DNA of 64,000 nt. Source: Brenneria rubrifaciens. Its GTDB lineage: Bacteria > Pseudomonadota > Gammaproteobacteria > Enterobacterales > Enterobacteriaceae. The notes below the pieces were generated by a model, which was not told the DNA's origin, did not search any database, and saw only the letters and a program-made list of their open reading frames with translations. The position numbers were made by a program, and so were the translations under genes. The stretch spans positions 1,364,001 through 1,428,000 of the forward strand of contig NZ_CP034035.1 in NCBI RefSeq assembly GCF_005484945.1, given 5' to 3'. Positions within the stretch are counted from its first letter, which is position 1. Every line of letters starts with the position of its first letter. Positions 1 through 64,000 of the stretch are shown piece after piece.

Positions 1-338
1 CGGGTTGCCCAGCGCTGTTCAATATAAGCCACGATATCGCGGGTATGATGGAACAAATGTTGAGATAACTGGCTGATTAGGCTCTCTGTTTGACTGACAC
101 TGAGCATGCTGTCAGAGCCACCGTTTTCAGGTTTAGGTTTACGCTTGTTGACGAACTCATTGATGTGATGAATTATCGTGGTTTCATGAAGGCGCAAGGC
201 TTGCGCCTTCATGGCCGAACTCCAGCCTTCAGAAGTGAGAAGAACCGCTTTGATGCGATCACGGATACGGCCATCACGGGTGGTGCCGTGCAGACGTTCA
301 AGTTTGGTTTTTTGCTCATCAGTGAAAAATATTTTCAT
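1..338 (-). mobile_element. IS630-family transposase, N-terminal part (cut by window edge)
   Basis: The minus strand reads without a stop from an ATG at 338 to the window edge, giving about 112 residues that begin MKIFFTDEQKTKLERLHG. This is the N-terminal helix-turn-helix part of the IS630-family transposases common in Enterobacterales; the DDE catalytic domain would lie beyond position 1. A second in-frame ATG at 350 has an AAGGAG only 3 bases upstream, so either start is possible. Family members usually begin at MKIFF, which is why 338 is given. No lesion is visible in the part seen. Whether the element is complete cannot be judged. Confidence 0.8.
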
Positions 339-447
339 GCTGGAAAGCATGATCTCCTTAATACATAAAATCAAGCATCTTCAATGATCACGGGCATAGA
401 TAAATGGAGTGAACAGTGTATGCATAATTTTGTGTATTTTTTACCTT

Positions 448-456
448 GAATGAACG
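448..456. repeat. Left copy of 9-bp IS1 target-site duplication
   Basis: GAATGAACG at 448-456 is repeated exactly at 1231-1239, on either side of the IS1-family element. IS1 elements typically duplicate about 9 bp of target, so this pair defines the insertion. Confidence 0.85.
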
Positions 457-458
457 GG

Positions 459-905
459 TTATGACTCAAATGCGTTGTAATGGTGTTTTTCAATGCAAGC
501 ACCGATGACTCTTTCATCTATTTCAAATGAACAGGAAAAGCAGATTGTTTTCCTTGCCAGACGTTTAACTTGAATGCGTAAATTAAGGTTGTGCCGCTAA
601 TTCGCTGCATGAATATCTTACCTGTTAGGGGGGCTGACGCTTTTTCTCGTGTTCTCGTGTGTGGCTGCCCCATTCATCGGTGGTGAAAAAAACCATATGA
701 AAAGGTTTTAACAAATCGAGACGTTTTCGGCAGGTCTCATCCGTGCGCGGACTAATTATATGGGCAACAATCTGTTTTCTTCTCGTATCACATGCATACC
801 AAAGCCAATGCTGCTGTTTTTTATTCTCCACGAATGACCATTGCTTATCCAGTTCACAAATCCGGGTGAGATCGTCATAGACGATGGGTTTGCTTGTTAC
901 TTGTG
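459..905 (-). pseudogene. insB: IS1 insB (transposase catalytic part), frameshifted
   Basis: The minus strand carries the InsB sequence in pieces. A frame covering 625-831 contains the InsB stretch KKQQHWLWYACDTRRKQIVAH and continues to the FFTTDEWG segment. It then runs into a wrong frame near 640, where GAGAACACGAGAA looks like a small local duplication. Near 600, QRI is followed by SGTT instead of ERHNLNL because one G is missing. The C-terminal part then resumes and ends at a TAA at 459-461. The truncated relative at 60761-61038 still has this C-terminal region in one frame, which makes both lesions clear. Confidence 0.8.
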
Positions 906-1175
906 GCGGCGCGAGTTTTTTAATGTGCTCATCACGGTGTTCATACTGATTTTCAGAACTCGTCCTGTATCCCTGACCCCGGAGCCATTAATCGCCATAT
1001 CGACAATTTTTTCTTTTGTTCCGGGCTTATGTGCGTTGTAACGGTAGTGAATCTGGAAAGTACGGCGACAATGTTGACAGTAATATCGGGAAAATCCAGC
1101 CTTTCCCGTGCCATGCTTACTAACGGTTTCTGTTTGCTGACAATATCGGCAGGCAACTTCAATAGTGACTGTCAT
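897..1175 (-). CDS. insA: IS1 InsA-type DNA-binding protein
   Basis: This 92-residue protein matches IS1 InsA. It has an N-terminal zinc-finger-like part with CRYC and YCQHC cysteine pairs around residues 10-36 (CRYCQQT, YYCQHCRRTFQ), followed by a helix-turn-helix with the InsA-like segments KIVDMAINGSGVRDTGR and NTVMSTLKNS near the C terminus. InsA alone binds the IS1 ends and represses transposition; it becomes part of the transposase only through frameshifting into insB. The frame is intact and ATG-initiated. Confidence 0.85.
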   Translation of the reverse strand: MTVTIEVACRYCQQTETVSKHGTGKAGFSRYYCQHCRRTFQIHYRYNAHKPGTKEKIVDMAINGSGVRDTGRVLKISMNTVMSTLKNSRRHK

Positions 1176-1230
1176 AAAACGTATCCTTAAAGTGGATACT
1201 TTATCAAAGGAACGCTTTTAAGTCATTACC

Positions 1231-1239
1231 GAATGAACG
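1231..1239. repeat. Right copy of 9-bp IS1 target-site duplication
   Basis: GAATGAACG, identical to 448-456, directly abuts the right end of the IS1-family element. Confidence 0.85.
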
Positions 1240-1283
1240 GCATATTGACAGTTGCCAGCTAGACGGGAATAATCCACGTCGTT

Positions 1284-1359
1284 GGGTCGTTAGCTCAGTC
1301 GGTAGAGCAGTTGACTCTTAATCAATTGGTCCGGGGTTCGAGCCCCCGACGACCCACCA
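1284..1359 (+). tRNA. tRNA-Lys (anticodon CTT)
   Basis: A full cloverleaf is visible. The acceptor stem GGGTCGT pairs with ACGACCC, the D arm contains AGCTCAGTCGGTAGAG, the anticodon stem GTTGA/TCAAT holds the seven-base loop CTCTTAA, and the T arm is CGGGG-TTCGAGC-CCCCG. CCA is encoded at 1357-1359. The anticodon is CTT (lysine, codon AAG). The body closely resembles enterobacterial tRNA-Lys(TTT) apart from the anticodon and the variable and T-arm region. It stands alone, 45 bases after the IS1 duplication. Confidence 0.93.
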
Positions 1360-2002
1360 ACAATCTCAATGCATTACTGTATTTTTCCCAAATCTTTTCA
1401 ATATTATTTCTGTTTTTCCTCCTTCTTTATCCTCAGTATTAAATTTACAGCGTCTTTGACTTTTTTTTCTATTTCGAACAGTTCAGTTTAATCTTAGGCA
1501 AAATTCCTAACCATCGTATTTGCTTTATCTATGCATCGCCATTATGCAATAAAAAAGTCATTTCTATGCACTCCTGTTCATGATGCAGAATAAAAGAAGA
1601 GAACGCTTACGGTGGCGGGCGGTATCTGGAAAAGGGTAACTTTCCCCCACCAGCGCTTTACATTGATAGCGAAGTGCTATACTCAGAGCGCTTTCCATGA
1701 ACGGTACTTGCCGAGGATTGGGTGTTAACAAAACATTATGGTTGCTGATATTACCTGGCTGATTCCATGTGAATTGCTGCTATCAGTCCGGAGGTCACAT
1801 GGGATTTGAAAAGTTGCTGGCTGTGGTGGGTTAAATAAAGGCCATTGCAGAAAACCGTTTATAGATAAGGCGCCGGCGACAGAGTTGACGCAATATAAAA
1901 AGATGGAAGCCGCGCCCTTATTCAAACTGAGAAGTCTAGGCTGTATCACTCAACTATATAATCCTCTGAGAAAAGTCAGATGCAGCCTAATTTACTATCG
2001 AA
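1360..2002. other. Intergenic region, possible unrecognised gene remnants
   Basis: The first 250 bases are AT-rich with no open frame. From about 1590 the base composition becomes gene-like. A short frame, ATGGGATTTGAAAAGTTGCTG at 1799, has an upstream GGAGG but stops after 11 codons. A second plus-strand frame from about 1823 reads KAPATELTQYKKMEAAPLF and then decays. I recognise no family. It is probably the remains of one or two genes between the tRNA and the decayed IS5 element. Confidence 0.35.
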
Positions 2003-2749
2003 AGATAGTTTCTGACCGTTTTTTCATAACGGGTGGCAACCCGGCGGCACTCTTCTAAAAACCGAAACTTCTTTCAACCACATGGCGGGATTTGTATGAC
2101 TCCATGTCAATTTGACATCATCTGTCATTTGCTGATTTCTCATTGTTTTTTAAGAAAAAAACTTTTATCCCTTGTCTTTTCAAGGCGTTACGCAGCACTT
2201 GAGAGGAATACTCTTTATCAGCAAGAACGGCTTTTCCCCGACGTTTAGGGTAGCCGCCTTTACGGTTTAGGCCGATACCGTCCAGAAGCTGAAGTGCGTA
2301 CTGACTTTCATGGGCTTGTCCGTCTGTCGCCAGATGGATTTTGGTGCGATAACCGCCTCGTGAGCGATCCAGCGCATGAGCGTCAGCGATATCGGGATGT
2401 TTTTTTGAGCGCCTGTGGCGCAATGACTGGCGCGGATGTTACTGCCATCGAGTGATACCGCCGACCAGTCGAGGCAGTCATTTTCATCAACAATTGAAAG
2501 CAACCTGTTGAAAATAAGTTTGATAATTCCTGATTTCGACCAGCGATTGAAACGGATGTAAATCGTTTCACACCCTCCATAGCGCTCAGGCAAACCGCGC
2601 TACGGTGCGCCGAAGCAGAGTACTCCAAACATGCCGTTGATAATCTTGCGGTGTTCGACGTAAGGATGACCGGCTTTTTGAGAATGTTCAGAGAGAAGCT
2701 GAGGTGAAATTAGTTCCCATGCGACGTCAGGAAGTTCGTAACGAGCCAT
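2003..2749 (-). pseudogene. IS5-family transposase, multiply broken
   Basis: A minus-strand transposase of the IS5 family (IS427/IS1031-like DDE group) starts at 2749 with MARYELPDVAWELISPQLL. The tryptophan expected in GAPWRDLPERYG is a TAG at about 2600. The same frame continues through LDGSNIRASHCATGAQK, then shifts frame before KKHPDIADAHALDRSRGGY. After KRQGIKV the sequence decays again, with C-terminal traces (VVERSFGF, RVATRYEKT) as far as about 2003. The outer end near 2808 may be the terminal repeat (GTAGTGTCCCGC on the minus strand), but I did not find its partner. It cannot encode a working enzyme. Confidence 0.78.
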
Positions 2750-2933
2750 GGCGGTCTCTACATGAAAAATTAAAGCGTTATTCAATCAAGATCTATTGCG
2801 GGACACTACCTAGATAAGCAGATGTAAGGCCGCCCTCAGTTAGATTTGGCGCATTTATGACATCGTCATGGCATGGAGAGAAGAAGATGCTGCTGACACC
2901 AAGAAAAAGCGTCAGCGGATTCAGGACGAGGGC

Positions 2934-3158
2934 TTATTGACGGTAAGCGTGCTTGATTTGTTTGATCGTGTTTTCAAACACGGCGGCCTGCTCAGGGTCT
3001 GCCAACTGAGCAATATATCTTTCCATATTAATAATCACTTTGCCGGCATCTGCCTGGCCGATAGCTTTAAGCAAGAGTGTGACTGTTGCTTTCAGGCAGG
3101 TTACTTCGTGCGATAACGTTTCTACGGAAGGCGTAGTAGAAAAATCTAGATTGCCCAT
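2934..3158 (-). CDS. yecF: YecF family small protein (DUF2594)
   Basis: This 74-residue protein is clearly the enterobacterial YecF. The segments SHEVTCLKATVTLLLKAIGQADAG, AQLADPEQAAVF and the end KQIKHAYRQ follow E. coli YecF. No function is established for the family. It is predicted cytoplasmic with no signal peptide. The ATG is preceded by GAGGAG with good spacing. Its place next to uvrY, here divergent, is the conserved enterobacterial arrangement and supports the backbone assignment. Confidence 0.9.
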   Translation of the reverse strand: MGNLDFSTTPSVETLSHEVTCLKATVTLLLKAIGQADAGKVIINMERYIAQLADPEQAAVFENTIKQIKHAYRQ

Positions 3159-3823
3159 ATTTTCTCCTCAACAATAAACAGCATAAGGTGTTTTTAGTCA
3201 GCCAGTTACAGGTTGAATGACCTTGTTGCCAGCCTGATCAGATAGCGGCAAGTATAACATAATGCATATTAATGGCGGTGATTATTAATCAATAATCATT
3301 ATGTAATGGTTGTTTTTTATGCATTTAACTTATTTTTAGCCATATTTAATTCTCTGCTTTAATAGGTTAAATCGGCATTCAAATGTTTTTGGCTGTATAC
3401 ATAAAAGCTTCAACATGTATGTTTTTTTAGAGTGTGTTATTTATATTGGATGAGGATTTTCATGATAAGGTATTGATGTAATGGATACTTACAATAGTGT
3501 TTTTTTATTGACATGTTGAAATCAATGCCAATTGCATGCCATTGATTGGTATTGATTTTTTATTAATATCAATTACTATGCAAGCCATGAGTTCAGTGCG
3601 CTTCAAGTGATAATCTGGATGTTAAGAGTGTGATCAATATACGTGTTAAGCATAATAGTATATTGTTATCGTTAGACTTTGATATTGAATGCTTATTACT
3701 TCTTAACGTATTTAAAAATACATATTCTTATAAACAGTATTCATTATTTTTAGAAACCAACGTAGTATCACCTGCAAACGAATCTTTATGTAAGTGTTAC
3801 TTCCTTTTTTGGAGAATTATTCT
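3159..3823. other. AT-rich intergenic region between yecF and uvrY
   Basis: These 665 bases contain no credible gene. Near 3520-3575 the motif ATTGAT or ATCAAT occurs repeatedly: AATCAATG at 3520-3527 is mirrored by CATTGATT at 3540-3547, followed by TATTGAT and ATATCAAT. These dyads could be operator sites for uvrY, but no regulator can be named. GGAGAA at 3811-3816 is a plausible ribosome-binding site for the uvrY TTG start. Confidence 0.5.
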
Positions 3824-4480
3824 TTGATTAGCGTTTTTCTTGTTGATGACCATGAACTGGTGCGGGCAGGGATACGGTGCATTCTTGACGATATCAAAGG
3901 TCTTAAGGTTGTGGGTGAAGTGTCATGAGGTGAAGATGCCGTTAAATGGTGTCGTAGCAACGCTGTTGATGTTGTCTTGATGGACATGAATATGCCCGGA
4001 ATCGGTGGTCTTGAGGCGACGCGCAAAATTTTGCGATTTTCTCCTGATATAAAAGTAATTATGCTAACTATTTATACAGAGAATCCTTTACCTGCTAAAG
4101 TAATGCAGGCAGGGGCCGCTGGATACGTGAGTAAAGCCGCCGCCCCGCAGGAAGTTATCTGTGCCATTCGCGCTGTGCATGCGGGTAAACGCTATATCGC
4201 CTCGGATATTGCTCAGCAGATGGCATTAAGTCAGTTGGAGCCACAGACTGAGACCCCATTGGCGTGTCTGTCTGAGCGTGAATTGCAGATTATGCTAATG
4301 ATCACCAAAGGGCAAAAGGTCACTGAGATTTCAGACCAGTTGAACCTGAGTCCTAAAACGGTGAACAGCTATCGATATCGAATGTTCAGCAAGCTGAACA
4401 TCAGTGGCGATGTTGAGTTGACGCACCTTGCGATTCGCCACGGACTTTTTAATGCGGAGACATTGTTAAGTAGTGAGTGA
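3824..4480 (+). pseudogene. uvrY: uvrY (GacA-type response regulator) with in-frame TGA
   Basis: UvrY is the response regulator of the BarA-UvrY (GacS-GacA) system, which switches on the csrB/csrC small RNAs. The frame starts at TTG 3824 (LISVFLVDDHELVRAG), with GGAGAA upstream. Codon 35 at 3926-3928 is TGA, where E. coli has a cysteine (ASCGEDA becomes VS-stop-GEDA). The rest is intact: the phosphoacceptor segment VVLMDMNMPG, receiver end, and LuxR-type helix-turn-helix (LSERELQIMLMITKGQKV, LSPKTVNSYRYRMFSKLN). Restart at TTG 3977 would give 167 residues with the DNA-binding domain but without the acidic pocket DD. It overlaps uvrC by 8 bases. A sequencing error is the main alternative. Confidence 0.85.
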
Positions 4481-6305
4481 CAGTTTCGATGCTTCGGCAT
4501 TTCTAAAAACGGTAACCAGCCAGCCTGGGGTCTACCGCATGTATGATGCCGCGAAAACGGTGATCTACGTCGGTAAGGCAAAAGATTTAAAAAAACGACT
4601 TTCCAGCTATTTTCGCAGCAATGTTGCCAGCCGTAAAACGGAGGCACTGGTAAGAAGTATCAGGCAGATCGATGTGACGATCACGCATACTGAGACGGAA
4701 GCCTTGCTGCTCGAACATAACTATATCAAGCGTTATCAACCGCGCTACAACGTTTTGCTGCGTGATGATAAGTCTTATCCCATGATTTTTCTCAGTGCTG
4801 ACCAACACCCTCGGCTGGCCGTGCACCGTGGAGCCAAACACGCCAAAGGTGAGTATTTTGGGCCATTTCCAAATGGAAATGCTGTGCGTGAAACGTTGAT
4901 GCTGCTGCAAAAACTGTTTCCCGTGCGGCAATGCGAAAATAGCGTGTACCGCAATCGCTCTCGTCCTTGCCTGCAATATCAAATTGGTCGCTGTCTTGGA
5001 CCGTGTGTTTCGGGACTGGTGAGTGAAGATGACTATCAGCAACAAGTTGATTATGTCCGTCTATTTTTGTCTGGAAAAGATCAGCAGGTTCTTAACCAAC
5101 TGATAACAAAAATGGAAGCGGCCAGTCGTGCCCTGAAGTTTGAAGAAGCGGCGCGTACTCGCGATCAAATTCAGGCCGTCCGACGCGTGACGGAAAAACA
5201 GTTCGTCTCCGGTAATAGTGAAGACCTTGATGTTATCGGTGTGGCCTTCGAAGCCGGGATTGCGAGCGTGCACGTACTGTTTATTCGTCAGGGGAAAGTG
5301 TTGGGCAGTCGAAGCTATTTTCCGAAAGTCCCCGCCGGCACAGAATTAGGCGAAGTAGTGCAAACGTTTGTCGGGCAGTTTTATTTACAAGGGAGTATGG
5401 CCCGAACTTTACCTTCGGAAATTCTGCTTGATTTTATGCTGCCGGATAAAGAACTGCTGACTGATTCGTTAACCGATGTCGCTGGCCGAAAAGTCCAAAT
5501 CCAGACCAGGCCGCGTGGCGATCGCGCTCGATACCTGAAACTTGCCCGTACCAATGCTGCGACGGCATTGGTGACGAAGTTATCACAGCAATCTACAATT
5601 CACCAGCGCCTAACGGAGTTGGCCAAGGTTTTACAACTGCCTGAAATTAAGCGTATGGAGTGTTTTGATATTAGTCATACTATGGGTGAACAGACTGTGG
5701 CATCCTGTGTCGTGTTCGATAAAAATGGTCCGTTACGCTCAGAGTATCGCCGCTATAATATCAGTGGCATTACACCCGGTGATGATTATGCCGCGATGGC
5801 TCAGGTTCTCAAACGTCGATACGGTAAGGCATTGGATGACAAAAAAATTCCTGATGTGATTGTTATCGATGGGGGTAAAGGGCAATTGGGACAGGCGCAG
5901 GCTGTATTCGACTCACTACAGGTGCCTTGGGATAAGCGTAAGCCTTTAATGCTCGGTGTAGCGAAAGGCAGCGATCGTAAAGCTGGACTTGAAACACTTT
6001 TTTTTGAGTCGACAGGAGACGGTGTCGTGTTACCGTCTGACTCGCCAGCTTTGCACGTTATCCAGCATATTCGCGATGATTCTCACGATCACGCGATTGG
6101 CGGGCACCGCAAGAAAAGAGCTAAAGTTAAGAACACCAGTACATTAGAGTTCGTTGAGGGGGTTGGGCCCAAACGGCGGCAGGCTCTGCTGAAATATATG
6201 GGTGGACTACAACCATTGATGAACGCCAGCGTTGAGGAAATTGCAAATGTGCCGGGTATTTCACACGTATTGGCAGAAAAGATCTTCCATGCATTGAAAC
6301 ACTAG
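4473..6305 (+). CDS. uvrC: Excinuclease ABC subunit C
   Basis: UvrC makes both incisions around DNA lesions in nucleotide excision repair, acting with UvrA and UvrB. The 610-residue protein is full length. It has a GIY-YIG nuclease domain at residues 15-100 ([20 protein letters not shown]), a cysteine-rich segment ([13 protein letters not shown]), a UVR motif near 205-240 ([17 protein letters not shown]), an RNase H-like second nuclease domain ([27 protein letters not shown]) and a C-terminal helix-hairpin-helix ([18 protein letters not shown]). The GTG start overlaps the end of uvrY, as in other enterobacteria, so translation is probably coupled and a premature stop in uvrY might affect its expression. 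Confidence 0.97.
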
Positions 6306-6363
6306 GGACAATGTAGCAACATACTCGTAATATCCACTCCGGCCAAATAGTTACCTAAGCGCT

Positions 6364-6912
6364 ATGCAATTTAATATACCGACGTTGCTTACCTTGTTTC
6401 GTGTTGCTTTAATCCCGTTTTTTGTGCTGGCGTTTTACCTTCCATTCGTCTGGGCACCGATAGTGTGCGCACTGATTTTTGTTTTTGCCGCCGTCACAGA
6501 CTGGTTTGATGGATTCCTGGCTCGCCGTTGGAAACAAACCACACGATTTGGCGCCTTTCTCGATCCGGTAGCGGATAAAGTGATGGTAGCGGTTGCGTTG
6601 GTTTTGGTTGCCGAGCACTACCATTCCTGGTGGATCACGTTGCCAGCGGCAACGATGATTGCACGCGAAATCATCATTTCTGCATTACGTGAATGGATGG
6701 CTGAAATAGGTAAACGCAGTAGCGTCGCGGTTTCATGGATAGGAAAAGTAAAAACCACTGCCCAAATGATGGCGCTGGTAGCTCTGTTGTGGCGACCAGA
6801 ACGCTTAGTTGAAGGGGCTGGCGTTATTGCTTTGTATATCGCTGCAATACTAACTTTCTGGTCAATGTTTCAATATCTAAACGCTGCCCGGCATGACTTG
6901 TTTGCACCTTAA
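6364..6912 (+). CDS. pgsA: CDP-diacylglycerol--glycerol-3-phosphate 3-phosphatidyltransferase
   Basis: PgsA makes phosphatidylglycerophosphate, the first committed step to phosphatidylglycerol and cardiolipin, in the inner membrane. The 182-residue protein carries the CDP-alcohol phosphatidyltransferase motif DG(X2)AR(X8)G(X3)D(X3)D between DGFLARRW and FLDPVADK at about residues 56-78. It has several hydrophobic segments before and after the motif. It follows uvrC by 58 bases, the normal enterobacterial order, and is probably cotranscribed with it. Confidence 0.97.
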
Positions 6913-7032
6913 TTGATGTGTCTTGAGAAATGCGAGAACTTTTTTGAATATCACTTGCGACGACCCGAAGGATACGGGCAGGATAGTGCGCTGTAAAAAC
7001 CAGCAAACGAACGAGTTTTATTGATAATTTTA

Positions 7033-7060
7033 TTGACTCGTTGCTTCATGTCAGTAGAAT
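7033..7060 (+). promoter_or_regulatory. Sigma-70 promoter of the tRNA-Gly-Cys-Leu operon
   Basis: TTGACT (7033-7038) and TAGAAT (7055-7060) are separated by 16 bases. A GC-rich GCACCGC discriminator follows, as is common for stable-RNA promoters. It lies about 60 bases before tRNA-Gly. Confidence 0.7.
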
Positions 7061-7126
7061 GCACCGCATCAACAGTGGCGCTGGTTTGTTGAAAGTTAAC
7101 AAAAAAATCAGTGTGTTCTGTTTAAA

Positions 7127-7202
<76 letters not shown>

Positions 7203-7236
7203 ATATCGCAGCGATAGCTGAACAGGTTAAAGGCAA

Positions 7237-7310
7237 GGCGCGTTGGCAGAGTGGCCATGCAGCGGATTGCAAATCCGCCTACCTCGGTTCGACTCCGGGA
7301 CGCGCCTCCA
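7237..7310 (+). tRNA. cysT: tRNA-Cys (anticodon GCA)
   Basis: The acceptor stem GGCGCGT pairs with ACGCGCC, the anticodon region GGATTGCAAATCC gives GCA, and the T arm contains GGTTCGACTCC. CCA is encoded. It is second in the operon. Confidence 0.95.
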
Positions 7311-7318
7311 ATATCTAA

Positions 7319-7405
7319 GCCCGGGTGGTGGAATCGGTAGACACAAGGGATTTAAAATCCCTCGGCGTACGCGCTGTGCGGGTTCAAGTCCCGCCCCGGG
7401 CACCA
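7319..7405 (+). tRNA. leuZ: tRNA-Leu (anticodon TAA)
   Basis: This is a class II tRNA of 87 bases. The acceptor stem GCCCGGG pairs with CCCGGGC, the D arm is GTGGTGGAATCGGTAGACAC, the anticodon stem GGGAT/ATCCC encloses TAA, a long variable arm (CGGCGTACGCGCTG) follows, and the T arm contains GGTTCAAGTCC. CCA is encoded. Its 3' part is a classic integration site for P4-type integrases, and remains of such an integrase begin 204 bases downstream. Confidence 0.95.
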
Positions 7406-7415
7406 TCCTGAAATC

Positions 7416-7444
7416 AATAGACGTCAACCGAAGTCTATTTTTTT
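7416..7444 (+). terminator. Rho-independent terminator of the tRNA operon
   Basis: AATAGAC (7416-7422) pairs with GTCTATT (7433-7439) around a 10-base loop, and a run of T residues extends to 7444. It is placed 10 bases after tRNA-Leu. Confidence 0.85.
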
Positions 7445-7608
7445 GTCTGAAGCCCACGATTTTACTGGCTTTCCCTTCATTCCATACTCTCCCTACGTCA
7501 ACACAGTTCAACCGACATCAACTAGTTTATGCGGGTACAAATGCGGGTATACTTCGATAATGGTCATCCTTGTACCCTCAATAACGCTTTTATTGAAGGA
7601 AAAGTATT

Positions 7609-8848
7609 ATGGCACTCGCGGATATCCAGTTAGGTTCAGTAAAACCGGAGGAGAAGGCCTGTAAACTAACTGATGGCAACGGAATGTTTTTTCTGGTTGA
7701 TCCCAATAGGTCTAAATATTGGCGCTTACGCTATCGTTAGGATGGCAAAGAAAAGACGCTGGCATTAGGTGTCTACCCCGACGTTTCCCTTTCTGAAGCG
7801 CGTCAGAAACGCGACGATGCGCGAAAACTGATAGCCGCTGGCGTTGATCCTGACAAGCACATATAAGGCAGTCAAAATCCAACAGCAGGATGATGAGCAA
7901 ACCTTCGAAGTTGTGGCTCGCGCCTGGCACGCCGACAACAAGAAGTGGTCGGAATCCCATCCTTAAAAAGCCTAAGCCACAATATCTTTCCTGCTATCGG
8001 CGGCATACATATCGCGGCTCTGAAAACGCGTGGCCTGTTGGCGCCGATCAAAAACGTTGAACGTTCAGGACGTTTAGAAGTTGCCAAGCGCCTAAAGCAA
8101 CGCGTGACGGCCATCATGACCCATGCGGTACAAAACGATCTGATTGACTCTAACCCTGCGCAGGATATGGCAGGGGCGATTAGCCCGGCAAGGTAGAGCA
8201 TCGCCCGGCGTTGGAGCTCAAACGTTTGCCTGAACTTCTGGGCCGTATCGATGGCTACAAAGGCCGTGAGTTTACCAAATGGTTAATAAGCATTTCCCTC
8301 TGATTTTTATCCGCTCAAGTGAATTCCTTTTTGCCCGCTGGCCGGAAATCGATTTCGAGCGCGCTTTATGGACGATACCTTCGGAGCGTGAACCCATTCC
8401 CGGCGTGAAGTTTTCCGAACGCGGTTCGAAAATGTGCACATCGCAACTTTTTCAGCTTAGTCGTCAGGCAGTGAAGATCCTTAAAAATATTAAAGAGGTG
8501 AGCGGGCATTGTGAACTGATCTTCATTGGCGATCACGCGTCACGAAAACCGGTCAGCGAGGGGACGGCAAACAATGCACTGCAAACCATGGCTACGACAC
8601 TAAAACGGAAGTTTGCGGCCACGGCCTTCGCACCATGGCCCGTAGCTCGTTGATCGAATTGGGATTATGGTCGCGGGATGCGGAAGATGAGCCATTAGGA
8701 ACGTAACGGTGTCCAGGCCGCGCATATCAACAAGGCTGAACACCTGGACGAACGGCGGCCGATGCTGCAATGGTGGGCTGATTTTCTTGATGCGAATCGG
8801 GAGAGGTCGGTGAGTCCGTTTAATTTTGGTAAGTTGACGGTGGGTTAA
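7609..8848 (+). pseudogene. P4-type tyrosine integrase, multiply broken
   Basis: The sequence begins MALADIQLGSVKPEEKACKL at an ATG with AAGGA upstream and follows the Arm-DNA-binding/DUF4102 N terminus of P4-family integrases. Lesions visible are a TAG after WRLRYR (7738), a stop and frameshift near 7864, a further shift before NIFPAIGGIHIAALK near 7970, and more breaks near 8195, 8310 and 8640. The catalytic domain is traceable in pieces (ARWPEIDFERALWTIPSERE, ISPAR, RNGVQAAHINKAEHLDERR) to a TAA at 8846-8848. Such integrases insert islands at tRNA 3' ends, and tRNA-Leu is immediately upstream. It cannot encode an active enzyme. Confidence 0.88.
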
Positions 8849-9088
8849 TGTGCCATTGATGGGCAGGTTGTTGCTCTGGCTGGCTCGGGTTACAGCTTGC
8901 TCATGTGGACACGAACACTACTCGTGGAACATATAACTCCATAGATGGTTCTTCGCTGTAGTTAGATTGAAAGAAAAGCTTTCATTCTGCAAAACGCTTG
9001 TTTAAAACATTATGCATATATTGAATTTATAAAGTGACGGACATTGTTATCAGAGGGGGGGGATAAGGACGCTTACCTAATTACCGGC

Positions 9089-9120
9089 GCCGTCACTTCG
9101 CGCCAACGCGGAGTGACGGC
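9089..9120 (-). terminator. Hairpin downstream of the threonine kinase gene
   Basis: GCCGTCACTTCGCG (9089-9102) pairs with CGCGGAGTGACGGC (9107-9120) over 14 positions with one G-T pair and a CCAA loop. It lies 9 bases past the stop codon of the minus-strand gene. There is no clear T-run on the minus side, so it may be a terminator or an mRNA 3'-end stabiliser. Confidence 0.55.
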
Positions 9121-9128
9121 GGGAGCCG

Positions 9129-9989
9129 TTATCGCACGCCGCCGGTAATCATCGGCAACAGATAGTGGCAGGGGTAATAGCGTGTCATGCCGCGCTGATG
9201 CAACTGCCAGCCAAGTTTCTCCACATCGTGTTTATGCCTGTCGAGCAGCAATCCCACCACGCTGCCGCTGTGGGCGACGTTCAAACCATACAGACCGCCA
9301 TCTTCAACCAGCGTCATTAAATCGCTGAAAGCGGGCTTGGCCAGTATCTGCTGGCTGGCGATCGCGCTCAACGTGCAGGCTTCGCCGAGTCGGGCGTTAT
9401 CCTGCGTCTTTGCCGCTGCGCAAAACAGCCGCCAGGCCTTTTCCAGCGCATCGGCATTGCTCAGTAACGACGACTGGCGATCGAATCGGTGATAGTCCGC
9501 GGTATTCAGCGTGTGCGGGCTTTCCAGCAACAGAATATCCACCGACGGCTGCCAGTCGCAGGCAATTTGCGTATGGGCAGTTTGATGGTCGAACAGCGTT
9601 AACCGGCTAAACAGCGTGCTGTCGGTGGGCTCCAGTTGAACACACAGCATGGCGAGCGTTGCATCATCCAGCGTGACGCCAAGATGACGGGCCGTTGCCT
9701 GTGCGGTGGCAGCGATATCGGCAGTGCTGCTGGCCATGCCTTTGGCGACCGGAATGGTGGAGGAGAATTCAATGCGCAAACCGCGTCCGGTATCCGCAGG
9801 GAGACCGAGGCGGGCAATCACGACATTCAGCATTTGCCGCATGCGTGGGCGCTCGGTACTGGCTGGCTGACCGTCAGTGACGGAGACATGGCTGAACCAG
9901 TCCACCGGGCAGGAGATCAGCTTCTCTCCGCCGAGAATCCATCCCTGAATCAATTCACCGCAGGACGCAGGGCAGCGAGCGTCAGCCAT
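9129..9989 (-). CDS. pduX: L-threonine kinase (PduX-type GHMP kinase)
   Basis: PduX phosphorylates L-threonine to threonine-3-phosphate, the substrate of CobD, for the aminopropanol linker of cobalamin. The 286-residue protein is of GHMP-kinase type. It opens with ARCPASCGELIQGWI and has the ATP-binding glycine/serine loop PVAKGMASSTADIAAT near residue 80 and a C-terminal LNVAHSGSVVGLLLD segment. The start at 9989 is chosen because its ATG overlaps the cobD stop by 8 bases and matches the family N terminus; a longer frame to 10040 would lie within cobD. It is downstream of cobD in a probable operon. Confidence 0.88.
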   Translation of the reverse strand: MADARCPASCGELIQGWILGGEKLISCPVDWFSHVSVTDGQPASTERPRMRQMLNVVIARLGLPADTGRGLRIEFSSTIPVAKGMASSTADIAATAQATARHLGVTLDDATLAMLCVQLEPTDSTLFSRLTLFDHQTAHTQIACDWQPSVDILLLESPHTLNTADYHRFDRQSSLLSNADALEKAWRLFCAAAKTQDNARLGEACTLSAIASQQILAKPAFSDLMTLVEDGGLYGLNVAHSGSVVGLLLDRHKHDVEKLGWQLHQRGMTRYYPCHYLLPMITGGVR

Positions 9990-11055
9990 GACCGAATACC
10001 TGATGCAGCGCGGCGACCAGCCGCTGATTATCGACGTCACTTTTGATGGCGACCCGATAATCGCTGGCCGTCAGGCCGGGATAGTTGGCACAGGCGCGGA
10101 TCAGCAAACGATGTTCCAGCAGCGCTTGCTGAAGGGGAATTTCCGGGTGCAGGCAGCGCAGGAAGATATAATTGGCGGACGGTTGCCACACGTGCAGTTC
10201 GGGCATCGCGCTCAGTTCCCGGTAGAGCCAGCGTTGCGCCTCTGCCAGCCAGCGGTAGGTTGCCGCGATATAAGACGTATCGTTCAGCATGATTTCCCCG
10301 GCCAACGCAGCAAAGGCGTTGATCGTCCACGGCTCCTGTGATTGTTTCATGGCCTGGATCGCCGTCTGATCGGCGCTGAGCAGATAACCCAGCCGCAAAC
10401 CGGGGATCGCGAAAAACTTGGTCAGTGAGCGCAGAATAAACAGGCGGGGAAACGCGGCCAACTGCGGGATCAGGCCCGGTGCGCCAGGCAGGAAATCGAT
10501 AAACGCCTCATCGACGATCGGCGCGGTATTGCGCTGGTGGCAGCGTTCAACAATGGCTTGCAGCAGCGAACTGTCAGGCATTAGCCCCGTGGGATTATTG
10601 GGGGTGGCGATAAACAGACAGTCATAGTGCGTTTTATCCAGCGCGGCCAGCAGTCGGGTATCAGGCTGAAACCCATCTTCCGCCGACATGATGTATTCAT
10701 CAATGGCGCAGCCCGCACGCTGCAAGGCCCGGCGGTATTCCGCGAACCCCGGCGTCAGCAGCAGTGCCCGCCGTGGTTGAAGATACTGCACCACGGCATA
10801 AATCAATCCTGTCGCCCCGTTGCCGGCCATAATTTGCGCCGGCGGACAGCCATGAGCACGGGCGAGGGCGGCATGAAGCTCACGGTATTCCACGTCGGGG
10901 TAACGCTCGGCAAGCTCAAGCCGGCTGGCGATCGCCGTTTTCAGCGACGCGGGCATACCCAGTGGATTGATATTGGCGCTGAAATCGATAATCTCATCGG
11001 CATTCACGCCGATGTTGAGCGCCATTTCCAGCACATTACCGCCATGTTCGCCCAT
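9982..11055 (-). CDS. cobD: Threonine-phosphate decarboxylase
   Basis: CobD is a PLP enzyme that converts threonine-3-phosphate to (R)-1-amino-2-propanol phosphate, which CbiB attaches to adenosylcobyric acid. The 357-residue protein has DFSANINPLGMP near the N terminus, FIATPNNPTGLMP, the PLP lysine in SLTKFFAIPGLRLGY, and a C-terminal RACANYPGLTASDYRVAIKS; all match Salmonella CobD. The start at 11055 (MGEHGGNVLEM) has AGGA 6 bases upstream and fits the family; a longer frame to 11127 has no homology in its extra part. It overlaps the kinase gene by 8 bases. Confidence 0.93.
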   Translation of the reverse strand: MGEHGGNVLEMALNIGVNADEIIDFSANINPLGMPASLKTAIASRLELAERYPDVEYRELHAALARAHGCPPAQIMAGNGATGLIYAVVQYLQPRRALLLTPGFAEYRRALQRAGCAIDEYIMSAEDGFQPDTRLLAALDKTHYDCLFIATPNNPTGLMPDSSLLQAIVERCHQRNTAPIVDEAFIDFLPGAPGLIPQLAAFPRLFILRSLTKFFAIPGLRLGYLLSADQTAIQAMKQSQEPWTINAFAALAGEIMLNDTSYIAATYRWLAEAQRWLYRELSAMPELHVWQPSANYIFLRCLHPEIPLQQALLEHRLLIRACANYPGLTASDYRVAIKSDVDNQRLVAALHQVFGHG

Positions 11056-11145
11056 GATATCCTGATGATCTCCCTGATTTTGATAAGGGCAGCATAACAT
11101 AAGCGAGGAAATGGCCGTCAACGGCATGTGACCGCAGGCAGGTCT

Positions 11146-12210
11146 TTACTCTGCGAAGCTGGCCTTTAATGAGGCCATGTCAATGACAAACCGGTAGCGC
11201 ACGTCGCTTTTTAACATCCGCTCGTACGCGGTGTTGATATCCTGCATGTCGATCATTTCGACGTCACAGCCAATGCCATGCTCGGCGCAGAAATCCAGCA
11301 TTTCCTGGGTTTCTTCAATGCCGCCAATCAGCGAGCCAGCGATAGCTTTACGCCCCATCACCAGCGGCGCGCTATGCACAGTGGGCTCAATCGGCTCAAT
11401 CAGACCCACCAGAACCAGCGTGCCGTCGCGTTTCAACGTGGTCAGATAGGGGTTAAGATCGTGCTGCGTCGGCACGGTATCAAGAATAATATCGAAGTGA
11501 TTGGTCACGGCGTTCATCTGTGCCGAATCGGTCGAGATGACCACGCGATCGGCGCCCAGCCGATGCGCTTCCTGCTCTTTGCCCGGAGAACGGGTGAACA
11601 GGGTGACATTTGCCCCCATCGCTTTGGCGAACTTCAGGCCCATATGCCCCAGCCCGCCCAATCCCACAATGGCGACGCTGTCACCGGGACCAACATTCCA
11701 GTATTTCAGCGGCGAATAAGTGGTGATGCCGGCGCACAGCAGCGGGGCGGCGGATTTTATGTCCAGTGTCTGCGGTATGTTGAGCACAAAGTTTTCTGAA
11801 ACGACGATACGCTCGGAGTAGCCGCCGAAGGTTGGCAAGCCGTCATGACGATCGACGCTGCCGTAGGTGGGCGTGGCGCCTTCTTCACAGTACTGCTCCA
11901 GCCCTTCGTCGCAGGCGTCACAGCGTTGACAGGAGTCCACCAGACAGCCTACGCCGACCCAATCGCCCGCGTTAAAACGCTCAACGGCTTTGCCAACGCT
12001 GACGACTTTACCGATGATTTCATGTCCCGGCACCATCGGATACAGGCTGTTCTGCCATTCGTTGCGTGCCATATGAATGTCCGAATGGCAGACACCGCAA
12101 TAGATAATATCGATAACCACATCGTTTTCACGCGGGTCCCGGCGGACAAACTGATGCGGAACCAGCGGGCTGCTTGAGTCGAGTGCAGCAAAGCCACGTA
12201 TATTTTGCAT
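11146..12210 (-). CDS. Zinc-dependent alcohol dehydrogenase (YahK/AdhC-like)
   Basis: This is a medium-chain NAD(P)-dependent alcohol/aldehyde dehydrogenase of 354 residues. Catalytic-zinc ligands are seen in CGVCHSD and GHE, and the structural-zinc cysteines in CLVDSCQRCDACDEGLEQYC. The cofactor-binding loop is VGLGGLGHMG. Relatives reduce a broad range of aldehydes, including cinnamyl-type substrates; the true substrate cannot be read from sequence. The start at 12210 (MQNIRGFAAL) is preferred because GAGGA lies 8 bases upstream. It sits 90 bases upstream of cobD on the same strand and could be cotranscribed, although it has no known role in cobalamin synthesis. Confidence 0.85.
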   Translation of the reverse strand: MQNIRGFAALDSSSPLVPHQFVRRDPRENDVVIDIIYCGVCHSDIHMARNEWQNSLYPMVPGHEIIGKVVSVGKAVERFNAGDWVGVGCLVDSCQRCDACDEGLEQYCEEGATPTYGSVDRHDGLPTFGGYSERIVVSENFVLNIPQTLDIKSAAPLLCAGITTYSPLKYWNVGPGDSVAIVGLGGLGHMGLKFAKAMGANVTLFTRSPGKEQEAHRLGADRVVISTDSAQMNAVTNHFDIILDTVPTQHDLNPYLTTLKRDGTLVLVGLIEPIEPTVHSAPLVMGRKAIAGSLIGGIEETQEMLDFCAEHGIGCDVEMIDMQDINTAYERMLKSDVRYRFVIDMASLKASFAE

Positions 12211-12321
12211 TACGATTTTCCTCTTCATTTTTGCACGACATCAAAAGATCAAAGCCAGAATTCAGTATGATTCAGATTAGCCGTGTTGCATTAACGATTT
12301 ATGGCTAACGTTTGGGACGGA

Positions 12322-12350
12322 TTGAGACAAAACGCACAGAATATTGATAA
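12322..12350 (+). promoter_or_regulatory. Probable promoter of the cbi operon
   Basis: TTGAGA (12322-12327) and TGATAA (12345-12350) are 17 bases apart. Transcription would begin near 12356, at the first strand of the riboswitch P1 stem, which is the expected position. Confidence 0.5.
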
Positions 12351-12355
12351 ACATT

Positions 12356-12557
12356 TTATTGTCAGGTTAGCGCCGGGCATCGAAAAAGGATGCCGACTCT
12401 GCGTGTTGTCATGATGCATGACAACTGGGAAGGGGGTGTAAATCCCCCGCAGCCCCCGCTGCTGTGATGCCGACGACCCCGTAAAAACCACTGATCGCTG
12501 CGATCGGGAAGGCGCGGGGAAGAGTGACGCTAAGCCAGAAGACCGACCTGATGATAA
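12356..12557 (+). ncRNA. Cobalamin (B12) riboswitch
   Basis: The leader has the conserved parts of a B12 riboswitch in order: GGGAAGGGGGTGTAAATCCC at 12427, GCAGCCCCCGCTGCTGTGA from 12449, CCACTG and GGGAAGG in the central junction, and the B12 box AAGCCAGAAGACCGACCTG ending at 12550. A closing P1 stem can be drawn between TTATTGTCAGGT (12357-12368) and ACCTGATGATAA (12546-12557). Adenosylcobalamin binding would turn down the downstream cbi operon. The expression platform appears to be the ribosome-site hairpin at 12639-12672. Confidence 0.92.
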
Positions 12558-12603
12558 CAGATTCAACTCCTTCGGTGGGAAGCGGGTTGTCATCCGATGC
12601 CTG

Positions 12604-12622
12604 CGGCGGCAACGCCGTTTTT
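12604..12622 (+). terminator. Small hairpin with T-run in the cbi leader
   Basis: CGGCG (12604-12608) and CGCCG (12613-12617) close a GCAA tetraloop followed by TTTTT (12618-12622). The stem is only 5 bp, so at best it is a weak or conditional terminator between the riboswitch and cbiA. Confidence 0.35.
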
Positions 12623-12638
12623 GCGCGCCGCGTGACAT

Positions 12639-12672
12639 AACCTCTCCCGGCCGGCTGATGTCGGGAGAGGTT
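12639..12672 (+). promoter_or_regulatory. Shine-Dalgarno-sequestering hairpin before cbiA
   Basis: AACCTCTCCCG (12639-12649) is perfectly complementary to CGGGAGAGGTT (12662-12672). The second arm contains the GGGAGAGG ribosome-binding site and ends directly before the ATG at 12673. When folded it would hide the site, consistent with translational control by the riboswitch. Confidence 0.75.
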
Positions 12673-14112
12673 ATGCCGCAAGCAACAGAGCAACAGAACG
12701 CCGCGTCAGCGACGCGCCAGGGACGAAATAAAACCGCGTTTGTGATCGCCGGTACGGGCAGCGGCTGCGGCAAAACCACCGTTTCGCTTGGGATCTTGCG
12801 GGCGCTGATGCGACGTGGGCTGTCCGTACAGCCATTTAAAGTGGGGCCGGATTATCTCGACAGCGGCTGGCACCGCGCGGTATGCGGGGTTGCGTCGCAT
12901 AATCTGGATGCGTTCATGCTCCCGGCGGCAACGCTTAACGGCTTGTACAACCAGCGCATGCGCCACGCTGACGTGGCGGTGATTGAAGGGGTGATGGGGC
13001 TTTACGACGGCTACGGCACGGACCCGAACGATTGCAGCACCGCAGCGATGGCCAAACAGCTTGGCTGCCCGGTGGTGTTGCTGGTGGATGGCAAGGCGGT
13101 ATCCACATCGGCGGCGGCAATCGTGATGGGATTTCACCAGTTTGATCCTGATTTGACGATCGCCGGCGTGATTGTCAATCGGGTGAATTCGGCGGAACAC
13201 TACGCATTGCTCCGGCATGCCATTGAGCGCTACTGCGGCATACCGGTACTGGGACGCCTGCCCGTTATGGCGGATATCGCGCTGCCTTCCCGTCACCTGG
13301 GCCTGATCCCCGCGCAGGAACAGGCGGATGACGATCGCCGCTGGCAGACGCTGGCTCAGCAGATTGAGGAAACCGTCGATCTGGATCGTCTGCTGTATTT
13401 GTGCCGGGGCGTCCGGCCGCCGGCGGGCGAATTACCCGCGCTTTCCTCGCCCGAACGGGCCGAGGGACTCACGCTGGCGCTGGCGGACGATGAAGCCTTT
13501 AATTTCTACTATCAGGATAATCTCGATCTGCTGGAGCAGGCCGGCGTGCGGATACAACGTTTCAGCCCGTTGTATGATCGCCGGCTTCCCGACTGTCAGA
13601 TGATCTACATCGGCGGCGGCTATCCTGAAATTCACGCCGCCCGGCTCGCCGCCAACACCGCCATGCACCATGCCTTGCTGGACGCTCACCGTCGTAATAT
13701 CCCGCTGTATGCCGAATGCGGCGGGCTGATGTATCTGGGTGAGGGGCTGACGGATGCAGACGGTCAGCGTCACCGCATGAGCGGTATTCTGCCCGGGGAA
13801 AGCCGGATGGGGAAACGGCTGACCCGCTTTGGTTACTGTCAGGCTCAGGCGCTGACTGACACGCTGCTGGCGCTGCGGGGCGAGGTGTTGCGCGGTCATG
13901 AGTTTCATTACTCCGTTTTTTCCACCTCGCTCGTCCCCGCGTTTGATTGCACCAAAGCGCGCGATGGCGCGGTCATCAAACGGTGGCAGGGGGGATATCA
14001 GCATCGACAGACCTGCGCCGGCTACCTTCATCTCCATTTTGCCCAGCGGCCGGGGCTGCTGGATCGCTGGTTCGCCAGCGCCAGGCGTTGTTGTACCAAG
14101 GCGGCGCGATGA
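12673..14112 (+). CDS. cbiA: Cobyrinate a,c-diamide synthase
   Basis: CbiA amidates the a and c side chains of cob(II)yrinate using glutamine and ATP in the anaerobic pathway. The 479-residue protein has an N-terminal dethiobiotin-synthetase-like ATPase with P-loop GTGSGCGKTT near residues 26-35, and a C-terminal class I glutamine amidotransferase domain with the nucleophilic cysteine in YAECGGLMYLGEG. The start is set at 12673 because the strong GGGAGAGG lies 2 bases before it. The alternative ATG at 12658 lies inside the hairpin loop and has no such site. It heads a 17-gene operon under the B12 riboswitch. Confidence 0.95.
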   Translation: MPQATEQQNAASATRQGRNKTAFVIAGTGSGCGKTTVSLGILRALMRRGLSVQPFKVGPDYLDSGWHRAVCGVASHNLDAFMLPAATLNGLYNQRMRHADVAVIEGVMGLYDGYGTDPNDCSTAAMAKQLGCPVVLLVDGKAVSTSAAAIVMGFHQFDPDLTIAGVIVNRVNSAEHYALLRHAIERYCGIPVLGRLPVMADIALPSRHLGLIPAQEQADDDRRWQTLAQQIEETVDLDRLLYLCRGVRPPAGELPALSSPERAEGLTLALADDEAFNFYYQDNLDLLEQAGVRIQRFSPLYDRRLPDCQMIYIGGGYPEIHAARLAANTAMHHALLDAHRRNIPLYAECGGLMYLGEGLTDADGQRHRMSGILPGESRMGKRLTRFGYCQAQALTDTLLALRGEVLRGHEFHYSVFSTSLVPAFDCTKARDGAVIKRWQGGYQHRQTCAGYLHLHFAQRPGLLDRWFASARRCCTKAAR

Positions 14113-15074
14113 TCCTGTCCGCCTGGTTTACCGCGTTCCTGCTCGATTACTGGCTGGGCGATCCCCCGCACTGGCCGCATCCGGTGCGCTGGATGGGCCA
14201 TCTGATCTCATGGTTGCAAACCCGCATTCGCGCCTGCTGTCGCAACGAGCGTTCGCTGCGGGTGGGCGGCGCGCTGCTGTGGCTGACGGTGGTCGGCCTG
14301 ACCTGGCTGCTGAGCTGGGGAGCGCTGGCGCTGATAAATACCCTTCATCCGTGGCTGGGCTGGCTGGCCGAAGTCTGGATGATTTACACCCTGCTGGCGG
14401 GTCGTTGCCTGAGTGATGCCGCGCTGACGGTGTATCAGGCATTACAGCATGGTTCGCTGGAAGAGAGCCGCCGCCAGTTGGCGTGGATTGTGGGGCGTGA
14501 TACCGCGCAGCTTGAAAAGCCGCAGATAACCCGCGCCGTGGTGGAAACCGTCGCGGAAAACAGCGTGGATGGCGTGATCGCGCCGCTGTTTTTCCTGTTG
14601 ATCGGCGGCGCGCCGCTGGCGATGGCCTACAAAGCCGTGAACACGCTGGATTCGATGGTGGGTTACAAGAACCCCAAATACCGGGCGATTGGCGCTGTCT
14701 CCGCCCGGATGGACGATGTGGCGAACCTGATCCCGGCGCGTCTGAGCTGGCTGCTGCTGAGCGCCGCCGCCTGGCTGCGGCAGGCGGACTACCGACAGGC
14801 GCTGCGCATTGGCTGGCGCGATCGCCATCAGCACGCCAGCCCCAACTGCGCCTGGCCGGAGGCGACGGTTGCCGGGGCGCTCGGTGTGCGGCTTGGCGGC
14901 CCGAATCACTATTTCGGCGAGCGGGTTGAGAAACCGTGGATCGGCGACGCGCGCCGGGAAATCGCCCTGAGCGACATTCCGCGCAGCATCAATCTGATGA
15001 AGACGGCGTCGCTTCTGGCGCTGCTGCTGTTCGCACTGGCGCATTTCTTGCTGTCAGCCGTCTACGCCGTCTAG
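14109..15074 (+). CDS. cbiB: Adenosylcobinamide-phosphate synthase CbiB
   Basis: CbiB joins the aminopropanol phosphate made by CobD to adenosylcobyric acid at the inner membrane. The 321-residue protein has several membrane segments (for example LLSWGALALINTLHPWLGWLA). Conserved blocks are DYWLGDPPHWPHPVRWMG near the N terminus, ETVAENSVDGVIAPLFF, KAVNTLDSMVGYKN and ASPNCAWPEATVAGALGV. Its ATG overlaps the cbiA stop (ATGA), so this start is preferred over the longer open frame to 13947 inside cbiA. Confidence 0.95.
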   Translation: MILSAWFTAFLLDYWLGDPPHWPHPVRWMGHLISWLQTRIRACCRNERSLRVGGALLWLTVVGLTWLLSWGALALINTLHPWLGWLAEVWMIYTLLAGRCLSDAALTVYQALQHGSLEESRRQLAWIVGRDTAQLEKPQITRAVVETVAENSVDGVIAPLFFLLIGGAPLAMAYKAVNTLDSMVGYKNPKYRAIGAVSARMDDVANLIPARLSWLLLSAAAWLRQADYRQALRIGWRDRHQHASPNCAWPEATVAGALGVRLGGPNHYFGERVEKPWIGDARREIALSDIPRSINLMKTASLLALLLFALAHFLLSAVYAV

Positions 15075-15102
15075 AACGAAAAAAAGCGCACAAGGAGAAC
15101 CG

Positions 15103-15735
15103 ATGAATTATCTCCGGCAACCCCGGCAAATCGAGCAGCAAAGCTTTGAGATTATCAGCGACATCATTGCCCGCGAGCGTCCCGGTTACCGCTTTGCCGA
15201 CCGGACGCAGGAAGCGATCATCAAGCGGGTGATCCACACCACGGCGGATTTCGACTGGCTGGATATCTTGTGGTTCTCGTCAGACGCGCTGGCGCGGATT
15301 CAGGCGGGGCTGCGCGCCGGGTGCATCCTCTATACCGATACCACCATGGCGCTGTCCGGGATCAATAAAACGTTGCTGGCTCAGTTAGGATGCGAATGCC
15401 GCTGCTTTATCAGCGATCCCCGGGCGGTGGCGCGGGCGAAAGCCGAAAACATCACACGCGCGATGGCCGCGGTGGATATCGCGCTGGAACAGCAGGGCGA
15501 AAAACTGTTTGTTTTTGGCAATGCGCCAACCGCTTTGTTCCGGTTGCTGGAGCGGCGGGCAGCGCCGCTGGCGGCGATCGGCGTGCCGGTTGGCTTTGTC
15601 GGGGCGGCGGAATCAAAGGACGCGCTGTTTCACAGCGATATTCCCTGTATTGCGTCAGCGGGGCGCAAAGGGGGCAGTAATGTCGCCGCCGCCATCGTGA
15701 ACGCGATTCTGTATCGAATTCGGGAGGAACTGTGA
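15103..15735 (+). CDS. cbiC: Cobalt-precorrin-8 methylmutase
   Basis: CbiC moves the methyl group from C11 to C12, converting cobalt-precorrin-8 to cobyrinate. The 210-residue protein has the family features [23 protein letters not shown] and the C-terminal [13 protein letters not shown] and [21 protein letters not shown] precedes the ATG with good spacing. It follows cbiB by 28 bases, the largest gap in this first part of the operon. Confidence 0.95.
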
Positions 15736-16868
15736 GCCTCAATTCGCAGATGGATACCGTCTGGCATCACGGCAGGCAATACCGGAAAGGCTACACCACC
15801 GGTTCGTGTGCGACTGCGGCGGCTAAAGTGGCGGCGCTGATGGTACTGCGCCAGCAGGTGATCGAACAGGTTTCGATCGTTACTCCGTCAGGCGTTACGC
15901 TGTATCTCAATGTGGAACAGCCGCTGATTGAAGGAGAGCAGGCGACGGCCGCGATCCGCAAGGACGGCGGGGATGACGTCGATGCCACACACGGTATGCT
16001 GATTTTTGCCCGTGTCGCCTTGCGCGATCGCACTGACATTCATATTTCGGGCGGCGAAGGCGTCGGCACGGTCACGCGTAACGGCATCGGCTTGGCGGTC
16101 GGCAGTGCGGCGATTAACCGTACCCCGCGGCAAACCATTGAAGCGGCGGTACGTGAGGTGATTGGCCCGTTGCGCGGGGCCGACATCACCATTTTCGCCC
16201 CGGAGGGCGAGGCGCGGGCCAAAAAAACCTATAACGGACGGCTGGGTATTCTCGGCGGGATTTCCATCATCGGCACCACCGGCATTGTGACGCCGATGTC
16301 GGAAGAAAGCTGGAAACGATCGCTGGCGCTTGAACTGGAAATGACGCGTGCGGCGGGGCAGGACAAGGTGATTCTGGTGCCCGGTAATCACGGCGAGCGC
16401 TTTGTCCGTGAACAGTTCGGGCTGGATGGTCAACGGGTGGTCATCATGAGCAACTTTGTCGGCTATATGTTGCAGGAGACGGTGCGGCTTGAATTTCGCC
16501 GCGTGGTGCTGATCGGTCACCCCGGCAAGCTGGTGAAAGTCGCCGCCGGGATCTTCCATACCCACAGCCATATCGCCGATGGGCGTATGGAAACCCTGAT
16601 TGCGCATTTGGCGTTATTGGGCGCGCCGCACCCTTTACTGCTGGCGGTCAATCAATGCGAAACCACGGAAGCCGCAATGGAACTGATTGAGCAGCACGGT
16701 TTTCAGGCGGTGTATACGCATATTGCCCGGCGTATTTGCGAGCGGATAAACCAGATGCTGCGCTTCTCCGTCGCGCCGCCGACCGTCGATGCCATTTTGT
16801 TCTCGTTTGACAACCAGGTGCTGGGCAGCAACCGGGCGGTTGAAGAGATTGTGGAGGCGCTGCGATGA
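15732..16868 (+). CDS. cbiD: Cobalt-precorrin-5B C1-methyltransferase
   Basis: CbiD methylates C1 of cobalt-precorrin-5B, a step without a counterpart of the same fold in the aerobic pathway. The 378-residue protein matches Salmonella CbiD almost throughout: [20 protein letters not shown] at the N terminus, [54 protein letters not shown] and [19 protein letters not shown]. The GTG start overlaps the cbiC stop by 4 bases and follows GGGAGGAA. Confidence 0.96.
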
Positions 16869-17467
16869 TCACCGTGGCAGGTATTGGCCCCGGCGCGTTG
16901 GCGCATCTGACGCCGGAAGCGCGACACGCGATTAATGCCGCCGACGTTTTGGTCGGGAGCGAGCGCCATCTGGCGATGTTTGCTGATTTTCGCGGACCAA
17001 CCCGCCAGTTGGATGCCGATCTGCCGGCGTTGATAACCTGGCTGGCCGAGCGGCAACGGCGCAATATCGTAGTGCTGGCATCGGGCGATCCGCTGCTGTA
17101 TGGCATCGGCAAATTGCTGTCGGCCCATTTCGCTGCTCAGTCGCTGCGGATTATTCCCGGCATCAGCGCCGTACAGTATTTGTGCGCCCGCATCCTGCTG
17201 GATATGAACGATCTCTACCTTGCCAGCAGCCACGGGCGGGAGCCGGATTTCGACTGGCTCCTGCAACATGACAAAGTGGCGATGGTGACGGATGGACGTC
17301 TCGGCCCACGGGCGATCGCCGATGTCATCCTGCAACGCCGGCTCACCCGCACGCTGATTATCGGCGAAAATCTTTCCCTGCCGGATGAGCGTATCCATCG
17401 CTTGCAACCGGCTGACGTGGCGCAACGCTATGACATGAACGTGGTGGTGATCCTCAATGAGAGATGA
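16865..17467 (+). CDS. cbiE: Cobalt-precorrin-7 C5-methyltransferase
   Basis: CbiE is an SAM-dependent methyltransferase of the tetrapyrrole methylase fold. The 200-residue protein has the N-terminal [16 protein letters not shown] loop, the [12 protein letters not shown] motif that places SAM, and [13 protein letters not shown]. It overlaps cbiD by 4 bases and cbiT by 11. CbiE and CbiT are separate here, whereas the aerobic CobL fuses them. Confidence 0.95.
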
Positions 17468-18026
17468 CGAATTTTTACGGGGCCAACGGGTGCCGATGAC
17501 CAAAGAGCCGGTTCGCCTGCTGGCGCTGGAGCGGCTGGGGCTGGCCGGGGCGCGGCGTCTGATTGATGTGGGCGCCGGTACGGGCAGCGTGGCGCTGGAA
17601 GCGGCGCTGCGATTTCCCCGGTTGCAGGTGACGGCCATTGAACGCAATCCGGCGGCGCTGGCGCTGATTGCTGAGAATCGACAGCGTCTGGGATGTCAGA
17701 ACATGGAGATCATCGCCGCCGACGCGCCGGTTCCGCTGGAGATCCTTGCCGACGCGGTATTTATCGGCGGCAGCGGCGGGCGACTGACGGCCCTGATCGA
17801 CTGGGCGCTGGCCCATTTGCATCCCGGCGGCCGCCTGGTGCTGACATTTATTCTGCTGGATAACCTGCAAACGGCGTTGACGCATTTACGCTCGCTGAAC
17901 TTGGCTTCGTTGGAATGCACGCAACTCCAGGCCGCCGCGCTGACGAAGCTTGGCAACGGCCATTATTTTAAACCCGGCAATCCCACCTATCTCATTTCCT
18001 GTTGCAAGGAGGAAGAACATGCCTGA
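17457..18026 (+). CDS. cbiT: Cobalt-precorrin-6B C15-methyltransferase (decarboxylating)
   Basis: CbiT methylates C15 and removes the C12 acetate carboxyl. The 189-residue protein has a class I methyltransferase fold with the SAM loop [16 protein letters not shown] near residue 40, [12 protein letters not shown] and [11 protein letters not shown]. The N terminus [18 protein letters not shown] is typical of CbiT. The ATG lies inside the end of cbiE. Confidence 0.95.
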
Positions 18027-18828
18027 ACAGCGCGGGGTACGGCGCGCGCCTGCCGCCCGAACGGATTTCAATACCCGAAAGGTCTGGTTTGTCGGGGCGG
18101 GGCCGGGGGATCGCGAGTTGATTACCCTGAGGGGCTACCGCTTACTGCAACAGGCGGACGTGGTGATTTACGCCGGTTCGCTGATCAATACCGAACTGCT
18201 CGGCTACTGTCGCCCGGACGCGGTCTGCCACGACAGCGCCGGTCTGACGCTGGCGCAAATCACCGCGCTGATGGTCAACGGCGTGAGGGCGGGCAAGCTG
18301 GTGGTGCGGCTGCAAACCGGCGATCTCTCGCTGTACGGATCGATACGCGAGCAGGGAGAAGTGCTGGCGGAGCAGGGGATCGGCTTTGTGTCGGTGCCGG
18401 GGGTGAGCGCGTTTCTGGGGGCCGCGGCGCAGCTTGGCGTGGAGTACACCGTGCCTGAAGTGGCGCAGAGTTTGATCATTACCCGTATTGCAGGCCGCAC
18501 GCCGATGCCGCCGCGGGAACAACTGGAAGCCTTCGCCGCGCATCAAACCTCGATGGCGATCTTCCTGTCGGCGCAGGACATTCAAGGCGTGGTCGAACGG
18601 CTGGCCGCGGGAGGCTATCCGCTCTCGACGCCTGTCGCGGTGGTGTACAAGGCGACCTGGCCGGAAAGCCGCACGGTGCGCGGTACGCTGGCGGACATTG
18701 CCGGACAGGTCCAGGCGGCGGCAATCCGCAAAACGGCGCTGATTCTGGTCGGCGCCTTTCTTGGCGAGGAATACCACTATTCCCGGCTTTATGACGCGGA
18801 GTTTAGCCATGAATATCGTCAGGCCTGA
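18019..18828 (+). CDS. cbiF: Cobalt-precorrin-4 C11-methyltransferase
   Basis: CbiF methylates C11 of cobalt-precorrin-4. The 269-residue tetrapyrrole methylase has [21 protein letters not shown], the [19 protein letters not shown]-site motif, [20 protein letters not shown] and [15 protein letters not shown] segments. The start at 18019 has AAGGAGGAAG just upstream; an open frame extends back to 17950 within cbiT but lacks support. The N terminus is about 15 residues longer than the conserved core and arginine-rich. It overlaps cbiT by 8 bases and cbiG by 20. Confidence 0.95.
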
Positions 18829-19870
18829 GCCGATAGCGCTGTTTTGTCTGACGCCCGGCGGCGTTCGCCTTGCCCGGCGTTTGCAGCCTCATTTATCGCT
18901 CATCTGTTTTACCAGTGAAAAATTGCTGGCGCCGGGATTCGTCGCGTTCAACGGCAGCTTTGGCGACACCATGCGGGATGCGTTCAACCATTATGCCGCG
19001 CTGGTGGTGATCGGCGCGGCAGGCATCACGGTACGGACGATCGCGCCGTTGTTGAATGACAAACTGACCGACCCGGCGGTCGTGGTGATTGATGAGCGGG
19101 GGCAACACGTTATCAGCCTGCTGTCCGGGCACGTTGGCGGCGCCAATGCGCTGGCGCGCCACCTGGCCGGGTTGCTGGGCGCCGTTCCGGTCATTACCAC
19201 CGCCACAGACGTCAATCAACTGACGGCGCTGGATACGCTGGCGACACAACTGGATGCCGGGATGCGGGATTTTCGCCATGCGGTAAAGACCGTCAATCAG
19301 ATGCTGGTCAGCGATCGCAACGTCGGCCTGTGGTGGGATGCGTCATTACACCGCGAGCGCGAGCGCTGCGATGTGCGCGGTTTCATTCCGGTAGCGCGTC
19401 TGGAAACGTTGCCTGAACTGGATGCGCTGGTGTGCGTCAGCCTGCGCGATAGCCTGCCTGATTTACCGTTGCCGGTGTACAAACTGGTGCCACGCCGTGT
19501 GGTGGCCGGGATCGGCTGCCGTCGGGCGACGCCACTGCAAACGCTGGACGCGCTGTTGTCGCGGCAACTGGCGGAAAATCATTTCGATCTGCTGGCGCTG
19601 CGGGCGATTGGCAGCGTCGCCATCAAGAAAGATGAACCCGCGTTGCATCAACTGGCGCAACGCTGGCGCGTCCCCTTTGAATTGTTCAGCGTCGAGGCGC
19701 TTCGCCGCCATGAGGCGCGGTTTCCCGTTTCTGATTTTGTCCGTCAAACCCTCGGCGTCGGCAGCGTGTCGCAGCCTGTCGCCTGGCTGATGAGTGAAGG
19801 CCAACTGGTTGGCGATACCTTGCGTCAGCAGGGGGTCACCCTGACTCTGGGAGTATTGAATTTATGTTAA
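18809..19870 (+). CDS. cbiG: Cobalt-precorrin-5A hydrolase
   Basis: CbiG opens the delta-lactone ring of cobalt-precorrin-5A and releases acetaldehyde. The 353-residue protein has the N-terminal [50 protein letters not shown] and VITTATDVN, and the C-terminal [17 protein letters not shown] domain, all typical of CbiG. The ATG at 18809 is chosen by homology; the frame is open further upstream inside cbiF. Confidence 0.94.
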
Positions 19871-20589
19871 CCGTGATCGGCATTGGGCCGGGCAGTGAAG
19901 CCATGATGACGCAGGAGGCGGTTGCCGCTATCCGTGATGCGGAGATCGTGGTGGGCTACAAAACATATACCCATCTGGTGAAGCCGTTGACCGGTGATAA
20001 GCAGGTGATCAAAACCGGCATGTGCAAAGAGATCGAACGCTGTCAGACGGCGATTGATCTGGCCGTGGCGGGCCGCAATGTGGCGTTGATCAGCAGCGGC
20101 GACGCCGGAATTTATGGCATGGCCGGGCTGGTGCTGGAGCTGATCGGTCAGCAACAGTTGGATCTGGAGGTGCGTCTGGTGGCGGGGATCACGGCGAGCA
20201 TCGCCGCCGCGTCGCTGTTGGGCGCGCCGCTGATGCATGACTTCTGCCATATCAGCCTGAGCGATTTGCTGACGCCGTGGCCGGTGATTGAGAAACGCAT
20301 CGCCGCCGCTGCGCAGGCTGACTTCGTGGTGTGTTTTTACAATCCGCGCAGCCGCGGCAGGGAAGGCCATTTGGCCCGCGCGTTTGAGCTGATGAAACCG
20401 TGGACCTCGCCGGAGACCCCGGTGGGGGTGGTGAAAGCCGCGGGGCGTAAGAAAGAACAGAAGTGGATCACCACCTTCGGCGACATGGATTTTACCCCGG
20501 TGGATATGACCAGTCTGGTGATCGTGGGGAACAAAACCACCTATTGCCGGGACGGATTGATGATCACGCCGCGAGGTTATGTGCTTTGA
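19864..20589 (+). CDS. cbiH: Cobalt-precorrin-3 C17-methyltransferase
   Basis: CbiH methylates C17 with ring contraction. The 241-residue tetrapyrrole methylase has VIGIGPGSEAMMTQEAVAAI, YKTYTHLVKPL, LISSGDAGIYGMAG, AAASLLGAPLMHDFCHISLSD (a signature of this subfamily) and CFYNPRSRGREGHL. It overlaps cbiG by 7 bases. Confidence 0.96.
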   Translation: MLTVIGIGPGSEAMMTQEAVAAIRDAEIVVGYKTYTHLVKPLTGDKQVIKTGMCKEIERCQTAIDLAVAGRNVALISSGDAGIYGMAGLVLELIGQQQLDLEVRLVAGITASIAAASLLGAPLMHDFCHISLSDLLTPWPVIEKRIAAAAQADFVVCFYNPRSRGREGHLARAFELMKPWTSPETPVGVVKAAGRKKEQKWITTFGDMDFTPVDMTSLVIVGNKTTYCRDGLMITPRGYVL

Positions 20590-21380
20590 GCCGTCCACCG
20601 ATCCATATTTTTGGCGGTACCCGCGACGCCCGACTGATCTGTCAGGCATTGGATGCCGCCGGAGAACGTTACCGGCTGTCGGTCGCCACGGAAACCGGCA
20701 AACAACTGGCAGGCAATATTGCCGGTGAGGTGGTGGTGGGGCGCATGGATGCGGAGCAAATCGCGGAGTACCTGGCGGCCCGGAAAGTGCGTTGGGTGAT
20801 TGACGCTTCCCATCCGTACGCCGAGGCGCTGCACCGGAATGTGGCTGCCGCTTGCCATCGATTGCGCCTGCCGCTTACCCGCTATCAGCGGCCAAGCGAT
20901 ATCGACGCCATCGATCATCCGCTGCTGCACAAGGTGCCGGATCTGGCCGCGGCCTGCACGATTGCCCGGACGCTCGGCCCGCGGGTGTTGCTGACCACGG
21001 GCAGTAAAGATCTGGCGGTATACCGGCAAAACCTGCCGGGTAAATATTTACTGGCGCGCGTATTGCCGACGTCTGCGGTGCTGGCGCAGTGTGAAGCGCT
21101 GGGGTTTGGGGTTGAGCAGATTATCGCCCAGTGCGGGCCGTTCAGCGCCGAGTTCAATCAGGCGCTGTACAGGTTCTGCCAGCCGGATGTGGTGATCACC
21201 AAAGAGTCCGGCGCCGAGGGCGGTTATCAGCAAAAAGTGGCGCCCTGTCTGGCGCTGAAGATTCCCTGCATCGTGGTATGCCGCCCGGCGCGATTGGCTG
21301 AGCATGGCGGAGAGGATCGGGTCGCTTCACTGACGGCGTTCGCTCATCGTCTGGCCGGTTGGCAGACGCAACGAGGATAA
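20586..21380 (+). CDS. cbiJ: Cobalt-precorrin-6A reductase
   Basis: CbiJ reduces cobalt-precorrin-6A with a nicotinamide cofactor. The 264-residue protein has IHIFGGTRDARLICQAL at the N terminus, WVIDASHPYAEALHRN, LLTTGSKDLAVYRQN and VVITKESGAEGGYQQK near the C terminus. No ATG is in frame near the expected start. TTG at 20586 overlaps the cbiH stop and has GAGG 9 bases upstream, so it is taken as the start. Confidence 0.92.
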   Translation: MSRPPIHIFGGTRDARLICQALDAAGERYRLSVATETGKQLAGNIAGEVVVGRMDAEQIAEYLAARKVRWVIDASHPYAEALHRNVAAACHRLRLPLTRYQRPSDIDAIDHPLLHKVPDLAAACTIARTLGPRVLLTTGSKDLAVYRQNLPGKYLLARVLPTSAVLAQCEALGFGVEQIIAQCGPFSAEFNQALYRFCQPDVVITKESGAEGGYQQKVAPCLALKIPCIVVCRPARLAEHGGEDRVASLTAFAHRLAGWQTQRG

Positions 21381-21383
21381 AAC

Positions 21384-22193
21384 ATGAAAAAGGCACTGTT
21401 GATTATCAGTTTTGGCACCCGCTATCCGTCTACCCGGCGGAAGAATATTGATGCCTGTGAACAGCACCTTGCGGCGAACTGTGATGATCGCGATCTATTC
21501 CGGGCCTTTACCTCGGAAATGATTATCCGCAAGCTGCGCGACCGCGACGGTTTGCTGATTGATAACCCCGCTCAGGCGCTGCAACGGCTGGCGGACGAAG
21601 GCTATCAGGATGTGGCGATCCAGTCTCTGCATGTGATTAACGGCGACGAGTATGAAAAAGTGGTCAGCGAGGCACGGGCATTTCGCGCTCGGTTTCAGCG
21701 TCTGGTTGTGGGCGCGCCGTTATTGAGCCGTTTTGATGACTACCAGCAACTGATCACGGCGCTGAAAGGACAGATGCCGGCGTTGCAGGCCGATGAACGG
21801 GTGATCTTTATGGGACACGGCGCCAGCCATCATGCGTTTTCGGCCTATGCCTGTCTCGATCATCTGATGATCACGCAAAATGTCCCGGCGCTAGTCGGCG
21901 CGGTGGAAAGTTATCCTGAGATTGATCACCTCATCGGGCGATTGCGGCGACAGGAGGTGCGCAAAGTCCATCTGATGCCGCTGATGCTGGTGGCGGGCGA
22001 CCACGCGATTAACGATATGGCATCGGATGATGCGGATTCCTGGAAATCACGGATCGAAGCCGCGGGCATTGCCACACAAAGCTGGCTGCAAGGGTTGGGT
22101 GAAAATCCGCTGATCCGCGACATGTTTTCCCGGCATCTCGACGCGGCGTTGCGCGATGAACCGTTGCGTGATGAAGAACAGGAGGTGGCGTAA
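21384..22193 (+). CDS. cbiK: Sirohydrochlorin cobaltochelatase (anaerobic)
   Basis: CbiK inserts cobalt into sirohydrochlorin, the branch point from siroheme to cobalamin. The 269-residue protein has the N-terminal ALLIISFGTRYPSTRRKNID, FRAFTSEMIIRKLRDRDG, IQSLHVINGDEYEKVV with the metal-site histidine, and FMGHGASHHAF plus LMPLMLVAGDHAINDMA with further conserved histidines. It begins 3 bases after cbiJ. With no cobalt transporter in this operon, the source of its cobalt is not encoded nearby. Confidence 0.96.
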   Translation: MKKALLIISFGTRYPSTRRKNIDACEQHLAANCDDRDLFRAFTSEMIIRKLRDRDGLLIDNPAQALQRLADEGYQDVAIQSLHVINGDEYEKVVSEARAFRARFQRLVVGAPLLSRFDDYQQLITALKGQMPALQADERVIFMGHGASHHAFSAYACLDHLMITQNVPALVGAVESYPEIDHLIGRLRRQEVRKVHLMPLMLVAGDHAINDMASDDADSWKSRIEAAGIATQSWLQGLGENPLIRDMFSRHLDAALRDEPLRDEEQEVA

Positions 22194-22912
22194 TGGGCGG
22201 CAGACTTTATGCGTTGGGCGTCGGCCCCGGCGCCGGCGATTTGATTACCGTGCGCGCGGCGCGTCTGATTGGCGCGCTCGATATCCTGTATGCGCCGGCA
22301 GGACGTAAAGGCGGTGACAGTCTGGCGTTATCCATCGTGCGTGAGTATCTGTCGCCGTTAACGGAAATCCGTACCCGTCACTTCCCCATGCGTGCAGAAA
22401 ACGACGAGAAAGAGGCCGTGTGGGATGAGATGGCGCAGCAGTTGACGGATGATGTTGCCCGCGGCAAGCAGGTCGGCTTTATCACGCTGGGGGATGCGAT
22501 GTTGTTCAGCACCTGGGTGTTCCTGCTGGCCCGGATTGGACGACCGCCGTGGCTGGAAATCGTGCCGGGGGTGACCTCCTTTGCCGCGATTGCCGCCAGA
22601 ACCGCGTTCCCGTTGGCGATGGAGCAGCAATCGCTGGCCGTTATGTCCTGCACCGCGCCGGAAGCCGAGTTGGAGCGGGCGTTGCTGACTCATGATTGCG
22701 TGGTGCTGATGAAGGTTTACGGCCGGTTTGCCGCGATACAGGCGCTGTTGGCAAGGCTCAATCTATTCGACCACGCGCTGTTGATGGCCGATGCCTCTAT
22801 GCCGGGCGAGCAGTGCTGGCGGCATTTGGGTCAGGTCGCCGACGATCGGGCGTTACCCTATTTCTCCACCATTATGGTGAACAAACGGTGGCGTGCTGAG
22901 GCGTTGCCATGA
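22193..22912 (+). CDS. cbiL: Cobalt-precorrin-2 C20-methyltransferase
   Basis: CbiL methylates C20 of cobalt-factor II or precorrin-2. The 239-residue tetrapyrrole methylase has [36 protein letters not shown] and [16 protein letters not shown]. It shares one base with the cbiK stop and overlaps cbiP by 4 bases. In Salmonella this gene is followed by cbiMNQO; here cbiP follows directly. Confidence 0.95.
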
Positions 22913-24444
22913 GTCTGTGCATCATGATTCAGGGAACCGCGTCGGATGTCGGTAAAAGCATGCTGGTCGCGGGATTGTGCCGCATCTTGGCACAGGACGG
23001 TTACCGCTGCGCCCCGTTTAAATCGCAGAACATGGCGTTGAATTCGGGCGTTACGCCCAACGGCGAAGAGATGGGACGGGCGCAGATTTTTCAGGCGGAG
23101 GCGGCAGGTATCGAGCCGGATGTGCGCATGAATCCGGTTTTGCTCAAGCCGACCTGTGATCGCAAATCTCAGGTAGTGCTGATGGGCAAGGTCGCCTGTC
23201 ATCTGGATGCGGCGGCGTATCACCAATATAAACCGCTGTTACAACGGCAAATCAGCGAGGTTTACCACAGCCTGGCCCGCGAATATGACGTGATGGTGCT
23301 GGAAGGGGCGGGCAGCCCGGCGGAAATCAATTTGCGCGATCGGGATATCGTCAACATGGGCATGGCGGCGATGGCCGATGCGCCGGTGTTGCTGGTGGCG
23401 GATATCGATCGCGGCGGGGTGTTTGCCGCGATCTACGGTACGTTGGCGCTCTTGCCGCCGGAGGAGAAAGCGCGGGTAAAAGGGGTAATTATCAATAAAT
23501 TCCGCGGCGACGCGGCGTTGCTAACGCCGGGGGTGGCGCAAATCGAAGCGCTGACGGGCGTACCGGTGATTGGCGTTATGCCGTGGCTGGATGTTGAGCT
23601 GGAAGATGAAGACGGCGTGGCGCTGCAAACCGGGAAATACGTTGGCGCGCCGCGCCAGGCGCTGGATATCGCCGTGATTCGACTGCCGCATATCGCCAAC
23701 TTTACCGATTTTAACGCGCTGGCGGCGCAGCCCGACGTCAGTTTGCGCTATGTCGCCACGGCGTCGGCGCTGGCGGGCGCGGATTTGATTATTTTACCCG
23801 GCAGTAAAAATACGCTGAGTGATTTGCGGTGGCTGCAACAAAGCGGGTTGTCCGCTGCGCTCCGGGCGCGGCATCAGGCCGGCGCCGCCATCGTCGGCAT
23901 TTGCGGCGGTTATCAGATGCTGGGCCGCCGGATTATTGATGGCGTGGAGTCGGGTATTGCCCGGATGGACGGATTGGGGCTGCTGGATGTGGAGACCACG
24001 TTTGCGCCGGAGAAAGTGACGGCGCGGGTGACGGGAAACTGTCTTCGCCGGTTGCCGGGGCTGTTGGCGACGGGCGCGGAGTTACCGGTTAGCGGCTATG
24101 AAATACATATGGGCGAATCGCGGCTTGGTCGGCGAGCGGCGCCTTTTATCTCCCTGACGCAGCGCAACGGGCAGGCGACGGCGTGCTATGACGGGGCGAT
24201 CAACGTCGACGGCAGCGTATTCGGCAGCTATCTTCACGGCCTGTTTGATAACGGTGAGTTCACGCGCGCGCTGCTGAATACGCTGCGTCAGCGCAAAGGT
24301 CTGGCGGCATTCGAGGGCGAAGTATTGGATTACGCCCGCCACAAGCAGCGACAGTTTGATATTTTGGCGGCCGCCATGCGGGAGCATATCGATATCGGGG
24401 CGATATATCGGTTTATGAGGGGAGGCAAAGGGCCGGAGAGGTAG
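22909..24444 (+). CDS. cbiP: Cobyric acid synthase
   Basis: CbiP amidates the b, d, e and g side chains of adenosylcobyrinate diamide using glutamine and ATP. The 511-residue protein has the N-terminal ATPase motif [49 protein letters not shown], and a C-terminal amidotransferase domain with the nucleophile in [13 protein letters not shown] and the His-Gly pair in [11 protein letters not shown] 141-base gap without evident signals follows before cobU. Confidence 0.96.
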
Positions 24445-24585
24445 CAGGCAAAAAGCGCCGGACTTTTTCAGCAATCGCAGAAAAGGGGCATTCCCTTCTG
24501 GCGTAAGCGGTGACCCAATGCCAGGAAAAAAGAGAGGCGGGCGGGTGCAAACCAGCAGGTTTAATTTCATGAACAGGAGTCGCAT

Positions 24586-25131
24586 TTGATTTTAATTACT
24601 GGCGGTGCCCGAAGCGGCAAGAGCGCGCTGGCGGAAAAGCTGGCGACGCAGTGCCGCGATCGGGTGCTGTATATCGCCACCTCGGTCGTGACCGATGACG
24701 AAATGGCCGATCGCGTGCGGCTGCACCGCGAAAGCCGTCCGGCGCACTGGCGGACGTGGGAAGGTTACCGTGATTTGGGCAAGGTGATCGCGGAGCAGGC
24801 TGCCGCGGATGAAGCTGTTATTCTGGAGTGCATCACCACCACGATCGCCAATCTGTTATTTGCTCAGGCCGGCGATACGCCGCCTGAACAGATGGATTTC
24901 CCGGCGATGGAAGCGGTGATCCAGCAACAAATCGAGGAGTTGATTGTAGCCTGTGTACAGAGTCCGTCGCCGATCTATCTGGTGACCAATGAACTGGGGA
25001 TGGGCATAGTGCCGGAAAATCGGCTGGCCCGGCATTTCCGCGATATTGCCGGACGCGTCAATCAGCGTCTGGCTGCGGCGGCGGCGTCCGTCTATCTGGT
25101 GGTGTCGGGGATAGAGGTAAAAATCAAATGA
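24586..25131 (+). CDS. cobU: Adenosylcobinamide kinase / GTP:adenosylcobinamide-phosphate guanylyltransferase
   Basis: CobU phosphorylates adenosylcobinamide and transfers GMP to it, activating it for CobS. The 181-residue protein starts [19 protein letters not shown] with the P-loop at residues 6-13, has [23 protein letters not shown] containing the histidine that carries GMP, and [22 protein letters not shown] near the C terminus. The start is TTG, with CAGGAG 6 bases upstream; no in-frame ATG is suitable. Confidence 0.95.
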
Positions 25132-25874
25132 GTCTGCGGTTGTTTTTGGCCGCCTTGCAATTCATGACCCGTATCCCGGTGCCTGAATGTTGGACGCAAG
25201 GGCTGGCTATGCGGCAGTACGCGCGCGGTATCGTCTGTTTTCCGCTTATCGGGCTGATCGTCGGGGCTATGGCGGGGAGCGTATTTACGCTGCTGGCTCC
25301 GTGGTGCGGCCTGCCGCTGGCGGCGCTGGCCTATGTGCTGGCGTTGGCGTTGATAACCGGCGCTTTTCATCTTGACGGGTTGGCCGATACCTGCGACGGC
25401 GTGTTTTCCGCCCGCCAGCGCGAGAAAATGCTGGAAATTATGCGTGACAGTCGGCTTGGCGCCAACGGCGGGCTGGCGCTGATTTTCATCGTCGCGGCCA
25501 AAGTGTTGGTCGTCAGTGAACTGGCGCTGCGCGGCACGTCCATGCTGGCGATGTTGATGGCGGCGCCGGTGGCCGGACGTACGGCGATTGTGCTGCTGAT
25601 GTACCGGCAGCGCTACGCCCGTGAAGGTCAGGGGCTGGGGAATGTGTATATCGGTCAGGTGAACGCGGGAGAAACGCTGGCGACCCTGATTGGCGGGGCG
25701 CTGCTGGTTGGATTAACAGGCCAGGCGCGGGCATTGCCGTCATTGGGAATAACGCTGCTCATCATCTGGCTGATGGGCGTTTATCTGCGGCGTCGGTTGG
25801 GCGGACAAACCGGCGATACGCTGGGCGCGGCGGTAGAAGTGGGCGAACTGGTGTTCTTACTGGCGTTGCTGTAA
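25128..25874 (+). CDS. cobS: Adenosylcobinamide-GDP ribazoletransferase (cobalamin synthase)
   Basis: CobS joins adenosylcobinamide-GDP and alpha-ribazole phosphate in the inner membrane. The 248-residue protein is highly hydrophobic. It has the signature [41 protein letters not shown] block (split here as [11 protein letters not shown] and [11 protein letters not shown]) and FMTRIPVP near the N terminus. Its ATG overlaps the cobU stop. Confidence 0.95.
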
Positions 25875-25908
25875 TGAACGGCGTGAAAGCGAAGAATAGA
25901 GGAAAAGC

Positions 25909-26526
25909 ATGCGGCTGTTTCTTGTCAGACATGGTCAGACCGAGGCCAATCTCAACGGTGTTTTCTGCGGTGCAACCGATGTCCGCCTGACGGATACGGG
26001 GGTGGCGCAGGCCCGGCGGGTGGCCGGCTGGCTGAAGGATATCGATTTCACCTCCGCAACGCACAGCGGGCTGACGCGGGCGCGGCAAACCGCTGAAATC
26101 CTGCTGCAACCGCACGCACTTTCCCCGGTCGCGGATAGGGCATTGAACGAGATGGACTTTGGCGACTGGGAAATGCGTCATCATCGGGATTTACAGCAGG
26201 AAGATGCGCAAAACTGGGCTGCCTGGGTTGCCGACTGGCAGAATGCGCGTCCGACGGCAGGGGAGTCGTTTGCTGAGTTTTCAACGCGTATCGAGCCTGT
26301 CATCCAGACATTGCTGACGCAGGAGGTTCAGGGAAATCATTTGTGGGTTGCGCATCAGGGCGTACTGAGTTTGCTGCTGGCAAGGTTATTCGCCATGCCC
26401 GCCGCAGCCATGTGGCATTTTCATTTTGAACAGGACTCATACAGCGTACTGGATATTCGTCATGGGTTTGTCACGCTGCTGGCCTTTAATCATCGGACAT
26501 ATTGGCAACCGGAAAAACGAGAATAA
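25909..26526 (+). CDS. cobC: Alpha-ribazole phosphatase
   Basis: CobC removes the phosphate from alpha-ribazole-5'-phosphate or from adenosylcobalamin-5'-phosphate. The 205-residue protein belongs to the histidine phosphatase family, with the catalytic RHGQTEAN at residues 7-14, a second conserved region SGLTRARQTAEILL, ALNEMDFGDWE, and VAHQGVLSLLL with the second histidine. GAGGA precedes the ATG. In Salmonella cobC lies away from the cbi operon, whereas here it sits between cobS and cobT. Confidence 0.94.
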   Translation: MRLFLVRHGQTEANLNGVFCGATDVRLTDTGVAQARRVAGWLKDIDFTSATHSGLTRARQTAEILLQPHALSPVADRALNEMDFGDWEMRHHRDLQQEDAQNWAAWVADWQNARPTAGESFAEFSTRIEPVIQTLLTQEVQGNHLWVAHQGVLSLLLARLFAMPAAAMWHFHFEQDSYSVLDIRHGFVTLLAFNHRTYWQPEKRE

Positions 26527-26529
26527 TCT

Positions 26530-27594
26530 ATGCACCCACATTCAGCATTCACCCTTCCACAACTGGTTGAATCCATTATTCCTCTGGATCAAGAGGCGAT
26601 GCAGCGGGCGTCGGCCAGAATTGATGGGTTACTGAAACCGACGGGCAGTCTGGGCCGCCTGGAAGCGCTGGCGGTTCAACTGGCGGGCATGCGTGGTTTG
26701 TCCGGGCATCGGGTCGGGCGTAAACAAATTCTCGTGATGGCCGCCGATCACGGGGTGTATGACGAAGGCGTGGCGATTTCGCCGCGGGCGGTAACGGCGA
26801 TTCAGGCCGCCAACATGGTCAAGGGGATTACCGGTGTTTGTGTGCTGGCGGCCAATGCGAATACAGAGGTCACTGTTGTGGATGTGGGGATCGACAGCGA
26901 ACCGTTGCCCGGCGTACTGAACATGAAAGTCCAGCGCGGGAGCGGCAATATTGTCTGTGAGGCCGCGATGACACGTCAACAGGCGCAAGCGTTACTGTGC
27001 GCCTGCGCACAGTTGACCATCGAGCAGGCGGCGGGTGGCGTCAAGGTGTTTGGCGTGGGCGAGCTGGGCATGGCGAACACCACCGCCGCCGCCGCAATCA
27101 TCAGCGTCATCGCCGATCACGATCCGCATCAGGTGGTAGGCATCGGAGCCAATTTCCCCCGCGATCGCCTGCACCATAAGGTCGCCGTCGTACGCAAGGC
27201 CATCGCATTCAATCAACCTGACGCGCAGGATGGCATTGACGTACTGGCTAAGCTTGGCGGCTTCGATCTGGTCGGTATGGCGGGCGTGATGCTGGGCGCG
27301 GCCGCGGTTGGGCATCCGGTGGTGCTGGATGGCTTTCTTTCCTATGCGTCCGCGCTGGCAGCCAGCCTGATCGCACCGGCGGTGGGTGATTATCTGATCC
27401 CTTCGCATCTCTCTGCGGAAAAAGGCGCCGCTATCGCCTTGCGCCACTTGCAATTGGAACCCTATCTGCAACTGGGGATGCGGCTTGGAGAAGGCAGTGG
27501 CGCAGCCATCGCCATGCATCTGATCGACGCCGCCTGCGCGATGTACAACAACATGGGCGCGTTGGCGGACAGCAATATCGTATTGCCGGCGTAG
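26530..27594 (+). CDS. cobT: Nicotinate-nucleotide--dimethylbenzimidazole phosphoribosyltransferase
   Basis: CobT makes alpha-ribazole phosphate from nicotinate mononucleotide and a benzimidazole base, the lower ligand. The 354-residue protein has [55 protein letters not shown] and the C-terminal [18 protein letters not shown] with the catalytic glutamate. It is the last gene of the operon. No gene for making dimethylbenzimidazole is present nearby. Confidence 0.96.
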
Positions 27595-27977
27595 CCTGAT
27601 TGATATTTTTTCTGTGGCCGAAAAGGTGATGCTTTTTCGCCACACAGCAGGACGTGTTCTCCCACTGCCTTTCTGTACATCATCACTCTCAGTCAATGAA
27701 GATACTCATATGATTTTATTTCATCATTTTTAATTAATAGTTACTGTCTATTGTATTTAAACTGTTGTGGTGAAATTGGATTCCATATATATAAAATAGT
27801 TAGTCAGCTATATATTTATGTCCGTGTGTTCTTTTCAGAAACCAGTGTTTTTATAGCTATTTTAGTTAGGGAGGTTTTGCGATTTAGCGTTTATTTTCTG
27901 AAAAATAGTAATAATTTATTGTTGCAAGCACAACATGTTTGTAATTTACTGTAGTGGCTGAATCATATGAGGATGAT
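27595..27977. other. AT-rich intergenic region after cobT
   Basis: A stem-loop lies at 27613-27644: TGTGG pairs with CCACA and CGAAAAG with CTTTTCG, with a bulge on each side and a six-base loop. No T-run follows, so it is only a possible terminator of the cob operon. The remainder is strongly AT-rich and holds no gene; the promoter of the RpiR-type regulator should be within it. The composition change marks the boundary to the next accessory segment. Confidence 0.5.
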
Positions 27978-28823
27978 ATGGATTTCTCAAAGCGGGTTGG
28001 TGAACGTTTTTCAAGTCTGACGCCGTCACAAAAAATTATTGCGCGTTACATTGAACGTAATAAAGAACGGGTAGCATTTATGACGGCCCGGCAGTTGGCG
28101 AATGCCATCGATATTAGCGATGCGGCGGTGGTCAGATTTTCCCGGGCTTTAGGTTACCGCGGTTATGCTCATCTGCGAGAAGATTTGGGCAAGGCGCTGA
28201 TTGAAAAGACCGGTTTAAGCGGCGCTTTTCAAAGGGGGCCGATGCCATCCAATGATACTGAATTAAAAACCCGCGTGTTTGAAAACGGTTATCTGTTAAT
28301 CAATAAAACTGAGGAATTAAATAGCACGGAGGTTGTTTCCCGTATTGCGGAAAAGTTGGTTTCGGCAAGGCGCATATGGGTCTGTGCTCATGGTACGACA
28401 CATGCCATGGCTTCTTATCTGGCAATGCATCTTAATGTAATGAAACAGGCGGATATACTCGATATTGGACATGGCGATATTGCGGATCGTATAAGGCATG
28501 TCAGCGAAGACGATGTTTTCATTGGCATCGGCTATGAGCGTTATATTCCCTACACTATTCAAGCAATGCACATTGCGCGTATGCAGGGAGCTTATGCCGT
28601 TGCATTGACGGACCGACAAACGTCACCATTGGTACAAGAAGCGAATGAGGTGCTTTATATTGCAAAGAGCGCCTCTTCTGTGGCGTGGTGGTCACAAGCT
28701 GGCACGTTAATCATGGCGGATTGGTTAATGTCCCAGATGATCATTTTGGATGGGGAAAATATAAAAGAAAAATTACGACAGGCAGATAAGGTATGGGAAT
28801 TGCTCGGTCATTGGAAAAAATGA
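27978..28823 (+). CDS. MurR/RpiR-family transcriptional regulator
   Basis: This 281-residue regulator has an N-terminal RpiR-type helix-turn-helix (SLTPSQKIIARYIERNKERVAFMTARQLANAIDISDAAVVRFSRALGYRGY region, residues 9-60) and a C-terminal SIS domain (about 125-255; AHGTTHAMASYLAMHL, DDVFIGIGYERYIPYT, AVALTDRQTSPL). SIS domains normally sense phosphosugars, but the ligand here is unknown. ATG 27978 is chosen because GAGG lies 5 bases upstream; a GTG at 27954 is the alternative. It is followed on the same strand by an ABC importer and a hydrolase, so it probably controls them. Confidence 0.9.
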   Translation: MDFSKRVGERFSSLTPSQKIIARYIERNKERVAFMTARQLANAIDISDAAVVRFSRALGYRGYAHLREDLGKALIEKTGLSGAFQRGPMPSNDTELKTRVFENGYLLINKTEELNSTEVVSRIAEKLVSARRIWVCAHGTTHAMASYLAMHLNVMKQADILDIGHGDIADRIRHVSEDDVFIGIGYERYIPYTIQAMHIARMQGAYAVALTDRQTSPLVQEANEVLYIAKSASSVAWWSQAGTLIMADWLMSQMIILDGENIKEKLRQADKVWELLGHWKK

Positions 28824-28938
28824 CCCCATTAGGGAGAACTTTAGAAAATAAAAAACCAATTAATAAAATTAAGTAACAATCAATTCAATGCCAGAAAGGA
28901 TTTTTATAACTATATCTATATATAAAAGGACAATGAAT

Positions 28939-30072
28939 ATGAGTAATAAAAAGAAAATCCTATTTTCTAGCTGTCAGGGGGAAAGAAATGAACGCGTAAA
29001 CATTTCCCGCCGGCGGATAATCAAACAAGGCTCGATTATTAGTGCAGGCGTGGCGCTTAATGCTTTTTCCGTACCGGCTGTATTTGCTAAAAATAAACGG
29101 GAAGTTATCGTCCGAGGGCTTGGCGGCGCTTATCAGGAAGCCATGGAGAATGTGATATATAAGCCTTTTACGGCAAAAACGGGTATTAATGTCAAAATTC
29201 AGCCTTCAACAGCGGCACAAATATTGGCGATGGTGAAATCCGGTCAAGTGAGTATTGATGTTCTTGATTTGGGCGCGGTCGCACAAACGAATTTGGATAA
29301 AGCCGGTGCATTGGCGCCGATTGACTATTCGGCTATGAAGTTCAGTAATCCAGATGATATTTTACCGGGGTTGCGTCATCCAAATATGATTGGCAACCTT
29401 TTATTTGCGACGGTCATGGTTTACAACACTGACGTGTTTAAAACGGGTTCTCACCCTAAAACATGGAGAGATTTCTGGGATGTTCAGCGTTTTCCAGGCC
29501 CGCGAACATTAGCGGATTTGCGATCGGGTTCTGCCGAACTTGAGTTTGCTTTGCTGGCAGATAATGTAGAAAAAGCCGACATTTACCCCATTGATGTTGA
29601 ACGTGCTTTCTCCTCTTTGGATAAGATCAAACCTTATGTATCAAAGTGGTGGGACACTGGTGCCGTCTCCGCCCAACTACTTGAACGCAAAGATGCGGTT
29701 CTGGGCGCGATTTGGAATGGCAGAGCGCAGGCGTTAATCGACAAGGGGGCGTCCCTGGCGATCGAATGGAATCAGGCGAAACAGCAAGTACAATACTGGA
29801 GTGTGGTGAAAGATGCGCCAAATCCTAAAAATGCGCAGCTACTGATCGATTTCGCGCTGCAACCGGAAATACAGGCAAAACTGACCCAATTCATCGCCTA
29901 TGGCCCAACAAATAAAAAAGCGTTGGATTTGATACGTTCAGAGGATTTGGTCAAATTGCCTTCTAATCCGGCATACTTTTCTCATTCTTTTGTGCAGGAC
30001 GCCGCGTGGTGGTCAGATAATCTTGATCGCGTAGGTAAAATCTGGCAGCCGTGGATTTTGGGCCTGACTTGA
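28939..30072 (+). CDS. ABC transporter substrate-binding protein (polyamine type, Tat signal)
   Basis: This 377-residue extracytoplasmic binding protein belongs to the spermidine/putrescine-type family. The N terminus has a twin-arginine motif (ISRRRIIKQG) followed by a hydrophobic stretch ending SVPAVFA, so export by Tat is likely. The mature part begins near KREVIVRGLGGAYQEAM and shows FATVMVYNTDVFKTG, PKTWRDFWDV and the late aromatic PWILG. ATG 28939 follows AAAGGA by 8 bases; ATG 28933 is an alternative. The overlap with the ATPase gene (TGATG) indicates cotranscription. The ligand is unknown. Confidence 0.9.
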   Translation: MSNKKKILFSSCQGERNERVNISRRRIIKQGSIISAGVALNAFSVPAVFAKNKREVIVRGLGGAYQEAMENVIYKPFTAKTGINVKIQPSTAAQILAMVKSGQVSIDVLDLGAVAQTNLDKAGALAPIDYSAMKFSNPDDILPGLRHPNMIGNLLFATVMVYNTDVFKTGSHPKTWRDFWDVQRFPGPRTLADLRSGSAELEFALLADNVEKADIYPIDVERAFSSLDKIKPYVSKWWDTGAVSAQLLERKDAVLGAIWNGRAQALIDKGASLAIEWNQAKQQVQYWSVVKDAPNPKNAQLLIDFALQPEIQAKLTQFIAYGPTNKKALDLIRSEDLVKLPSNPAYFSHSFVQDAAWWSDNLDRVGKIWQPWILGLT

Positions 30073-31187
30073 TGCGTACAGCCAACCTGTCATTCCGTTC
30101 CCGGAAGGTGGGAACGGAAATCCGTTTACAAGGTATCACTCGACGTTTTGGTCAGACCCTCGCCGTGGATAATCTGAGTCTGACGATTGCGCCGGGTGAG
30201 TTCGTTACGTTGCTGGGCGCCAGCGGGTCAGGCAAAACGACGACGTTAATGATGGTGGGCGGGTTTATTGAACCCAGCGCCGGGCGGATTGTGTTGGGCG
30301 GAAAAGATGTTACCGATATGCCGCCCGCTAAGCGGGATCTGGGGGTGGTATTTCAAAACTATTCATTATTTCCCCATCTTTCGGTTGCCCGCAATCTGGC
30401 ATTCCCGCTGGAGATGCGAGGAGAACCGCAGCATACGATCAGAAAGAAAGTCGCCGATGCATTGGACATGGTGCAGTTAGCCGATAAAAGTCATCGGCTG
30501 CCGCATGAGCTGTCCGGTGGACAACAGCAACGGATCGCGTTGGCGCGCGCGTTGATTTTTGAACCTCAGGCGCTATTGATGGATGAGCCGCTGGGGGCGC
30601 TGGATAAAAAACTGCGTGAATATATGCAGATTGAAATCAAGCGATTACATACTTCATCAGGTTGCACCGTGTTGTTTGTCACCCACGATCAGGAAGAGGC
30701 GTTGACGCTTTCCGATCGCGTTGCTGTGATGCAGGATGGACGAATCGCACAGATTGACTCCCCCCGGTTTTTATATGAACGGCCGGAGACGCGCTGGGTT
30801 GCTGAATTCATCGGACAGTCTAATTTCATTGGCGGTCGTGTTCATGAGGTTCAGGCCAACGGTTATGACGTGACGCTGGATAGCGGCGAGTCGGTAAGCG
30901 GCAAAGGCGTAAAAAATCTGGCCTGCGGTCAACAGGTTTGTGCGGTATTACGGCCGGAGAAGATCCGGTTGGCCGCATCCGGCGTGCTGCCTGTGAAAGC
31001 GATTGTCACCGATGTGCTCTATCTGGGGCATACGGTAAAAGTGACGTTGCGGCTTACTGACGGAACCACGCTGCGGGTTCAGGCCCAGAATATCGATCTT
31101 GAAACCCCGCTGATGACGGGGAGGGCGGTTTCTGTTGGTTGGCGGCCGGAGGATTTGTGGTTTATTGCCGGAGAACAGGGACAGTGA
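30072..31187 (+). CDS. ABC transporter ATP-binding protein (PotA-like)
   Basis: This 371-residue ATPase energises the importer. Walker A is GASGSGKTT at residues 49-57, followed by the Q-loop VVFQNYSLFPHLSV, the signature LSGGQQQR, Walker B ALLMDEP, the D-loop LGALDKKLR and the H-loop VTHDQEEAL. The C-terminal part (from about residue 245, FIGQSNFIGGRV onward) is a TOBE domain, as in PotA. The start overlaps the stop of the binding-protein gene. Confidence 0.93.
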   Translation: MRTANLSFRSRKVGTEIRLQGITRRFGQTLAVDNLSLTIAPGEFVTLLGASGSGKTTTLMMVGGFIEPSAGRIVLGGKDVTDMPPAKRDLGVVFQNYSLFPHLSVARNLAFPLEMRGEPQHTIRKKVADALDMVQLADKSHRLPHELSGGQQQRIALARALIFEPQALLMDEPLGALDKKLREYMQIEIKRLHTSSGCTVLFVTHDQEEALTLSDRVAVMQDGRIAQIDSPRFLYERPETRWVAEFIGQSNFIGGRVHEVQANGYDVTLDSGESVSGKGVKNLACGQQVCAVLRPEKIRLAASGVLPVKAIVTDVLYLGHTVKVTLRLTDGTTLRVQAQNIDLETPLMTGRAVSVGWRPEDLWFIAGEQGQ

Positions 31188-32032
31188 ACATATTGCTGAC
31201 CCGCAGACAGCGGAAGCTCTGGCTGCTATTGGCGCCATCGTTGCTGGCATTATCCGTGTTCTTTATCTATCCATTGATAAAAATGCTGGGTTTTAGCGTC
31301 TACGGCCCTGATTTTACCTGGAAGCATTATCTGCGGATTATTCATGAGCCTGTCTGGATCAATGTGATGTGGGTGACCCTGCGCATTTCCGCGTCGGTGA
31401 CGCTCAGCACGTTGCTGCTGGGGTATCCGCTCGCCTGGTTTCTGGCGAGATTAACGCCGCGGATCGCCAATCTCTTCCTGATTATTGTCATCATTCCTTA
31501 TTTCACCAGCACATTGGTACGGACCTATGCGTGGATGGTGCTGTTGGGAACGGAAGGCATCGTCAACCGATGTTTGATCGCGCTGGGTCTGGTGAATGAA
31601 CCCCTCCGACTGATGTATAGCTCGATCGGCGTACTGATCGGGATGACATACATTCTGCTGCCCTATATGGTGCTGGCGCTTTATAGCGTGATGCGCGGCA
31701 TCGATCTCACGTTGCTCTGTGTGGCGGAAAGTCTGGGCGCTTCACGTCTCAGGGCGTTCTGGCGGGTGGTTGTCCCGCTCTCTTTACCTGGGGTCGCCGC
31801 GGGCGGGTTACTGGTATTCATTATGGCGCTAGGTTTTTTCGTCACGCCAGCCCTGATGGGCGGGCCGCAGCAGACCATGATCGCGATGGTGATTGAAAGT
31901 CAGATCGAAACCTATTTTGATTGGGGATTCGGTTCCGTGCTGTCATCGTTGTTGTTGGTCTGTACCCTGTTGCTGTTCTGGCTATATCAGCGTCTTGTCG
32001 GATTGGAGCGGTTGTTTGAGGCGAAACGATGA
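31184..32032 (+). CDS. ABC transporter permease (PotB-like)
   Basis: This 282-residue inner-membrane permease has about six hydrophobic helices, starting with LWLLLAPSLLALSVFFIYPL. The coupling EAA-like loop is VAESLGASRLRAFWRVVVPLSLPG near residues 185-207. The GTG start overlaps the ATPase stop by 4 bases, and AGGG lies 3 bases before it. It pairs with the next gene to form the channel. Confidence 0.92.
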   Translation: MNILLTRRQRKLWLLLAPSLLALSVFFIYPLIKMLGFSVYGPDFTWKHYLRIIHEPVWINVMWVTLRISASVTLSTLLLGYPLAWFLARLTPRIANLFLIIVIIPYFTSTLVRTYAWMVLLGTEGIVNRCLIALGLVNEPLRLMYSSIGVLIGMTYILLPYMVLALYSVMRGIDLTLLCVAESLGASRLRAFWRVVVPLSLPGVAAGGLLVFIMALGFFVTPALMGGPQQTMIAMVIESQIETYFDWGFGSVLSSLLLVCTLLLFWLYQRLVGLERLFEAKR

Positions 32033-32808
32033 ATCGGAACAAGCCCGGATTTTTTTCGTTGATACTTTCCATGTTGGTGCTCTTATTTCTGGTATTGCCC
32101 ATCATCATTATCTTCCCGCTGGCGTTTAATGATGCGAGCTATCTGGCTTTTCCTCCAACCGGATTTTCCCTGCGTTGGATGGAAAAGATCTTGAATGATG
32201 CTGACTGGCGGTATTCATTATGGCTCAGTTTCCGCATCGCCATTATGTCAACGGTTCTGGCTATGCTATTGAGCGTACTGATGGCAATGGCGTTGGTGCG
32301 TTTTCGTTTTACCGGCAAGCGCCTTCTCTATGCGTTGATATTACTTCCGATGATTGTGCCTAACATTATTTCGGCGCTGGCGTTGTTCTTTTTCTTTTCC
32401 GCCGTTGATATCGTCGACAGCGTCAGCGCCATTGTTATCGGGCATGCGGTAATCGCGTTTCCTATTGCGACGATCATTCTCTCTTCCACGTTGCAGGGGA
32501 TAGACAGACAGCTTGAATACGCCGCAATGAGCCTGGGCGCCAGCGACTTTACCGTGCTGAGGCGTATAACGTTCCCGCTGGCTGCGCCTGGGATGATCTC
32601 GGCGGCGATATTTTCCTTTCTGAGTTCTTTTGATGAATTGCTCATTTCCATGTTTATGGCGGGCAATGATGTACCGACGCTGTCGGTGCGAATATGGAAT
32701 AACATTCAGTTTGAACTGGAACCGACCATCGCCGCGGTGAGCGTGTTATTAATACTGATTACGGTGGTGATGCTGCTGACCACTAATTTGATGACAAAAC
32801 TACGATGA
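32029..32808 (+). CDS. ABC transporter permease (PotC-like)
   Basis: This is the second permease subunit, with 259 residues. The first helix is FFSLILSMLVLLFLVLPIIII, and the EAA loop is AMSLGASDFTVLRRITFPLAAPGM near residues 165-187. It ends with LLTTNLMTKLR. Its ATG overlaps the preceding permease by 4 bases. Confidence 0.92.
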   Translation: MNRNKPGFFSLILSMLVLLFLVLPIIIIFPLAFNDASYLAFPPTGFSLRWMEKILNDADWRYSLWLSFRIAIMSTVLAMLLSVLMAMALVRFRFTGKRLLYALILLPMIVPNIISALALFFFFSAVDIVDSVSAIVIGHAVIAFPIATIILSSTLQGIDRQLEYAAMSLGASDFTVLRRITFPLAAPGMISAAIFSFLSSFDELLISMFMAGNDVPTLSVRIWNNIQFELEPTIAAVSVLLILITVVMLLTTNLMTKLR

Positions 32809-32832
32809 AACTCAAGCATTGATGGAGATAAG

Positions 32833-33975
32833 ATGAATAACCCTAAAGACAGGCTATTCGCACCGGAAGAGTATCAGCAGCGGGTCGGTATGATTCGCTC
32901 GCATATGCAAGCAAATCATATCGAATTACTGATCGTCGATCAGACGGAGTTTCTCTTTTACCTGACCGGCTTTGCTATTTCCGAGAATATGTATCGGGCA
33001 TGTTTACTGACATTGCAGGACGACCCGGTGATGATATTTCGGGCGATGGATGAGCATACCTTTCTGGAAAACAGCTGGGTCACTGATACGGTAACCTTTT
33101 CTGACTGGCAGGACCCGGTCGATGTTCTGGTGGATACCATCACGGAACGCGGCTGGGATCGGCTGAATATCGGGATGGATTTTGACTCCTATAATCTGAC
33201 GGTGAAGCGTTTTAATCGTTTGCAACGCTGTTTTCCTGAGAAACCTTTTCGGGATTTTTCGGGCGTACTGGAACAACTGCGGGAATGCAAAACGCGAACA
33301 GAGATTGGTTATATCGCCAAAGCCGCGCAGGTGATAGAGCTGGCATTATCTGCCGCAGTTGCTGGATTAGGGGTAGGGAAAACCGAACGGAATGCAGCGA
33401 CCCTCGTTCATCAGGTTTTTATGGAGCAAGGGATGGACTCTCACCGCTACGGCATTATCACTACAGGAACGGGTAATAGTTTTTTGCACGGTAATTTACA
33501 TAATCACCCGTTAGCAGCGGGAGATATTGTGCATATGGAACTGTTATCGGTTTTTCATGGCTACAGTGCCCGGCTGATGCGGCCCGCCATTATTGGCAAG
33601 GCATCCCGACAGCAGCGGGAGATCGCGCAGCAACTCATCAATATCCAGGATGCACAGTTTGCCGCTATGCGGCCTGGGGCGGAGGCAAAAGATATTGATG
33701 CGATAGTTCGCGATGCGGTACTTGCTGCCGGGTTACGGGATGATTATGCCAGTATTACGGGGTATAACCTGGGTTATTATTCGATCTCTACTCCCCATAC
33801 CAGCGATTTCAGCCGAGTCTTCTTACCCAACTCGGCATGGCGTCTGAAACCGGGCATGGTGTTTCATATGTATATTTATGCGCAAGGGCTGGCATTCAGC
33901 GAGACAATCGTCATTACTGAACACGGGCATGAAAGTCTCACTCACGTACCGCGCCGGTTGTTTATTGCTGACTAA
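32833..33975 (+). CDS. Creatinase-like M24-family hydrolase
   Basis: This 380-residue protein has the two-domain creatinase/prolidase build: an N-terminal domain to about residue 150 and a pita-bread C-terminal domain. The usual metal ligands are mostly lost. Where metallopeptidases have VxxDxG and GYxxDxTR, it reads IVHMELLSVFHGYSARLMR; the GHGIG histidine region is GYNLGYYSIS; the EPG motif is MYIYAQG. Two glutamates remain, E236 and E357, at the places where creatinase uses glutamates to hold its guanidino substrate. A metal-independent C-N hydrolase of creatinase or ectoine-hydrolase type is therefore more likely than a peptidase. It is 24 bases after the permease gene, so it is probably the catabolic enzyme for the imported compound. 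Confidence 0.8.
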   Translation: MNNPKDRLFAPEEYQQRVGMIRSHMQANHIELLIVDQTEFLFYLTGFAISENMYRACLLTLQDDPVMIFRAMDEHTFLENSWVTDTVTFSDWQDPVDVLVDTITERGWDRLNIGMDFDSYNLTVKRFNRLQRCFPEKPFRDFSGVLEQLRECKTRTEIGYIAKAAQVIELALSAAVAGLGVGKTERNAATLVHQVFMEQGMDSHRYGIITTGTGNSFLHGNLHNHPLAAGDIVHMELLSVFHGYSARLMRPAIIGKASRQQREIAQQLINIQDAQFAAMRPGAEAKDIDAIVRDAVLAAGLRDDYASITGYNLGYYSISTPHTSDFSRVFLPNSAWRLKPGMVFHMYIYAQGLAFSETIVITEHGHESLTHVPRRLFIAD

Positions 33976-34057
33976 CGTCTTCCCCATGATTTTCCGTAGG
34001 TGTGACGCTTCCCGCATCGTTAAGCATGGGAGCGGGGGAATCGTTGAATCGGATTCA

Positions 34058-34080
34058 GGCGAGACGCCGCTTTTTATTTT
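34058..34080 (+). terminator. Weak terminator after the M24 hydrolase gene
   Basis: GGCG (34058-34061) pairs with CGCC (34065-34068) around AGA, followed by GCTTTTTATTTT. The stem is short, so termination may be inefficient. Confidence 0.4.
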
Positions 34081-34151
34081 GCGCGGTAAAGCAGAATAAT
34101 TATATTTAACAATTAACCCCTATTAAATAACACAACAATAAAGGACGGGTT

Positions 34152-34247
34152 ATGACCGATAACCGATATGCAGCAAATCCGGCAAGTAAAAAAATGAGGT
34201 TATATCCAATGAAACGTTGGGGCGAATATCCTATTCGTAAGAAATAG
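34152..34247 (+). CDS. Possible 31-residue small protein
   Basis: ATG 34152 has AAGGA 6 bases upstream and opens a 31-codon frame beginning MTDNRYAANPASKKMRLYPM and ending YPIRKK, with TAG at 34245-34247. The product would be very basic. I recognise no family. It lies alone in an AT-rich region and could be chance. Confidence 0.3.
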   Translation: MTDNRYAANPASKKMRLYPMKRWGEYPIRKK

Positions 34248-34729
34248 GAATGGTAATGACAGGGTTATTTGTTCCGCAGAAATAAAAGATGATTTAAAAG
34301 CAGATAAATAGTGAATGCAAAATGTATATTTAATATGTTATTTATTATCCGGCTAATTATTTACTAAGGAAATTAGAGCATGGTAAATATTATTTAATGT
34401 TTAATTAAATGCAAAAAAATAGTAAAGTCGCTAACATTTTCTCTATGTCGTTTTTGTTAATTTTTATTGAATTTAATAGGTTGTGTTGCGTTTAATTGCT
34501 TGTAATGGTTTTGATTTTGTTTGCTTTCAACTCACCTATCAAATCGATAGGCATTGACCCGCTATTAGTATTGTGTGTATGATTCGTTCGAAAAGTATAT
34601 GAATTTATATTTAAATATTTATTGTTTGTCTTTGATGCTTCTCCATTCGGTTAGCGACTTGTTTTATACGGTTTAATAATGGTTTTAGTAAATTCGCATG
34701 CTAAATGCGTATTTTATTTATTTCGTTGG

Positions 34730-34760
34730 TCGAAAAACAAATAATCTATTTGTTCGTCGA
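34730..34760. repeat. Inverted repeat upstream of tssB
   Basis: TCGAAAAACAAATA (34730-34743) and TATTTGTTCGTCGA (34747-34760) are reverse complements at 12 of 14 positions, around ATC. It lies about 92 bases before tssB and may be an operator for the type VI operon. Confidence 0.6.
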
Positions 34761-34851
34761 AGGGGCTGCCATTTATGTTTTTGGTGGAATTTTCGATGGG
34801 AATCGACCTTTATCTCTCCGGGCCAGAGGGCCCCTACGTTGGTAAAGACAT

Positions 34852-35355
34852 ATGGCAAAAGGAACTGACGGTGCGTCTGTCGCACCAAAGGAACGTATTA
34901 ATATCAAATACGTCCCGGCCACGGGTGACCAGCAGGCGGAAATAGAACTGCCGTTGACGCTGATGGTGGTAGGAAATATGAAAGGACGTACCGAGGAAAT
35001 ACCTATCGAAGCTCGCCAGACGGTATCGATCGACAAGAACAATTTTCCTTCCGTAATGAAAGAAGCCAATCTGGAACTGAATTTCAGCGTCCCCAACCGC
35101 CTTGAAGAGAACGCTCAGGACGATCTGCCTGTGCAACTGAGCATCGCTTCTCTGAATGATTTCTCTCCCGACCGTATTGCACAACAAGTGCCTGAATTGC
35201 GCAAGCTGTTGGAACTGCGCGAGGCGTTGGTCGCGCTTAAAGGGCCGCTCGGCAATATCCCTTCTTTCCGTAATCGGTTGCAGGATCTGTTGTCCAGTGA
35301 AGAGGCCAGAGAGCAACTGCTCAAAGAACTGGATCTGGTAAAACCCGCCGAATAA
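34852..35355 (+). CDS. tssB: Type VI secretion sheath protein TssB (VipA)
   Basis: TssB is the small subunit of the contractile sheath. The 167-residue protein has the family features ELPLTLMVVGNMKGR near residue 32, NFPSVMKEANLELNFSVPN, and FSPDRIAQQVPELRKLLELREAL with PLGNIPSFRNRLQ. It opens the type VI cluster; tssC follows after 32 bases, with which it forms the sheath. Confidence 0.96.
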   Translation: MAKGTDGASVAPKERINIKYVPATGDQQAEIELPLTLMVVGNMKGRTEEIPIEARQTVSIDKNNFPSVMKEANLELNFSVPNRLEENAQDDLPVQLSIASLNDFSPDRIAQQVPELRKLLELREALVALKGPLGNIPSFRNRLQDLLSSEEAREQLLKELDLVKPAE

Positions 35356-35387
35356 TTGGCGTTTACTGACGAGATAGGGAAATAAAC

Positions 35388-36866
35388 ATGTCAATAGTTG
35401 AAGAACAGGCGAAGACCGGGTCAGCCAATGCCTCCGGGTCGCTGCTGGACGAAATTATGGCGCAGGCGCGCATTACCCCGGTGGATGAAGGGTACAGCGT
35501 CGCCAAACAGGGCATCGCTGCGCTGGTTGCCAATATCCTCGATAGCGGTAATGCGGCAGAGCCGGTGAATAAAGCGCTGGTTGACAGCATGATCGTCGAA
35601 CTGGACAAGAAACTGAGCAAACAGATTGACGTTATTCTGCATGCCCAGCCGCTTCAGCAACTGGAATCCTCCTGGCGTGCTCTGAAACTGATGGTGGATC
35701 GCACTGATTTTCGTGAAAATATCAAGATCCTGGTATTGCACGCGACGAAGGAAGAGCTGCTGGAGGATTTCGAGTTCGCACCTGAAATTTCGCAGTCCGG
35801 TTTCTATAAGCACGTATACTCCAGCGGTTACGGGCAGTTTGGCGGCCAGCCCATCGGCGGGGTGATCGGTGACTATGCCCTGACTCAGAGCGCCTTAGAC
35901 ATCAAGCTGATGCAGTACGTCAGCGCGGTGGGCGCGATGGCCCACGCGCCGTTCATCTCTTCCGTCGCGCCGACCTTCTTTGGCGTGGACAGTTTCACCG
36001 ATCTGCCTTCGATCAAGGATCTGAAATCCGTGTTTGAAGGTCCGGCCTACACCAAATGGCGCTCGCTGCGCGAATCTGAAGATGCCCGCTACCTGGGGCT
36101 GACGGCGCCGCGCTTTTTGGTTCGCCTGCCTTACGACCCGATTGAAAATCCGATCAGGGGCTTCAATTACAAGGAAGATATCAGTTCCAACCACAACCAC
36201 TATCTGTGGGGCAATACCGCTTACCTGATGGGGACGGCTCTCACGGACAGCTTTGCCAAATATCGCTGGTGTCCGAACATCATTGGCCCGCAGAGCGGCG
36301 GCGCCATCACCGATTTGCCGGTACATGTGTATGAGGCAATGGGACAGCTTCAGGCTAAAATCCCGACTGAAGTGCTGATTACCGATCGTCGCGAATACGA
36401 GATGGCCGAAGAGGGCTTTATTACGCTGACGATGCGTAAAGACAGCGATAACGCGGCGTTCTTCTCCGCTAACTCGGTACAGAAACCGAAGGTGTTCCCG
36501 AATACCAAAGAGGGTAAAGAGGCGGAAACCAACTACAAGTTGGGTACTCAACTGCCGTACATGTTCATCATCAACCGCTTGGCCCACTACATTAAAATGT
36601 TGCAGCGCGAACAGATTGGCGCGTGGAAAGAGCGTCAGGATCTTGAGCGTGAGCTTAATAGTTGGATCAAACAGTTCGTCGCCGATCAAGAGAACCCGCC
36701 GGCTGATGTTCGCAGTCGCCGCCCGCTGCGCGCTGCGAAGATCAACGTGCTGGATGTGGAAGGCGATCCAGGTTGGTATCAGGTCACCATGGCGGTGCGC
36801 CCGCACTTTAAGTATATGGGGGCAAACTTTGAACTGTCGCTGGTAGGACGTTTGGATAAGGAATAA
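35388..36866 (+). CDS. tssC: Type VI secretion sheath protein TssC (VipB)
   Basis: TssC is the large sheath subunit recycled by ClpV. The 492-residue protein has QQLESSWRALKLMVDRTDF, GQPIGGVIGDYALTQSALDIKLMQ, APFISSVAPTFFGVDSFTDL, PYDPIENPIRGFNYKED and a C-terminal FKYMGANFELSLVGRLDKE, all strongly conserved. It is full length. Confidence 0.97.
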   Translation: MSIVEEQAKTGSANASGSLLDEIMAQARITPVDEGYSVAKQGIAALVANILDSGNAAEPVNKALVDSMIVELDKKLSKQIDVILHAQPLQQLESSWRALKLMVDRTDFRENIKILVLHATKEELLEDFEFAPEISQSGFYKHVYSSGYGQFGGQPIGGVIGDYALTQSALDIKLMQYVSAVGAMAHAPFISSVAPTFFGVDSFTDLPSIKDLKSVFEGPAYTKWRSLRESEDARYLGLTAPRFLVRLPYDPIENPIRGFNYKEDISSNHNHYLWGNTAYLMGTALTDSFAKYRWCPNIIGPQSGGAITDLPVHVYEAMGQLQAKIPTEVLITDRREYEMAEEGFITLTMRKDSDNAAFFSANSVQKPKVFPNTKEGKEAETNYKLGTQLPYMFIINRLAHYIKMLQREQIGAWKERQDLERELNSWIKQFVADQENPPADVRSRRPLRAAKINVLDVEGDPGWYQVTMAVRPHFKYMGANFELSLVGRLDKE

Positions 36867-36871
36867 GACCG

Positions 36872-37303
36872 ATGCCGTCGCTTTCTGCGTGGGAAAGGGA
36901 AACTGCGGCCAGCCTGTTTGATCGTATCCGGGGGGAAGAACAACGGGCTTCCCCCGAAGCGGAGGTTGAAGCATTGATTGCGTCCGTTAAGCGTCAACTG
37001 GACAACGTGCTCAATACCCGGCCCGGAAACTGTCGCAGCGCACCTGAGCTCGGCGTGATTGATTTTAATGACGCCACGCAAGGCGGCGCGGATATTCGGG
37101 GAAAAATTCAGGAGGCGATCCGGCAGTGTATCTGTCGCTTTGAACCTCGAATTGTTCATGTGGACGTCAGTGCGTCGGATTATCTGTTCAGCCCGCTGGA
37201 GATGTCGTTTCAGGTCACCGCCCATGTCAGGCTGGAAGCGCTGGAACAGATCGCCTCCTTCAATATTCATATGGACAGCCACCGACATTACAGAATGGTC
37301 TGA
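36872..37303 (+). CDS. tssE: Type VI baseplate protein TssE
   Basis: TssE is a gp25-like wedge protein of the baseplate. The 143-residue protein has a SLFDRI N-terminal segment, IASVKRQLDNVLNTRPGNCRSAPELGVIDF and FEPRIVHVDV, typical of the family. It lies 5 bases after tssC. Confidence 0.93.
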   Translation: MPSLSAWERETAASLFDRIRGEEQRASPEAEVEALIASVKRQLDNVLNTRPGNCRSAPELGVIDFNDATQGGADIRGKIQEAIRQCICRFEPRIVHVDVSASDYLFSPLEMSFQVTAHVRLEALEQIASFNIHMDSHRHYRMV

Positions 37304-37305
37304 TT

Positions 37306-39072
37306 ATGTCATTGGAACATTTTTTCAGGGATGAATTGACTTACTTGCGCCTGCAAGGGCGTGAATTTGCCAAAGCCCATCCCGGCCTTACCCGATTTTT
37401 GTCAGAACAAACCACCGATCCGGATGTCGAGCGGCTGCTGGAAGGGTTCGCCTTTTTGACCGGGAGCCTGCGGGCGAAGATCGAGGATGAATTTCCAGAA
37501 CTGACGCATGGCCTGCTGGGTATGCTGTGGCCCAATTATCTGCGCCCCGTGCCGAGTATGACGATAATGCAGTTTTCGGTACTGCCCGGCGCGATTGCAC
37601 AGCCTGCGTTCGTCGGACGCGGCTGCGAGCTTGATAGTTTGCCGGTCGACGAGGTGGTCTGTCATTTTCAGACTTGTCATGACGCTTGGATATATCCGGC
37701 GGATATCCGTCAGATCAATGTACAAAGCGGTAATGATTTGTCGACCATTACGCTGAATATCGGGCTGCATGGCCCGTTGTCGTTTGACTCCCTGCAACTC
37801 GACAAACTGCGTTTCTATCTCGGCGGCGACAGCTATACCGCCAATGAACTTTACTTCTGGATTGCCAGCCAATTGTCTTACGTTGAGCTGGAAGTCGGCG
37901 GTAAACGCTACCGCCAGGAAGCCGGCGTACTGAAAACGGTCGGCTTCGAGCGTGAAGATGCGCTGCTGCCGTACCCCGGCAACGTTTATTCGGGTTATCG
38001 CATTCTGCAAGAGTATTTCTGTTTTCCCGAAAGCTTTCTATTCTTCCAGCTTTCCGGCGCCGCATGGCCTGACTTGCCATTGACGGTGGCGGACTTTCGT
38101 CTTCATTTCTGTTTCGATCGGCCACTGCCGGCGGAGCTGAAAATCCGGCCTGACTCGTTCATGCTCAACTGTGTTCCGGCCATCAACTTATTCCATCATG
38201 ACAGCGAGCCGATCAATCTCAACGGGCGTCAGACCGACTACCCGCTTAAGGCCAGTTATCGCCACGCCGACAGCTTTGAAATTTTTTCCGTCGATAAGGT
38301 GGAGGGCTGGGTCGAGGGGCATGCGGGGCGTTCACGCGGTATTCCGCGCATCTACCAGCCGTTTGAAAGCTTTCAGCATCAGATTGAGCGGACCAAAGGG
38401 CGGCTGGCGCTTTATTACCGAATTCGGGTCAGGGAGGCCGTCAGCGGTGAGGGTTTTGAACACCTGCTCTCCTTTGTGCGTGGAGATGAGCGCGAGGTGA
38501 TCGATCTGGATGAATCCATTTCCGTCAGCCTGACCTGCACCAATCGCTCACGGGCGGCACAATTGCCGGTCGGGTCGATCTGCGTGCCGACCGGCAATTC
38601 TCCATCATTCGCCACGTTCCGCAATCTGATCCGTCCGACACGTCCGTTAAGACCGACGATGGACGGCAGCCTGCACTGGACGCTGATTTCCAACCTGTCG
38701 CTGAACTATGTTTCGCTGCTGTGCCGCGATGCGCTGGTGCAGATTTTGCGTACCTACGATTTCCCGGCATTGCATGACAAACAGGCGGAGCAGGCCTCGC
38801 GTAAACGGCTGGCGGGTATTGAGTCCATTAACACTACGCCCATCGATAGGCTGGTGCAGGGGATGCCGGTGCGCGGGTTGAAATCGGTGCTGTCGGTGCG
38901 GCAGTCCGCGTTCTCCAGCGAAGGAGAACTGTATCTGTTCAGCACGGTGCTGGCGCATTTCTTCTCGCTGTACGCCAGCGTCAACGCATTCCACCTACTG
39001 GAGGTGGTCAACATCGATAACAAGGAGCGCTACCGATGGCCAGTGCAGATAGGTCAACACTCGATGATGTGA
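37306..39072 (+). CDS. tssF: Type VI baseplate protein TssF (VasA)
   Basis: TssF, with TssG and TssE, forms the baseplate wedge. The 588-residue protein starts with the typical FFRDELTYLRLQGREFAKAHP and has DPDVERLLEGFAFLTGSLRAKIEDEFPELTHGLL and PNYLRPVPSMTIMQF. Its last 37 bases overlap tssG. Confidence 0.95.
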   Translation: MSLEHFFRDELTYLRLQGREFAKAHPGLTRFLSEQTTDPDVERLLEGFAFLTGSLRAKIEDEFPELTHGLLGMLWPNYLRPVPSMTIMQFSVLPGAIAQPAFVGRGCELDSLPVDEVVCHFQTCHDAWIYPADIRQINVQSGNDLSTITLNIGLHGPLSFDSLQLDKLRFYLGGDSYTANELYFWIASQLSYVELEVGGKRYRQEAGVLKTVGFEREDALLPYPGNVYSGYRILQEYFCFPESFLFFQLSGAAWPDLPLTVADFRLHFCFDRPLPAELKIRPDSFMLNCVPAINLFHHDSEPINLNGRQTDYPLKASYRHADSFEIFSVDKVEGWVEGHAGRSRGIPRIYQPFESFQHQIERTKGRLALYYRIRVREAVSGEGFEHLLSFVRGDEREVIDLDESISVSLTCTNRSRAAQLPVGSICVPTGNSPSFATFRNLIRPTRPLRPTMDGSLHWTLISNLSLNYVSLLCRDALVQILRTYDFPALHDKQAEQASRKRLAGIESINTTPIDRLVQGMPVRGLKSVLSVRQSAFSSEGELYLFSTVLAHFFSLYASVNAFHLLEVVNIDNKERYRWPVQIGQHSMM

Positions 39073-40034
39073 TGTTCCGCCAGGATGCGTTCCATTTCAA
39101 TTTTTTCCAACTGGTGGAACTGCTTAATCAGTTTGAAGGGGTTGATCTGGAACAGGCGCTGGATTTCCAGCCGGAGCGGGAGCGTTTGCGATTCCGCTCG
39201 ACGGCATCGATCGGTTTTCATCCCGGTGATGTGTTGCGGGTGGGAAGTGATAACCAGGGGCGTCAGGAACTGGAAGTCGCATTTATGGGGCTGCACGGCA
39301 GTCAGTCGCCCATGCCCGGTTATTACCTGGACGAACTGGCCTGGGAGTACGCGCAGGGAGAACAAAAACTCGGCGCATTTCTCGATTTTTTTCATCACCG
39401 CTTGCTGACGCTGCTCCATCGCGTCTGGCGCAAATACCGCTACCATGTTCGCTTTCAGAATGACGGTGAAGATGGTTTCTCCCGGCTGATGTTCGCCCTG
39501 GTGGGTTTGGGGAACGACGCGGTACGCGACAGCCTGCCGGTGAACCGCGCCAAGATGCTTTCCTATGCCGGTTTGCTTGCCAGCCCCAGCCGTTCCCCGG
39601 AAGTGGTGGCAGGGCTGGTAATCCACTGTTTTGATTTGGATGACGTGGCGGTTATTGCCTGGCAGCGCCGCCGGGTGCCGATTCATGAAGGGCAGCAGAA
39701 CCGTCTGGGTCGCGCCAACATGGTGCTGGGCGGGGATGTCGTCATCGGCGACAAGGTGAATGATTGCGCCGGTAAATTTCTGCTCAAAGTCGGAAACCTC
39801 AGTTTTAGCCGCTTCCTCAGTTTTTTGCCCAACGGCGAGCATTTTCAGCCGCTGGTTCGCTTCGTCTCGTTCATCCTGCGCGACCAGTTGGCGTGGGATT
39901 TACGTCTCGGTTTTGCCGAAGGCGAGGCTAAAGGTCTGAGTCTGGGGAACGAACAGAGCAGTCGTCTTGGCTGGAGCAGTTTTCTGGGGCAGCCGCCGGC
40001 CGACCCCTATGTGACGATTTGTGTGCAGGAGTAA
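39036..40034 (+). CDS. tssG: Type VI baseplate protein TssG (VasB)
   Basis: TssG pairs with TssF in the baseplate wedge. The 332-residue protein has FHFNFFQLVELL near the N terminus, RFRSTASIGFHPGDVL, FMGLHGSQSPMPGYYLDEL (a clear family signature) and FHHRLLTLLHRVWRKYRY. The start lies inside the end of tssF, which implies coupled translation. Confidence 0.95.
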   Translation: MASADRSTLDDVMFRQDAFHFNFFQLVELLNQFEGVDLEQALDFQPERERLRFRSTASIGFHPGDVLRVGSDNQGRQELEVAFMGLHGSQSPMPGYYLDELAWEYAQGEQKLGAFLDFFHHRLLTLLHRVWRKYRYHVRFQNDGEDGFSRLMFALVGLGNDAVRDSLPVNRAKMLSYAGLLASPSRSPEVVAGLVIHCFDLDDVAVIAWQRRRVPIHEGQQNRLGRANMVLGGDVVIGDKVNDCAGKFLLKVGNLSFSRFLSFLPNGEHFQPLVRFVSFILRDQLAWDLRLGFAEGEAKGLSLGNEQSSRLGWSSFLGQPPADPYVTICVQE

Positions 40035-40036
40035 TT

Positions 40037-41257
40037 GTGAACCTAACCCATCCACTTACGCTGGTTGTTCTCAATAGTGAACAACTGGATATCAACTCGC
40101 AGGTACAGCATCAATTTGATCAGCACGGCGGCACGCTGGGCGCTTCCGATAAGGATCGGTGGCAACTGCGTGACAGGCTTGGCGCCGTGCTGCCGCAGCA
40201 TGCGAGCATTGAAATGCTGGACGGTCGTTTCTGTCTCTGCGATCTGAGCGGGGAGTCCTTCATCAACCAGGCGCTGTCACCAATTGGGCGGGACCGCAAA
40301 GTCATTCTTTCGCATGGCGATGAACTGACGATCGGTCCTTTTCGGATAGGGGTTTATTTCGGCGATCCTACCAAGGAGCAGGACATCGATGAGGTACTGG
40401 GACAACGTGCCGACGGTGTGCTGGATGGCTGGCTGGACGAAGAGAATAAAAGCCGCCCCGCCGGGAACGCCGATGAGACCACCGTATTCAATGACCCGCT
40501 GTTGGCGTTGCAGCAGGAGCAAAGCCGCGCCCTGCTGACGACGGACTGCGAACCGGATAATGAATCGCTGCCGACCTCTCTTCTTTCTTTTTCCGCTGTT
40601 GAGGACACCATGGATCAGAAATTTGTGGAATTACCGACCATTGATAACCCGCACGCCGCGCCGGGATGGGAGGCCGATATCGACAGCGCTGCGCTGGCGC
40701 CATTGATGCGCGGTCTGGGGATCTCGCTTCAGCTTGAGGACCAACAGCAACGGCGCGAGATGCTGGAGGAGATAGGTAAAAGTCTGCGGGCGATGGTGGA
40801 AGGTTTGCTGATGCTGCAAACCGGTGAGACCGCGCTGACGGAGACGCATCTGCGTCCGATAGAGGATAACCCGTTGCGCCTGGGGCTGGATTACAAGGAT
40901 ACGCTGTCGCTGCTGTTCGCCGAAGGCAAAAGCCCGGTGCATCTCTCCGCGCCTGCGGCGGTGGGGGAAGTGTTGAATAACGTGCGTGTTCATCACCTGG
41001 CCAATCAGCAGGCTATCGCCGTTGCGCTGGAAAGCATTCTTCAGGCGTTTTCTCCGGCAGCGTTGCTTAACCGCTTTGAGCATTATCGTCGCAGCGGCGA
41101 GCAGGAGGTCACCAATGACGGATGGGCATGGCAGATGTATCAGCACTACTTCCGGGAACTGACCTCGCCGCGTCAGCAGGGCTTTCAGAAGCTGTTTCAT
41201 CAGGTTTACGCGCAGGCGTATGACCGTGCCGTACGTCAGCAGCAGGAGCCGCAATAA
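40037..41257 (+). CDS. Type VI FHA-domain protein (TagH/VasC-like)
   Basis: This 406-residue protein has an N-terminal FHA domain (residues about 15-100; RLGAVLPQHASIEMLDGRFCL, LSHGDELTIGPFRIGVYF) and a C-terminal type VI-associated domain from about residue 210 (LAPLMRGLGISLQLED, MVEGLLMLQTGET, RFEHYRRSGEQEVTNDGWAWQMYQHYFREL). Family members act in assembly or post-translational control through binding phosphothreonine. No kinase or phosphatase partner is seen in this cluster. GTG 40037 has AGGAG 5 bases upstream. Confidence 0.88.
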   Translation: MNLTHPLTLVVLNSEQLDINSQVQHQFDQHGGTLGASDKDRWQLRDRLGAVLPQHASIEMLDGRFCLCDLSGESFINQALSPIGRDRKVILSHGDELTIGPFRIGVYFGDPTKEQDIDEVLGQRADGVLDGWLDEENKSRPAGNADETTVFNDPLLALQQEQSRALLTTDCEPDNESLPTSLLSFSAVEDTMDQKFVELPTIDNPHAAPGWEADIDSAALAPLMRGLGISLQLEDQQQRREMLEEIGKSLRAMVEGLLMLQTGETALTETHLRPIEDNPLRLGLDYKDTLSLLFAEGKSPVHLSAPAAVGEVLNNVRVHHLANQQAIAVALESILQAFSPAALLNRFEHYRRSGEQEVTNDGWAWQMYQHYFRELTSPRQQGFQKLFHQVYAQAYDRAVRQQQEPQ

Positions 41258-41778
41258 TGCGCCGGGCACTGTGCATGTGCTCCCTGATATTCCTGCTGTC
41301 GGGCTGTACCACGCTTGGCAAGATGGCGAAGGTCGCAGCCAACCCGGCTATTCAAGTGGGCAGCAATGAGAGTCAACCTTCCACGGTGGGATTCAGCCTG
41401 CTGGCGGAACCGGACGTCAACCCTAATGAGAGCGGGGAGGCCGCGCCCGTCGAATTTCAACTGGTGATGCTGGCGGAGGACTCCCGTCTGCTGGCCACCG
41501 ACTACGACCAGGTGACGACGGACATCGAAAAAGCGTTAGCCAAAAACTACGTCGATCATCAGGACTACACGCTACTGCCGGGACAGTTCAAATATCTGCC
41601 GCCGGAGAAACTGGATGAAAAAGTCCGTTACGTCGGCGTGATCGCTCGCTATGCCGACCCGGAGAGCGCCCAGTGGCGCAAGGTGATCAAGTTGAAAAAT
41701 ACCGGGCAAACCTACCAGGTTCTGGTGCATTTGCGCCGGGACGAAGTTGAAATCAAAAAAGATCAAGAAGAAGAATAA
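41257..41778 (+). CDS. tssJ: Type VI outer-membrane lipoprotein TssJ (VasD)
   Basis: TssJ anchors the membrane complex to the outer membrane. The 173-residue protein has a lipoprotein signal ending LIFLLSGC, so Cys17 would be lipidated. The body has VEFQLVMLAEDSRLLATDYDQV and PGQFKYLPPEKLDEKVRYVGVIARYADP, typical of TssJ. It shares one base with the preceding stop codon. Confidence 0.94.
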   Translation: MRRALCMCSLIFLLSGCTTLGKMAKVAANPAIQVGSNESQPSTVGFSLLAEPDVNPNESGEAAPVEFQLVMLAEDSRLLATDYDQVTTDIEKALAKNYVDHQDYTLLPGQFKYLPPEKLDEKVRYVGVIARYADPESAQWRKVIKLKNTGQTYQVLVHLRRDEVEIKKDQEEE

Positions 41779-41780
41779 TC

Positions 41781-43121
41781 ATGTCGAGCCGAAATCGGGT
41801 TATCTGGCGGGAAGGGTTGTTTATCAAACCGCAGCATTTTCAGCAGCAACAAAGGCACATGGACTATGCGCTTCATGCTCGTCTCAGTGCGCTTAGCGAC
41901 TATTTTTATGGCTTACAGTCGCTGGCGATCAATGAGGAGTACCTCAATTTCGGCCGTATAGCGCTGGTCAACGCCACCGGGGTTATGCCGGACGGCACCG
42001 TTTTCAATATTCCTGGCGACGATGCGCTGCCCCAGCCTCTGGAAATCACCGATGTGGCGCTGGCAAATCAGAAAGTCTATTTGGCTTTGCCATTGGCGGT
42101 AAACGGCGTAAACGAAGTCGGATTACCGGGACAGGGCATTGCCAGTCGTTTGCAGTCGCACCGGCATGATGTACGCGACCTGCACAGTGAAAGTGGCGAT
42201 GTGGCGTCGATGGAGGTCGGCAAAGTCTCTCTGCGGCTGATGCTCGATCGCGACGATCGCAGCGCCTACGCTTCTCTGGCGATCGCCAATATATTGGATA
42301 AACGGCCGGACGGCGGTCTGGTGCTGGACCCCAACTTTATGCCGTGCAGCATCAGCGTGACGGCGATCCCGGCCCTGAAGCGTTTTCTGGGGGAGTCCGC
42401 CGGGTTGGTTGCTGAGCGGGCCCGCAGTCTGGCGCAACGCATTGCGGCGCCGGGGCAACAGGGCGTGGCGGATGTGGCGGAGTTCATGATGCTGCAACTG
42501 CTTAACCGCGCGCATCCAAAGCTCTCCCATCTGGCGCGTCTCGGCACATTGCATCCTGAAAGGCTGCATGAAGCGCTGGTTGAACTCTGTGGCGAGCTGA
42601 TGACGTTTACCGATGAGTCACGGTTGCCGCCGGAGTTTCCGGCTTACCGCCATGAGCATCAGCAATCCAGTTTTGAGCCGTTGATGATGGCGCTGCGCCA
42701 GGCGCTGAGTACGGTGCTGTCGCCGCGCGCCGTCTCTATCCAACTGAAGAAACAGCCTTATGGCGTGGTGGTGGCGATGGTCGGCGATGCTGAATTGATG
42801 ACCGGCGCCGAATTTGTGCTGGCGGTGCGGGCGCGCATGCCGCAGGAGCATCTGCGTAAACAGCTATTGCAGCAAACCAAGATTGCTTCCAGCGACAAGA
42901 TCCGCGAACTGATCAGCCTGCAATTGCCTGGCGTACCGCTGATACCGCTGCCGGTCGCGCCGCGCCAACTGCCTTATCACGCGGGCTACAGCTACTTCCA
43001 GCTCGATCGGCAGAGTCCGTCCTGGAAAGCGCTGGTGCCCGGCAACACGCTGGCATTCCATATTGCCGGCGAATTCCCGGAGCTGGATATGCAACTCTGG
43101 GCTATCCGCAGCCAGTCGTAA
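41781..43121 (+). CDS. tssK: Type VI baseplate protein TssK (VasE)
   Basis: TssK links the baseplate to the membrane complex. The 446-residue protein begins with the characteristic VIWREGLFIKPQHFQQQQRHMDY and has FGRIALVNATGVMPDGTVFNIPGDDALP, DPNFMPCSISVTAIPAL and YFQLDRQSPSWKAL. It lies 2 bases after tssJ. Confidence 0.96.
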   Translation: MSSRNRVIWREGLFIKPQHFQQQQRHMDYALHARLSALSDYFYGLQSLAINEEYLNFGRIALVNATGVMPDGTVFNIPGDDALPQPLEITDVALANQKVYLALPLAVNGVNEVGLPGQGIASRLQSHRHDVRDLHSESGDVASMEVGKVSLRLMLDRDDRSAYASLAIANILDKRPDGGLVLDPNFMPCSISVTAIPALKRFLGESAGLVAERARSLAQRIAAPGQQGVADVAEFMMLQLLNRAHPKLSHLARLGTLHPERLHEALVELCGELMTFTDESRLPPEFPAYRHEHQQSSFEPLMMALRQALSTVLSPRAVSIQLKKQPYGVVVAMVGDAELMTGAEFVLAVRARMPQEHLRKQLLQQTKIASSDKIRELISLQLPGVPLIPLPVAPRQLPYHAGYSYFQLDRQSPSWKALVPGNTLAFHIAGEFPELDMQLWAIRSQS

Positions 43122-43133
43122 AGGGAGCAAGAG

Positions 43134-43910
43134 ATGAGCATTGACGTCATTAAAAACGATCGGCTGAGCGACATGCTGTACGACCACGCCCAGCAACTGG
43201 ATAAAGATTCCGACTACTGGTTCCGTTTGCGCGGACAGAGCATCAATCCGATGATTGACGCGGCGACGCCGCTGTTGGGCATGGTGGAACGGGTGCGTCA
43301 ACTCTCCGCTTATGACGGCGTGGCGGAACTCTATCAGCGTGTTGTGTCTGAAATTCAGGCGATTGAACAGGAGTTGCGCACTCACGGTTATGAAAATGGG
43401 GTGATCTTGTCGTTTCGCTACATTCTTTGCACCTTCATCGATGAAGCCGTGATGGGGCGTGAGTGGGGCGGCCAGAGCATATGGTCGGCGCATTCGCTGT
43501 TAACCCGTTTTCATAACGAAACCTGGGGCGGGGAAAAGGTCTTTGTATTGTTGGATAGGTTGCTGGATGACCCGGCGCGCTACCGCGACATTCTTGAGTT
43601 TATCTACCTATGCCTGTGTTTGGGCTTTGAAGGACGCTACCGGGTGATGACACAGGGACGGGAGGAGCTTGACCGCGTCGTGCGCCGGTTGCATGACAGA
43701 CTGCGCCCTGAACCCGCCAGTCCGCCAACGGTGGTCCACCTCAATCTGGGTCAGCAGGCTTCCCGCTACAGGTTGCGCAGACAGATCTCGCTGCGCAGCC
43801 TGTTTGCCGGCATGTGCGTGGTGTTGGCCGCCGTGTTTGGCCTATATCGCTATCAGCTCAACCATCAGACCCAGGACGTACTGCGTCAACTGGGCGAATT
43901 ATTACAATAA
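43134..43910 (+). CDS. tssL: Type VI inner-membrane protein TssL (DotU type)
   Basis: TssL forms the inner-membrane complex with TssM. The 258-residue protein has the cytoplasmic DotU domain (INPMIDAATPLLGMVERVRQLS, RYILCTFIDEAVMGREWGGQSIW, WGGEKVFVLLDRLLDDPARY, LEFIYLCLCLGFEGRYRV) and one C-terminal membrane helix near residues 222-243. It lacks a peptidoglycan-binding OmpA domain, as is usual for the short form. Confidence 0.95.
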   Translation: MSIDVIKNDRLSDMLYDHAQQLDKDSDYWFRLRGQSINPMIDAATPLLGMVERVRQLSAYDGVAELYQRVVSEIQAIEQELRTHGYENGVILSFRYILCTFIDEAVMGREWGGQSIWSAHSLLTRFHNETWGGEKVFVLLDRLLDDPARYRDILEFIYLCLCLGFEGRYRVMTQGREELDRVVRRLHDRLRPEPASPPTVVHLNLGQQASRYRLRRQISLRSLFAGMCVVLAAVFGLYRYQLNHQTQDVLRQLGELLQ

Positions 43911-43924
43911 CAGGAACCTATCAC

Positions 43925-46522
43925 GTGATCCGTATCGAACTGACGACGCTGGTTGAACGACTCAACCCCGTGTGCCGCCATATGCTGGAAGAGGCGGCGG
44001 CACTCTGTATTCAGCATCAAGGCGCGGAAATCCGCATTGAGCACCTGTTGATGAAAATGCTGGAAACGCCATTCTGCGATGTGCGCCAGATCCTCAAACG
44101 CGCCGGTGTAGACGCCGACGAACTCTCTCCATTGCTCCTGTCTTCCTCGGGGGATAAAGAGTTTGACGCCGGTTATCCCTCATTCTCTCCTTTGCTGGTG
44201 GAATGGTTGCAGGATAGCTGGCTACTGGCTTCCGCCGAGTTTCGACATGCGCATCTGCGCAGCGGCGTGCTGTTGCTGGTATTGCTTATGACGCCCAACC
44301 GTTATTTATCGGCGGCGGCGTCACGGCCATTGGCGCAAATCAACCGTGAACTGCTGCGTCAGCAGTTTGATGAGTGGGTGAAAGAGTCGGTTGAAACCGA
44401 AGTCGCCGTCGCTCGCTCGGCCACACCCGATCAGGCCGCCGCCAGTACGCAGCTTTCCCGCTATACCCAGAACGTGACCGACGCCGCCCGGCAGGGGCAG
44501 CTCGATCCGGTGCTGTGCCGCGACCATGAAATTGATCTGATGATCGATATTCTGTCCCGGCGGCGTAAAAATAACCCGATTGTGGTAGGTGAGGCGGGGG
44601 TCGGGAAAAGTGCGCTGATTGAAGGGCTGGCGCTGCGCATTGTCGCAGGGCTGGTGCCGGAAAGACTGCGTGAGGTGGAACTGCTGACGCTGGATTTGGG
44701 CGCGATGCAGGCCGGCGCATCGGTCAAAGGGGAGTTTGAAAAGCGTTTCAAAGGCGTGATGCAGGAAGTGAAAACCGCGCCTCGCCCGGTGATCCTGTTT
44801 ATTGATGAAGCGCACACCCTGATCGGCGCGGGTAATCAGGCGGGTGGGCTGGACGTCTCCAACTTGCTCAAGCCCGCGCTGGCGCGTGGAGAATTGCGCA
44901 CCATTGCGGCGACCACCTGGAGCGAATACAAAAAATACGTGGAGAAAGACGCGGCGCTGTCCCGTCGTTTCCAACTGGTCAAGGTCGGGGAGCCGGATAC
45001 GGAACAGGCGACCGTCATTCTGCGCGGCCTGCGCGGCATTTATGAACAAGCACACGGCGTACTGATTGATGAGGCGGCGCTACAGGCGGCGGCTCAGCTT
45101 TCCGCCCGCTATATTTCCGGCCGCCAATTGCCTGACAAGGCGATTGACGTACTGGATACCGCCTGCGCCCGCGTGGCGATTAATCTCACCACACCACCGC
45201 GCGCGGTCGGCCAATTGCGCACCCGTTTGCATCAGCAGGAGATGGAAATCGCGCAACTTGTGCGTCAGGGACGGATCGGTCTGGGCGACACGGCGGAGCG
45301 ACTGGCCGAGCTGCGCGCCGACTGTGAGGTGGAAGCGGCGGCGCTGGCGCAGTTGGAAGCGGACTGGCAGCAGCAGAAAACGCGAGTGCAGCAGGTGATC
45401 GAATGGCGCACCGCATTGCTTGCCGACCAACAGCCTGATGATTTCGACGCGGAAAACGCGGCGTCGGAACTGGCCGCGTGCGAGCGCGAACTGGAGGCGC
45501 TACAACAGTCGTCAGTGCTGGTCAGCCCTCACGTGGATAAAACCCAGATTGCGGCGGTGATCGCCGAGTGGACGGGCGTGCCGCTCAACCGGATTTCACA
45601 AGGCGAACTGGACGTGGTGACGCGCCTGCCGGATTATCTGAGCGACCTGATTAAAGGCCAGCAGTTAGCGATAGCCCAACTGCACAAACACCTGCTGACC
45701 GCGCGCGCCGACCTGCGTCGGCCCGGCCGTCCGCTGGGAGCTTTCCTGTTGGTGGGGCCGAGCGGCGTCGGGAAAACCGAAACCGTGGTGCAGGTCGCCG
45801 ATCTGATGTTTGGTGGTCGTCACTATCTGACCACCATTAATATGTCTGAATATCAGGAAAAACATACGGTATCGCGCCTGATTGGTTCGCCGCCGGGCTA
45901 TGTCGGGTTTGGCGAAGGCGGCGTACTGACCGAAGCCATTCGCCAGAAACCCTATTCGGTGGTACTGCTGGATGAAGTGGAAAAAGCGCATCCAGACGTG
46001 CTCAATCTGTTCTATCAGGCGTTCGATAAAGGCGAACTGGCGGATGGCGAAGGGCGGGTAATCGACTGTCGCAATGTGGTGTTTTTCCTGACCTCCAACC
46101 TTGGATTCCAGACGATCGTCGGTTACGCCGCGCAACCGGACGTTTTACTGGATGCGCTCTATCCTGAATTGGCGGCGTTTTTCAAGCCCGCATTGCTGGC
46201 GCGAATGGAAGTGATTCCTTTTCTGCCGCTGGGTCATGACACGCTGGTCGAGATCGTTCAGGGCAAACTTTCCCGTCTGGTGAGTCTGCTGCAACAGCGT
46301 TTTGGCGCCGAGGTGGTCATTGACGATGCGGTGCCGGAAGAGATTCTGCGGCTGGCCAATCGCAGCGAGAACGGCGCGCGGATGCTGGAGTCGGTCATTG
46401 ACGGCGCGCTGCTGCCGCCGGTATCGCTGCAACTACTACAGCGTATGTCATCAGGACAGTCGGTCAGTCATATTCATTTCCGCGTAGAAGAAGGCCAGTT
46501 CCAATCGGTGGTGGAGGGCTGA
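43925..46522 (+). CDS. clpV: Type VI ATPase ClpV (TssH, VasG)
   Basis: ClpV recycles contracted sheath. The 865-residue AAA+ protein has an N-terminal Clp-N domain (IRIELTTLVERLNPVCRHML, IEHLLMKMLE), a first P-loop GEAGVGKS near residue 222 with Walker B LFIDEAHTLIGAG, and a second P-loop GPSGVGKTE near 611 with VVLLDEVEKAH. Between them lies the coiled middle region. GTG 43925 is chosen by homology, with AGGA 9 bases upstream; the longer open frame lies inside tssL. Confidence 0.96.
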   Translation: MIRIELTTLVERLNPVCRHMLEEAAALCIQHQGAEIRIEHLLMKMLETPFCDVRQILKRAGVDADELSPLLLSSSGDKEFDAGYPSFSPLLVEWLQDSWLLASAEFRHAHLRSGVLLLVLLMTPNRYLSAAASRPLAQINRELLRQQFDEWVKESVETEVAVARSATPDQAAASTQLSRYTQNVTDAARQGQLDPVLCRDHEIDLMIDILSRRRKNNPIVVGEAGVGKSALIEGLALRIVAGLVPERLREVELLTLDLGAMQAGASVKGEFEKRFKGVMQEVKTAPRPVILFIDEAHTLIGAGNQAGGLDVSNLLKPALARGELRTIAATTWSEYKKYVEKDAALSRRFQLVKVGEPDTEQATVILRGLRGIYEQAHGVLIDEAALQAAAQLSARYISGRQLPDKAIDVLDTACARVAINLTTPPRAVGQLRTRLHQQEMEIAQLVRQGRIGLGDTAERLAELRADCEVEAAALAQLEADWQQQKTRVQQVIEWRTALLADQQPDDFDAENAASELAACERELEALQQSSVLVSPHVDKTQIAAVIAEWTGVPLNRISQGELDVVTRLPDYLSDLIKGQQLAIAQLHKHLLTARADLRRPGRPLGAFLLVGPSGVGKTETVVQVADLMFGGRHYLTTINMSEYQEKHTVSRLIGSPPGYVGFGEGGVLTEAIRQKPYSVVLLDEVEKAHPDVLNLFYQAFDKGELADGEGRVIDCRNVVFFLTSNLGFQTIVGYAAQPDVLLDALYPELAAFFKPALLARMEVIPFLPLGHDTLVEIVQGKLSRLVSLLQQRFGAEVVIDDAVPEEILRLANRSENGARMLESVIDGALLPPVSLQLLQRMSSGQSVSHIHFRVEEGQFQSVVEG

Positions 46523-46524
46523 GC

Positions 46525-48063
46525 ATGCAATACGCCCTCGAACTTGCGCTTTCTCTCACTCGCCAGCGGGACGAAGCCGGTCTGCGCGACTGGCTGCTCG
46601 ATACGGTGCAGGAAGCCTGGCAGCCGCAAGGCATGTTGCTGGGCATGGTGGATATCAGCGGACGTCAACTGATTTGCAACTGCCGGGTGCGTCGCACGCC
46701 GGTGTCGCTGGTACTGGGGGTGGATGATTTCAGTCATCCGCTCGCCTACGTGTTGCATAAAAATCAGGTTCGCACCTGGGATTCACTGTATGGCGGCGCC
46801 CGCATTGAACATCGGGCGTTTCGCCAGATGCTGGCGGAAGCGGGAACCGCCTGCGGGCTGCATGCGTTGCCGTTGTTATCGGACAGCGGTAAACCGTTGG
46901 CGGTCCTGGCGTTGCTGGATATGCCGGATCGACTGCGGGAACTGCATCGAAGCGGCGACTGCGGGCGTCTGGTTCAGGTCTTTTGCCGCCAGTTGACGCT
47001 GCTTGACGAGTTGGGACGTGTCCAGCGGGAGCAGACGGCGCTAAGAAAATCACTGCGGCAGATGAAGGATGAGGGACAGCAGCAGCGCCACCGGGAAAAA
47101 CGGGTCGAGGAAACGCTCATCGGCCAGTCAGCGGTAGTCAGAGAACTGCGTCAGCAGATTTTTCAGGCGGCCAGTCATCGGCTTTCGGTGCTGATCCAGG
47201 GTGAAACCGGTTCCGGCAAAGAGGTGGTGGCGCGTTTGCTGCACCAGTGCTCCGGGCGTGCGGAGAAGCCGTTTGTCGCCATTAACTGCGCGGCGATTCC
47301 CGAGAACCTGATCGAAAGCGAACTGTTTGGTTATCAGAAAGGCGCGTTTTCCGGCGCGCAAACCAACAAGGCAGGACTGGTGGCGCAGGCCAATGGCGGC
47401 ACGCTGTTTCTGGATGAAGTGGGCGATATGCCGCAGCCCATGCAGGCCAAACTGTTGCGGGTGCTGGAAACCCACAGTTTCCGGTCGTTAGGGGCCGACA
47501 AGGAAAGTCATTCTGATTTCCGAGTCGTTGCCGCCACCCATCAGCCGCTGGAACAGCGGGTTTCAGAGGGCGTTTTTCGTCAGGATCTCTATCACCGGCT
47601 CTGTCAGTGTCTGTTACCGGTGGCGCCGCTGCGCGAACGGCCGGACGACATCAGTTTGCTGTGTGAACACTTTATCGGGCGGTTTGCCCGCCAGCAGCAG
47701 AAGAGCGTGGGGCCGTTGCACCGAACCTTCCTTAAACAGCTGTTGGGGTATGACTTCCCCGGGAATGTGCGGGAACTCAAGAATCTGCTGGAAGTGGCCT
47801 GTGCGCATACGCCGGAGGGCGAACTCCTGAGCCTTGCCTCATTACCGCCGGAACTGCGTGATCGGTTAGGCGGCGAAACGACGGTGAGCAATGACGATTT
47901 TCAACATATTCACGACTTGCGTATCGCTACGCAGCAATATGAGGCCGCGGTTATTCAGGCGCGCCTGCACCAGTTTCAGGGCAACCGCGTGCTGGTGGCG
48001 GAAAGTCTCAATATCCCGAAACGCACGCTCGATCACAAATGCCAGAAACTGGAGGTGAACTGA
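46525..48063 (+). CDS. vasH: Sigma-54-dependent activator VasH
   Basis: This 512-residue enhancer-binding protein has an N-terminal GAF-like sensory part (residues 1-165), an AAA+ domain with P-loop GETGSGKE near residue 226, the sigma-54 contact loop GAFSGA near 273, Walker B GGTLFLDEVGDMP, and a C-terminal Fis-type helix-turn-helix (ESLNIPKRTLDHKCQKLEV). The loop has serine where most activators have GAFTGA; serine occurs in some working family members. In V. cholerae VasH activates hcp/vgrG operons through sigma-54. Here its targets are probably remote hcp/vgrG loci as well. Confidence 0.93.
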   Translation: MQYALELALSLTRQRDEAGLRDWLLDTVQEAWQPQGMLLGMVDISGRQLICNCRVRRTPVSLVLGVDDFSHPLAYVLHKNQVRTWDSLYGGARIEHRAFRQMLAEAGTACGLHALPLLSDSGKPLAVLALLDMPDRLRELHRSGDCGRLVQVFCRQLTLLDELGRVQREQTALRKSLRQMKDEGQQQRHREKRVEETLIGQSAVVRELRQQIFQAASHRLSVLIQGETGSGKEVVARLLHQCSGRAEKPFVAINCAAIPENLIESELFGYQKGAFSGAQTNKAGLVAQANGGTLFLDEVGDMPQPMQAKLLRVLETHSFRSLGADKESHSDFRVVAATHQPLEQRVSEGVFRQDLYHRLCQCLLPVAPLRERPDDISLLCEHFIGRFARQQQKSVGPLHRTFLKQLLGYDFPGNVRELKNLLEVACAHTPEGELLSLASLPPELRDRLGGETTVSNDDFQHIHDLRIATQQYEAAVIQARLHQFQGNRVLVAESLNIPKRTLDHKCQKLEVN

Positions 48064-48611
48064 TGTTCCTGACGATGGTTCCTCTGCTGCTTGCGGCGAC
48101 GGGCTCGCCCGATCCCGCCTGGCAAGCGTTGTGGGAACAGTGCCGCGATGAAACTTCACCGCAGATTCGGCTGGCCTGTTATGACGCGCTGAGTCGGGAG
48201 GCCGGACATTCGGGCGCTGACACTAAGCCGGCGACGGAAAGCGCGTTCCAGCTCGGACGTGAAGCGGAAAGCGGCGATCTGACCCTAACGCGCGTCCTGG
48301 CGGACGGCAATGTGCTGGTGATCGGCTGTGCCAGCAACATCACGCATTTAAGGCTGACCCTCAGCAAGCCCTGGGAAGGCGAAACGGTTTCGTCGCTGCT
48401 GGACGGCGTGAAGGCGCCGGACAACTGGTTTATTCGCAACCGGGGGCTGTTGCTGGAGTTTGGGCGCGGCTTGCCGGCCATTGACGCGTTGAAGCGCTGG
48501 AACGGTCATCAGGAACTGGCGCTGACCGGCGCTGGCGGCTACGTATTGCGCATCGATCTCGCCGGATTGGGCGAAGCGCTGACGCCGCTGCGCCAACAGT
48601 GCCGCTGGTAG
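48063..48611 (+). CDS. vasI: Type VI accessory protein VasI (TagO-like)
   Basis: This 182-residue protein has a short N-terminal hydrophobic export signal (MFLTMVPLLLAATG) followed by a periplasmic domain. The family marks are AWQALWEQCRDETSPQIRLACYDALSR and FIRNRGLLLEFGRGLPAIDALKRW. It occupies the VasI position after vasH. The exact role is not established. Its ATG overlaps the vasH stop. Confidence 0.85.
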   Translation: MFLTMVPLLLAATGSPDPAWQALWEQCRDETSPQIRLACYDALSREAGHSGADTKPATESAFQLGREAESGDLTLTRVLADGNVLVIGCASNITHLRLTLSKPWEGETVSSLLDGVKAPDNWFIRNRGLLLEFGRGLPAIDALKRWNGHQELALTGAGGYVLRIDLAGLGEALTPLRQQCRW

Positions 48612-48617
48612 GGGGGA

Positions 48618-50033
48618 ATGAATATGCCTGCGCACCCCTGGTGTAAACGCCTGCTGACGCCGCTGCCTGACGAGATGCTGCGTGCGGCGGTGGCGGCAGA
48701 CGATCCGCTGTGGGAGATGATAGAAACCGAACTGGTGAAGCTGGGGTCATTGGCGCACAGCCAGGTGGATCTTAATGCGGTGGCCGGTCACTGCCTGACA
48801 TTGCTGGAAAGCCGCACCAAAGATATGCGGGTGCTGGTTCAACTGTTGCGTTGTTTGCAGCATCCGGCCAAAGCCACGCCCTTTGCCACCGCGCTGATGT
48901 TGCTGGATAGCTGGCTGGCGGCCTACTGGACGCAGGCATGGCCCTCCAGCCAAATGCAGAAGCAGAGACTGATGATCCAAATTATCCGGCGTTTCGAGAG
49001 TGCGATGCCGCGTATGGCGGAGCGCGCTTCCGCTGCGGAGCTGAGCCAGCTACAGCAACTGGCGGCGTCGCTGGCGAACCGCTGGTGTGTTCTGGCGGAA
49101 GACAAGGCCGATCTGACGGACGAACTGTTGCGCGGAATCAGTCGCGCCAGGGAGCGCCATCAGGCGCAGGCTAATCCGGCTGTCAGCGTCCTGTCCGTCA
49201 GTCAGAGCGAGGCGACAGTAGCATCGGGCGCCGACGACGAGGCGATATCGTCACCAGCCAGCGCGATAGCGGTGAATACCGCCGACGAGCGTGGCTGGCG
49301 CCAGACCCAGTTGAATGTGGCGGCGGTGCTGATCGAGCGTCAGCCGGATGACCCGGTAGGCTATCGGTTACGCCGCCATGCCATCTGGTCGGGGATCGTC
49401 GCTCCGCCTATGGCTTCGCGCGGTAATAAAACCCAACTGGCGCCGGTTTCGCCCGATCGGGTGAATGAATATCACGGCGCGATCGAGCAGGCGGATTTGG
49501 CGCTATGGGCGCGTATTGAACAGAGTCTGACACTGGCCCCTTACTGGTTTGACGGCCACAGGCTGTCGGCGTCCGTCGCAACCCGTCTGGGGCATGCCGC
49601 GGTCGCCAGCGCCATCGCTGAAGAACTGACGGTTTTTCTTAACCGTCTGCCGGCGTTACGTGAACTGACTTTCAGCGATGGCGCGCCATTTCTGACGGAG
49701 GAGTGCAGCCAGTGGTTGCATTCAGCGCCGGGGCGGGGGGGCAGTGAACGGCAGGACGATCTCGCCACGGAAGCCGCCGCCTGCCGGACGGAACAAGGCA
49801 TGGCGGCGGCGCTGTCGTTGCTGGATGAACGAATGCGCCGTCTGAAGACGCCCCGCGATCGTTTTTATGCCGAACTGGTGCTGGCGGATTTGCTGGCTGA
49901 GGAAGGCATGAAAGCGCTGGCGGCACAACACTATCAACACTTGTGGCAGGAGAGCCAGCAACTGGGCCTGATGCAGTGGGAGCCGGGAATGGTCAGCCGT
50001 TTGGAACGGCTGGCCGCTTCCCACAAAAAATAA
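48618..50033 (+). CDS. tssA: Type VI protein TssA (VasJ type)
   Basis: TssA proteins start and cap sheath and tail growth. The 471-residue protein has the N-terminal ImpA-like domain (DPLWEMIETELVKLGSLAHSQVD, TKDMRVLVQLLRCLQHP, LLDSWLAAYWTQAWPSSQ) and the VasJ-type C-terminal region (YRLRRHAIWSGIVAPP, SLTLAPYWFDGHRLSASVATRLG). It is predicted cytoplasmic. It precedes tssM by 24 bases. Confidence 0.92.
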   Translation: MNMPAHPWCKRLLTPLPDEMLRAAVAADDPLWEMIETELVKLGSLAHSQVDLNAVAGHCLTLLESRTKDMRVLVQLLRCLQHPAKATPFATALMLLDSWLAAYWTQAWPSSQMQKQRLMIQIIRRFESAMPRMAERASAAELSQLQQLAASLANRWCVLAEDKADLTDELLRGISRARERHQAQANPAVSVLSVSQSEATVASGADDEAISSPASAIAVNTADERGWRQTQLNVAAVLIERQPDDPVGYRLRRHAIWSGIVAPPMASRGNKTQLAPVSPDRVNEYHGAIEQADLALWARIEQSLTLAPYWFDGHRLSASVATRLGHAAVASAIAEELTVFLNRLPALRELTFSDGAPFLTEECSQWLHSAPGRGGSERQDDLATEAAACRTEQGMAAALSLLDERMRRLKTPRDRFYAELVLADLLAEEGMKALAAQHYQHLWQESQQLGLMQWEPGMVSRLERLAASHKK

Positions 50034-50057
50034 GACATTCGGAGCGAATGGTCACTT

Positions 50058-53000
50058 ATGTTTAAAACAATCGTTACCTTTCTGCGGCAGCAACTGCCGA
50101 AACTGAAACCTTCCTGGCTGCTGCTGGGCGCGATATTGTGGGTCGTCGCATTGGGGCTGGCGTGGTGGCTGGGGCCGCGGTTGACGCTGGGCGAGATGCG
50201 TCCATTGCAAAGCGTTTGGGCGCGGGTGGTATTTACCCTGATCTGGCTGTGGCTGGCCTTTTGCTATAGCGCCTGGCGAGTTTGGCGCCGCGTTCGGCAA
50301 TGGGATTTGGCGCATCGTAAACAGCAGACGATCAAACAGGACCCGCTACAGGTTTATGTCGATAGCCAGCAGACCTTTCTCGATCGCTGGCTGGCGGCAT
50401 TTCAAGCCCAGTTCGGCAAAAGGGCGCTCTACGCCATGCCGTGGTATCTGACGATCGGGTTGGCGGGCAGCGGAAAAAGCAGCCTGATCAACCGGGCCAA
50501 TCCTGCGAATAAACTGAATCCGAAGCTGGATGCGGAACTGCGTGAATACGCGGACGATCAGCAGGTTAGCAGTTGGGTTGGAGAATCGGCGGTGATCTGG
50601 GACCCAAGCGGTCAACTGTTTGCCCAGCCAAAATCGGATGACGATCCTGCCGAACGTCGCTATGCCCGGTTATGGCAACATCTATTGCAGTGGCTGAACC
50701 TGAATCGCCACCGTCAGCCGCTCAACGGCGTGGTGCTGACGCTTGATATTGCGTGGCTGGCCCAGGCGGGCGTAGCGGAGCGTAAAGCCTATGCCCAGGT
50801 GATGAAGGCTCGCTTGCAGGAAGTAGCAGCGATCATCAATACCCGCCTGCCGCTCTACGTCACGCTGACCCGTCTGGATATGCTGAGCGGATTCGACAGG
50901 GTGTATCGCCAGTTGAACCGGGAGGCGCGCCAGGCCGTACTGGGGGTGACGTTTACGCTAGAGGCCAGTCATGGCAAAGATTGGCTGGAGGAGCTGACGC
51001 TTTTCTGGGATGAGTGGGTGACACATTTGAACGACAATCTGCCGGAAATGTTGTTGTCCCAGTCCGACCGCAGCGTGCGTAATAGCGTGTTCGCCTTTGT
51101 ACGCCAGTTGGCCGGGCTGAAAGATTACGTGGTGGACGTGCTGACGGAAACGTTGGCGAACGGTGAAGCGCAATTTATAGTACGCGGCGTTTACGCCAGC
51201 TCCGTGTATCAGCAGGGCGTTCCCTTTGATGCGTTCGCCCAGTCAGCTTCCCGGCGTTATCAATTACCGGAGCCGGTCAATTCCGCTCTGCGCGGCGAAT
51301 CCAATACCTTTTTTGTGCAACGTCTGTTTTCAAACGTCATTTTCCCGGAAGCGGGTCTGGCCGGTGAAAACCGGTTGCACCGTCTTTATCGCCGACGTCG
51401 GCTCGGTATCGGCTTGGGTTGCATGATGGCGGCCAGTTTGATGCTGATTGGCGGATGGCACTATTTTTACCGCGTCAATGAAGAGGCCGGACGCAATGTG
51501 CTGACCAAGGCACAAGCGTTTATTGGCACCAATGAACTGGAAGGGCAGCCGGGTTTTGGCTATCAGCAATTGCCGCGTCTCAACCTGATTCGCGATGCCA
51601 CCTTATCATTCGGTAATTATCATGAGCGTACGCCGCTGCTGGCCGATCTCGGTCTTTATCAGGGCGACGAGATCGGGCCTTATGTGGAAGGTTCCTACCT
51701 GCAAATGCTTAATCAGCGTTTCTTGCCCGCGGTGATGCAAGGATTGCTGGAGGATCTGAATCAGGCGCCGGCCAACAGTGAGCAAAAGCTGACCATTCTG
51801 CGGGTGATGCGGATGCTGGATGATGCGTCCGGCCGTAACAAGGCGCTGGTGGAGCAGTTTATGGCGCAGCGCTGGCAACGGGCGTTTCCGGGGCAAGGCA
51901 GGGTGCAGGAGCAACTGATGCGGCATCTGGATTATGCGCTGGATCGCACCGATTGGCATCAGGCCCGTGAGCGGAGAGACGCGGTGGCTATCGAAACGTT
52001 CGCCCCGTTCAGCGACCCGATTGCCCGCGCTCAGCGGGAACTGAGCAAACTGCCTTTGTATCAGCGGGTGTACCAGAGTCTGGTGATGAAGGCGGCGCAG
52101 GCACTGCCGCCGGATTTAGCGATCCGTGATGAAGTCGGGCCGACCTTTGATCCGGTGTTTTCCCCGCGCAGCGACAAGGCGGGGTATGTGCCGCGCCTGC
52201 TGACCTATCCCGGTTTCAGCAATTATTATCTCAAACAGGATAAGGCGTTGCTGGAACTGACGGCGCTGGATGCCTGGGTGCTGGGTCAGCGAGAACGCGC
52301 ACAGTTCAGCGAGGCGGATCGCCGGGAGATTTTGCGCCAGGTGAATGACCGTTACATCACCGATTACATCAACCAGTGGCAGAAGGTGCTGGCCGACCTT
52401 GATGTACAGACGCTCGACAGCCCGGAACAGGCACTGAATATGTTGACCGACATTACCGGCAACGATCAACCGTTCCAGCGTGTGCTGACCATGGTGAACG
52501 ACAACACACGTCTCCGCAAACTGGCGGAGGACAATAACGATACGGCGCAGGGGATCAATACCCGCATTGGTCGCCCGTTCATGACGATTAACGCGGCGCT
52601 GAGCGGCCGGGGCGAGCAAGGACCGCTGGTACAGGAGGTCAACCAGAAACTGACCGATCTCTACCATTACCTTGACCAGATCGTGAACGCGACCGATCCC
52701 GGTCAGGCGGCGTTGAAAGCGGTACAGGCCAGGCAGGGCAATAAATTCGCCGATCCGGTGTTTGCGTTGCAGCAGTACGCCCGTGGTCTTCCCGCGCCGT
52801 TGGATCGTTGGGTCGGTCAGTTGGCGGGAGAAAGCGCCAGTCTGGTGACCGGCCTGGCGATGTCGTCGCTGAATCAGGAGTGGCTGGACAAAGTCGTGAC
52901 GCCATTCAACGAAAAGCTGGCGGATCGCTATCCGTTCAATTCCTCGTCTGACAAGGATGTGCCGCTGTCGGAAATGGAGAGCTTCTTTATGACCGGCGGT

Positions 53001-53552
53001 ACGCTGGATAGCTTCTATCAGACCAACCTCAAATCAATGATCGACGGCGGCATGCTGGAAGGGGAAAACGCGTCGCCGTTACAGGCGGAATGGGTGAAAC
53101 AGTTGGAACGCGCCGATCGCATCCGCCAAACCCTGTTCAATGCGCAGGGCAGTCTGGAGGTGCATTTTGTGGTGGAACCACTGGAACTGACGGCCAATAA
53201 ACGCCGCAGCGTGTTGAATCTGGACGGGCAGTTGCTGGAATACAGCCACGGCCGTCGCCAGAAGACCCCGCTGGTGTGGCCGAACAGTATGCGTGACGGC
53301 GCTGAAAGCAAGCTGACGCTGGTGCCGGATGACCGGGAACGTTCGCCGCGTAGCCTGAGTTTTACCGGGCCGTGGGCCATGTTCCGTCTGCTCAATAGTG
53401 ACCAACTGACTCAGGTCAACGACAACACCTTCGATGTGCGTTTCTCGCTGGAGCAGGGGGCGATGACGTATCGCGTCTATACCGATGCCAGCCATAACCC
53501 GTTTGCCGGTGGTCTGTTCAGCCAGTTCAGGCTGCCTGAATCTCTCTATTAA
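50058..53552 (+). CDS. tssM: Type VI inner-membrane protein TssM (IcmF, VasK)
   Basis: TssM spans the envelope between TssL and TssJ. The 1164-residue protein has two N-terminal membrane helices (around residues 18-38 and 52-75), a cytoplasmic NTPase-like domain with Walker A GLAGSGKSS near 134, a third helix near 448-470 (GLGCMMAASLMLIGGW) and a long periplasmic part ending in the conserved TYRVYTDASHNPFAGGLFSQFRLP. It is full length. Confidence 0.96.
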   Translation: MFKTIVTFLRQQLPKLKPSWLLLGAILWVVALGLAWWLGPRLTLGEMRPLQSVWARVVFTLIWLWLAFCYSAWRVWRRVRQWDLAHRKQQTIKQDPLQVYVDSQQTFLDRWLAAFQAQFGKRALYAMPWYLTIGLAGSGKSSLINRANPANKLNPKLDAELREYADDQQVSSWVGESAVIWDPSGQLFAQPKSDDDPAERRYARLWQHLLQWLNLNRHRQPLNGVVLTLDIAWLAQAGVAERKAYAQVMKARLQEVAAIINTRLPLYVTLTRLDMLSGFDRVYRQLNREARQAVLGVTFTLEASHGKDWLEELTLFWDEWVTHLNDNLPEMLLSQSDRSVRNSVFAFVRQLAGLKDYVVDVLTETLANGEAQFIVRGVYASSVYQQGVPFDAFAQSASRRYQLPEPVNSALRGESNTFFVQRLFSNVIFPEAGLAGENRLHRLYRRRRLGIGLGCMMAASLMLIGGWHYFYRVNEEAGRNVLTKAQAFIGTNELEGQPGFGYQQLPRLNLIRDATLSFGNYHERTPLLADLGLYQGDEIGPYVEGSYLQMLNQRFLPAVMQGLLEDLNQAPANSEQKLTILRVMRMLDDASGRNKALVEQFMAQRWQRAFPGQGRVQEQLMRHLDYALDRTDWHQARERRDAVAIETFAPFSDPIARAQRELSKLPLYQRVYQSLVMKAAQALPPDLAIRDEVGPTFDPVFSPRSDKAGYVPRLLTYPGFSNYYLKQDKALLELTALDAWVLGQRERAQFSEADRREILRQVNDRYITDYINQWQKVLADLDVQTLDSPEQALNMLTDITGNDQPFQRVLTMVNDNTRLRKLAEDNNDTAQGINTRIGRPFMTINAALSGRGEQGPLVQEVNQKLTDLYHYLDQIVNATDPGQAALKAVQARQGNKFADPVFALQQYARGLPAPLDRWVGQLAGESASLVTGLAMSSLNQEWLDKVVTPFNEKLADRYPFNSSSDKDVPLSEMESFFMTGGTLDSFYQTNLKSMIDGGMLEGENASPLQAEWVKQLERADRIRQTLFNAQGSLEVHFVVEPLELTANKRRSVLNLDGQLLEYSHGRRQKTPLVWPNSMRDGAESKLTLVPDDRERSPRSLSFTGPWAMFRLLNSDQLTQVNDNTFDVRFSLEQGAMTYRVYTDASHNPFAGGLFSQFRLPESLY

Positions 53553-53595
53553 CGCTGAGGGGAACTTGGTTGCCCTCATTGATGGATGAAGTGAT

Positions 53596-55026
53596 ATGCA
53601 AGATGCACAACAAGCCTTGAAAGTGGGGCGGGACCCACGGATGTTGCCGGAGTATGAAGCGTTACGGGCGGAGATTAATAAGTTGAGTCACGCTTCCCGG
53701 CCTGAAGTGGACTGGCGACGGGTACACGATATGGCCACCAGCATCTTTGAAAAGCAAGGGGTGGATTTACAGACCGCGATCTATTTTACCCTGGCCCGTT
53801 CTCGTCTGGCGGGGTTGGATGGCTTTACCGAAAGCTGTGAATTTCTGGCTAATCTGATCGTCACCCAATGGGATAACTTCTGGCCGCCGGTTCATCAGGA
53901 GCGCGCGCGCACAGAAATACTGGACTGGTTTATCGCCCGCGTCAGTGAAGTCATTCGCCAGTATGCCATCAGCCATGAAGATAAACGGCTGGTATATCGT
54001 TGCGAACGGGCGCTGCAATTGATGAGTGAAAAGCTGCACAACTCGGGGCTGAGCCGTATTCCGCGAGTGGAGAATCTGCTGCATTTCATTGAGGGCTATA
54101 CCCATCTGTTTGATGAAACCGAGATTGTGATTGTGTCGGACGATCAGACGTTGCAAAAGCAGGACATGCAAATCCCGCCAATGGTGTTCTTTAAGTCGGA
54201 CAGGGAACCCGGCGCGGCGGCGACAGGGGCGGGCGCATCGGTGGCAGGTCAGCCTGCGGGCAGTATTCTGGTCGGACGGGAGAAACCACAGTTGAAACCC
54301 ACGGTACTGAAGATCGAAGCGCATCGTAAACAGAAACCCGCCTGGTTCTGGTTTGCCGCCGGATTACTGAGCTGTGCGCTACCCGTGGCGGCCATCGCGG
54401 GCTGGCAATATTGGCAGCAGCAGAAATTGGCGGCGCTGGCGCTACTGCAACAGCCTGTCCATGTGTTGCCGACCGCCCCGAATCACAACGATATTCGTCG
54501 GGCGCGTATCGCGTTGGGCGAGCAGACATTACAAAGCATGGAAGGCGAATTATTTAATCGCTATCAGGCCCGGTTAGCGCAGATCAGCACCGCGCCGCCA
54601 TTCTACCTGTATCAGTATGGAGAGGGGTTAAAAGGCGTCATGCGTCAATTGTACCCGGACTCGCTGGCGGTGAAAGCGATGGATCGTCAGTGGCAACTTT
54701 CTCTCGACCGCCAGCAGGGTGACCTGCCTGACACGGACGGCTATGAGCAGGTTCGCACCACAGTCAATGACACGCTGCAACAACTGCTGGAGATTGAGCG
54801 CCAGCGCCGTACCGTCACCATTTCATACCTGAAGTCAAAACTTTATGACATGCAGAAAGATCTGATATCGGATGTGCCGTTCAGTCGTCGTTTGCGTGAG
54901 CTGGAGGAAAGTAAGCGCGGCGGCCAACCGCCAGCCTCGGCAGAATTGCGCGGTATGGAAGATGAACTGCGTTCGTTCACGATTCGACTGTATCGGTTGC
55001 AACAGGGCGACGGCGGCGATAAATAA
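53596..55026 (+). CDS. vasL: Type VI VasL-like protein with ImpA N-terminal domain
   Basis: This 476-residue protein has an N-terminal ImpA-type domain (EYEALRAEINKLSHASRPEVDWRRV, ESCEFLANLIVTQWDNFWPP), a single membrane helix near residues 250-271 (WFWFAAGLLSCALPVAAIAGW) and a C-terminal VasL-type domain with coiled-coil potential (QLLEIERQRRTVTISYLKSKL, RLRELEESKRG). It follows tssM as vasL does in V. cholerae. Its precise role is not known; related TssA-like membrane proteins help stop or stabilise the sheath. Confidence 0.87.
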   Translation: MQDAQQALKVGRDPRMLPEYEALRAEINKLSHASRPEVDWRRVHDMATSIFEKQGVDLQTAIYFTLARSRLAGLDGFTESCEFLANLIVTQWDNFWPPVHQERARTEILDWFIARVSEVIRQYAISHEDKRLVYRCERALQLMSEKLHNSGLSRIPRVENLLHFIEGYTHLFDETEIVIVSDDQTLQKQDMQIPPMVFFKSDREPGAAATGAGASVAGQPAGSILVGREKPQLKPTVLKIEAHRKQKPAWFWFAAGLLSCALPVAAIAGWQYWQQQKLAALALLQQPVHVLPTAPNHNDIRRARIALGEQTLQSMEGELFNRYQARLAQISTAPPFYLYQYGEGLKGVMRQLYPDSLAVKAMDRQWQLSLDRQQGDLPDTDGYEQVRTTVNDTLQQLLEIERQRRTVTISYLKSKLYDMQKDLISDVPFSRRLRELEESKRGGQPPASAELRGMEDELRSFTIRLYRLQQGDGGDK

Positions 55027-56426
55027 TGACTGGCGGCAATAAGATGATGCAATACGGAAAATTAGCGATAGCGCTGTCGGTTGGTTGGTTGGCGTCATGT
55101 CAGGCCCCGGTTTCCTCAATGTCTGAATCGGCGTTGCTAAACTCGGCTAACCGGGGCAATGGCGAGGCGCAATATCAATTGGCTAAAAAATTGGCGGCGC
55201 GTTCACAGTATTCCGAGGCCATGCAATGGATGCAGAAGTCGGCCGGACAGTCCGGCAATCGGGAAACCCGTGCGGCGGCGGCGTTGCAGGTAGGGGAGTG
55301 GTATCATGCCGGTTTGGGGGAACCCAAGAACAGTCCGCAGGCCCGGCAGTGGTGGGCCAGATCGTCAGGGTTGGGCAATGGCGAGGCGGGTTACCGGCTG
55401 GGAATGGATTGTCAGGCGTGGAATCAGGGCAAGCTGGTTGCGGAATGTCTTGATGCTTTTGAAACGGCGGCATGGAATGACTATGCCCCTGCGCAACTGG
55501 TGATGGCCCAGTGGCATGCAAATTCTGGTGGTGAAGCGGATGCGGTAACGTGGTTGAAGAGGGCGGCGGAACGGGGTAACCGGGACGCGCAATACCAACT
55601 GGCGCAGCGTTATGAACAGGGGAAAGGCGTTGTCATTCGCCGCGATCTGGCTGAACGCGGGTATTTTCGCGCGGCGGAATTAGGACACGCAAAGGCTCAA
55701 CTGTGGATGGCCCGTCACGAAGGCGGCAAGAATGCGCTGGCGTGGTATCGGAAAGCGGCTTCGACGGGCGATGCCGAAGCGCAACTGTGGATAAGCAAGG
55801 CATACCGCGAAGGAAACGGGTTGCCGAGGGATGAGCAAAAGGCGAATTACTGGCTGGATCGCGCCGCCGCGAGCGGATCGGGGGAGGCGGACTATTTGCT
55901 CAGTCTGGCGCAAACAGACCATGAAAAACGGGAATACCATTTGATGCGAGCATCGGCTGCCGGGTATATTCGCGCCCAGCGTGAATGGGGCGAATGGCTG
56001 TTCCAGCGCAATGAGTTAGCCCGTGCGCGTAAGGCGTTTGCGCAGGCGGCGTCCGCCGGGGACACCCAATCCCGGCTGGTATATGGTGAAATGCTGAGGT
56101 GGGGACAGGGGGGCAAAGCCGATTATGCGGAAGCGGTCAGACAGTATCAATTGGCTGCTCACGACGGCAACCGGATGGCGCAGTACCGTATGGGTATCAT
56201 GCGTCAGGATGGTCTTGGGACGTCCCGCAATCGTATTCATGCTTACGCATGGTATTCGATGGCGGCCACCGAAGGTATGCCGGAGGCAATCCACGCCCGT
56301 AACGATCTTGAGGCGATCATGCAGCCTGATGAGGTTAAAGCCGGACAGCGGTTAGCCATGTACTGGTCATCGGTAAAGCAGGATCATCCTGACGCCGCTA
56401 TTTTAGGCGCGTTTAAACCTGAATGA
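55026..56426 (+). CDS. Sel1-repeat lipoprotein, type VI-associated
   Basis: This 466-residue protein has a lipoprotein signal (IALSVGWLASC followed by Q) and a chain of Sel1-like repeats over almost its whole length (for example GNGEAQYQLAKKLAARSQYSEAM, RGNRDAQYQLAQRYEQGKG, GDAEAQLWISKAYREGNG, GNRMAQYRMGIMRQDG). Such repeats form helical solenoids that bind proteins or peptidoglycan. Its ATG overlaps the vasL stop, so it belongs to the type VI operon. It is not part of the V. cholerae VAS core. A role as an envelope scaffold is inference. Confidence 0.85.
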   Translation: MTGGNKMMQYGKLAIALSVGWLASCQAPVSSMSESALLNSANRGNGEAQYQLAKKLAARSQYSEAMQWMQKSAGQSGNRETRAAAALQVGEWYHAGLGEPKNSPQARQWWARSSGLGNGEAGYRLGMDCQAWNQGKLVAECLDAFETAAWNDYAPAQLVMAQWHANSGGEADAVTWLKRAAERGNRDAQYQLAQRYEQGKGVVIRRDLAERGYFRAAELGHAKAQLWMARHEGGKNALAWYRKAASTGDAEAQLWISKAYREGNGLPRDEQKANYWLDRAAASGSGEADYLLSLAQTDHEKREYHLMRASAAGYIRAQREWGEWLFQRNELARARKAFAQAASAGDTQSRLVYGEMLRWGQGGKADYAEAVRQYQLAAHDGNRMAQYRMGIMRQDGLGTSRNRIHAYAWYSMAATEGMPEAIHARNDLEAIMQPDEVKAGQRLAMYWSSVKQDHPDAAILGAFKPE

Positions 56427-56748
56427 TCACGTTTCGATAAAACTCCCCAAAACCTGACATCATTTTCCTGTGGAGTGATGCGGGTTGCGGATCTTGCCTG
56501 TAACGCCAGTGGCGCGTCCTACACAATTATCTATGCTTTGATAAAAATCAAAGTCAAATAATGTCATGAAATCTTCACAAGCTGCCGATAACAAGCAGTG
56601 AACAACGTTGAAATACACAGTGATCAATTTGAAGGGAGCAATTGAACGCGCAAAGTGAGAGGGCCAGTGATGGCCCTTATCTGACCGCATCACGCATGTC
56701 GCCTTGTTATCGCATATCAATCATTATTTTATTCGCATTGAGGAAAGC
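56427..56748. other. Intergenic region between the type VI operon and cheV
   Basis: No gene and no clear terminator is seen. The region must hold the cheV promoter. GAGGAAAGC at 56740-56748 is the cheV ribosome-binding site. Confidence 0.5.
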
Positions 56749-57723
56749 ATGGATAATTTTCAAAAAGAGATTGAGGAAAGAACCAACCTCACCTCAGCTA
56801 ACAAGTTTGAACTCTTATTGTTCCGATTGGGGGCAGCGCCTTCCGCATCAAATGATGAACAATCTGAGTTCTTCGGAATCAATGTGTTTAAGCTTCGCGA
56901 AATCGTTCCTATGCCTTCATTGACCAAGGCGGCAGGTATGAAGTCACCCATGCTTGGCATGGTGAACATTCGCGGGCAAATCATCCCCGTTATTGACCTC
57001 CCTGCGGTGGCAGGCTGTGTGCCCGCTACCGGACTCAACATTCTTCTTGTGACGGAATATGCGCGCAGTACTCAGGCCTTTGCCGTGGAAACCGTGGACG
57101 ATATCGTCCGTCTTGACTGGAGTCAGGTCCTTGCCGCAGAGTCTGGTGCGAGCAGCAGCTATATCACAAGTATTGCTCGCCTTGACAACGATAATGCAAG
57201 TAACCGTCTGGCGCTGGTGCTGGATGTAGAACAAATTCTGCATGACATCATACCGGTCGATCGTGATATCCGAATCGAGAATGTGGAAGAAAACAAATAT
57301 TTGATGAAGCCGGGGGCGGTCGCCATTGTAGCGGAAGATTCCAAAGTCGCCCGTTCGCTGCTTGAACAGGGTCTGAATATGATGTCTATTCCTTACAGCA
57401 TGCATATCACCGGACAGGAAGCCTGGAATAAAATCAAGGCGATGGCGCAAGCGGCACAGTCAGAAGGCAAACCGATTTCGGACAAGATTGGGTTTGTATT
57501 AACCGATTTGGAAATGCCGGAGATGGATGGCTTTACGCTGACGCGGAACATCAAACGCGATGATTTTCTAAAAAATATTCCCGTGATTATCCACTCTTCG
57601 CTGTCCGGCAGTGCAAACGAAGATCATGTTCGCAATGTGGGCGCGGATGCGTATGTGGCAAAATTCGAAATTAACGAATTGGCCACCGCCATTCACGGCG
57701 TGCTGGATAAATCGCCTCGCTAA
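56749..57723 (+). CDS. cheV: Chemotaxis protein CheV
   Basis: CheV couples chemoreceptors to CheA and is tuned by phosphorylation. The 324-residue protein has an N-terminal CheW domain (residues 20-165; FGINVFKLREIVPMPSLTKA, GMVNIRGQIIPVIDLP) and a C-terminal receiver domain (from about 180; AIVAEDSKVARSLLEQ, phosphoacceptor in FVLTDLEMPEMDG, VIIHSSLSGSA, lysine in YVAKFEINELA). GAGGAAAGC precedes the ATG at 56749. It stands alone, but flhD, master regulator of flagella and chemotaxis, is 6 kb away. Confidence 0.95.
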   Translation: MDNFQKEIEERTNLTSANKFELLLFRLGAAPSASNDEQSEFFGINVFKLREIVPMPSLTKAAGMKSPMLGMVNIRGQIIPVIDLPAVAGCVPATGLNILLVTEYARSTQAFAVETVDDIVRLDWSQVLAAESGASSSYITSIARLDNDNASNRLALVLDVEQILHDIIPVDRDIRIENVEENKYLMKPGAVAIVAEDSKVARSLLEQGLNMMSIPYSMHITGQEAWNKIKAMAQAAQSEGKPISDKIGFVLTDLEMPEMDGFTLTRNIKRDDFLKNIPVIIHSSLSGSANEDHVRNVGADAYVAKFEINELATAIHGVLDKSPR

Positions 57724-57771
57724 CCTCACGTCATTGCCGTAAGCATGCGAATTGAATGGGGTTGATTGACT

Positions 57772-57794
57772 TGGTGCGACGTCACCATTTTTAT
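57772..57794 (+). terminator. Weak terminator after cheV
   Basis: TGGTG (57772-57776) pairs with CACCA (57783-57787), followed by TTTTTAT. The 5-bp stem makes this a weak candidate. Confidence 0.4.
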
Positions 57795-57812
57795 CCGGTC
57801 ATTTGATGGATA

Positions 57813-57848
57813 TTAAAACAAAGCCGCCAATCCGTTGGGAATGGCGGC
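57813..57848 (-). terminator. Terminator of the tetR / DJ-1 / aldehyde dehydrogenase operon
   Basis: Read on the minus strand, GCCGCCA pairs with TGGCGGC (57823-57848, loop of 12 bases), and TTTGTTTTAA follows. It lies just past the aldehyde dehydrogenase stop at 57861. Confidence 0.8.
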
Positions 57849-57860
57849 GCGACGTCAGAT

Positions 57861-59279
57861 TCAATCAGTTAACAAGGCTGTTACCTGGGTCAGGTTGTCA
57901 GCATAAGGCGCTCGCATGGGTAAATTGGACTCGCCGCCGAGACTCTGCACCACCACCGCTTTGGCATGACTGAAACGGCGGAAACCATAGATGCCGTGAT
58001 AGGCGCCGATACCGGATGCCCCAACGCCGCCGAACGGTACGGATTCAATCGTAGCGTGGGTCATGACATCGTTGACGACCAGCGCGCCGGACGTGGTGCG
58101 CTCGCTGAACCACTGCTGCCGGGCCGTATCCTGGCCGAAGTAGTAGGCGGACAACGGCCGCGGATGCGCGTTGATGTAGTCCAGCGCTTCAGCGGTATTC
58201 CGGTACGTTTTGAGAGGCAGGACCGGCCCGAAGATCTCCTCCTGCATCACTTGCATTTGATCGGTAACATCCAGCACCAGCGTCGGCGCCAGCTTGCGGG
58301 CTACGCGCTCGGCGTTGGCTTCGCCTTCCGGCTCCAGCCCTACCAGCGTGGCGCCTTTGGCGCGAGCATCCTCCAGTAATCTCTGCAATCGTTGGAAATG
58401 ACGTTCGCTAATAATAGCGGTGTAATCCGGGTTGTCCTGTAGCGTCGGGAACGTTCGGGCCATAAAGCGGCGTGCGTGCGCCACAAAAGCGTCGCGGGCC
58501 TGCTCCGGCAGCAGTACGTAGTCTGGAGACATACAAATCTGCCCGGCGTTGAAGGTTTTGACGGTCAATATACGCTCAACGGCCATCGGTATATCGGCAT
58601 CGGTATCCACCAGCACCGGCGATTTACCGCCCAGTTCCAACGTGACCGGCACCAGATTCTCGGCCGCCGCGCGCATCACGTGCCGGCCGATGCTGGTGCT
58701 GCCGGTAAATACCAGGTGGTCGAAGGCTTGCGCGCTGAATGCGGCACCGACGTCAGCATCGCCGAGCACGGTAGTCAGTTCCAGCGGATCGAAGTAACGG
58801 CCGATCAAATCGGCCAGCAATTCAGCCGTGCGCGGGGTCAGTTCCGAAGGCTTGATCAACGCGCGATTACCCGCGGCGAATACGCCGGCCAATGGACAAA
58901 AAGCCAGATTAAGCGGGAAGTTCCACGGACTGATGATACCGACGACGCCCAGCGGCTGATACGTCACCCGCGCCTGCATACCGGGTCCCGGCGCAGGTTG
59001 TTCATCCGGCATCATCCACTGGGTCAGATGCGCCTGCGCATTGCGAAGCGAGCGGATTGGCGCCAGTATATCGGCCATCAGAGTCTGATAGGCGCTGCGA
59101 TGGCCGTAGTCGGCAGTGATCGCGGCTTCCAGCTCATGATGGTGCTGCGTCAGCAACTGTACGGCGCGCTCCAGCCGATCGTGGCGCAGCTCAGCGCAGG
59201 CCGGCCCGTCCTGCACGTGAGCCAATTTCATGGTAGCCACTGTCTCTGTCAGGGAGGCGGCGGTAATTGGGGAATTCAT
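57861..59279 (-). CDS. Coniferyl-aldehyde-dehydrogenase-like aldehyde dehydrogenase
   Basis: This 472-residue NAD(P)-dependent aldehyde dehydrogenase has ISPWNFPLNLAF and FTGSTSIGRH for cofactor binding, the general base E215 in VTLELGGKSP, the nucleophile C249 in FNAGQICMSPDY, and PFGGVGASGIGAYHG near the C terminus. The overall pattern is that of coniferyl aldehyde dehydrogenases, which oxidise the lignin-derived aldehyde to ferulate, but other aldehydes are possible. The start at 59279 has GGAG 6 bases upstream. It is the last gene of a regulator / DJ-1 / dehydrogenase operon, which suggests detoxification of reactive aldehydes. Confidence 0.88.
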   Translation of the reverse strand: MNSPITAASLTETVATMKLAHVQDGPACAELRHDRLERAVQLLTQHHHELEAAITADYGHRSAYQTLMADILAPIRSLRNAQAHLTQWMMPDEQPAPGPGMQARVTYQPLGVVGIISPWNFPLNLAFCPLAGVFAAGNRALIKPSELTPRTAELLADLIGRYFDPLELTTVLGDADVGAAFSAQAFDHLVFTGSTSIGRHVMRAAAENLVPVTLELGGKSPVLVDTDADIPMAVERILTVKTFNAGQICMSPDYVLLPEQARDAFVAHARRFMARTFPTLQDNPDYTAIISERHFQRLQRLLEDARAKGATLVGLEPEGEANAERVARKLAPTLVLDVTDQMQVMQEEIFGPVLPLKTYRNTAEALDYINAHPRPLSAYYFGQDTARQQWFSERTTSGALVVNDVMTHATIESVPFGGVGASGIGAYHGIYGFRRFSHAKAVVVQSLGGESNLPMRAPYADNLTQVTALLTD

Positions 59280-59308
59280 AGGTAACTCCAAGTAAATAAG
59301 TTTGCCGC

Positions 59309-59986
59309 TTAAGCCAGTTGCTTGAGAAGTGCCTCGGCCGCCGCTTCGGAACTGGCAGGGTTCTGGCCGGTAATCAGGTGACCGTCTGTGACAACGTAAG
59401 GTTGCCAGTCGGCGCCTTTTTCATACAGACCGCCGAGTTGCCGGAATTCGTCTTCGATTAGAAACGGGACGACATCGGTCAATTGCGCCGCGGCTTCTTC
59501 GCTATTGGAAAAACCGGTAACCTTACGACCTTTGATCAGCGGCTGACCGTCGGCTGCACGGACGTGACGCAGTACGCCTGGCGCATGACAGACCAAACCA
59601 AGAGGTTTTCCCGCACGTGCAACCGTTTCTATCAATGCAATGGAGTCGGCGTTTTCCGCGAGATCCCAGAGTGGGCCGTGACCGCCCGGATAAAATACCG
59701 TGTCGAAATCATCGGCGTTCACGTCAGCCAGCTTGCCGGTATTGGCCAGCGCTGTCTGTGCTTGCGGGTCGTTACGGAAACGCTCGGTCGATGCGGTCTG
59801 CGCATCGGCTTCGTTACTCTTTGGCTCCAGTGGCGGCTGGCCGCCCAGCGGCGAGACCAACGTGATGTTGGCACCCGCGTCTTTGAACACATAGTAAGGC
59901 GCGGTGAATTCCTCCAGCCAGAAGCCGGTTTTCTTTCCCGTGTTACCGAGACGGTCATGAGAAGTCAGGACGATTAAGACGTTCAT
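59309..59986 (-). CDS. DJ-1/PfpI-family protein (Hsp31-like)
   Basis: This 225-residue protein belongs to the class I amidotransferase-like DJ-1/PfpI superfamily. The nucleophile-elbow cysteine is C133 in LGLVCHAPGVL, preceded by TVFYPGGHGPLWDL, and a conserved glutamate lies in TGFWLEEFTAPYYVF. Relatives act as glyoxalase III, deglycase or chaperone. It is 29 bases upstream of the aldehyde dehydrogenase and 9 bases after the regulator on the same strand, which suggests that all three answer electrophile or aldehyde stress. Confidence 0.9.
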   Translation of the reverse strand: MNVLIVLTSHDRLGNTGKKTGFWLEEFTAPYYVFKDAGANITLVSPLGGQPPLEPKSNEADAQTASTERFRNDPQAQTALANTGKLADVNADDFDTVFYPGGHGPLWDLAENADSIALIETVARAGKPLGLVCHAPGVLRHVRAADGQPLIKGRKVTGFSNSEEAAAQLTDVVPFLIEDEFRQLGGLYEKGADWQPYVVTDGHLITGQNPASSEAAAEALLKQLA

Positions 59987-59995
59987 ATCAATTCC

Positions 59996-60643
59996 TCAGA
60001 TATTGGGTAAAGACGTGCTGGCCGTTGGCTCAGCCGCCTGCACTGCCTCTGGATGAGGCAATAGTAATTCAGTTGCGACCAGTGCCTGATGCAAGGGGGC
60101 TTTGTTCTGGCCGAGTTTGGATAGCAGCGCCGCCCCCAGCCAGAGCTGGTACAGGGTCTGCGTGGTCGTCTCCGGCGCCAGCGCAGGCAGCAACGAGCCG
60201 TCGCGCTGCCCGTCCTCCACCGTTGCCGCGATGCGGGCGATCAGCCGCGTTACCCCCTCGCACAGGATGAAGCGCATGTCCTCGGACAGATCCGCTACCT
60301 CGGCGGCCAGCTTGACCACCAGACAGTGTTCGGCCCAGCCGCCCAGCAACGGGTCATCAATCCACGCCATCCAATAGCGCATCAGGCGTTCGCGGCCACT
60401 GCGCGAATCGGGTGCCAACAGCACGTCCAGACGCTGTTCATAGTCGCGGACATACTCCTCCAGTAGCGCGCAGCCAAAGGCTTCCTTAGAAGGGAAGTAG
60501 TGATAGAACGAGCCTTTGGGAACGTTGCAGGCGTCAAGGATCGTCTTGAGGCCTACCCCGACAAAACCCCTGTGCAGTACGAGTTTGCGTCCGGTGTCGA
60601 GGATATGCTGGCGAGTGAGTGTCGCTTTATTTGTTCTGGTCAT
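59996..60643 (-). CDS. TetR/AcrR-family regulator
   Basis: This 215-residue repressor-type protein has an N-terminal TetR helix-turn-helix (RQHILDTGRKLVLHRGFVGVGLKTILDACNVPKGSFYHYFPSKEAFG, residues 10-56). The C-terminal ligand domain contains cysteines at EHCLVVKL and FILCEGV. NemR-type relatives sense electrophiles through cysteine. It is the first gene of the operon, and a perfect dyad lies 18 bases upstream of its start, so autoregulation is likely. Confidence 0.92.
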   Translation of the reverse strand: MTRTNKATLTRQHILDTGRKLVLHRGFVGVGLKTILDACNVPKGSFYHYFPSKEAFGCALLEEYVRDYEQRLDVLLAPDSRSGRERLMRYWMAWIDDPLLGGWAEHCLVVKLAAEVADLSEDMRFILCEGVTRLIARIAATVEDGQRDGSLLPALAPETTTQTLYQLWLGAALLSKLGQNKAPLHQALVATELLLPHPEAVQAAEPTASTSLPNI

Positions 60644-60660
60644 GTTGAAAGTATAGAAAA

Positions 60661-60681
60661 AAATAGACCGGTCGTCTATTT
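60661..60681. promoter_or_regulatory. Probable TetR-family operator
   Basis: AAATAGAC (60661-60668) and GTCTATTT (60674-60681) are perfect reverse complements separated by CGGTC. The position directly upstream of the TetR-type gene and the TAGAC half-site, as in NemR-type boxes, support an operator. Confidence 0.75.
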
Positions 60682-60760
60682 ATTAGATCACAACGCGCTC
60701 ACTCTTTTCCGCCCCGCCTGAAGCGGATGTGTGGCCGGAAAATGATAGGTTTCGTTATTT

Positions 60761-61038
60761 GGTTGTGACTCAAATGCGTTGTAAGGGGGGTTTTCAATGT
60801 AAGCGGCGATGACGCTGTCATCTATTTCAAATGAGCGGGAAAAGCAGATGGTTTTCCTTGCCAGACGTTTGATGTGAATGCGTAAATTAAGGTTATGCCG
60901 CTCAATTCGCTGTGTAAATATCTTACCTGTCAGGTGTTTTTCTGACGCTATTTCTCGTGTGTAGCAGCCCCAGTCATCGGTGGTGAAAAAACCGATATGA
61001 AAAGGTTTTAACAAATCGAGACGCTTCCGGCAGGTCTG
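60761..61038 (-). mobile_element. Truncated IS1-family element (insB 3' part)
   Basis: This segment matches the left third of the IS1-family element at 457-1230. It begins with GGTTGTGACTC at 60761, like GGTTATGACTC at 457. It encodes the InsB C terminus in one clean frame (CRKRLDLLKPFHIGFFTTDDWG, TQRIERHNLNLRIHIKRLARK, CFSRSFEIDDS). The InsB stop codon has mutated (TAA to CAA), so the frame runs on into flanking sequence. Similarity ends near 61038 after CGGCAGGTCT. InsA and the other end are missing. Confidence 0.82.
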
Positions 61039-61201
61039 TCTCAGTCTGGATAAGTTGTTCAACTTTTAATCAAAAATGATTCAGATGGAGGTAATACCTT
61101 ACTATCCATTGGTGGCATACTGAAAATCACCCAAGTTTATTGGCATAATGTGATTTGAATGGGGAGTTTGATTAGTGAACCGATCTGATGTCTACAGACG
61201 A

Positions 61202-61420
61202 TTAGTTGATCCTGCGACATAAAAATTTGTTTTTTATCACCCCATCGAAGAAACGGCCTTTTGACACCACTGCATCAGAAATAAATTTCCTATAGGTGCG
61301 CTCAGAAACATCAACATATTGATAGATCTCTTTATTTTGAAATTCAATTTCAAGAATACGATTCTCTGGGTCATAGCCAATCGAACGAATCCTTGATGAT
61401 GATACGGGTTGCCGCTGCAA
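61202..61420 (-). CDS. KTSC-domain protein
   Basis: This 72-residue protein is mostly a KTSC domain: VSSSRIRSIGYDPENRILEIEF, a YQYVDVSERTYRKF middle, and SKGRFFDGVIKNKF. KTSC domains occur as small stand-alone proteins or at the ends of larger ones; their function is unknown, although nucleic-acid binding has been suggested. The start appears to be TTG at 61420, with AGGG 8 bases upstream. It is isolated between the IS1 fragment and dsrB. Confidence 0.75.
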   Translation of the reverse strand: MQRQPVSSSRIRSIGYDPENRILEIEFQNKEIYQYVDVSERTYRKFISDAVVSKGRFFDGVIKNKFLCRRIN

Positions 61421-61907
61421 TGCTTATCCCTCATTTGAGTTGAATGCCGAATAGGACTATAAAGGATTTCAAGCACGCTGTGTTGTTGATGTTCATGCTT
61501 ATCAGTCGAAGGTGTACCATAGCTTGGGCTTGTGGCTTAGCAAAATTGATACTAGCAGGGTGAGTCTGATAAAAATTTGAACAAGGCCGCATAAGCGGGC
61601 CGATTAGCAGGGGTTTTAGTTGCTCAACAGGTCATCATTCTGGTGCATATTCAATTCGTATCGACCATTGGCTAAACCTTATAAAATGCGTCGTCAGCAG
61701 ATATAATCAGGCACTCATAATTAAGATGTCCGCTGTAGAGGGCGAGCCTGCGTTGATGGTGGTTGCTACTGTTTCGCCATTTTGGGGTAGATGCGGTGAT
61801 CCTGAATTTTTTCTCTGAGCCGCTCAATTAGAGCGTAAGCCGCAGCTTTTGGCGTTTCGACTAATACCACTATGAACTTTTGATGTACTTTTATTGAGAT
61901 AAAGATA
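61421..61907. other. Intergenic region between the KTSC gene and dsrB
   Basis: Most of these 487 bases show no gene. On the minus strand at 61766-61870 a frame of 34 codons from a GTG is composed like a real protein end; it is listed separately. A repeat or att site was looked for and not found. Confidence 0.45.
61766..61870 (-). CDS. Doubtful 34-residue protein or gene remnant
   Basis: From GTG 61870 the minus strand encodes VVLVETPKAAAYALIERLRE and ends YPKMAKQ before TAG at 61766-61768. The composition is helix-like and protein-like. There is no good ribosome-binding site, and I recognise no family. It could be a small protein divergent from dsrB or the C-terminal relic of a larger gene. 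Confidence 0.22.
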   Translation of the reverse strand: MVLVETPKAAAYALIERLREKIQDHRIYPKMAKQ

Positions 61908-62111
61908 ATGAAAATTAATGATTTAGTGACAGTAAAAACAGATGGGGAAGTGAGGCGGGAAGGCGTGGTTCTGGAGATTGAAGCGTTTCAGGAAGGGACG
62001 ATGTATCTCGTATCGCTTAAGGATTACCCCGCGGGTATTTGGTTTTTTAATGAGGTTGAGAGTAAAGACGGGACGTTTGTAGAGCCGATAAATTCTGTTC
62101 AAAATCTTTAA
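61908..62111 (+). CDS. dsrB: DsrB family protein
   Basis: This 67-residue protein matches E. coli Dsr[42 protein letters not shown] and DGTFVEP. In E. coli dsrB lies next to dsrA and rcsA; its function is unknown and it is reported as sigma-S-dependent. It is cytoplasmic and complete, with a few extra residues at the C terminus. Confidence 0.88.
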
Positions 62112-62221
62112 TGTAAAATATAACCGACCTATTCTGGTAAAGCTTAATACCATTCAATGTGATCCCGATCATATTTTATGATCCTATATTATGCTTAGTT
62201 TATTTTCAGCTAGAGAGAATT

Positions 62222-62359
62222 TTGAGAAAATTGCACCGTAGAGGTTTAAAAAAAGTCATTTTTGTCACGACATTAGGTTGTTTGCTTTTGGAAAGCGCTT
62301 ACCCTGTAATCAAATGTGGCTATGAATTGTTACCTATTGCGCACAGCGTTGTCTTATAA
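62222..62359 (+). CDS. Possible small membrane or secreted protein
   Basis: From TTG 62222 a 45-residue frame reads a basic start (RKLHRRGLKKV) followed by a hydrophobic stretch (IFVTTLGCLLLESAYPVI). This looks like a signal or a single membrane helix. The open frame extends upstream to GTG 62159. AGAGAG upstream is a weak ribosome site. I recognise no family, and it may be chance. Confidence 0.3.
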   Translation: MRKLHRRGLKKVIFVTTLGCLLLESAYPVIKCGYELLPIAHSVVL

Positions 62360-63379
62360 AGATAGGTTTTTGCTGAGTATCCGGTTTATTTTTGCCGCTT
62401 TTTTTTAGCGTTGCTTTGATATAATTAGTTGTTATTTAATGAATTTTTAATAAATAATGCGATTAACAATGCGGAGATAAGGCTATGTTGTCTTTACTGT
62501 ATTTTTCCGCCTCGACGATATATGAAGAACGAATGTCAAAACCAAGAATCATAGACTAATAATTGCTCACTGATGGAATAATGTCGCCCTCTGCTTTTAT
62601 TAAAATTTGGATACCCGAATATTATCCATCAGGTATGATCGCAGCATTTGATTTCTGAGTGTTTTCATCCTGTGTATTATTTCAATGTTAATTGCGAATA
62701 AGGACATTTTAGTAGCGACATTGTTCATATTGGTTTGCAGCGGGATTTAATCAGTCAGTTAAATTATCAAGAAAGCCGTAAATTAATTGTAATATAAAGT
62801 TCTGATTAATGTTCATTATTAATAACAATAAAGATTATTACTTTCATTCTCAAACATCACCGCTCTCATCTATGTGTCAGAACGGAAATTAAGTTCATTC
62901 CTGCCAAACTCGATGTAGCCAGGTTCTCTGGGTGAGATTTGGACTTCATTCTTCCCTACCGCGTTGTTTTGCAGCGCTGTCGCTTAAGCTAATCAGATCG
63001 TGAGTATACCGGGCGAGGTTTGGAATTTCGTCACCTTCAGTAAAGAACTCATCTCAGGTGTTCCGCTTAGCATGATTTGTGAGCAAACCGCTGAATTCTC
63101 AGTCTGATAAAAGATTGCTGAAAATCATTTCAACACTTATTGAAAGAAATCATTTGGTTAAAAACATAAATTATAAGTAAGAAATGTAAACCTTAAAGGT
63201 CATATGGAATGCTGTGATGCTTATAAATCCTCTTAACTATCATTCATATAGCTGTAATTTTTTTTCTCTATCATATTATTTGTGACATGTTATGTAATAT
63301 TTAATGCCGTTTTTTGAATAAAAAAAGTGCATTTGAGAGCTCTTACCAGATGAAAAATCGCACACAACGCTTTCAAAAA

Positions 63380-63395
63380 TGTGATCTACATCACA
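63380..63395. promoter_or_regulatory. CRP-binding site of flhDC
   Basis: TGTGATCTACATCACA matches the CRP consensus TGTGA-N6-TCACA exactly and is flanked by AAA and TAA. Its centre is about 72 bases before the proposed start of transcription, a typical activating position and similar to the flhDC arrangement in E. coli. Confidence 0.88.
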
Positions 63396-63423
63396 TAATC
63401 ATCAAAATCACTACTCGCTCGCG

Positions 63424-63453
63424 TTGTATGTGCTACGGATTAGGCGGTACAGT
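63424..63453 (+). promoter_or_regulatory. Probable flhDC promoter
   Basis: TTGTAT (63424-63429) and TACAGT (63448-63453) are 18 bases apart. A start near 63460 places the CRP site at about -72 and the RcsAB-like box at about +4. An alternative pair, TTGCTC (63453-63458) and TATACT (63476-63481) with 17 bases between, cannot be excluded. Confidence 0.5.
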
Positions 63454-63463
63454 TGCTCTGTTT

Positions 63464-63477
63464 TAGGATTAATCCTA
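63464..63477. promoter_or_regulatory. RcsAB-like box downstream of the flhDC promoter
   Basis: TAGGATTAATCCTA is a perfect 14-base palindrome close to the RcsAB consensus TAAGAATATTCCTA. RcsB represses flhDC in enterobacteria from just downstream of the transcription start, which matches this position. Confidence 0.65.
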
Positions 63478-63720
63478 TACTTTGGATGGGAGTGATTTCC
63501 GTTATGGATTCCAAGAAGTAAGGAAGAATGGATTCTCAGGAAAATGTATAAAGCTGGCAGCAGTAAGCGATGTTACTGTCCTAATTAAGTAATGTGAATG
63601 TAATAATCGGCACTGGCACTGATAGTTTTTTATGCCATCAATGGAGAGTGATTTTTGTACTGGGCGATAAGGTCTATCACCTAACTTATGTTTTAAACAT
63701 AGCCTATCGGGGTGGGAAAT

Positions 63721-64000
63721 ATGGGTACCTCTGAATTACTCAAACACATTTATGACATTAATCTGTCTTATTTGTTACTTGCACAACGCTTAATTAATGA
63801 CGAAAAAGCGTCTGCGATGTTTCGTTTGGGCATTGACGAAGCAATGGCTGATATGCTGATGCAACTGACTTTGCCGCAAATGGTGAAATTAGCAGAAACT
63901 AATCAACTGATATGCCATTTCCGCTTCAATGATCACAATACAATCAAACTCTTGACTCAAGAGTCACGTGTGGACGATCTGCAACAGATTCACACGGGAA
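63721..64000 (+). CDS. flhD: Flagellar master regulator FlhD (cut by window edge)
   Basis: The frame from ATG 63721 gives 93 residues without a stop, beginning [20 protein letters not shown], with [36 protein letters not shown] and [12 protein letters not shown]. This is FlhD, which forms the FlhD4C2 activator of flagellar class II genes. About 20 to 25 residues and flhC should follow beyond the window. The TGGGAAAT before the ATG is a weak ribosome site, so translation may need help, for example from CsrA binding in the leader. Confidence 0.95.

What the first reader, a model, noticed from the sequence alone, without database searches (positions are those of the whole stretch)
3926..3928. 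In-frame TGA inactivates or reshapes the GacA-type regulator UvrY
Codon 35 of an otherwise clean uvrY is TGA where a cysteine is conserved in E. coli. The rest of the gene, including phosphoacceptor and DNA-binding domain, shows no other lesion, so the change is recent, an error, or tolerated because a restart at TTG 3977 makes a shorter protein. UvrY normally drives csrB and thereby CsrA control of virulence, biofilm and flhDC. Loss would reset these traits. uvrC overlaps uvrY and could suffer polar effects.
Basis: partly seen in the sequence, partly recalled or inferred. Interest (0 to 1): 0.72.

Follow-up and report, generated by a model that had tools for sequence, protein, structure and literature searches.

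The report
Recent nonsense mutation in uvrY regulator
A Brenneria bacterium carries one stop codon early in uvrY, the gene for a global on-switch of the Gac/Csr pathway, while the parts of that pathway that were checked look intact; this is most likely a recent, strain-level loss of a kind well known in other bacteria.

Summary
TGA 3926-3928 is in-frame codon 35 of uvrY (TTG 3824 to TGA 4478-4480), a single-copy gene in a one-contig, 4.03-Mb Brenneria genome. Intact copies exist in the 8 other genomes held for the genus. Of 150 uvrY matches listed (179 of 295 genomes matched; 29 not listed), only this one has an internal stop. Besides the stop, the gene's private changes are 6 synonymous and 0 non-synonymous, so the lesion is young, or it is an error. 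BarA, CsrA, CsrB and two UvrY/GacA-type boxes before csrB are present. In 200 kb of the same genome, 107 conserved ORFs showed no clear gene-body lesion. Selenocysteine is unlikely: no SelB over cut-off, no marked hairpin. A restart at ATG 3980 is possible but would give only a fragment without the first half of the receiver. The best reading is a recent loss-of-function allele, probably of strain level, comparable to gac/barA losses reported in culture. Reads and sister strains were not available. It is ordinary in kind and of modest interest.

The parts
3824..4480 (+). uvrY (GacA/SirA-type response regulator), interrupted by a stop at codon 35
   Evidence: single match in own genome
3926..3928 (+). 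in-frame TGA, codon 35
   Evidence: 1 TGA inside
3824..3925 (+). N-terminal piece, 34 codons (first part of the receiver domain)
   Evidence: no Pfam hit on its own
3927..3980 (+). Shine-Dalgarno-like stretch 3927-3933 (judged by eye), then a 14-codon +1-frame ORF from ATG 3936 to TGA 3978-3980, whose stop overlaps ATG 3980
   Evidence: sequence; same ORF and overlap in 7 of 16 relatives with open uvrY
3980..4480 (+). possible restart product, 166 aa: second half of the receiver (profile 48-110 of 111) and full LuxR/GerE HTH
4473..6305 (+). uvrC, intact 610 aa, start overlaps uvrY stop
6364..6912 (+). pgsA (named from annotated syntenic records)

Best explanation
A recent single-codon nonsense mutation has cut UvrY to a 34-residue N-terminal peptide in this Brenneria isolate. 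BarA, CsrA, CsrB and the csrB upstream boxes are present. The most likely consequence (inferred) is that BarA has no working partner, csrB transcription falls, CsrA stays freer, and Gac/Csr-controlled traits shift. The lesion is most likely of strain level, perhaps selected in laboratory culture or in the host, as described for gac/barA mutants elsewhere. Shown here: the stop, open copies in relatives, partners present, no sign of relaxed evolution. Inferred: loss of function, the physiological effect, and strain-level rather than species-level spread.
For: Stop in frame. The 8 other genomes held for the genus have an open uvrY. 6 synonymous and 0 non-synonymous private changes besides the stop, against 36-48 non-synonymous expected if the whole branch were neutral, which puts the stop at under about 6-8% of the branch (rough bound). 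BarA 929 aa with sCache_4, HAMP, HisKA, HATPase, receiver and Hpt. CsrB over the gathering score, with 19 GGA and two GacA-type boxes upstream. CsrA present. No clear gene-body lesion in 107 conserved ORFs from 200 kb. Precedent: GacA loss mutants said to arise often in culture and in nature (PMC12482163, passages); barA mutations in the Salmonella lineages evolved in LB (PMC5933015, passages).
Against: No raw reads and no second genome of the species were available, so an error cannot be excluded. Nothing shows that the phenotype changed. Residue differences at positions 19 and 33, shared with some other Brenneria, could also be changes on this branch; counting both would loosen the age bound to about 15% (my arithmetic).
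Confidence: 0.72

Rival explanations
1. Sequencing or assembly error at one base; the organism has an intact uvrY.
For: The gene shows no other sign of decay (0 private non-synonymous changes), and the lesion is the only one among the 150 listed uvrY matches. No reads were available.
Against: The genome is one contig, rated 100% complete. No clear gene-body lesion in 107 conserved ORFs from 200 kb, so the sequence does not look error-rich. A substitution error would have to fall at a site that makes a stop.
Confidence: 0.15
2. Translation restarts downstream. Ribosomes ending at TGA 3926 enter the 14-codon ORF at ATG 3936 behind a Shine-Dalgarno-like stretch, end on TGA 3978-3980 and restart on the overlapping ATG 3980. 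The product is a 166-aa fragment with an HTH and half a receiver, which might bind DNA without phosphorylation. Translation into uvrC would also be kept going.
For: The sequence has a Shine-Dalgarno-like stretch across the stop (by eye), ATG 3936, and a stop overlapping ATG 3980. The GerE HTH is complete in the fragment.
Against: The +1 ORF with the overlap also occurs in 7 of 16 relatives with open uvrY, so it need not have evolved for this. The fragment lacks residues 1-52, including the acidic pair at 8-9 (role in the phosphoacceptor pocket recalled), so it cannot be a normal receiver.
Confidence: 0.1
3. The TGA is read through or recoded (selenocysteine or suppression), giving full-length UvrY.
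For: TGA stands at a position that is usually cysteine, the classic setting for selenocysteine; the gene shows no decay.
Against: No SelB match over cut-off in 9 of 9 Brenneria genomes, while the search is over the cut-off in 2 of 14 control genomes. No unusual hairpin after the TGA (z -0.83; 37 of 200 shuffles fold as well). The position also tolerates T, N, S and R. Suppressor tRNAs were not searched for.
Confidence: 0.03

Closest known systems
UvrY/SirA/GacA response regulators of Enterobacterales (BarA-UvrY-CsrB-CsrA pathway)
   Same: Receiver plus LuxR-type HTH, phosphoacceptor at codon 54, TTG start, position directly before uvrC and pgsA, partners BarA, CsrB and CsrA present
   Different: Interrupted at codon 35
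Spontaneous gacA/gacS and barA loss mutants in Pseudomonas and in laboratory-evolved Salmonella
   Same: A lesion in the same pathway, with the other parts checked left intact and no long decay
   Different: Here it is seen only in a deposited genome of a Brenneria; when and where it arose is not known
gacA deletion in the woody-host pathogen Pseudomonas savastanoi (PMC10875052)
   Same: GacA pathway lost in a pathogen of woody plants; gacA next to uvrC, with reduced uvrC expression reported
   Different: An engineered mutant of another genus; effects there need not carry over

Membership tests
UvrY/GacA/SirA response regulator | N-terminal receiver domain (Response_reg) | tested here: inconclusive
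   In the piece after the stop the profile is found over positions 31-110 of 111; the first 34 codons are cut off by the TGA and give no hit alone
UvrY/GacA/SirA response regulator | C-terminal LuxR/GerE HTH | tested here: met
   PF00196, E 6.2e-20, above cut-off
UvrY/GacA/SirA response regulator | Located immediately before uvrC (and pgsA) | tested here: met
UvrY/GacA/SirA response regulator | Partners BarA, CsrB and CsrA in the genome | tested here: met
UvrY/GacA/SirA response regulator | Phosphorylated by BarA and activates csrB | not testable with these tools
   needs experiment; phosphotransfer shown for Shewanella in PMC3171408 (passages)
Loss-of-function (nonsense) allele | Stop within the gene, absent from relatives | tested here: met
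   the only one of 150 listed matches; 0 of 108 relative rows with an early stop
Loss-of-function (nonsense) allele | Confirmed in reads and absence of protein | not testable with these tools
   no reads, no proteomics
Old pseudogene | Relaxed selection, further lesions | tested here: not met
   6 synonymous, 0 non-synonymous private changes; one stop and one unbroken match over the whole frame
Selenoprotein | SelB in the genome | tested here: not met
   0 of 9 Brenneria over cut-off
Selenoprotein | SECIS-like hairpin after the TGA | tested here: not met
   folding z -0.83; folding energy only, no SECIS model was run

The most novel reading that the evidence does not exclude
The stop is fixed in this Brenneria species and was selected: the lineage has given up BarA-UvrY control, or keeps only a receiver-less UvrY fragment made by termination-reinitiation that binds the csrB boxes without a signal, so that Gac/Csr output is set to one level for life in its woody host.
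Probability: 0.06. Interest if true: 0.55.

Novelty: new member of a known kind. Interest (0 to 1): 0.22.

Why it matters
If real, the sequenced isolate is a natural uvrY mutant, and results obtained with it on motility, biofilm, enzymes or virulence may not represent the species. It would also add a Brenneria case to the repeated loss of Gac-type regulators in plant-associated bacteria. If it is an error, the database entry needs a flag.

Tried and rejected
Selenocysteine/recoding: judged unlikely. General genome decay or poor sequence as the cause: 150 ORFs from 200 kb of G001 were compared with 200 kb of this genome. 107 had a homologue at the thresholds used (at least 70% identity and 60% coverage), 43 had none and were not judged, 6 were flagged for stops and 3 more as 'short' matches. 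Of the six, five have the stop before the conserved domain (over-extended starts) or after it; the sixth has two stops and no Pfam match and is probably not a gene. The three short matches were not followed. The reverse comparison flagged 5 of 109 ORFs in G001, plus one short; four of the five were looked at and have the stop near an end of the ORF or a weak, gapped alignment. Second uvrY copy: none found (one match each). Sister strains: only one genome per species is held, so no test was possible. Promoter scan around uvrY: 1 site found against 5.2 in shuffles, on the other strand. PDB search with the B. roseae protein gave VraR, NarL and RcsB types, no UvrY/GacA entry by name in the 60 of 210 rows shown; no structure was predicted. 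CsrC was not searched. Literature: 'Brenneria' with 'uvrY' gave 2 papers; 'Brenneria' with 'gacA' gave 20, of which 10 were listed. No title or passage that I saw reports a uvrY lesion in Brenneria; of these papers I saw passages only of PMC5789699 (lists UvrY in a table of its oak decline data) and PMC7912708, otherwise the listing. The 8 papers naming B. rubrifaciens were seen in the listing, one (PMC9730526) in passages. Further searches, listing only apart from the papers cited. PMC12724241: abstract and section list only, not used.

Full report
What is there. The window is bases 1,364,001-1,428,000 of a single 4,028,093-base contig. Eight other genomes are held for the same genus. The five best named matches to the piece of uvrY after the stop are all Brenneria, with B. 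roseae LMG 27714 first. uvrY runs from TTG 3824 to TGA 4478-4480, directly before uvrC (GTG 4473, 610 aa) and pgsA (6364-6912), as in annotated enterobacterial records. Codon 35, at 3926-3928, is TGA. The gene is single copy.

Is it exceptional? In one search, recounted, I lined up uvrY from 108 relative rows (two rows of the window's own genome set aside, L029 without uvrY; 103 distinct sequences). None has an early stop; the first stop is at codon 214-221. Position 35 is cysteine in 103 and T, N, S, S or R in five. In one search, 295 genomes of the same family, drawn evenly from a larger group, were searched with the B. roseae protein. 179 matched at E 1e-70, 150 matches were listed (hand count), and one, the window's own, has an internal stop. 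The 29 unlisted matches were not seen, and a badly broken copy elsewhere could have missed the E-value limit.

How old? Counting bases at which this genome alone differs from eight other Brenneria that agree, uvrY has 6 synonymous and 0 non-synonymous changes besides the stop; uvrC has 18 and 12 (the uvrC count is disturbed near its end by a frameshift in G007). With the codon make-up at those sites, a neutral branch with 6 synonymous changes should show 36-48 non-synonymous ones, so the stop can cover at most about 6-8% of the branch (a simple Poisson bound that takes the 6 as exact). Residues 19 and 33 differ from B. roseae but are shared with some other Brenneria; counting both as new here would loosen the bound to about 15%.

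Is the rest of the pathway there? BarA is a 929-aa protein with sCache_4, HAMP, HisKA, HATPase, receiver and Hpt domains. CsrA is present. CsrB is over the gathering score and has 19 GGA motifs. Upstream of it lie two boxes that match a recalled 18-base GacA/UvrY consensus at 16 and 14 positions; the best box of the other eight Brenneria matches at 15-18. None of these parts shows a lesion. CsrC was not tested.

Error or decay? I compared 200 kb of this genome with 200 kb of G001. Of 150 ORFs, 107 had a homologue at the thresholds; 6 were flagged for stops and 3 as short matches. Five of the six stops lie before or after the conserved domain and the sixth ORF has no Pfam match; the short matches were not followed. 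So no clear gene-body lesion was found, and the core looks neither error-rich nor decaying, although transposase pieces and integrase fragments lie near uvrY. A single-base error remains possible because no reads were available.

What could the cell still make? The stop leaves 34 residues. In-frame restart codons are TTG 3977, ATG 3980 and later ones. A Shine-Dalgarno-like stretch at 3927-3933 (by eye), ATG 3936 and a 14-codon ORF whose stop overlaps ATG 3980 would make a termination-reinitiation chain. The same small ORF and overlap occur in 7 of 16 relatives whose uvrY is open, so the arrangement follows from the codons and is no sign of design. The product would hold the second half of the receiver and the full HTH. 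It could perhaps bind DNA but not act as a normal phosphorylation-controlled switch; this is inference. Selenocysteine is made unlikely by the lack of SelB over cut-off in 9 of 9 Brenneria and of a marked hairpin.

Consequences. Phosphotransfer from BarA to residue 54 of UvrY has been shown in Shewanella (PMC3171408, passages). In Yersinia pseudotuberculosis BarA-UvrY represses biofilm through CsrB (PMC6153318, title, abstract start and passages). Loss of GacA is described as frequent in culture and in nature in Pseudomonas (PMC12482163, passages), and barA mutations were found in the Salmonella lineages evolved in LB (PMC5933015, passages). In the olive pathogen P. savastanoi a gacA mutant made larger tumours but was less competitive, and uvrC expression fell; the same paper notes that uvrC was unaffected by a gacA deletion in another Pseudomonas, and that gacA mutants of several bacteria, Erwinia carotovora among them, were less UV tolerant (PMC10875052, passages). 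These are precedents, not tests of this organism.

Verdict. A real-looking, isolated, young nonsense allele of uvrY, most likely of strain level and loss-of-function. It is known in kind, new as an instance as far as my searches show, and in need of read-level confirmation.

Noticed in passing
window 7127-63712: Variable region after pgsA: between the tRNA Gly-Cys-Leu cluster (7127-7405) and 63712 no ORF (100 aa or more) of the fetched stretches of G001 or G006 matches at 60% identity or more, except one 62% match at 61374-61598. The flanking genes lie about 57 kb apart here, about 42 kb in G001 and about 8 kb in G006, which suggests an island; integrase-like fragments lie at 7945-8653.
   Followed up: partly
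window 897-1175 (-), 2118-2423 (-): Transposase pieces upstream of uvrY: IS1 InsA-type and a DDE_Tnp_1 fragment.
   Followed up: no
window 2934-3158 (-): DUF2594 protein over its full profile, divergent from uvrY.
   Followed up: no
L010 (G007): uvrC of another Brenneria genome seems to have a one-base deletion near codon 578, giving stops and an altered C-terminus.
   Followed up: no
window 3518-3559: Long inverted repeat (17 pairs, 3 of them G-C) about 265 bases upstream of the uvrY start, listed as terminator-like.
   Followed up: no
window 9129-11127 (-): Two overlapping ORFs that look by eye like a PduX-type kinase and a CobD-type aminotransferase; not tested by any search beyond the ORF list.
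   Followed up: no
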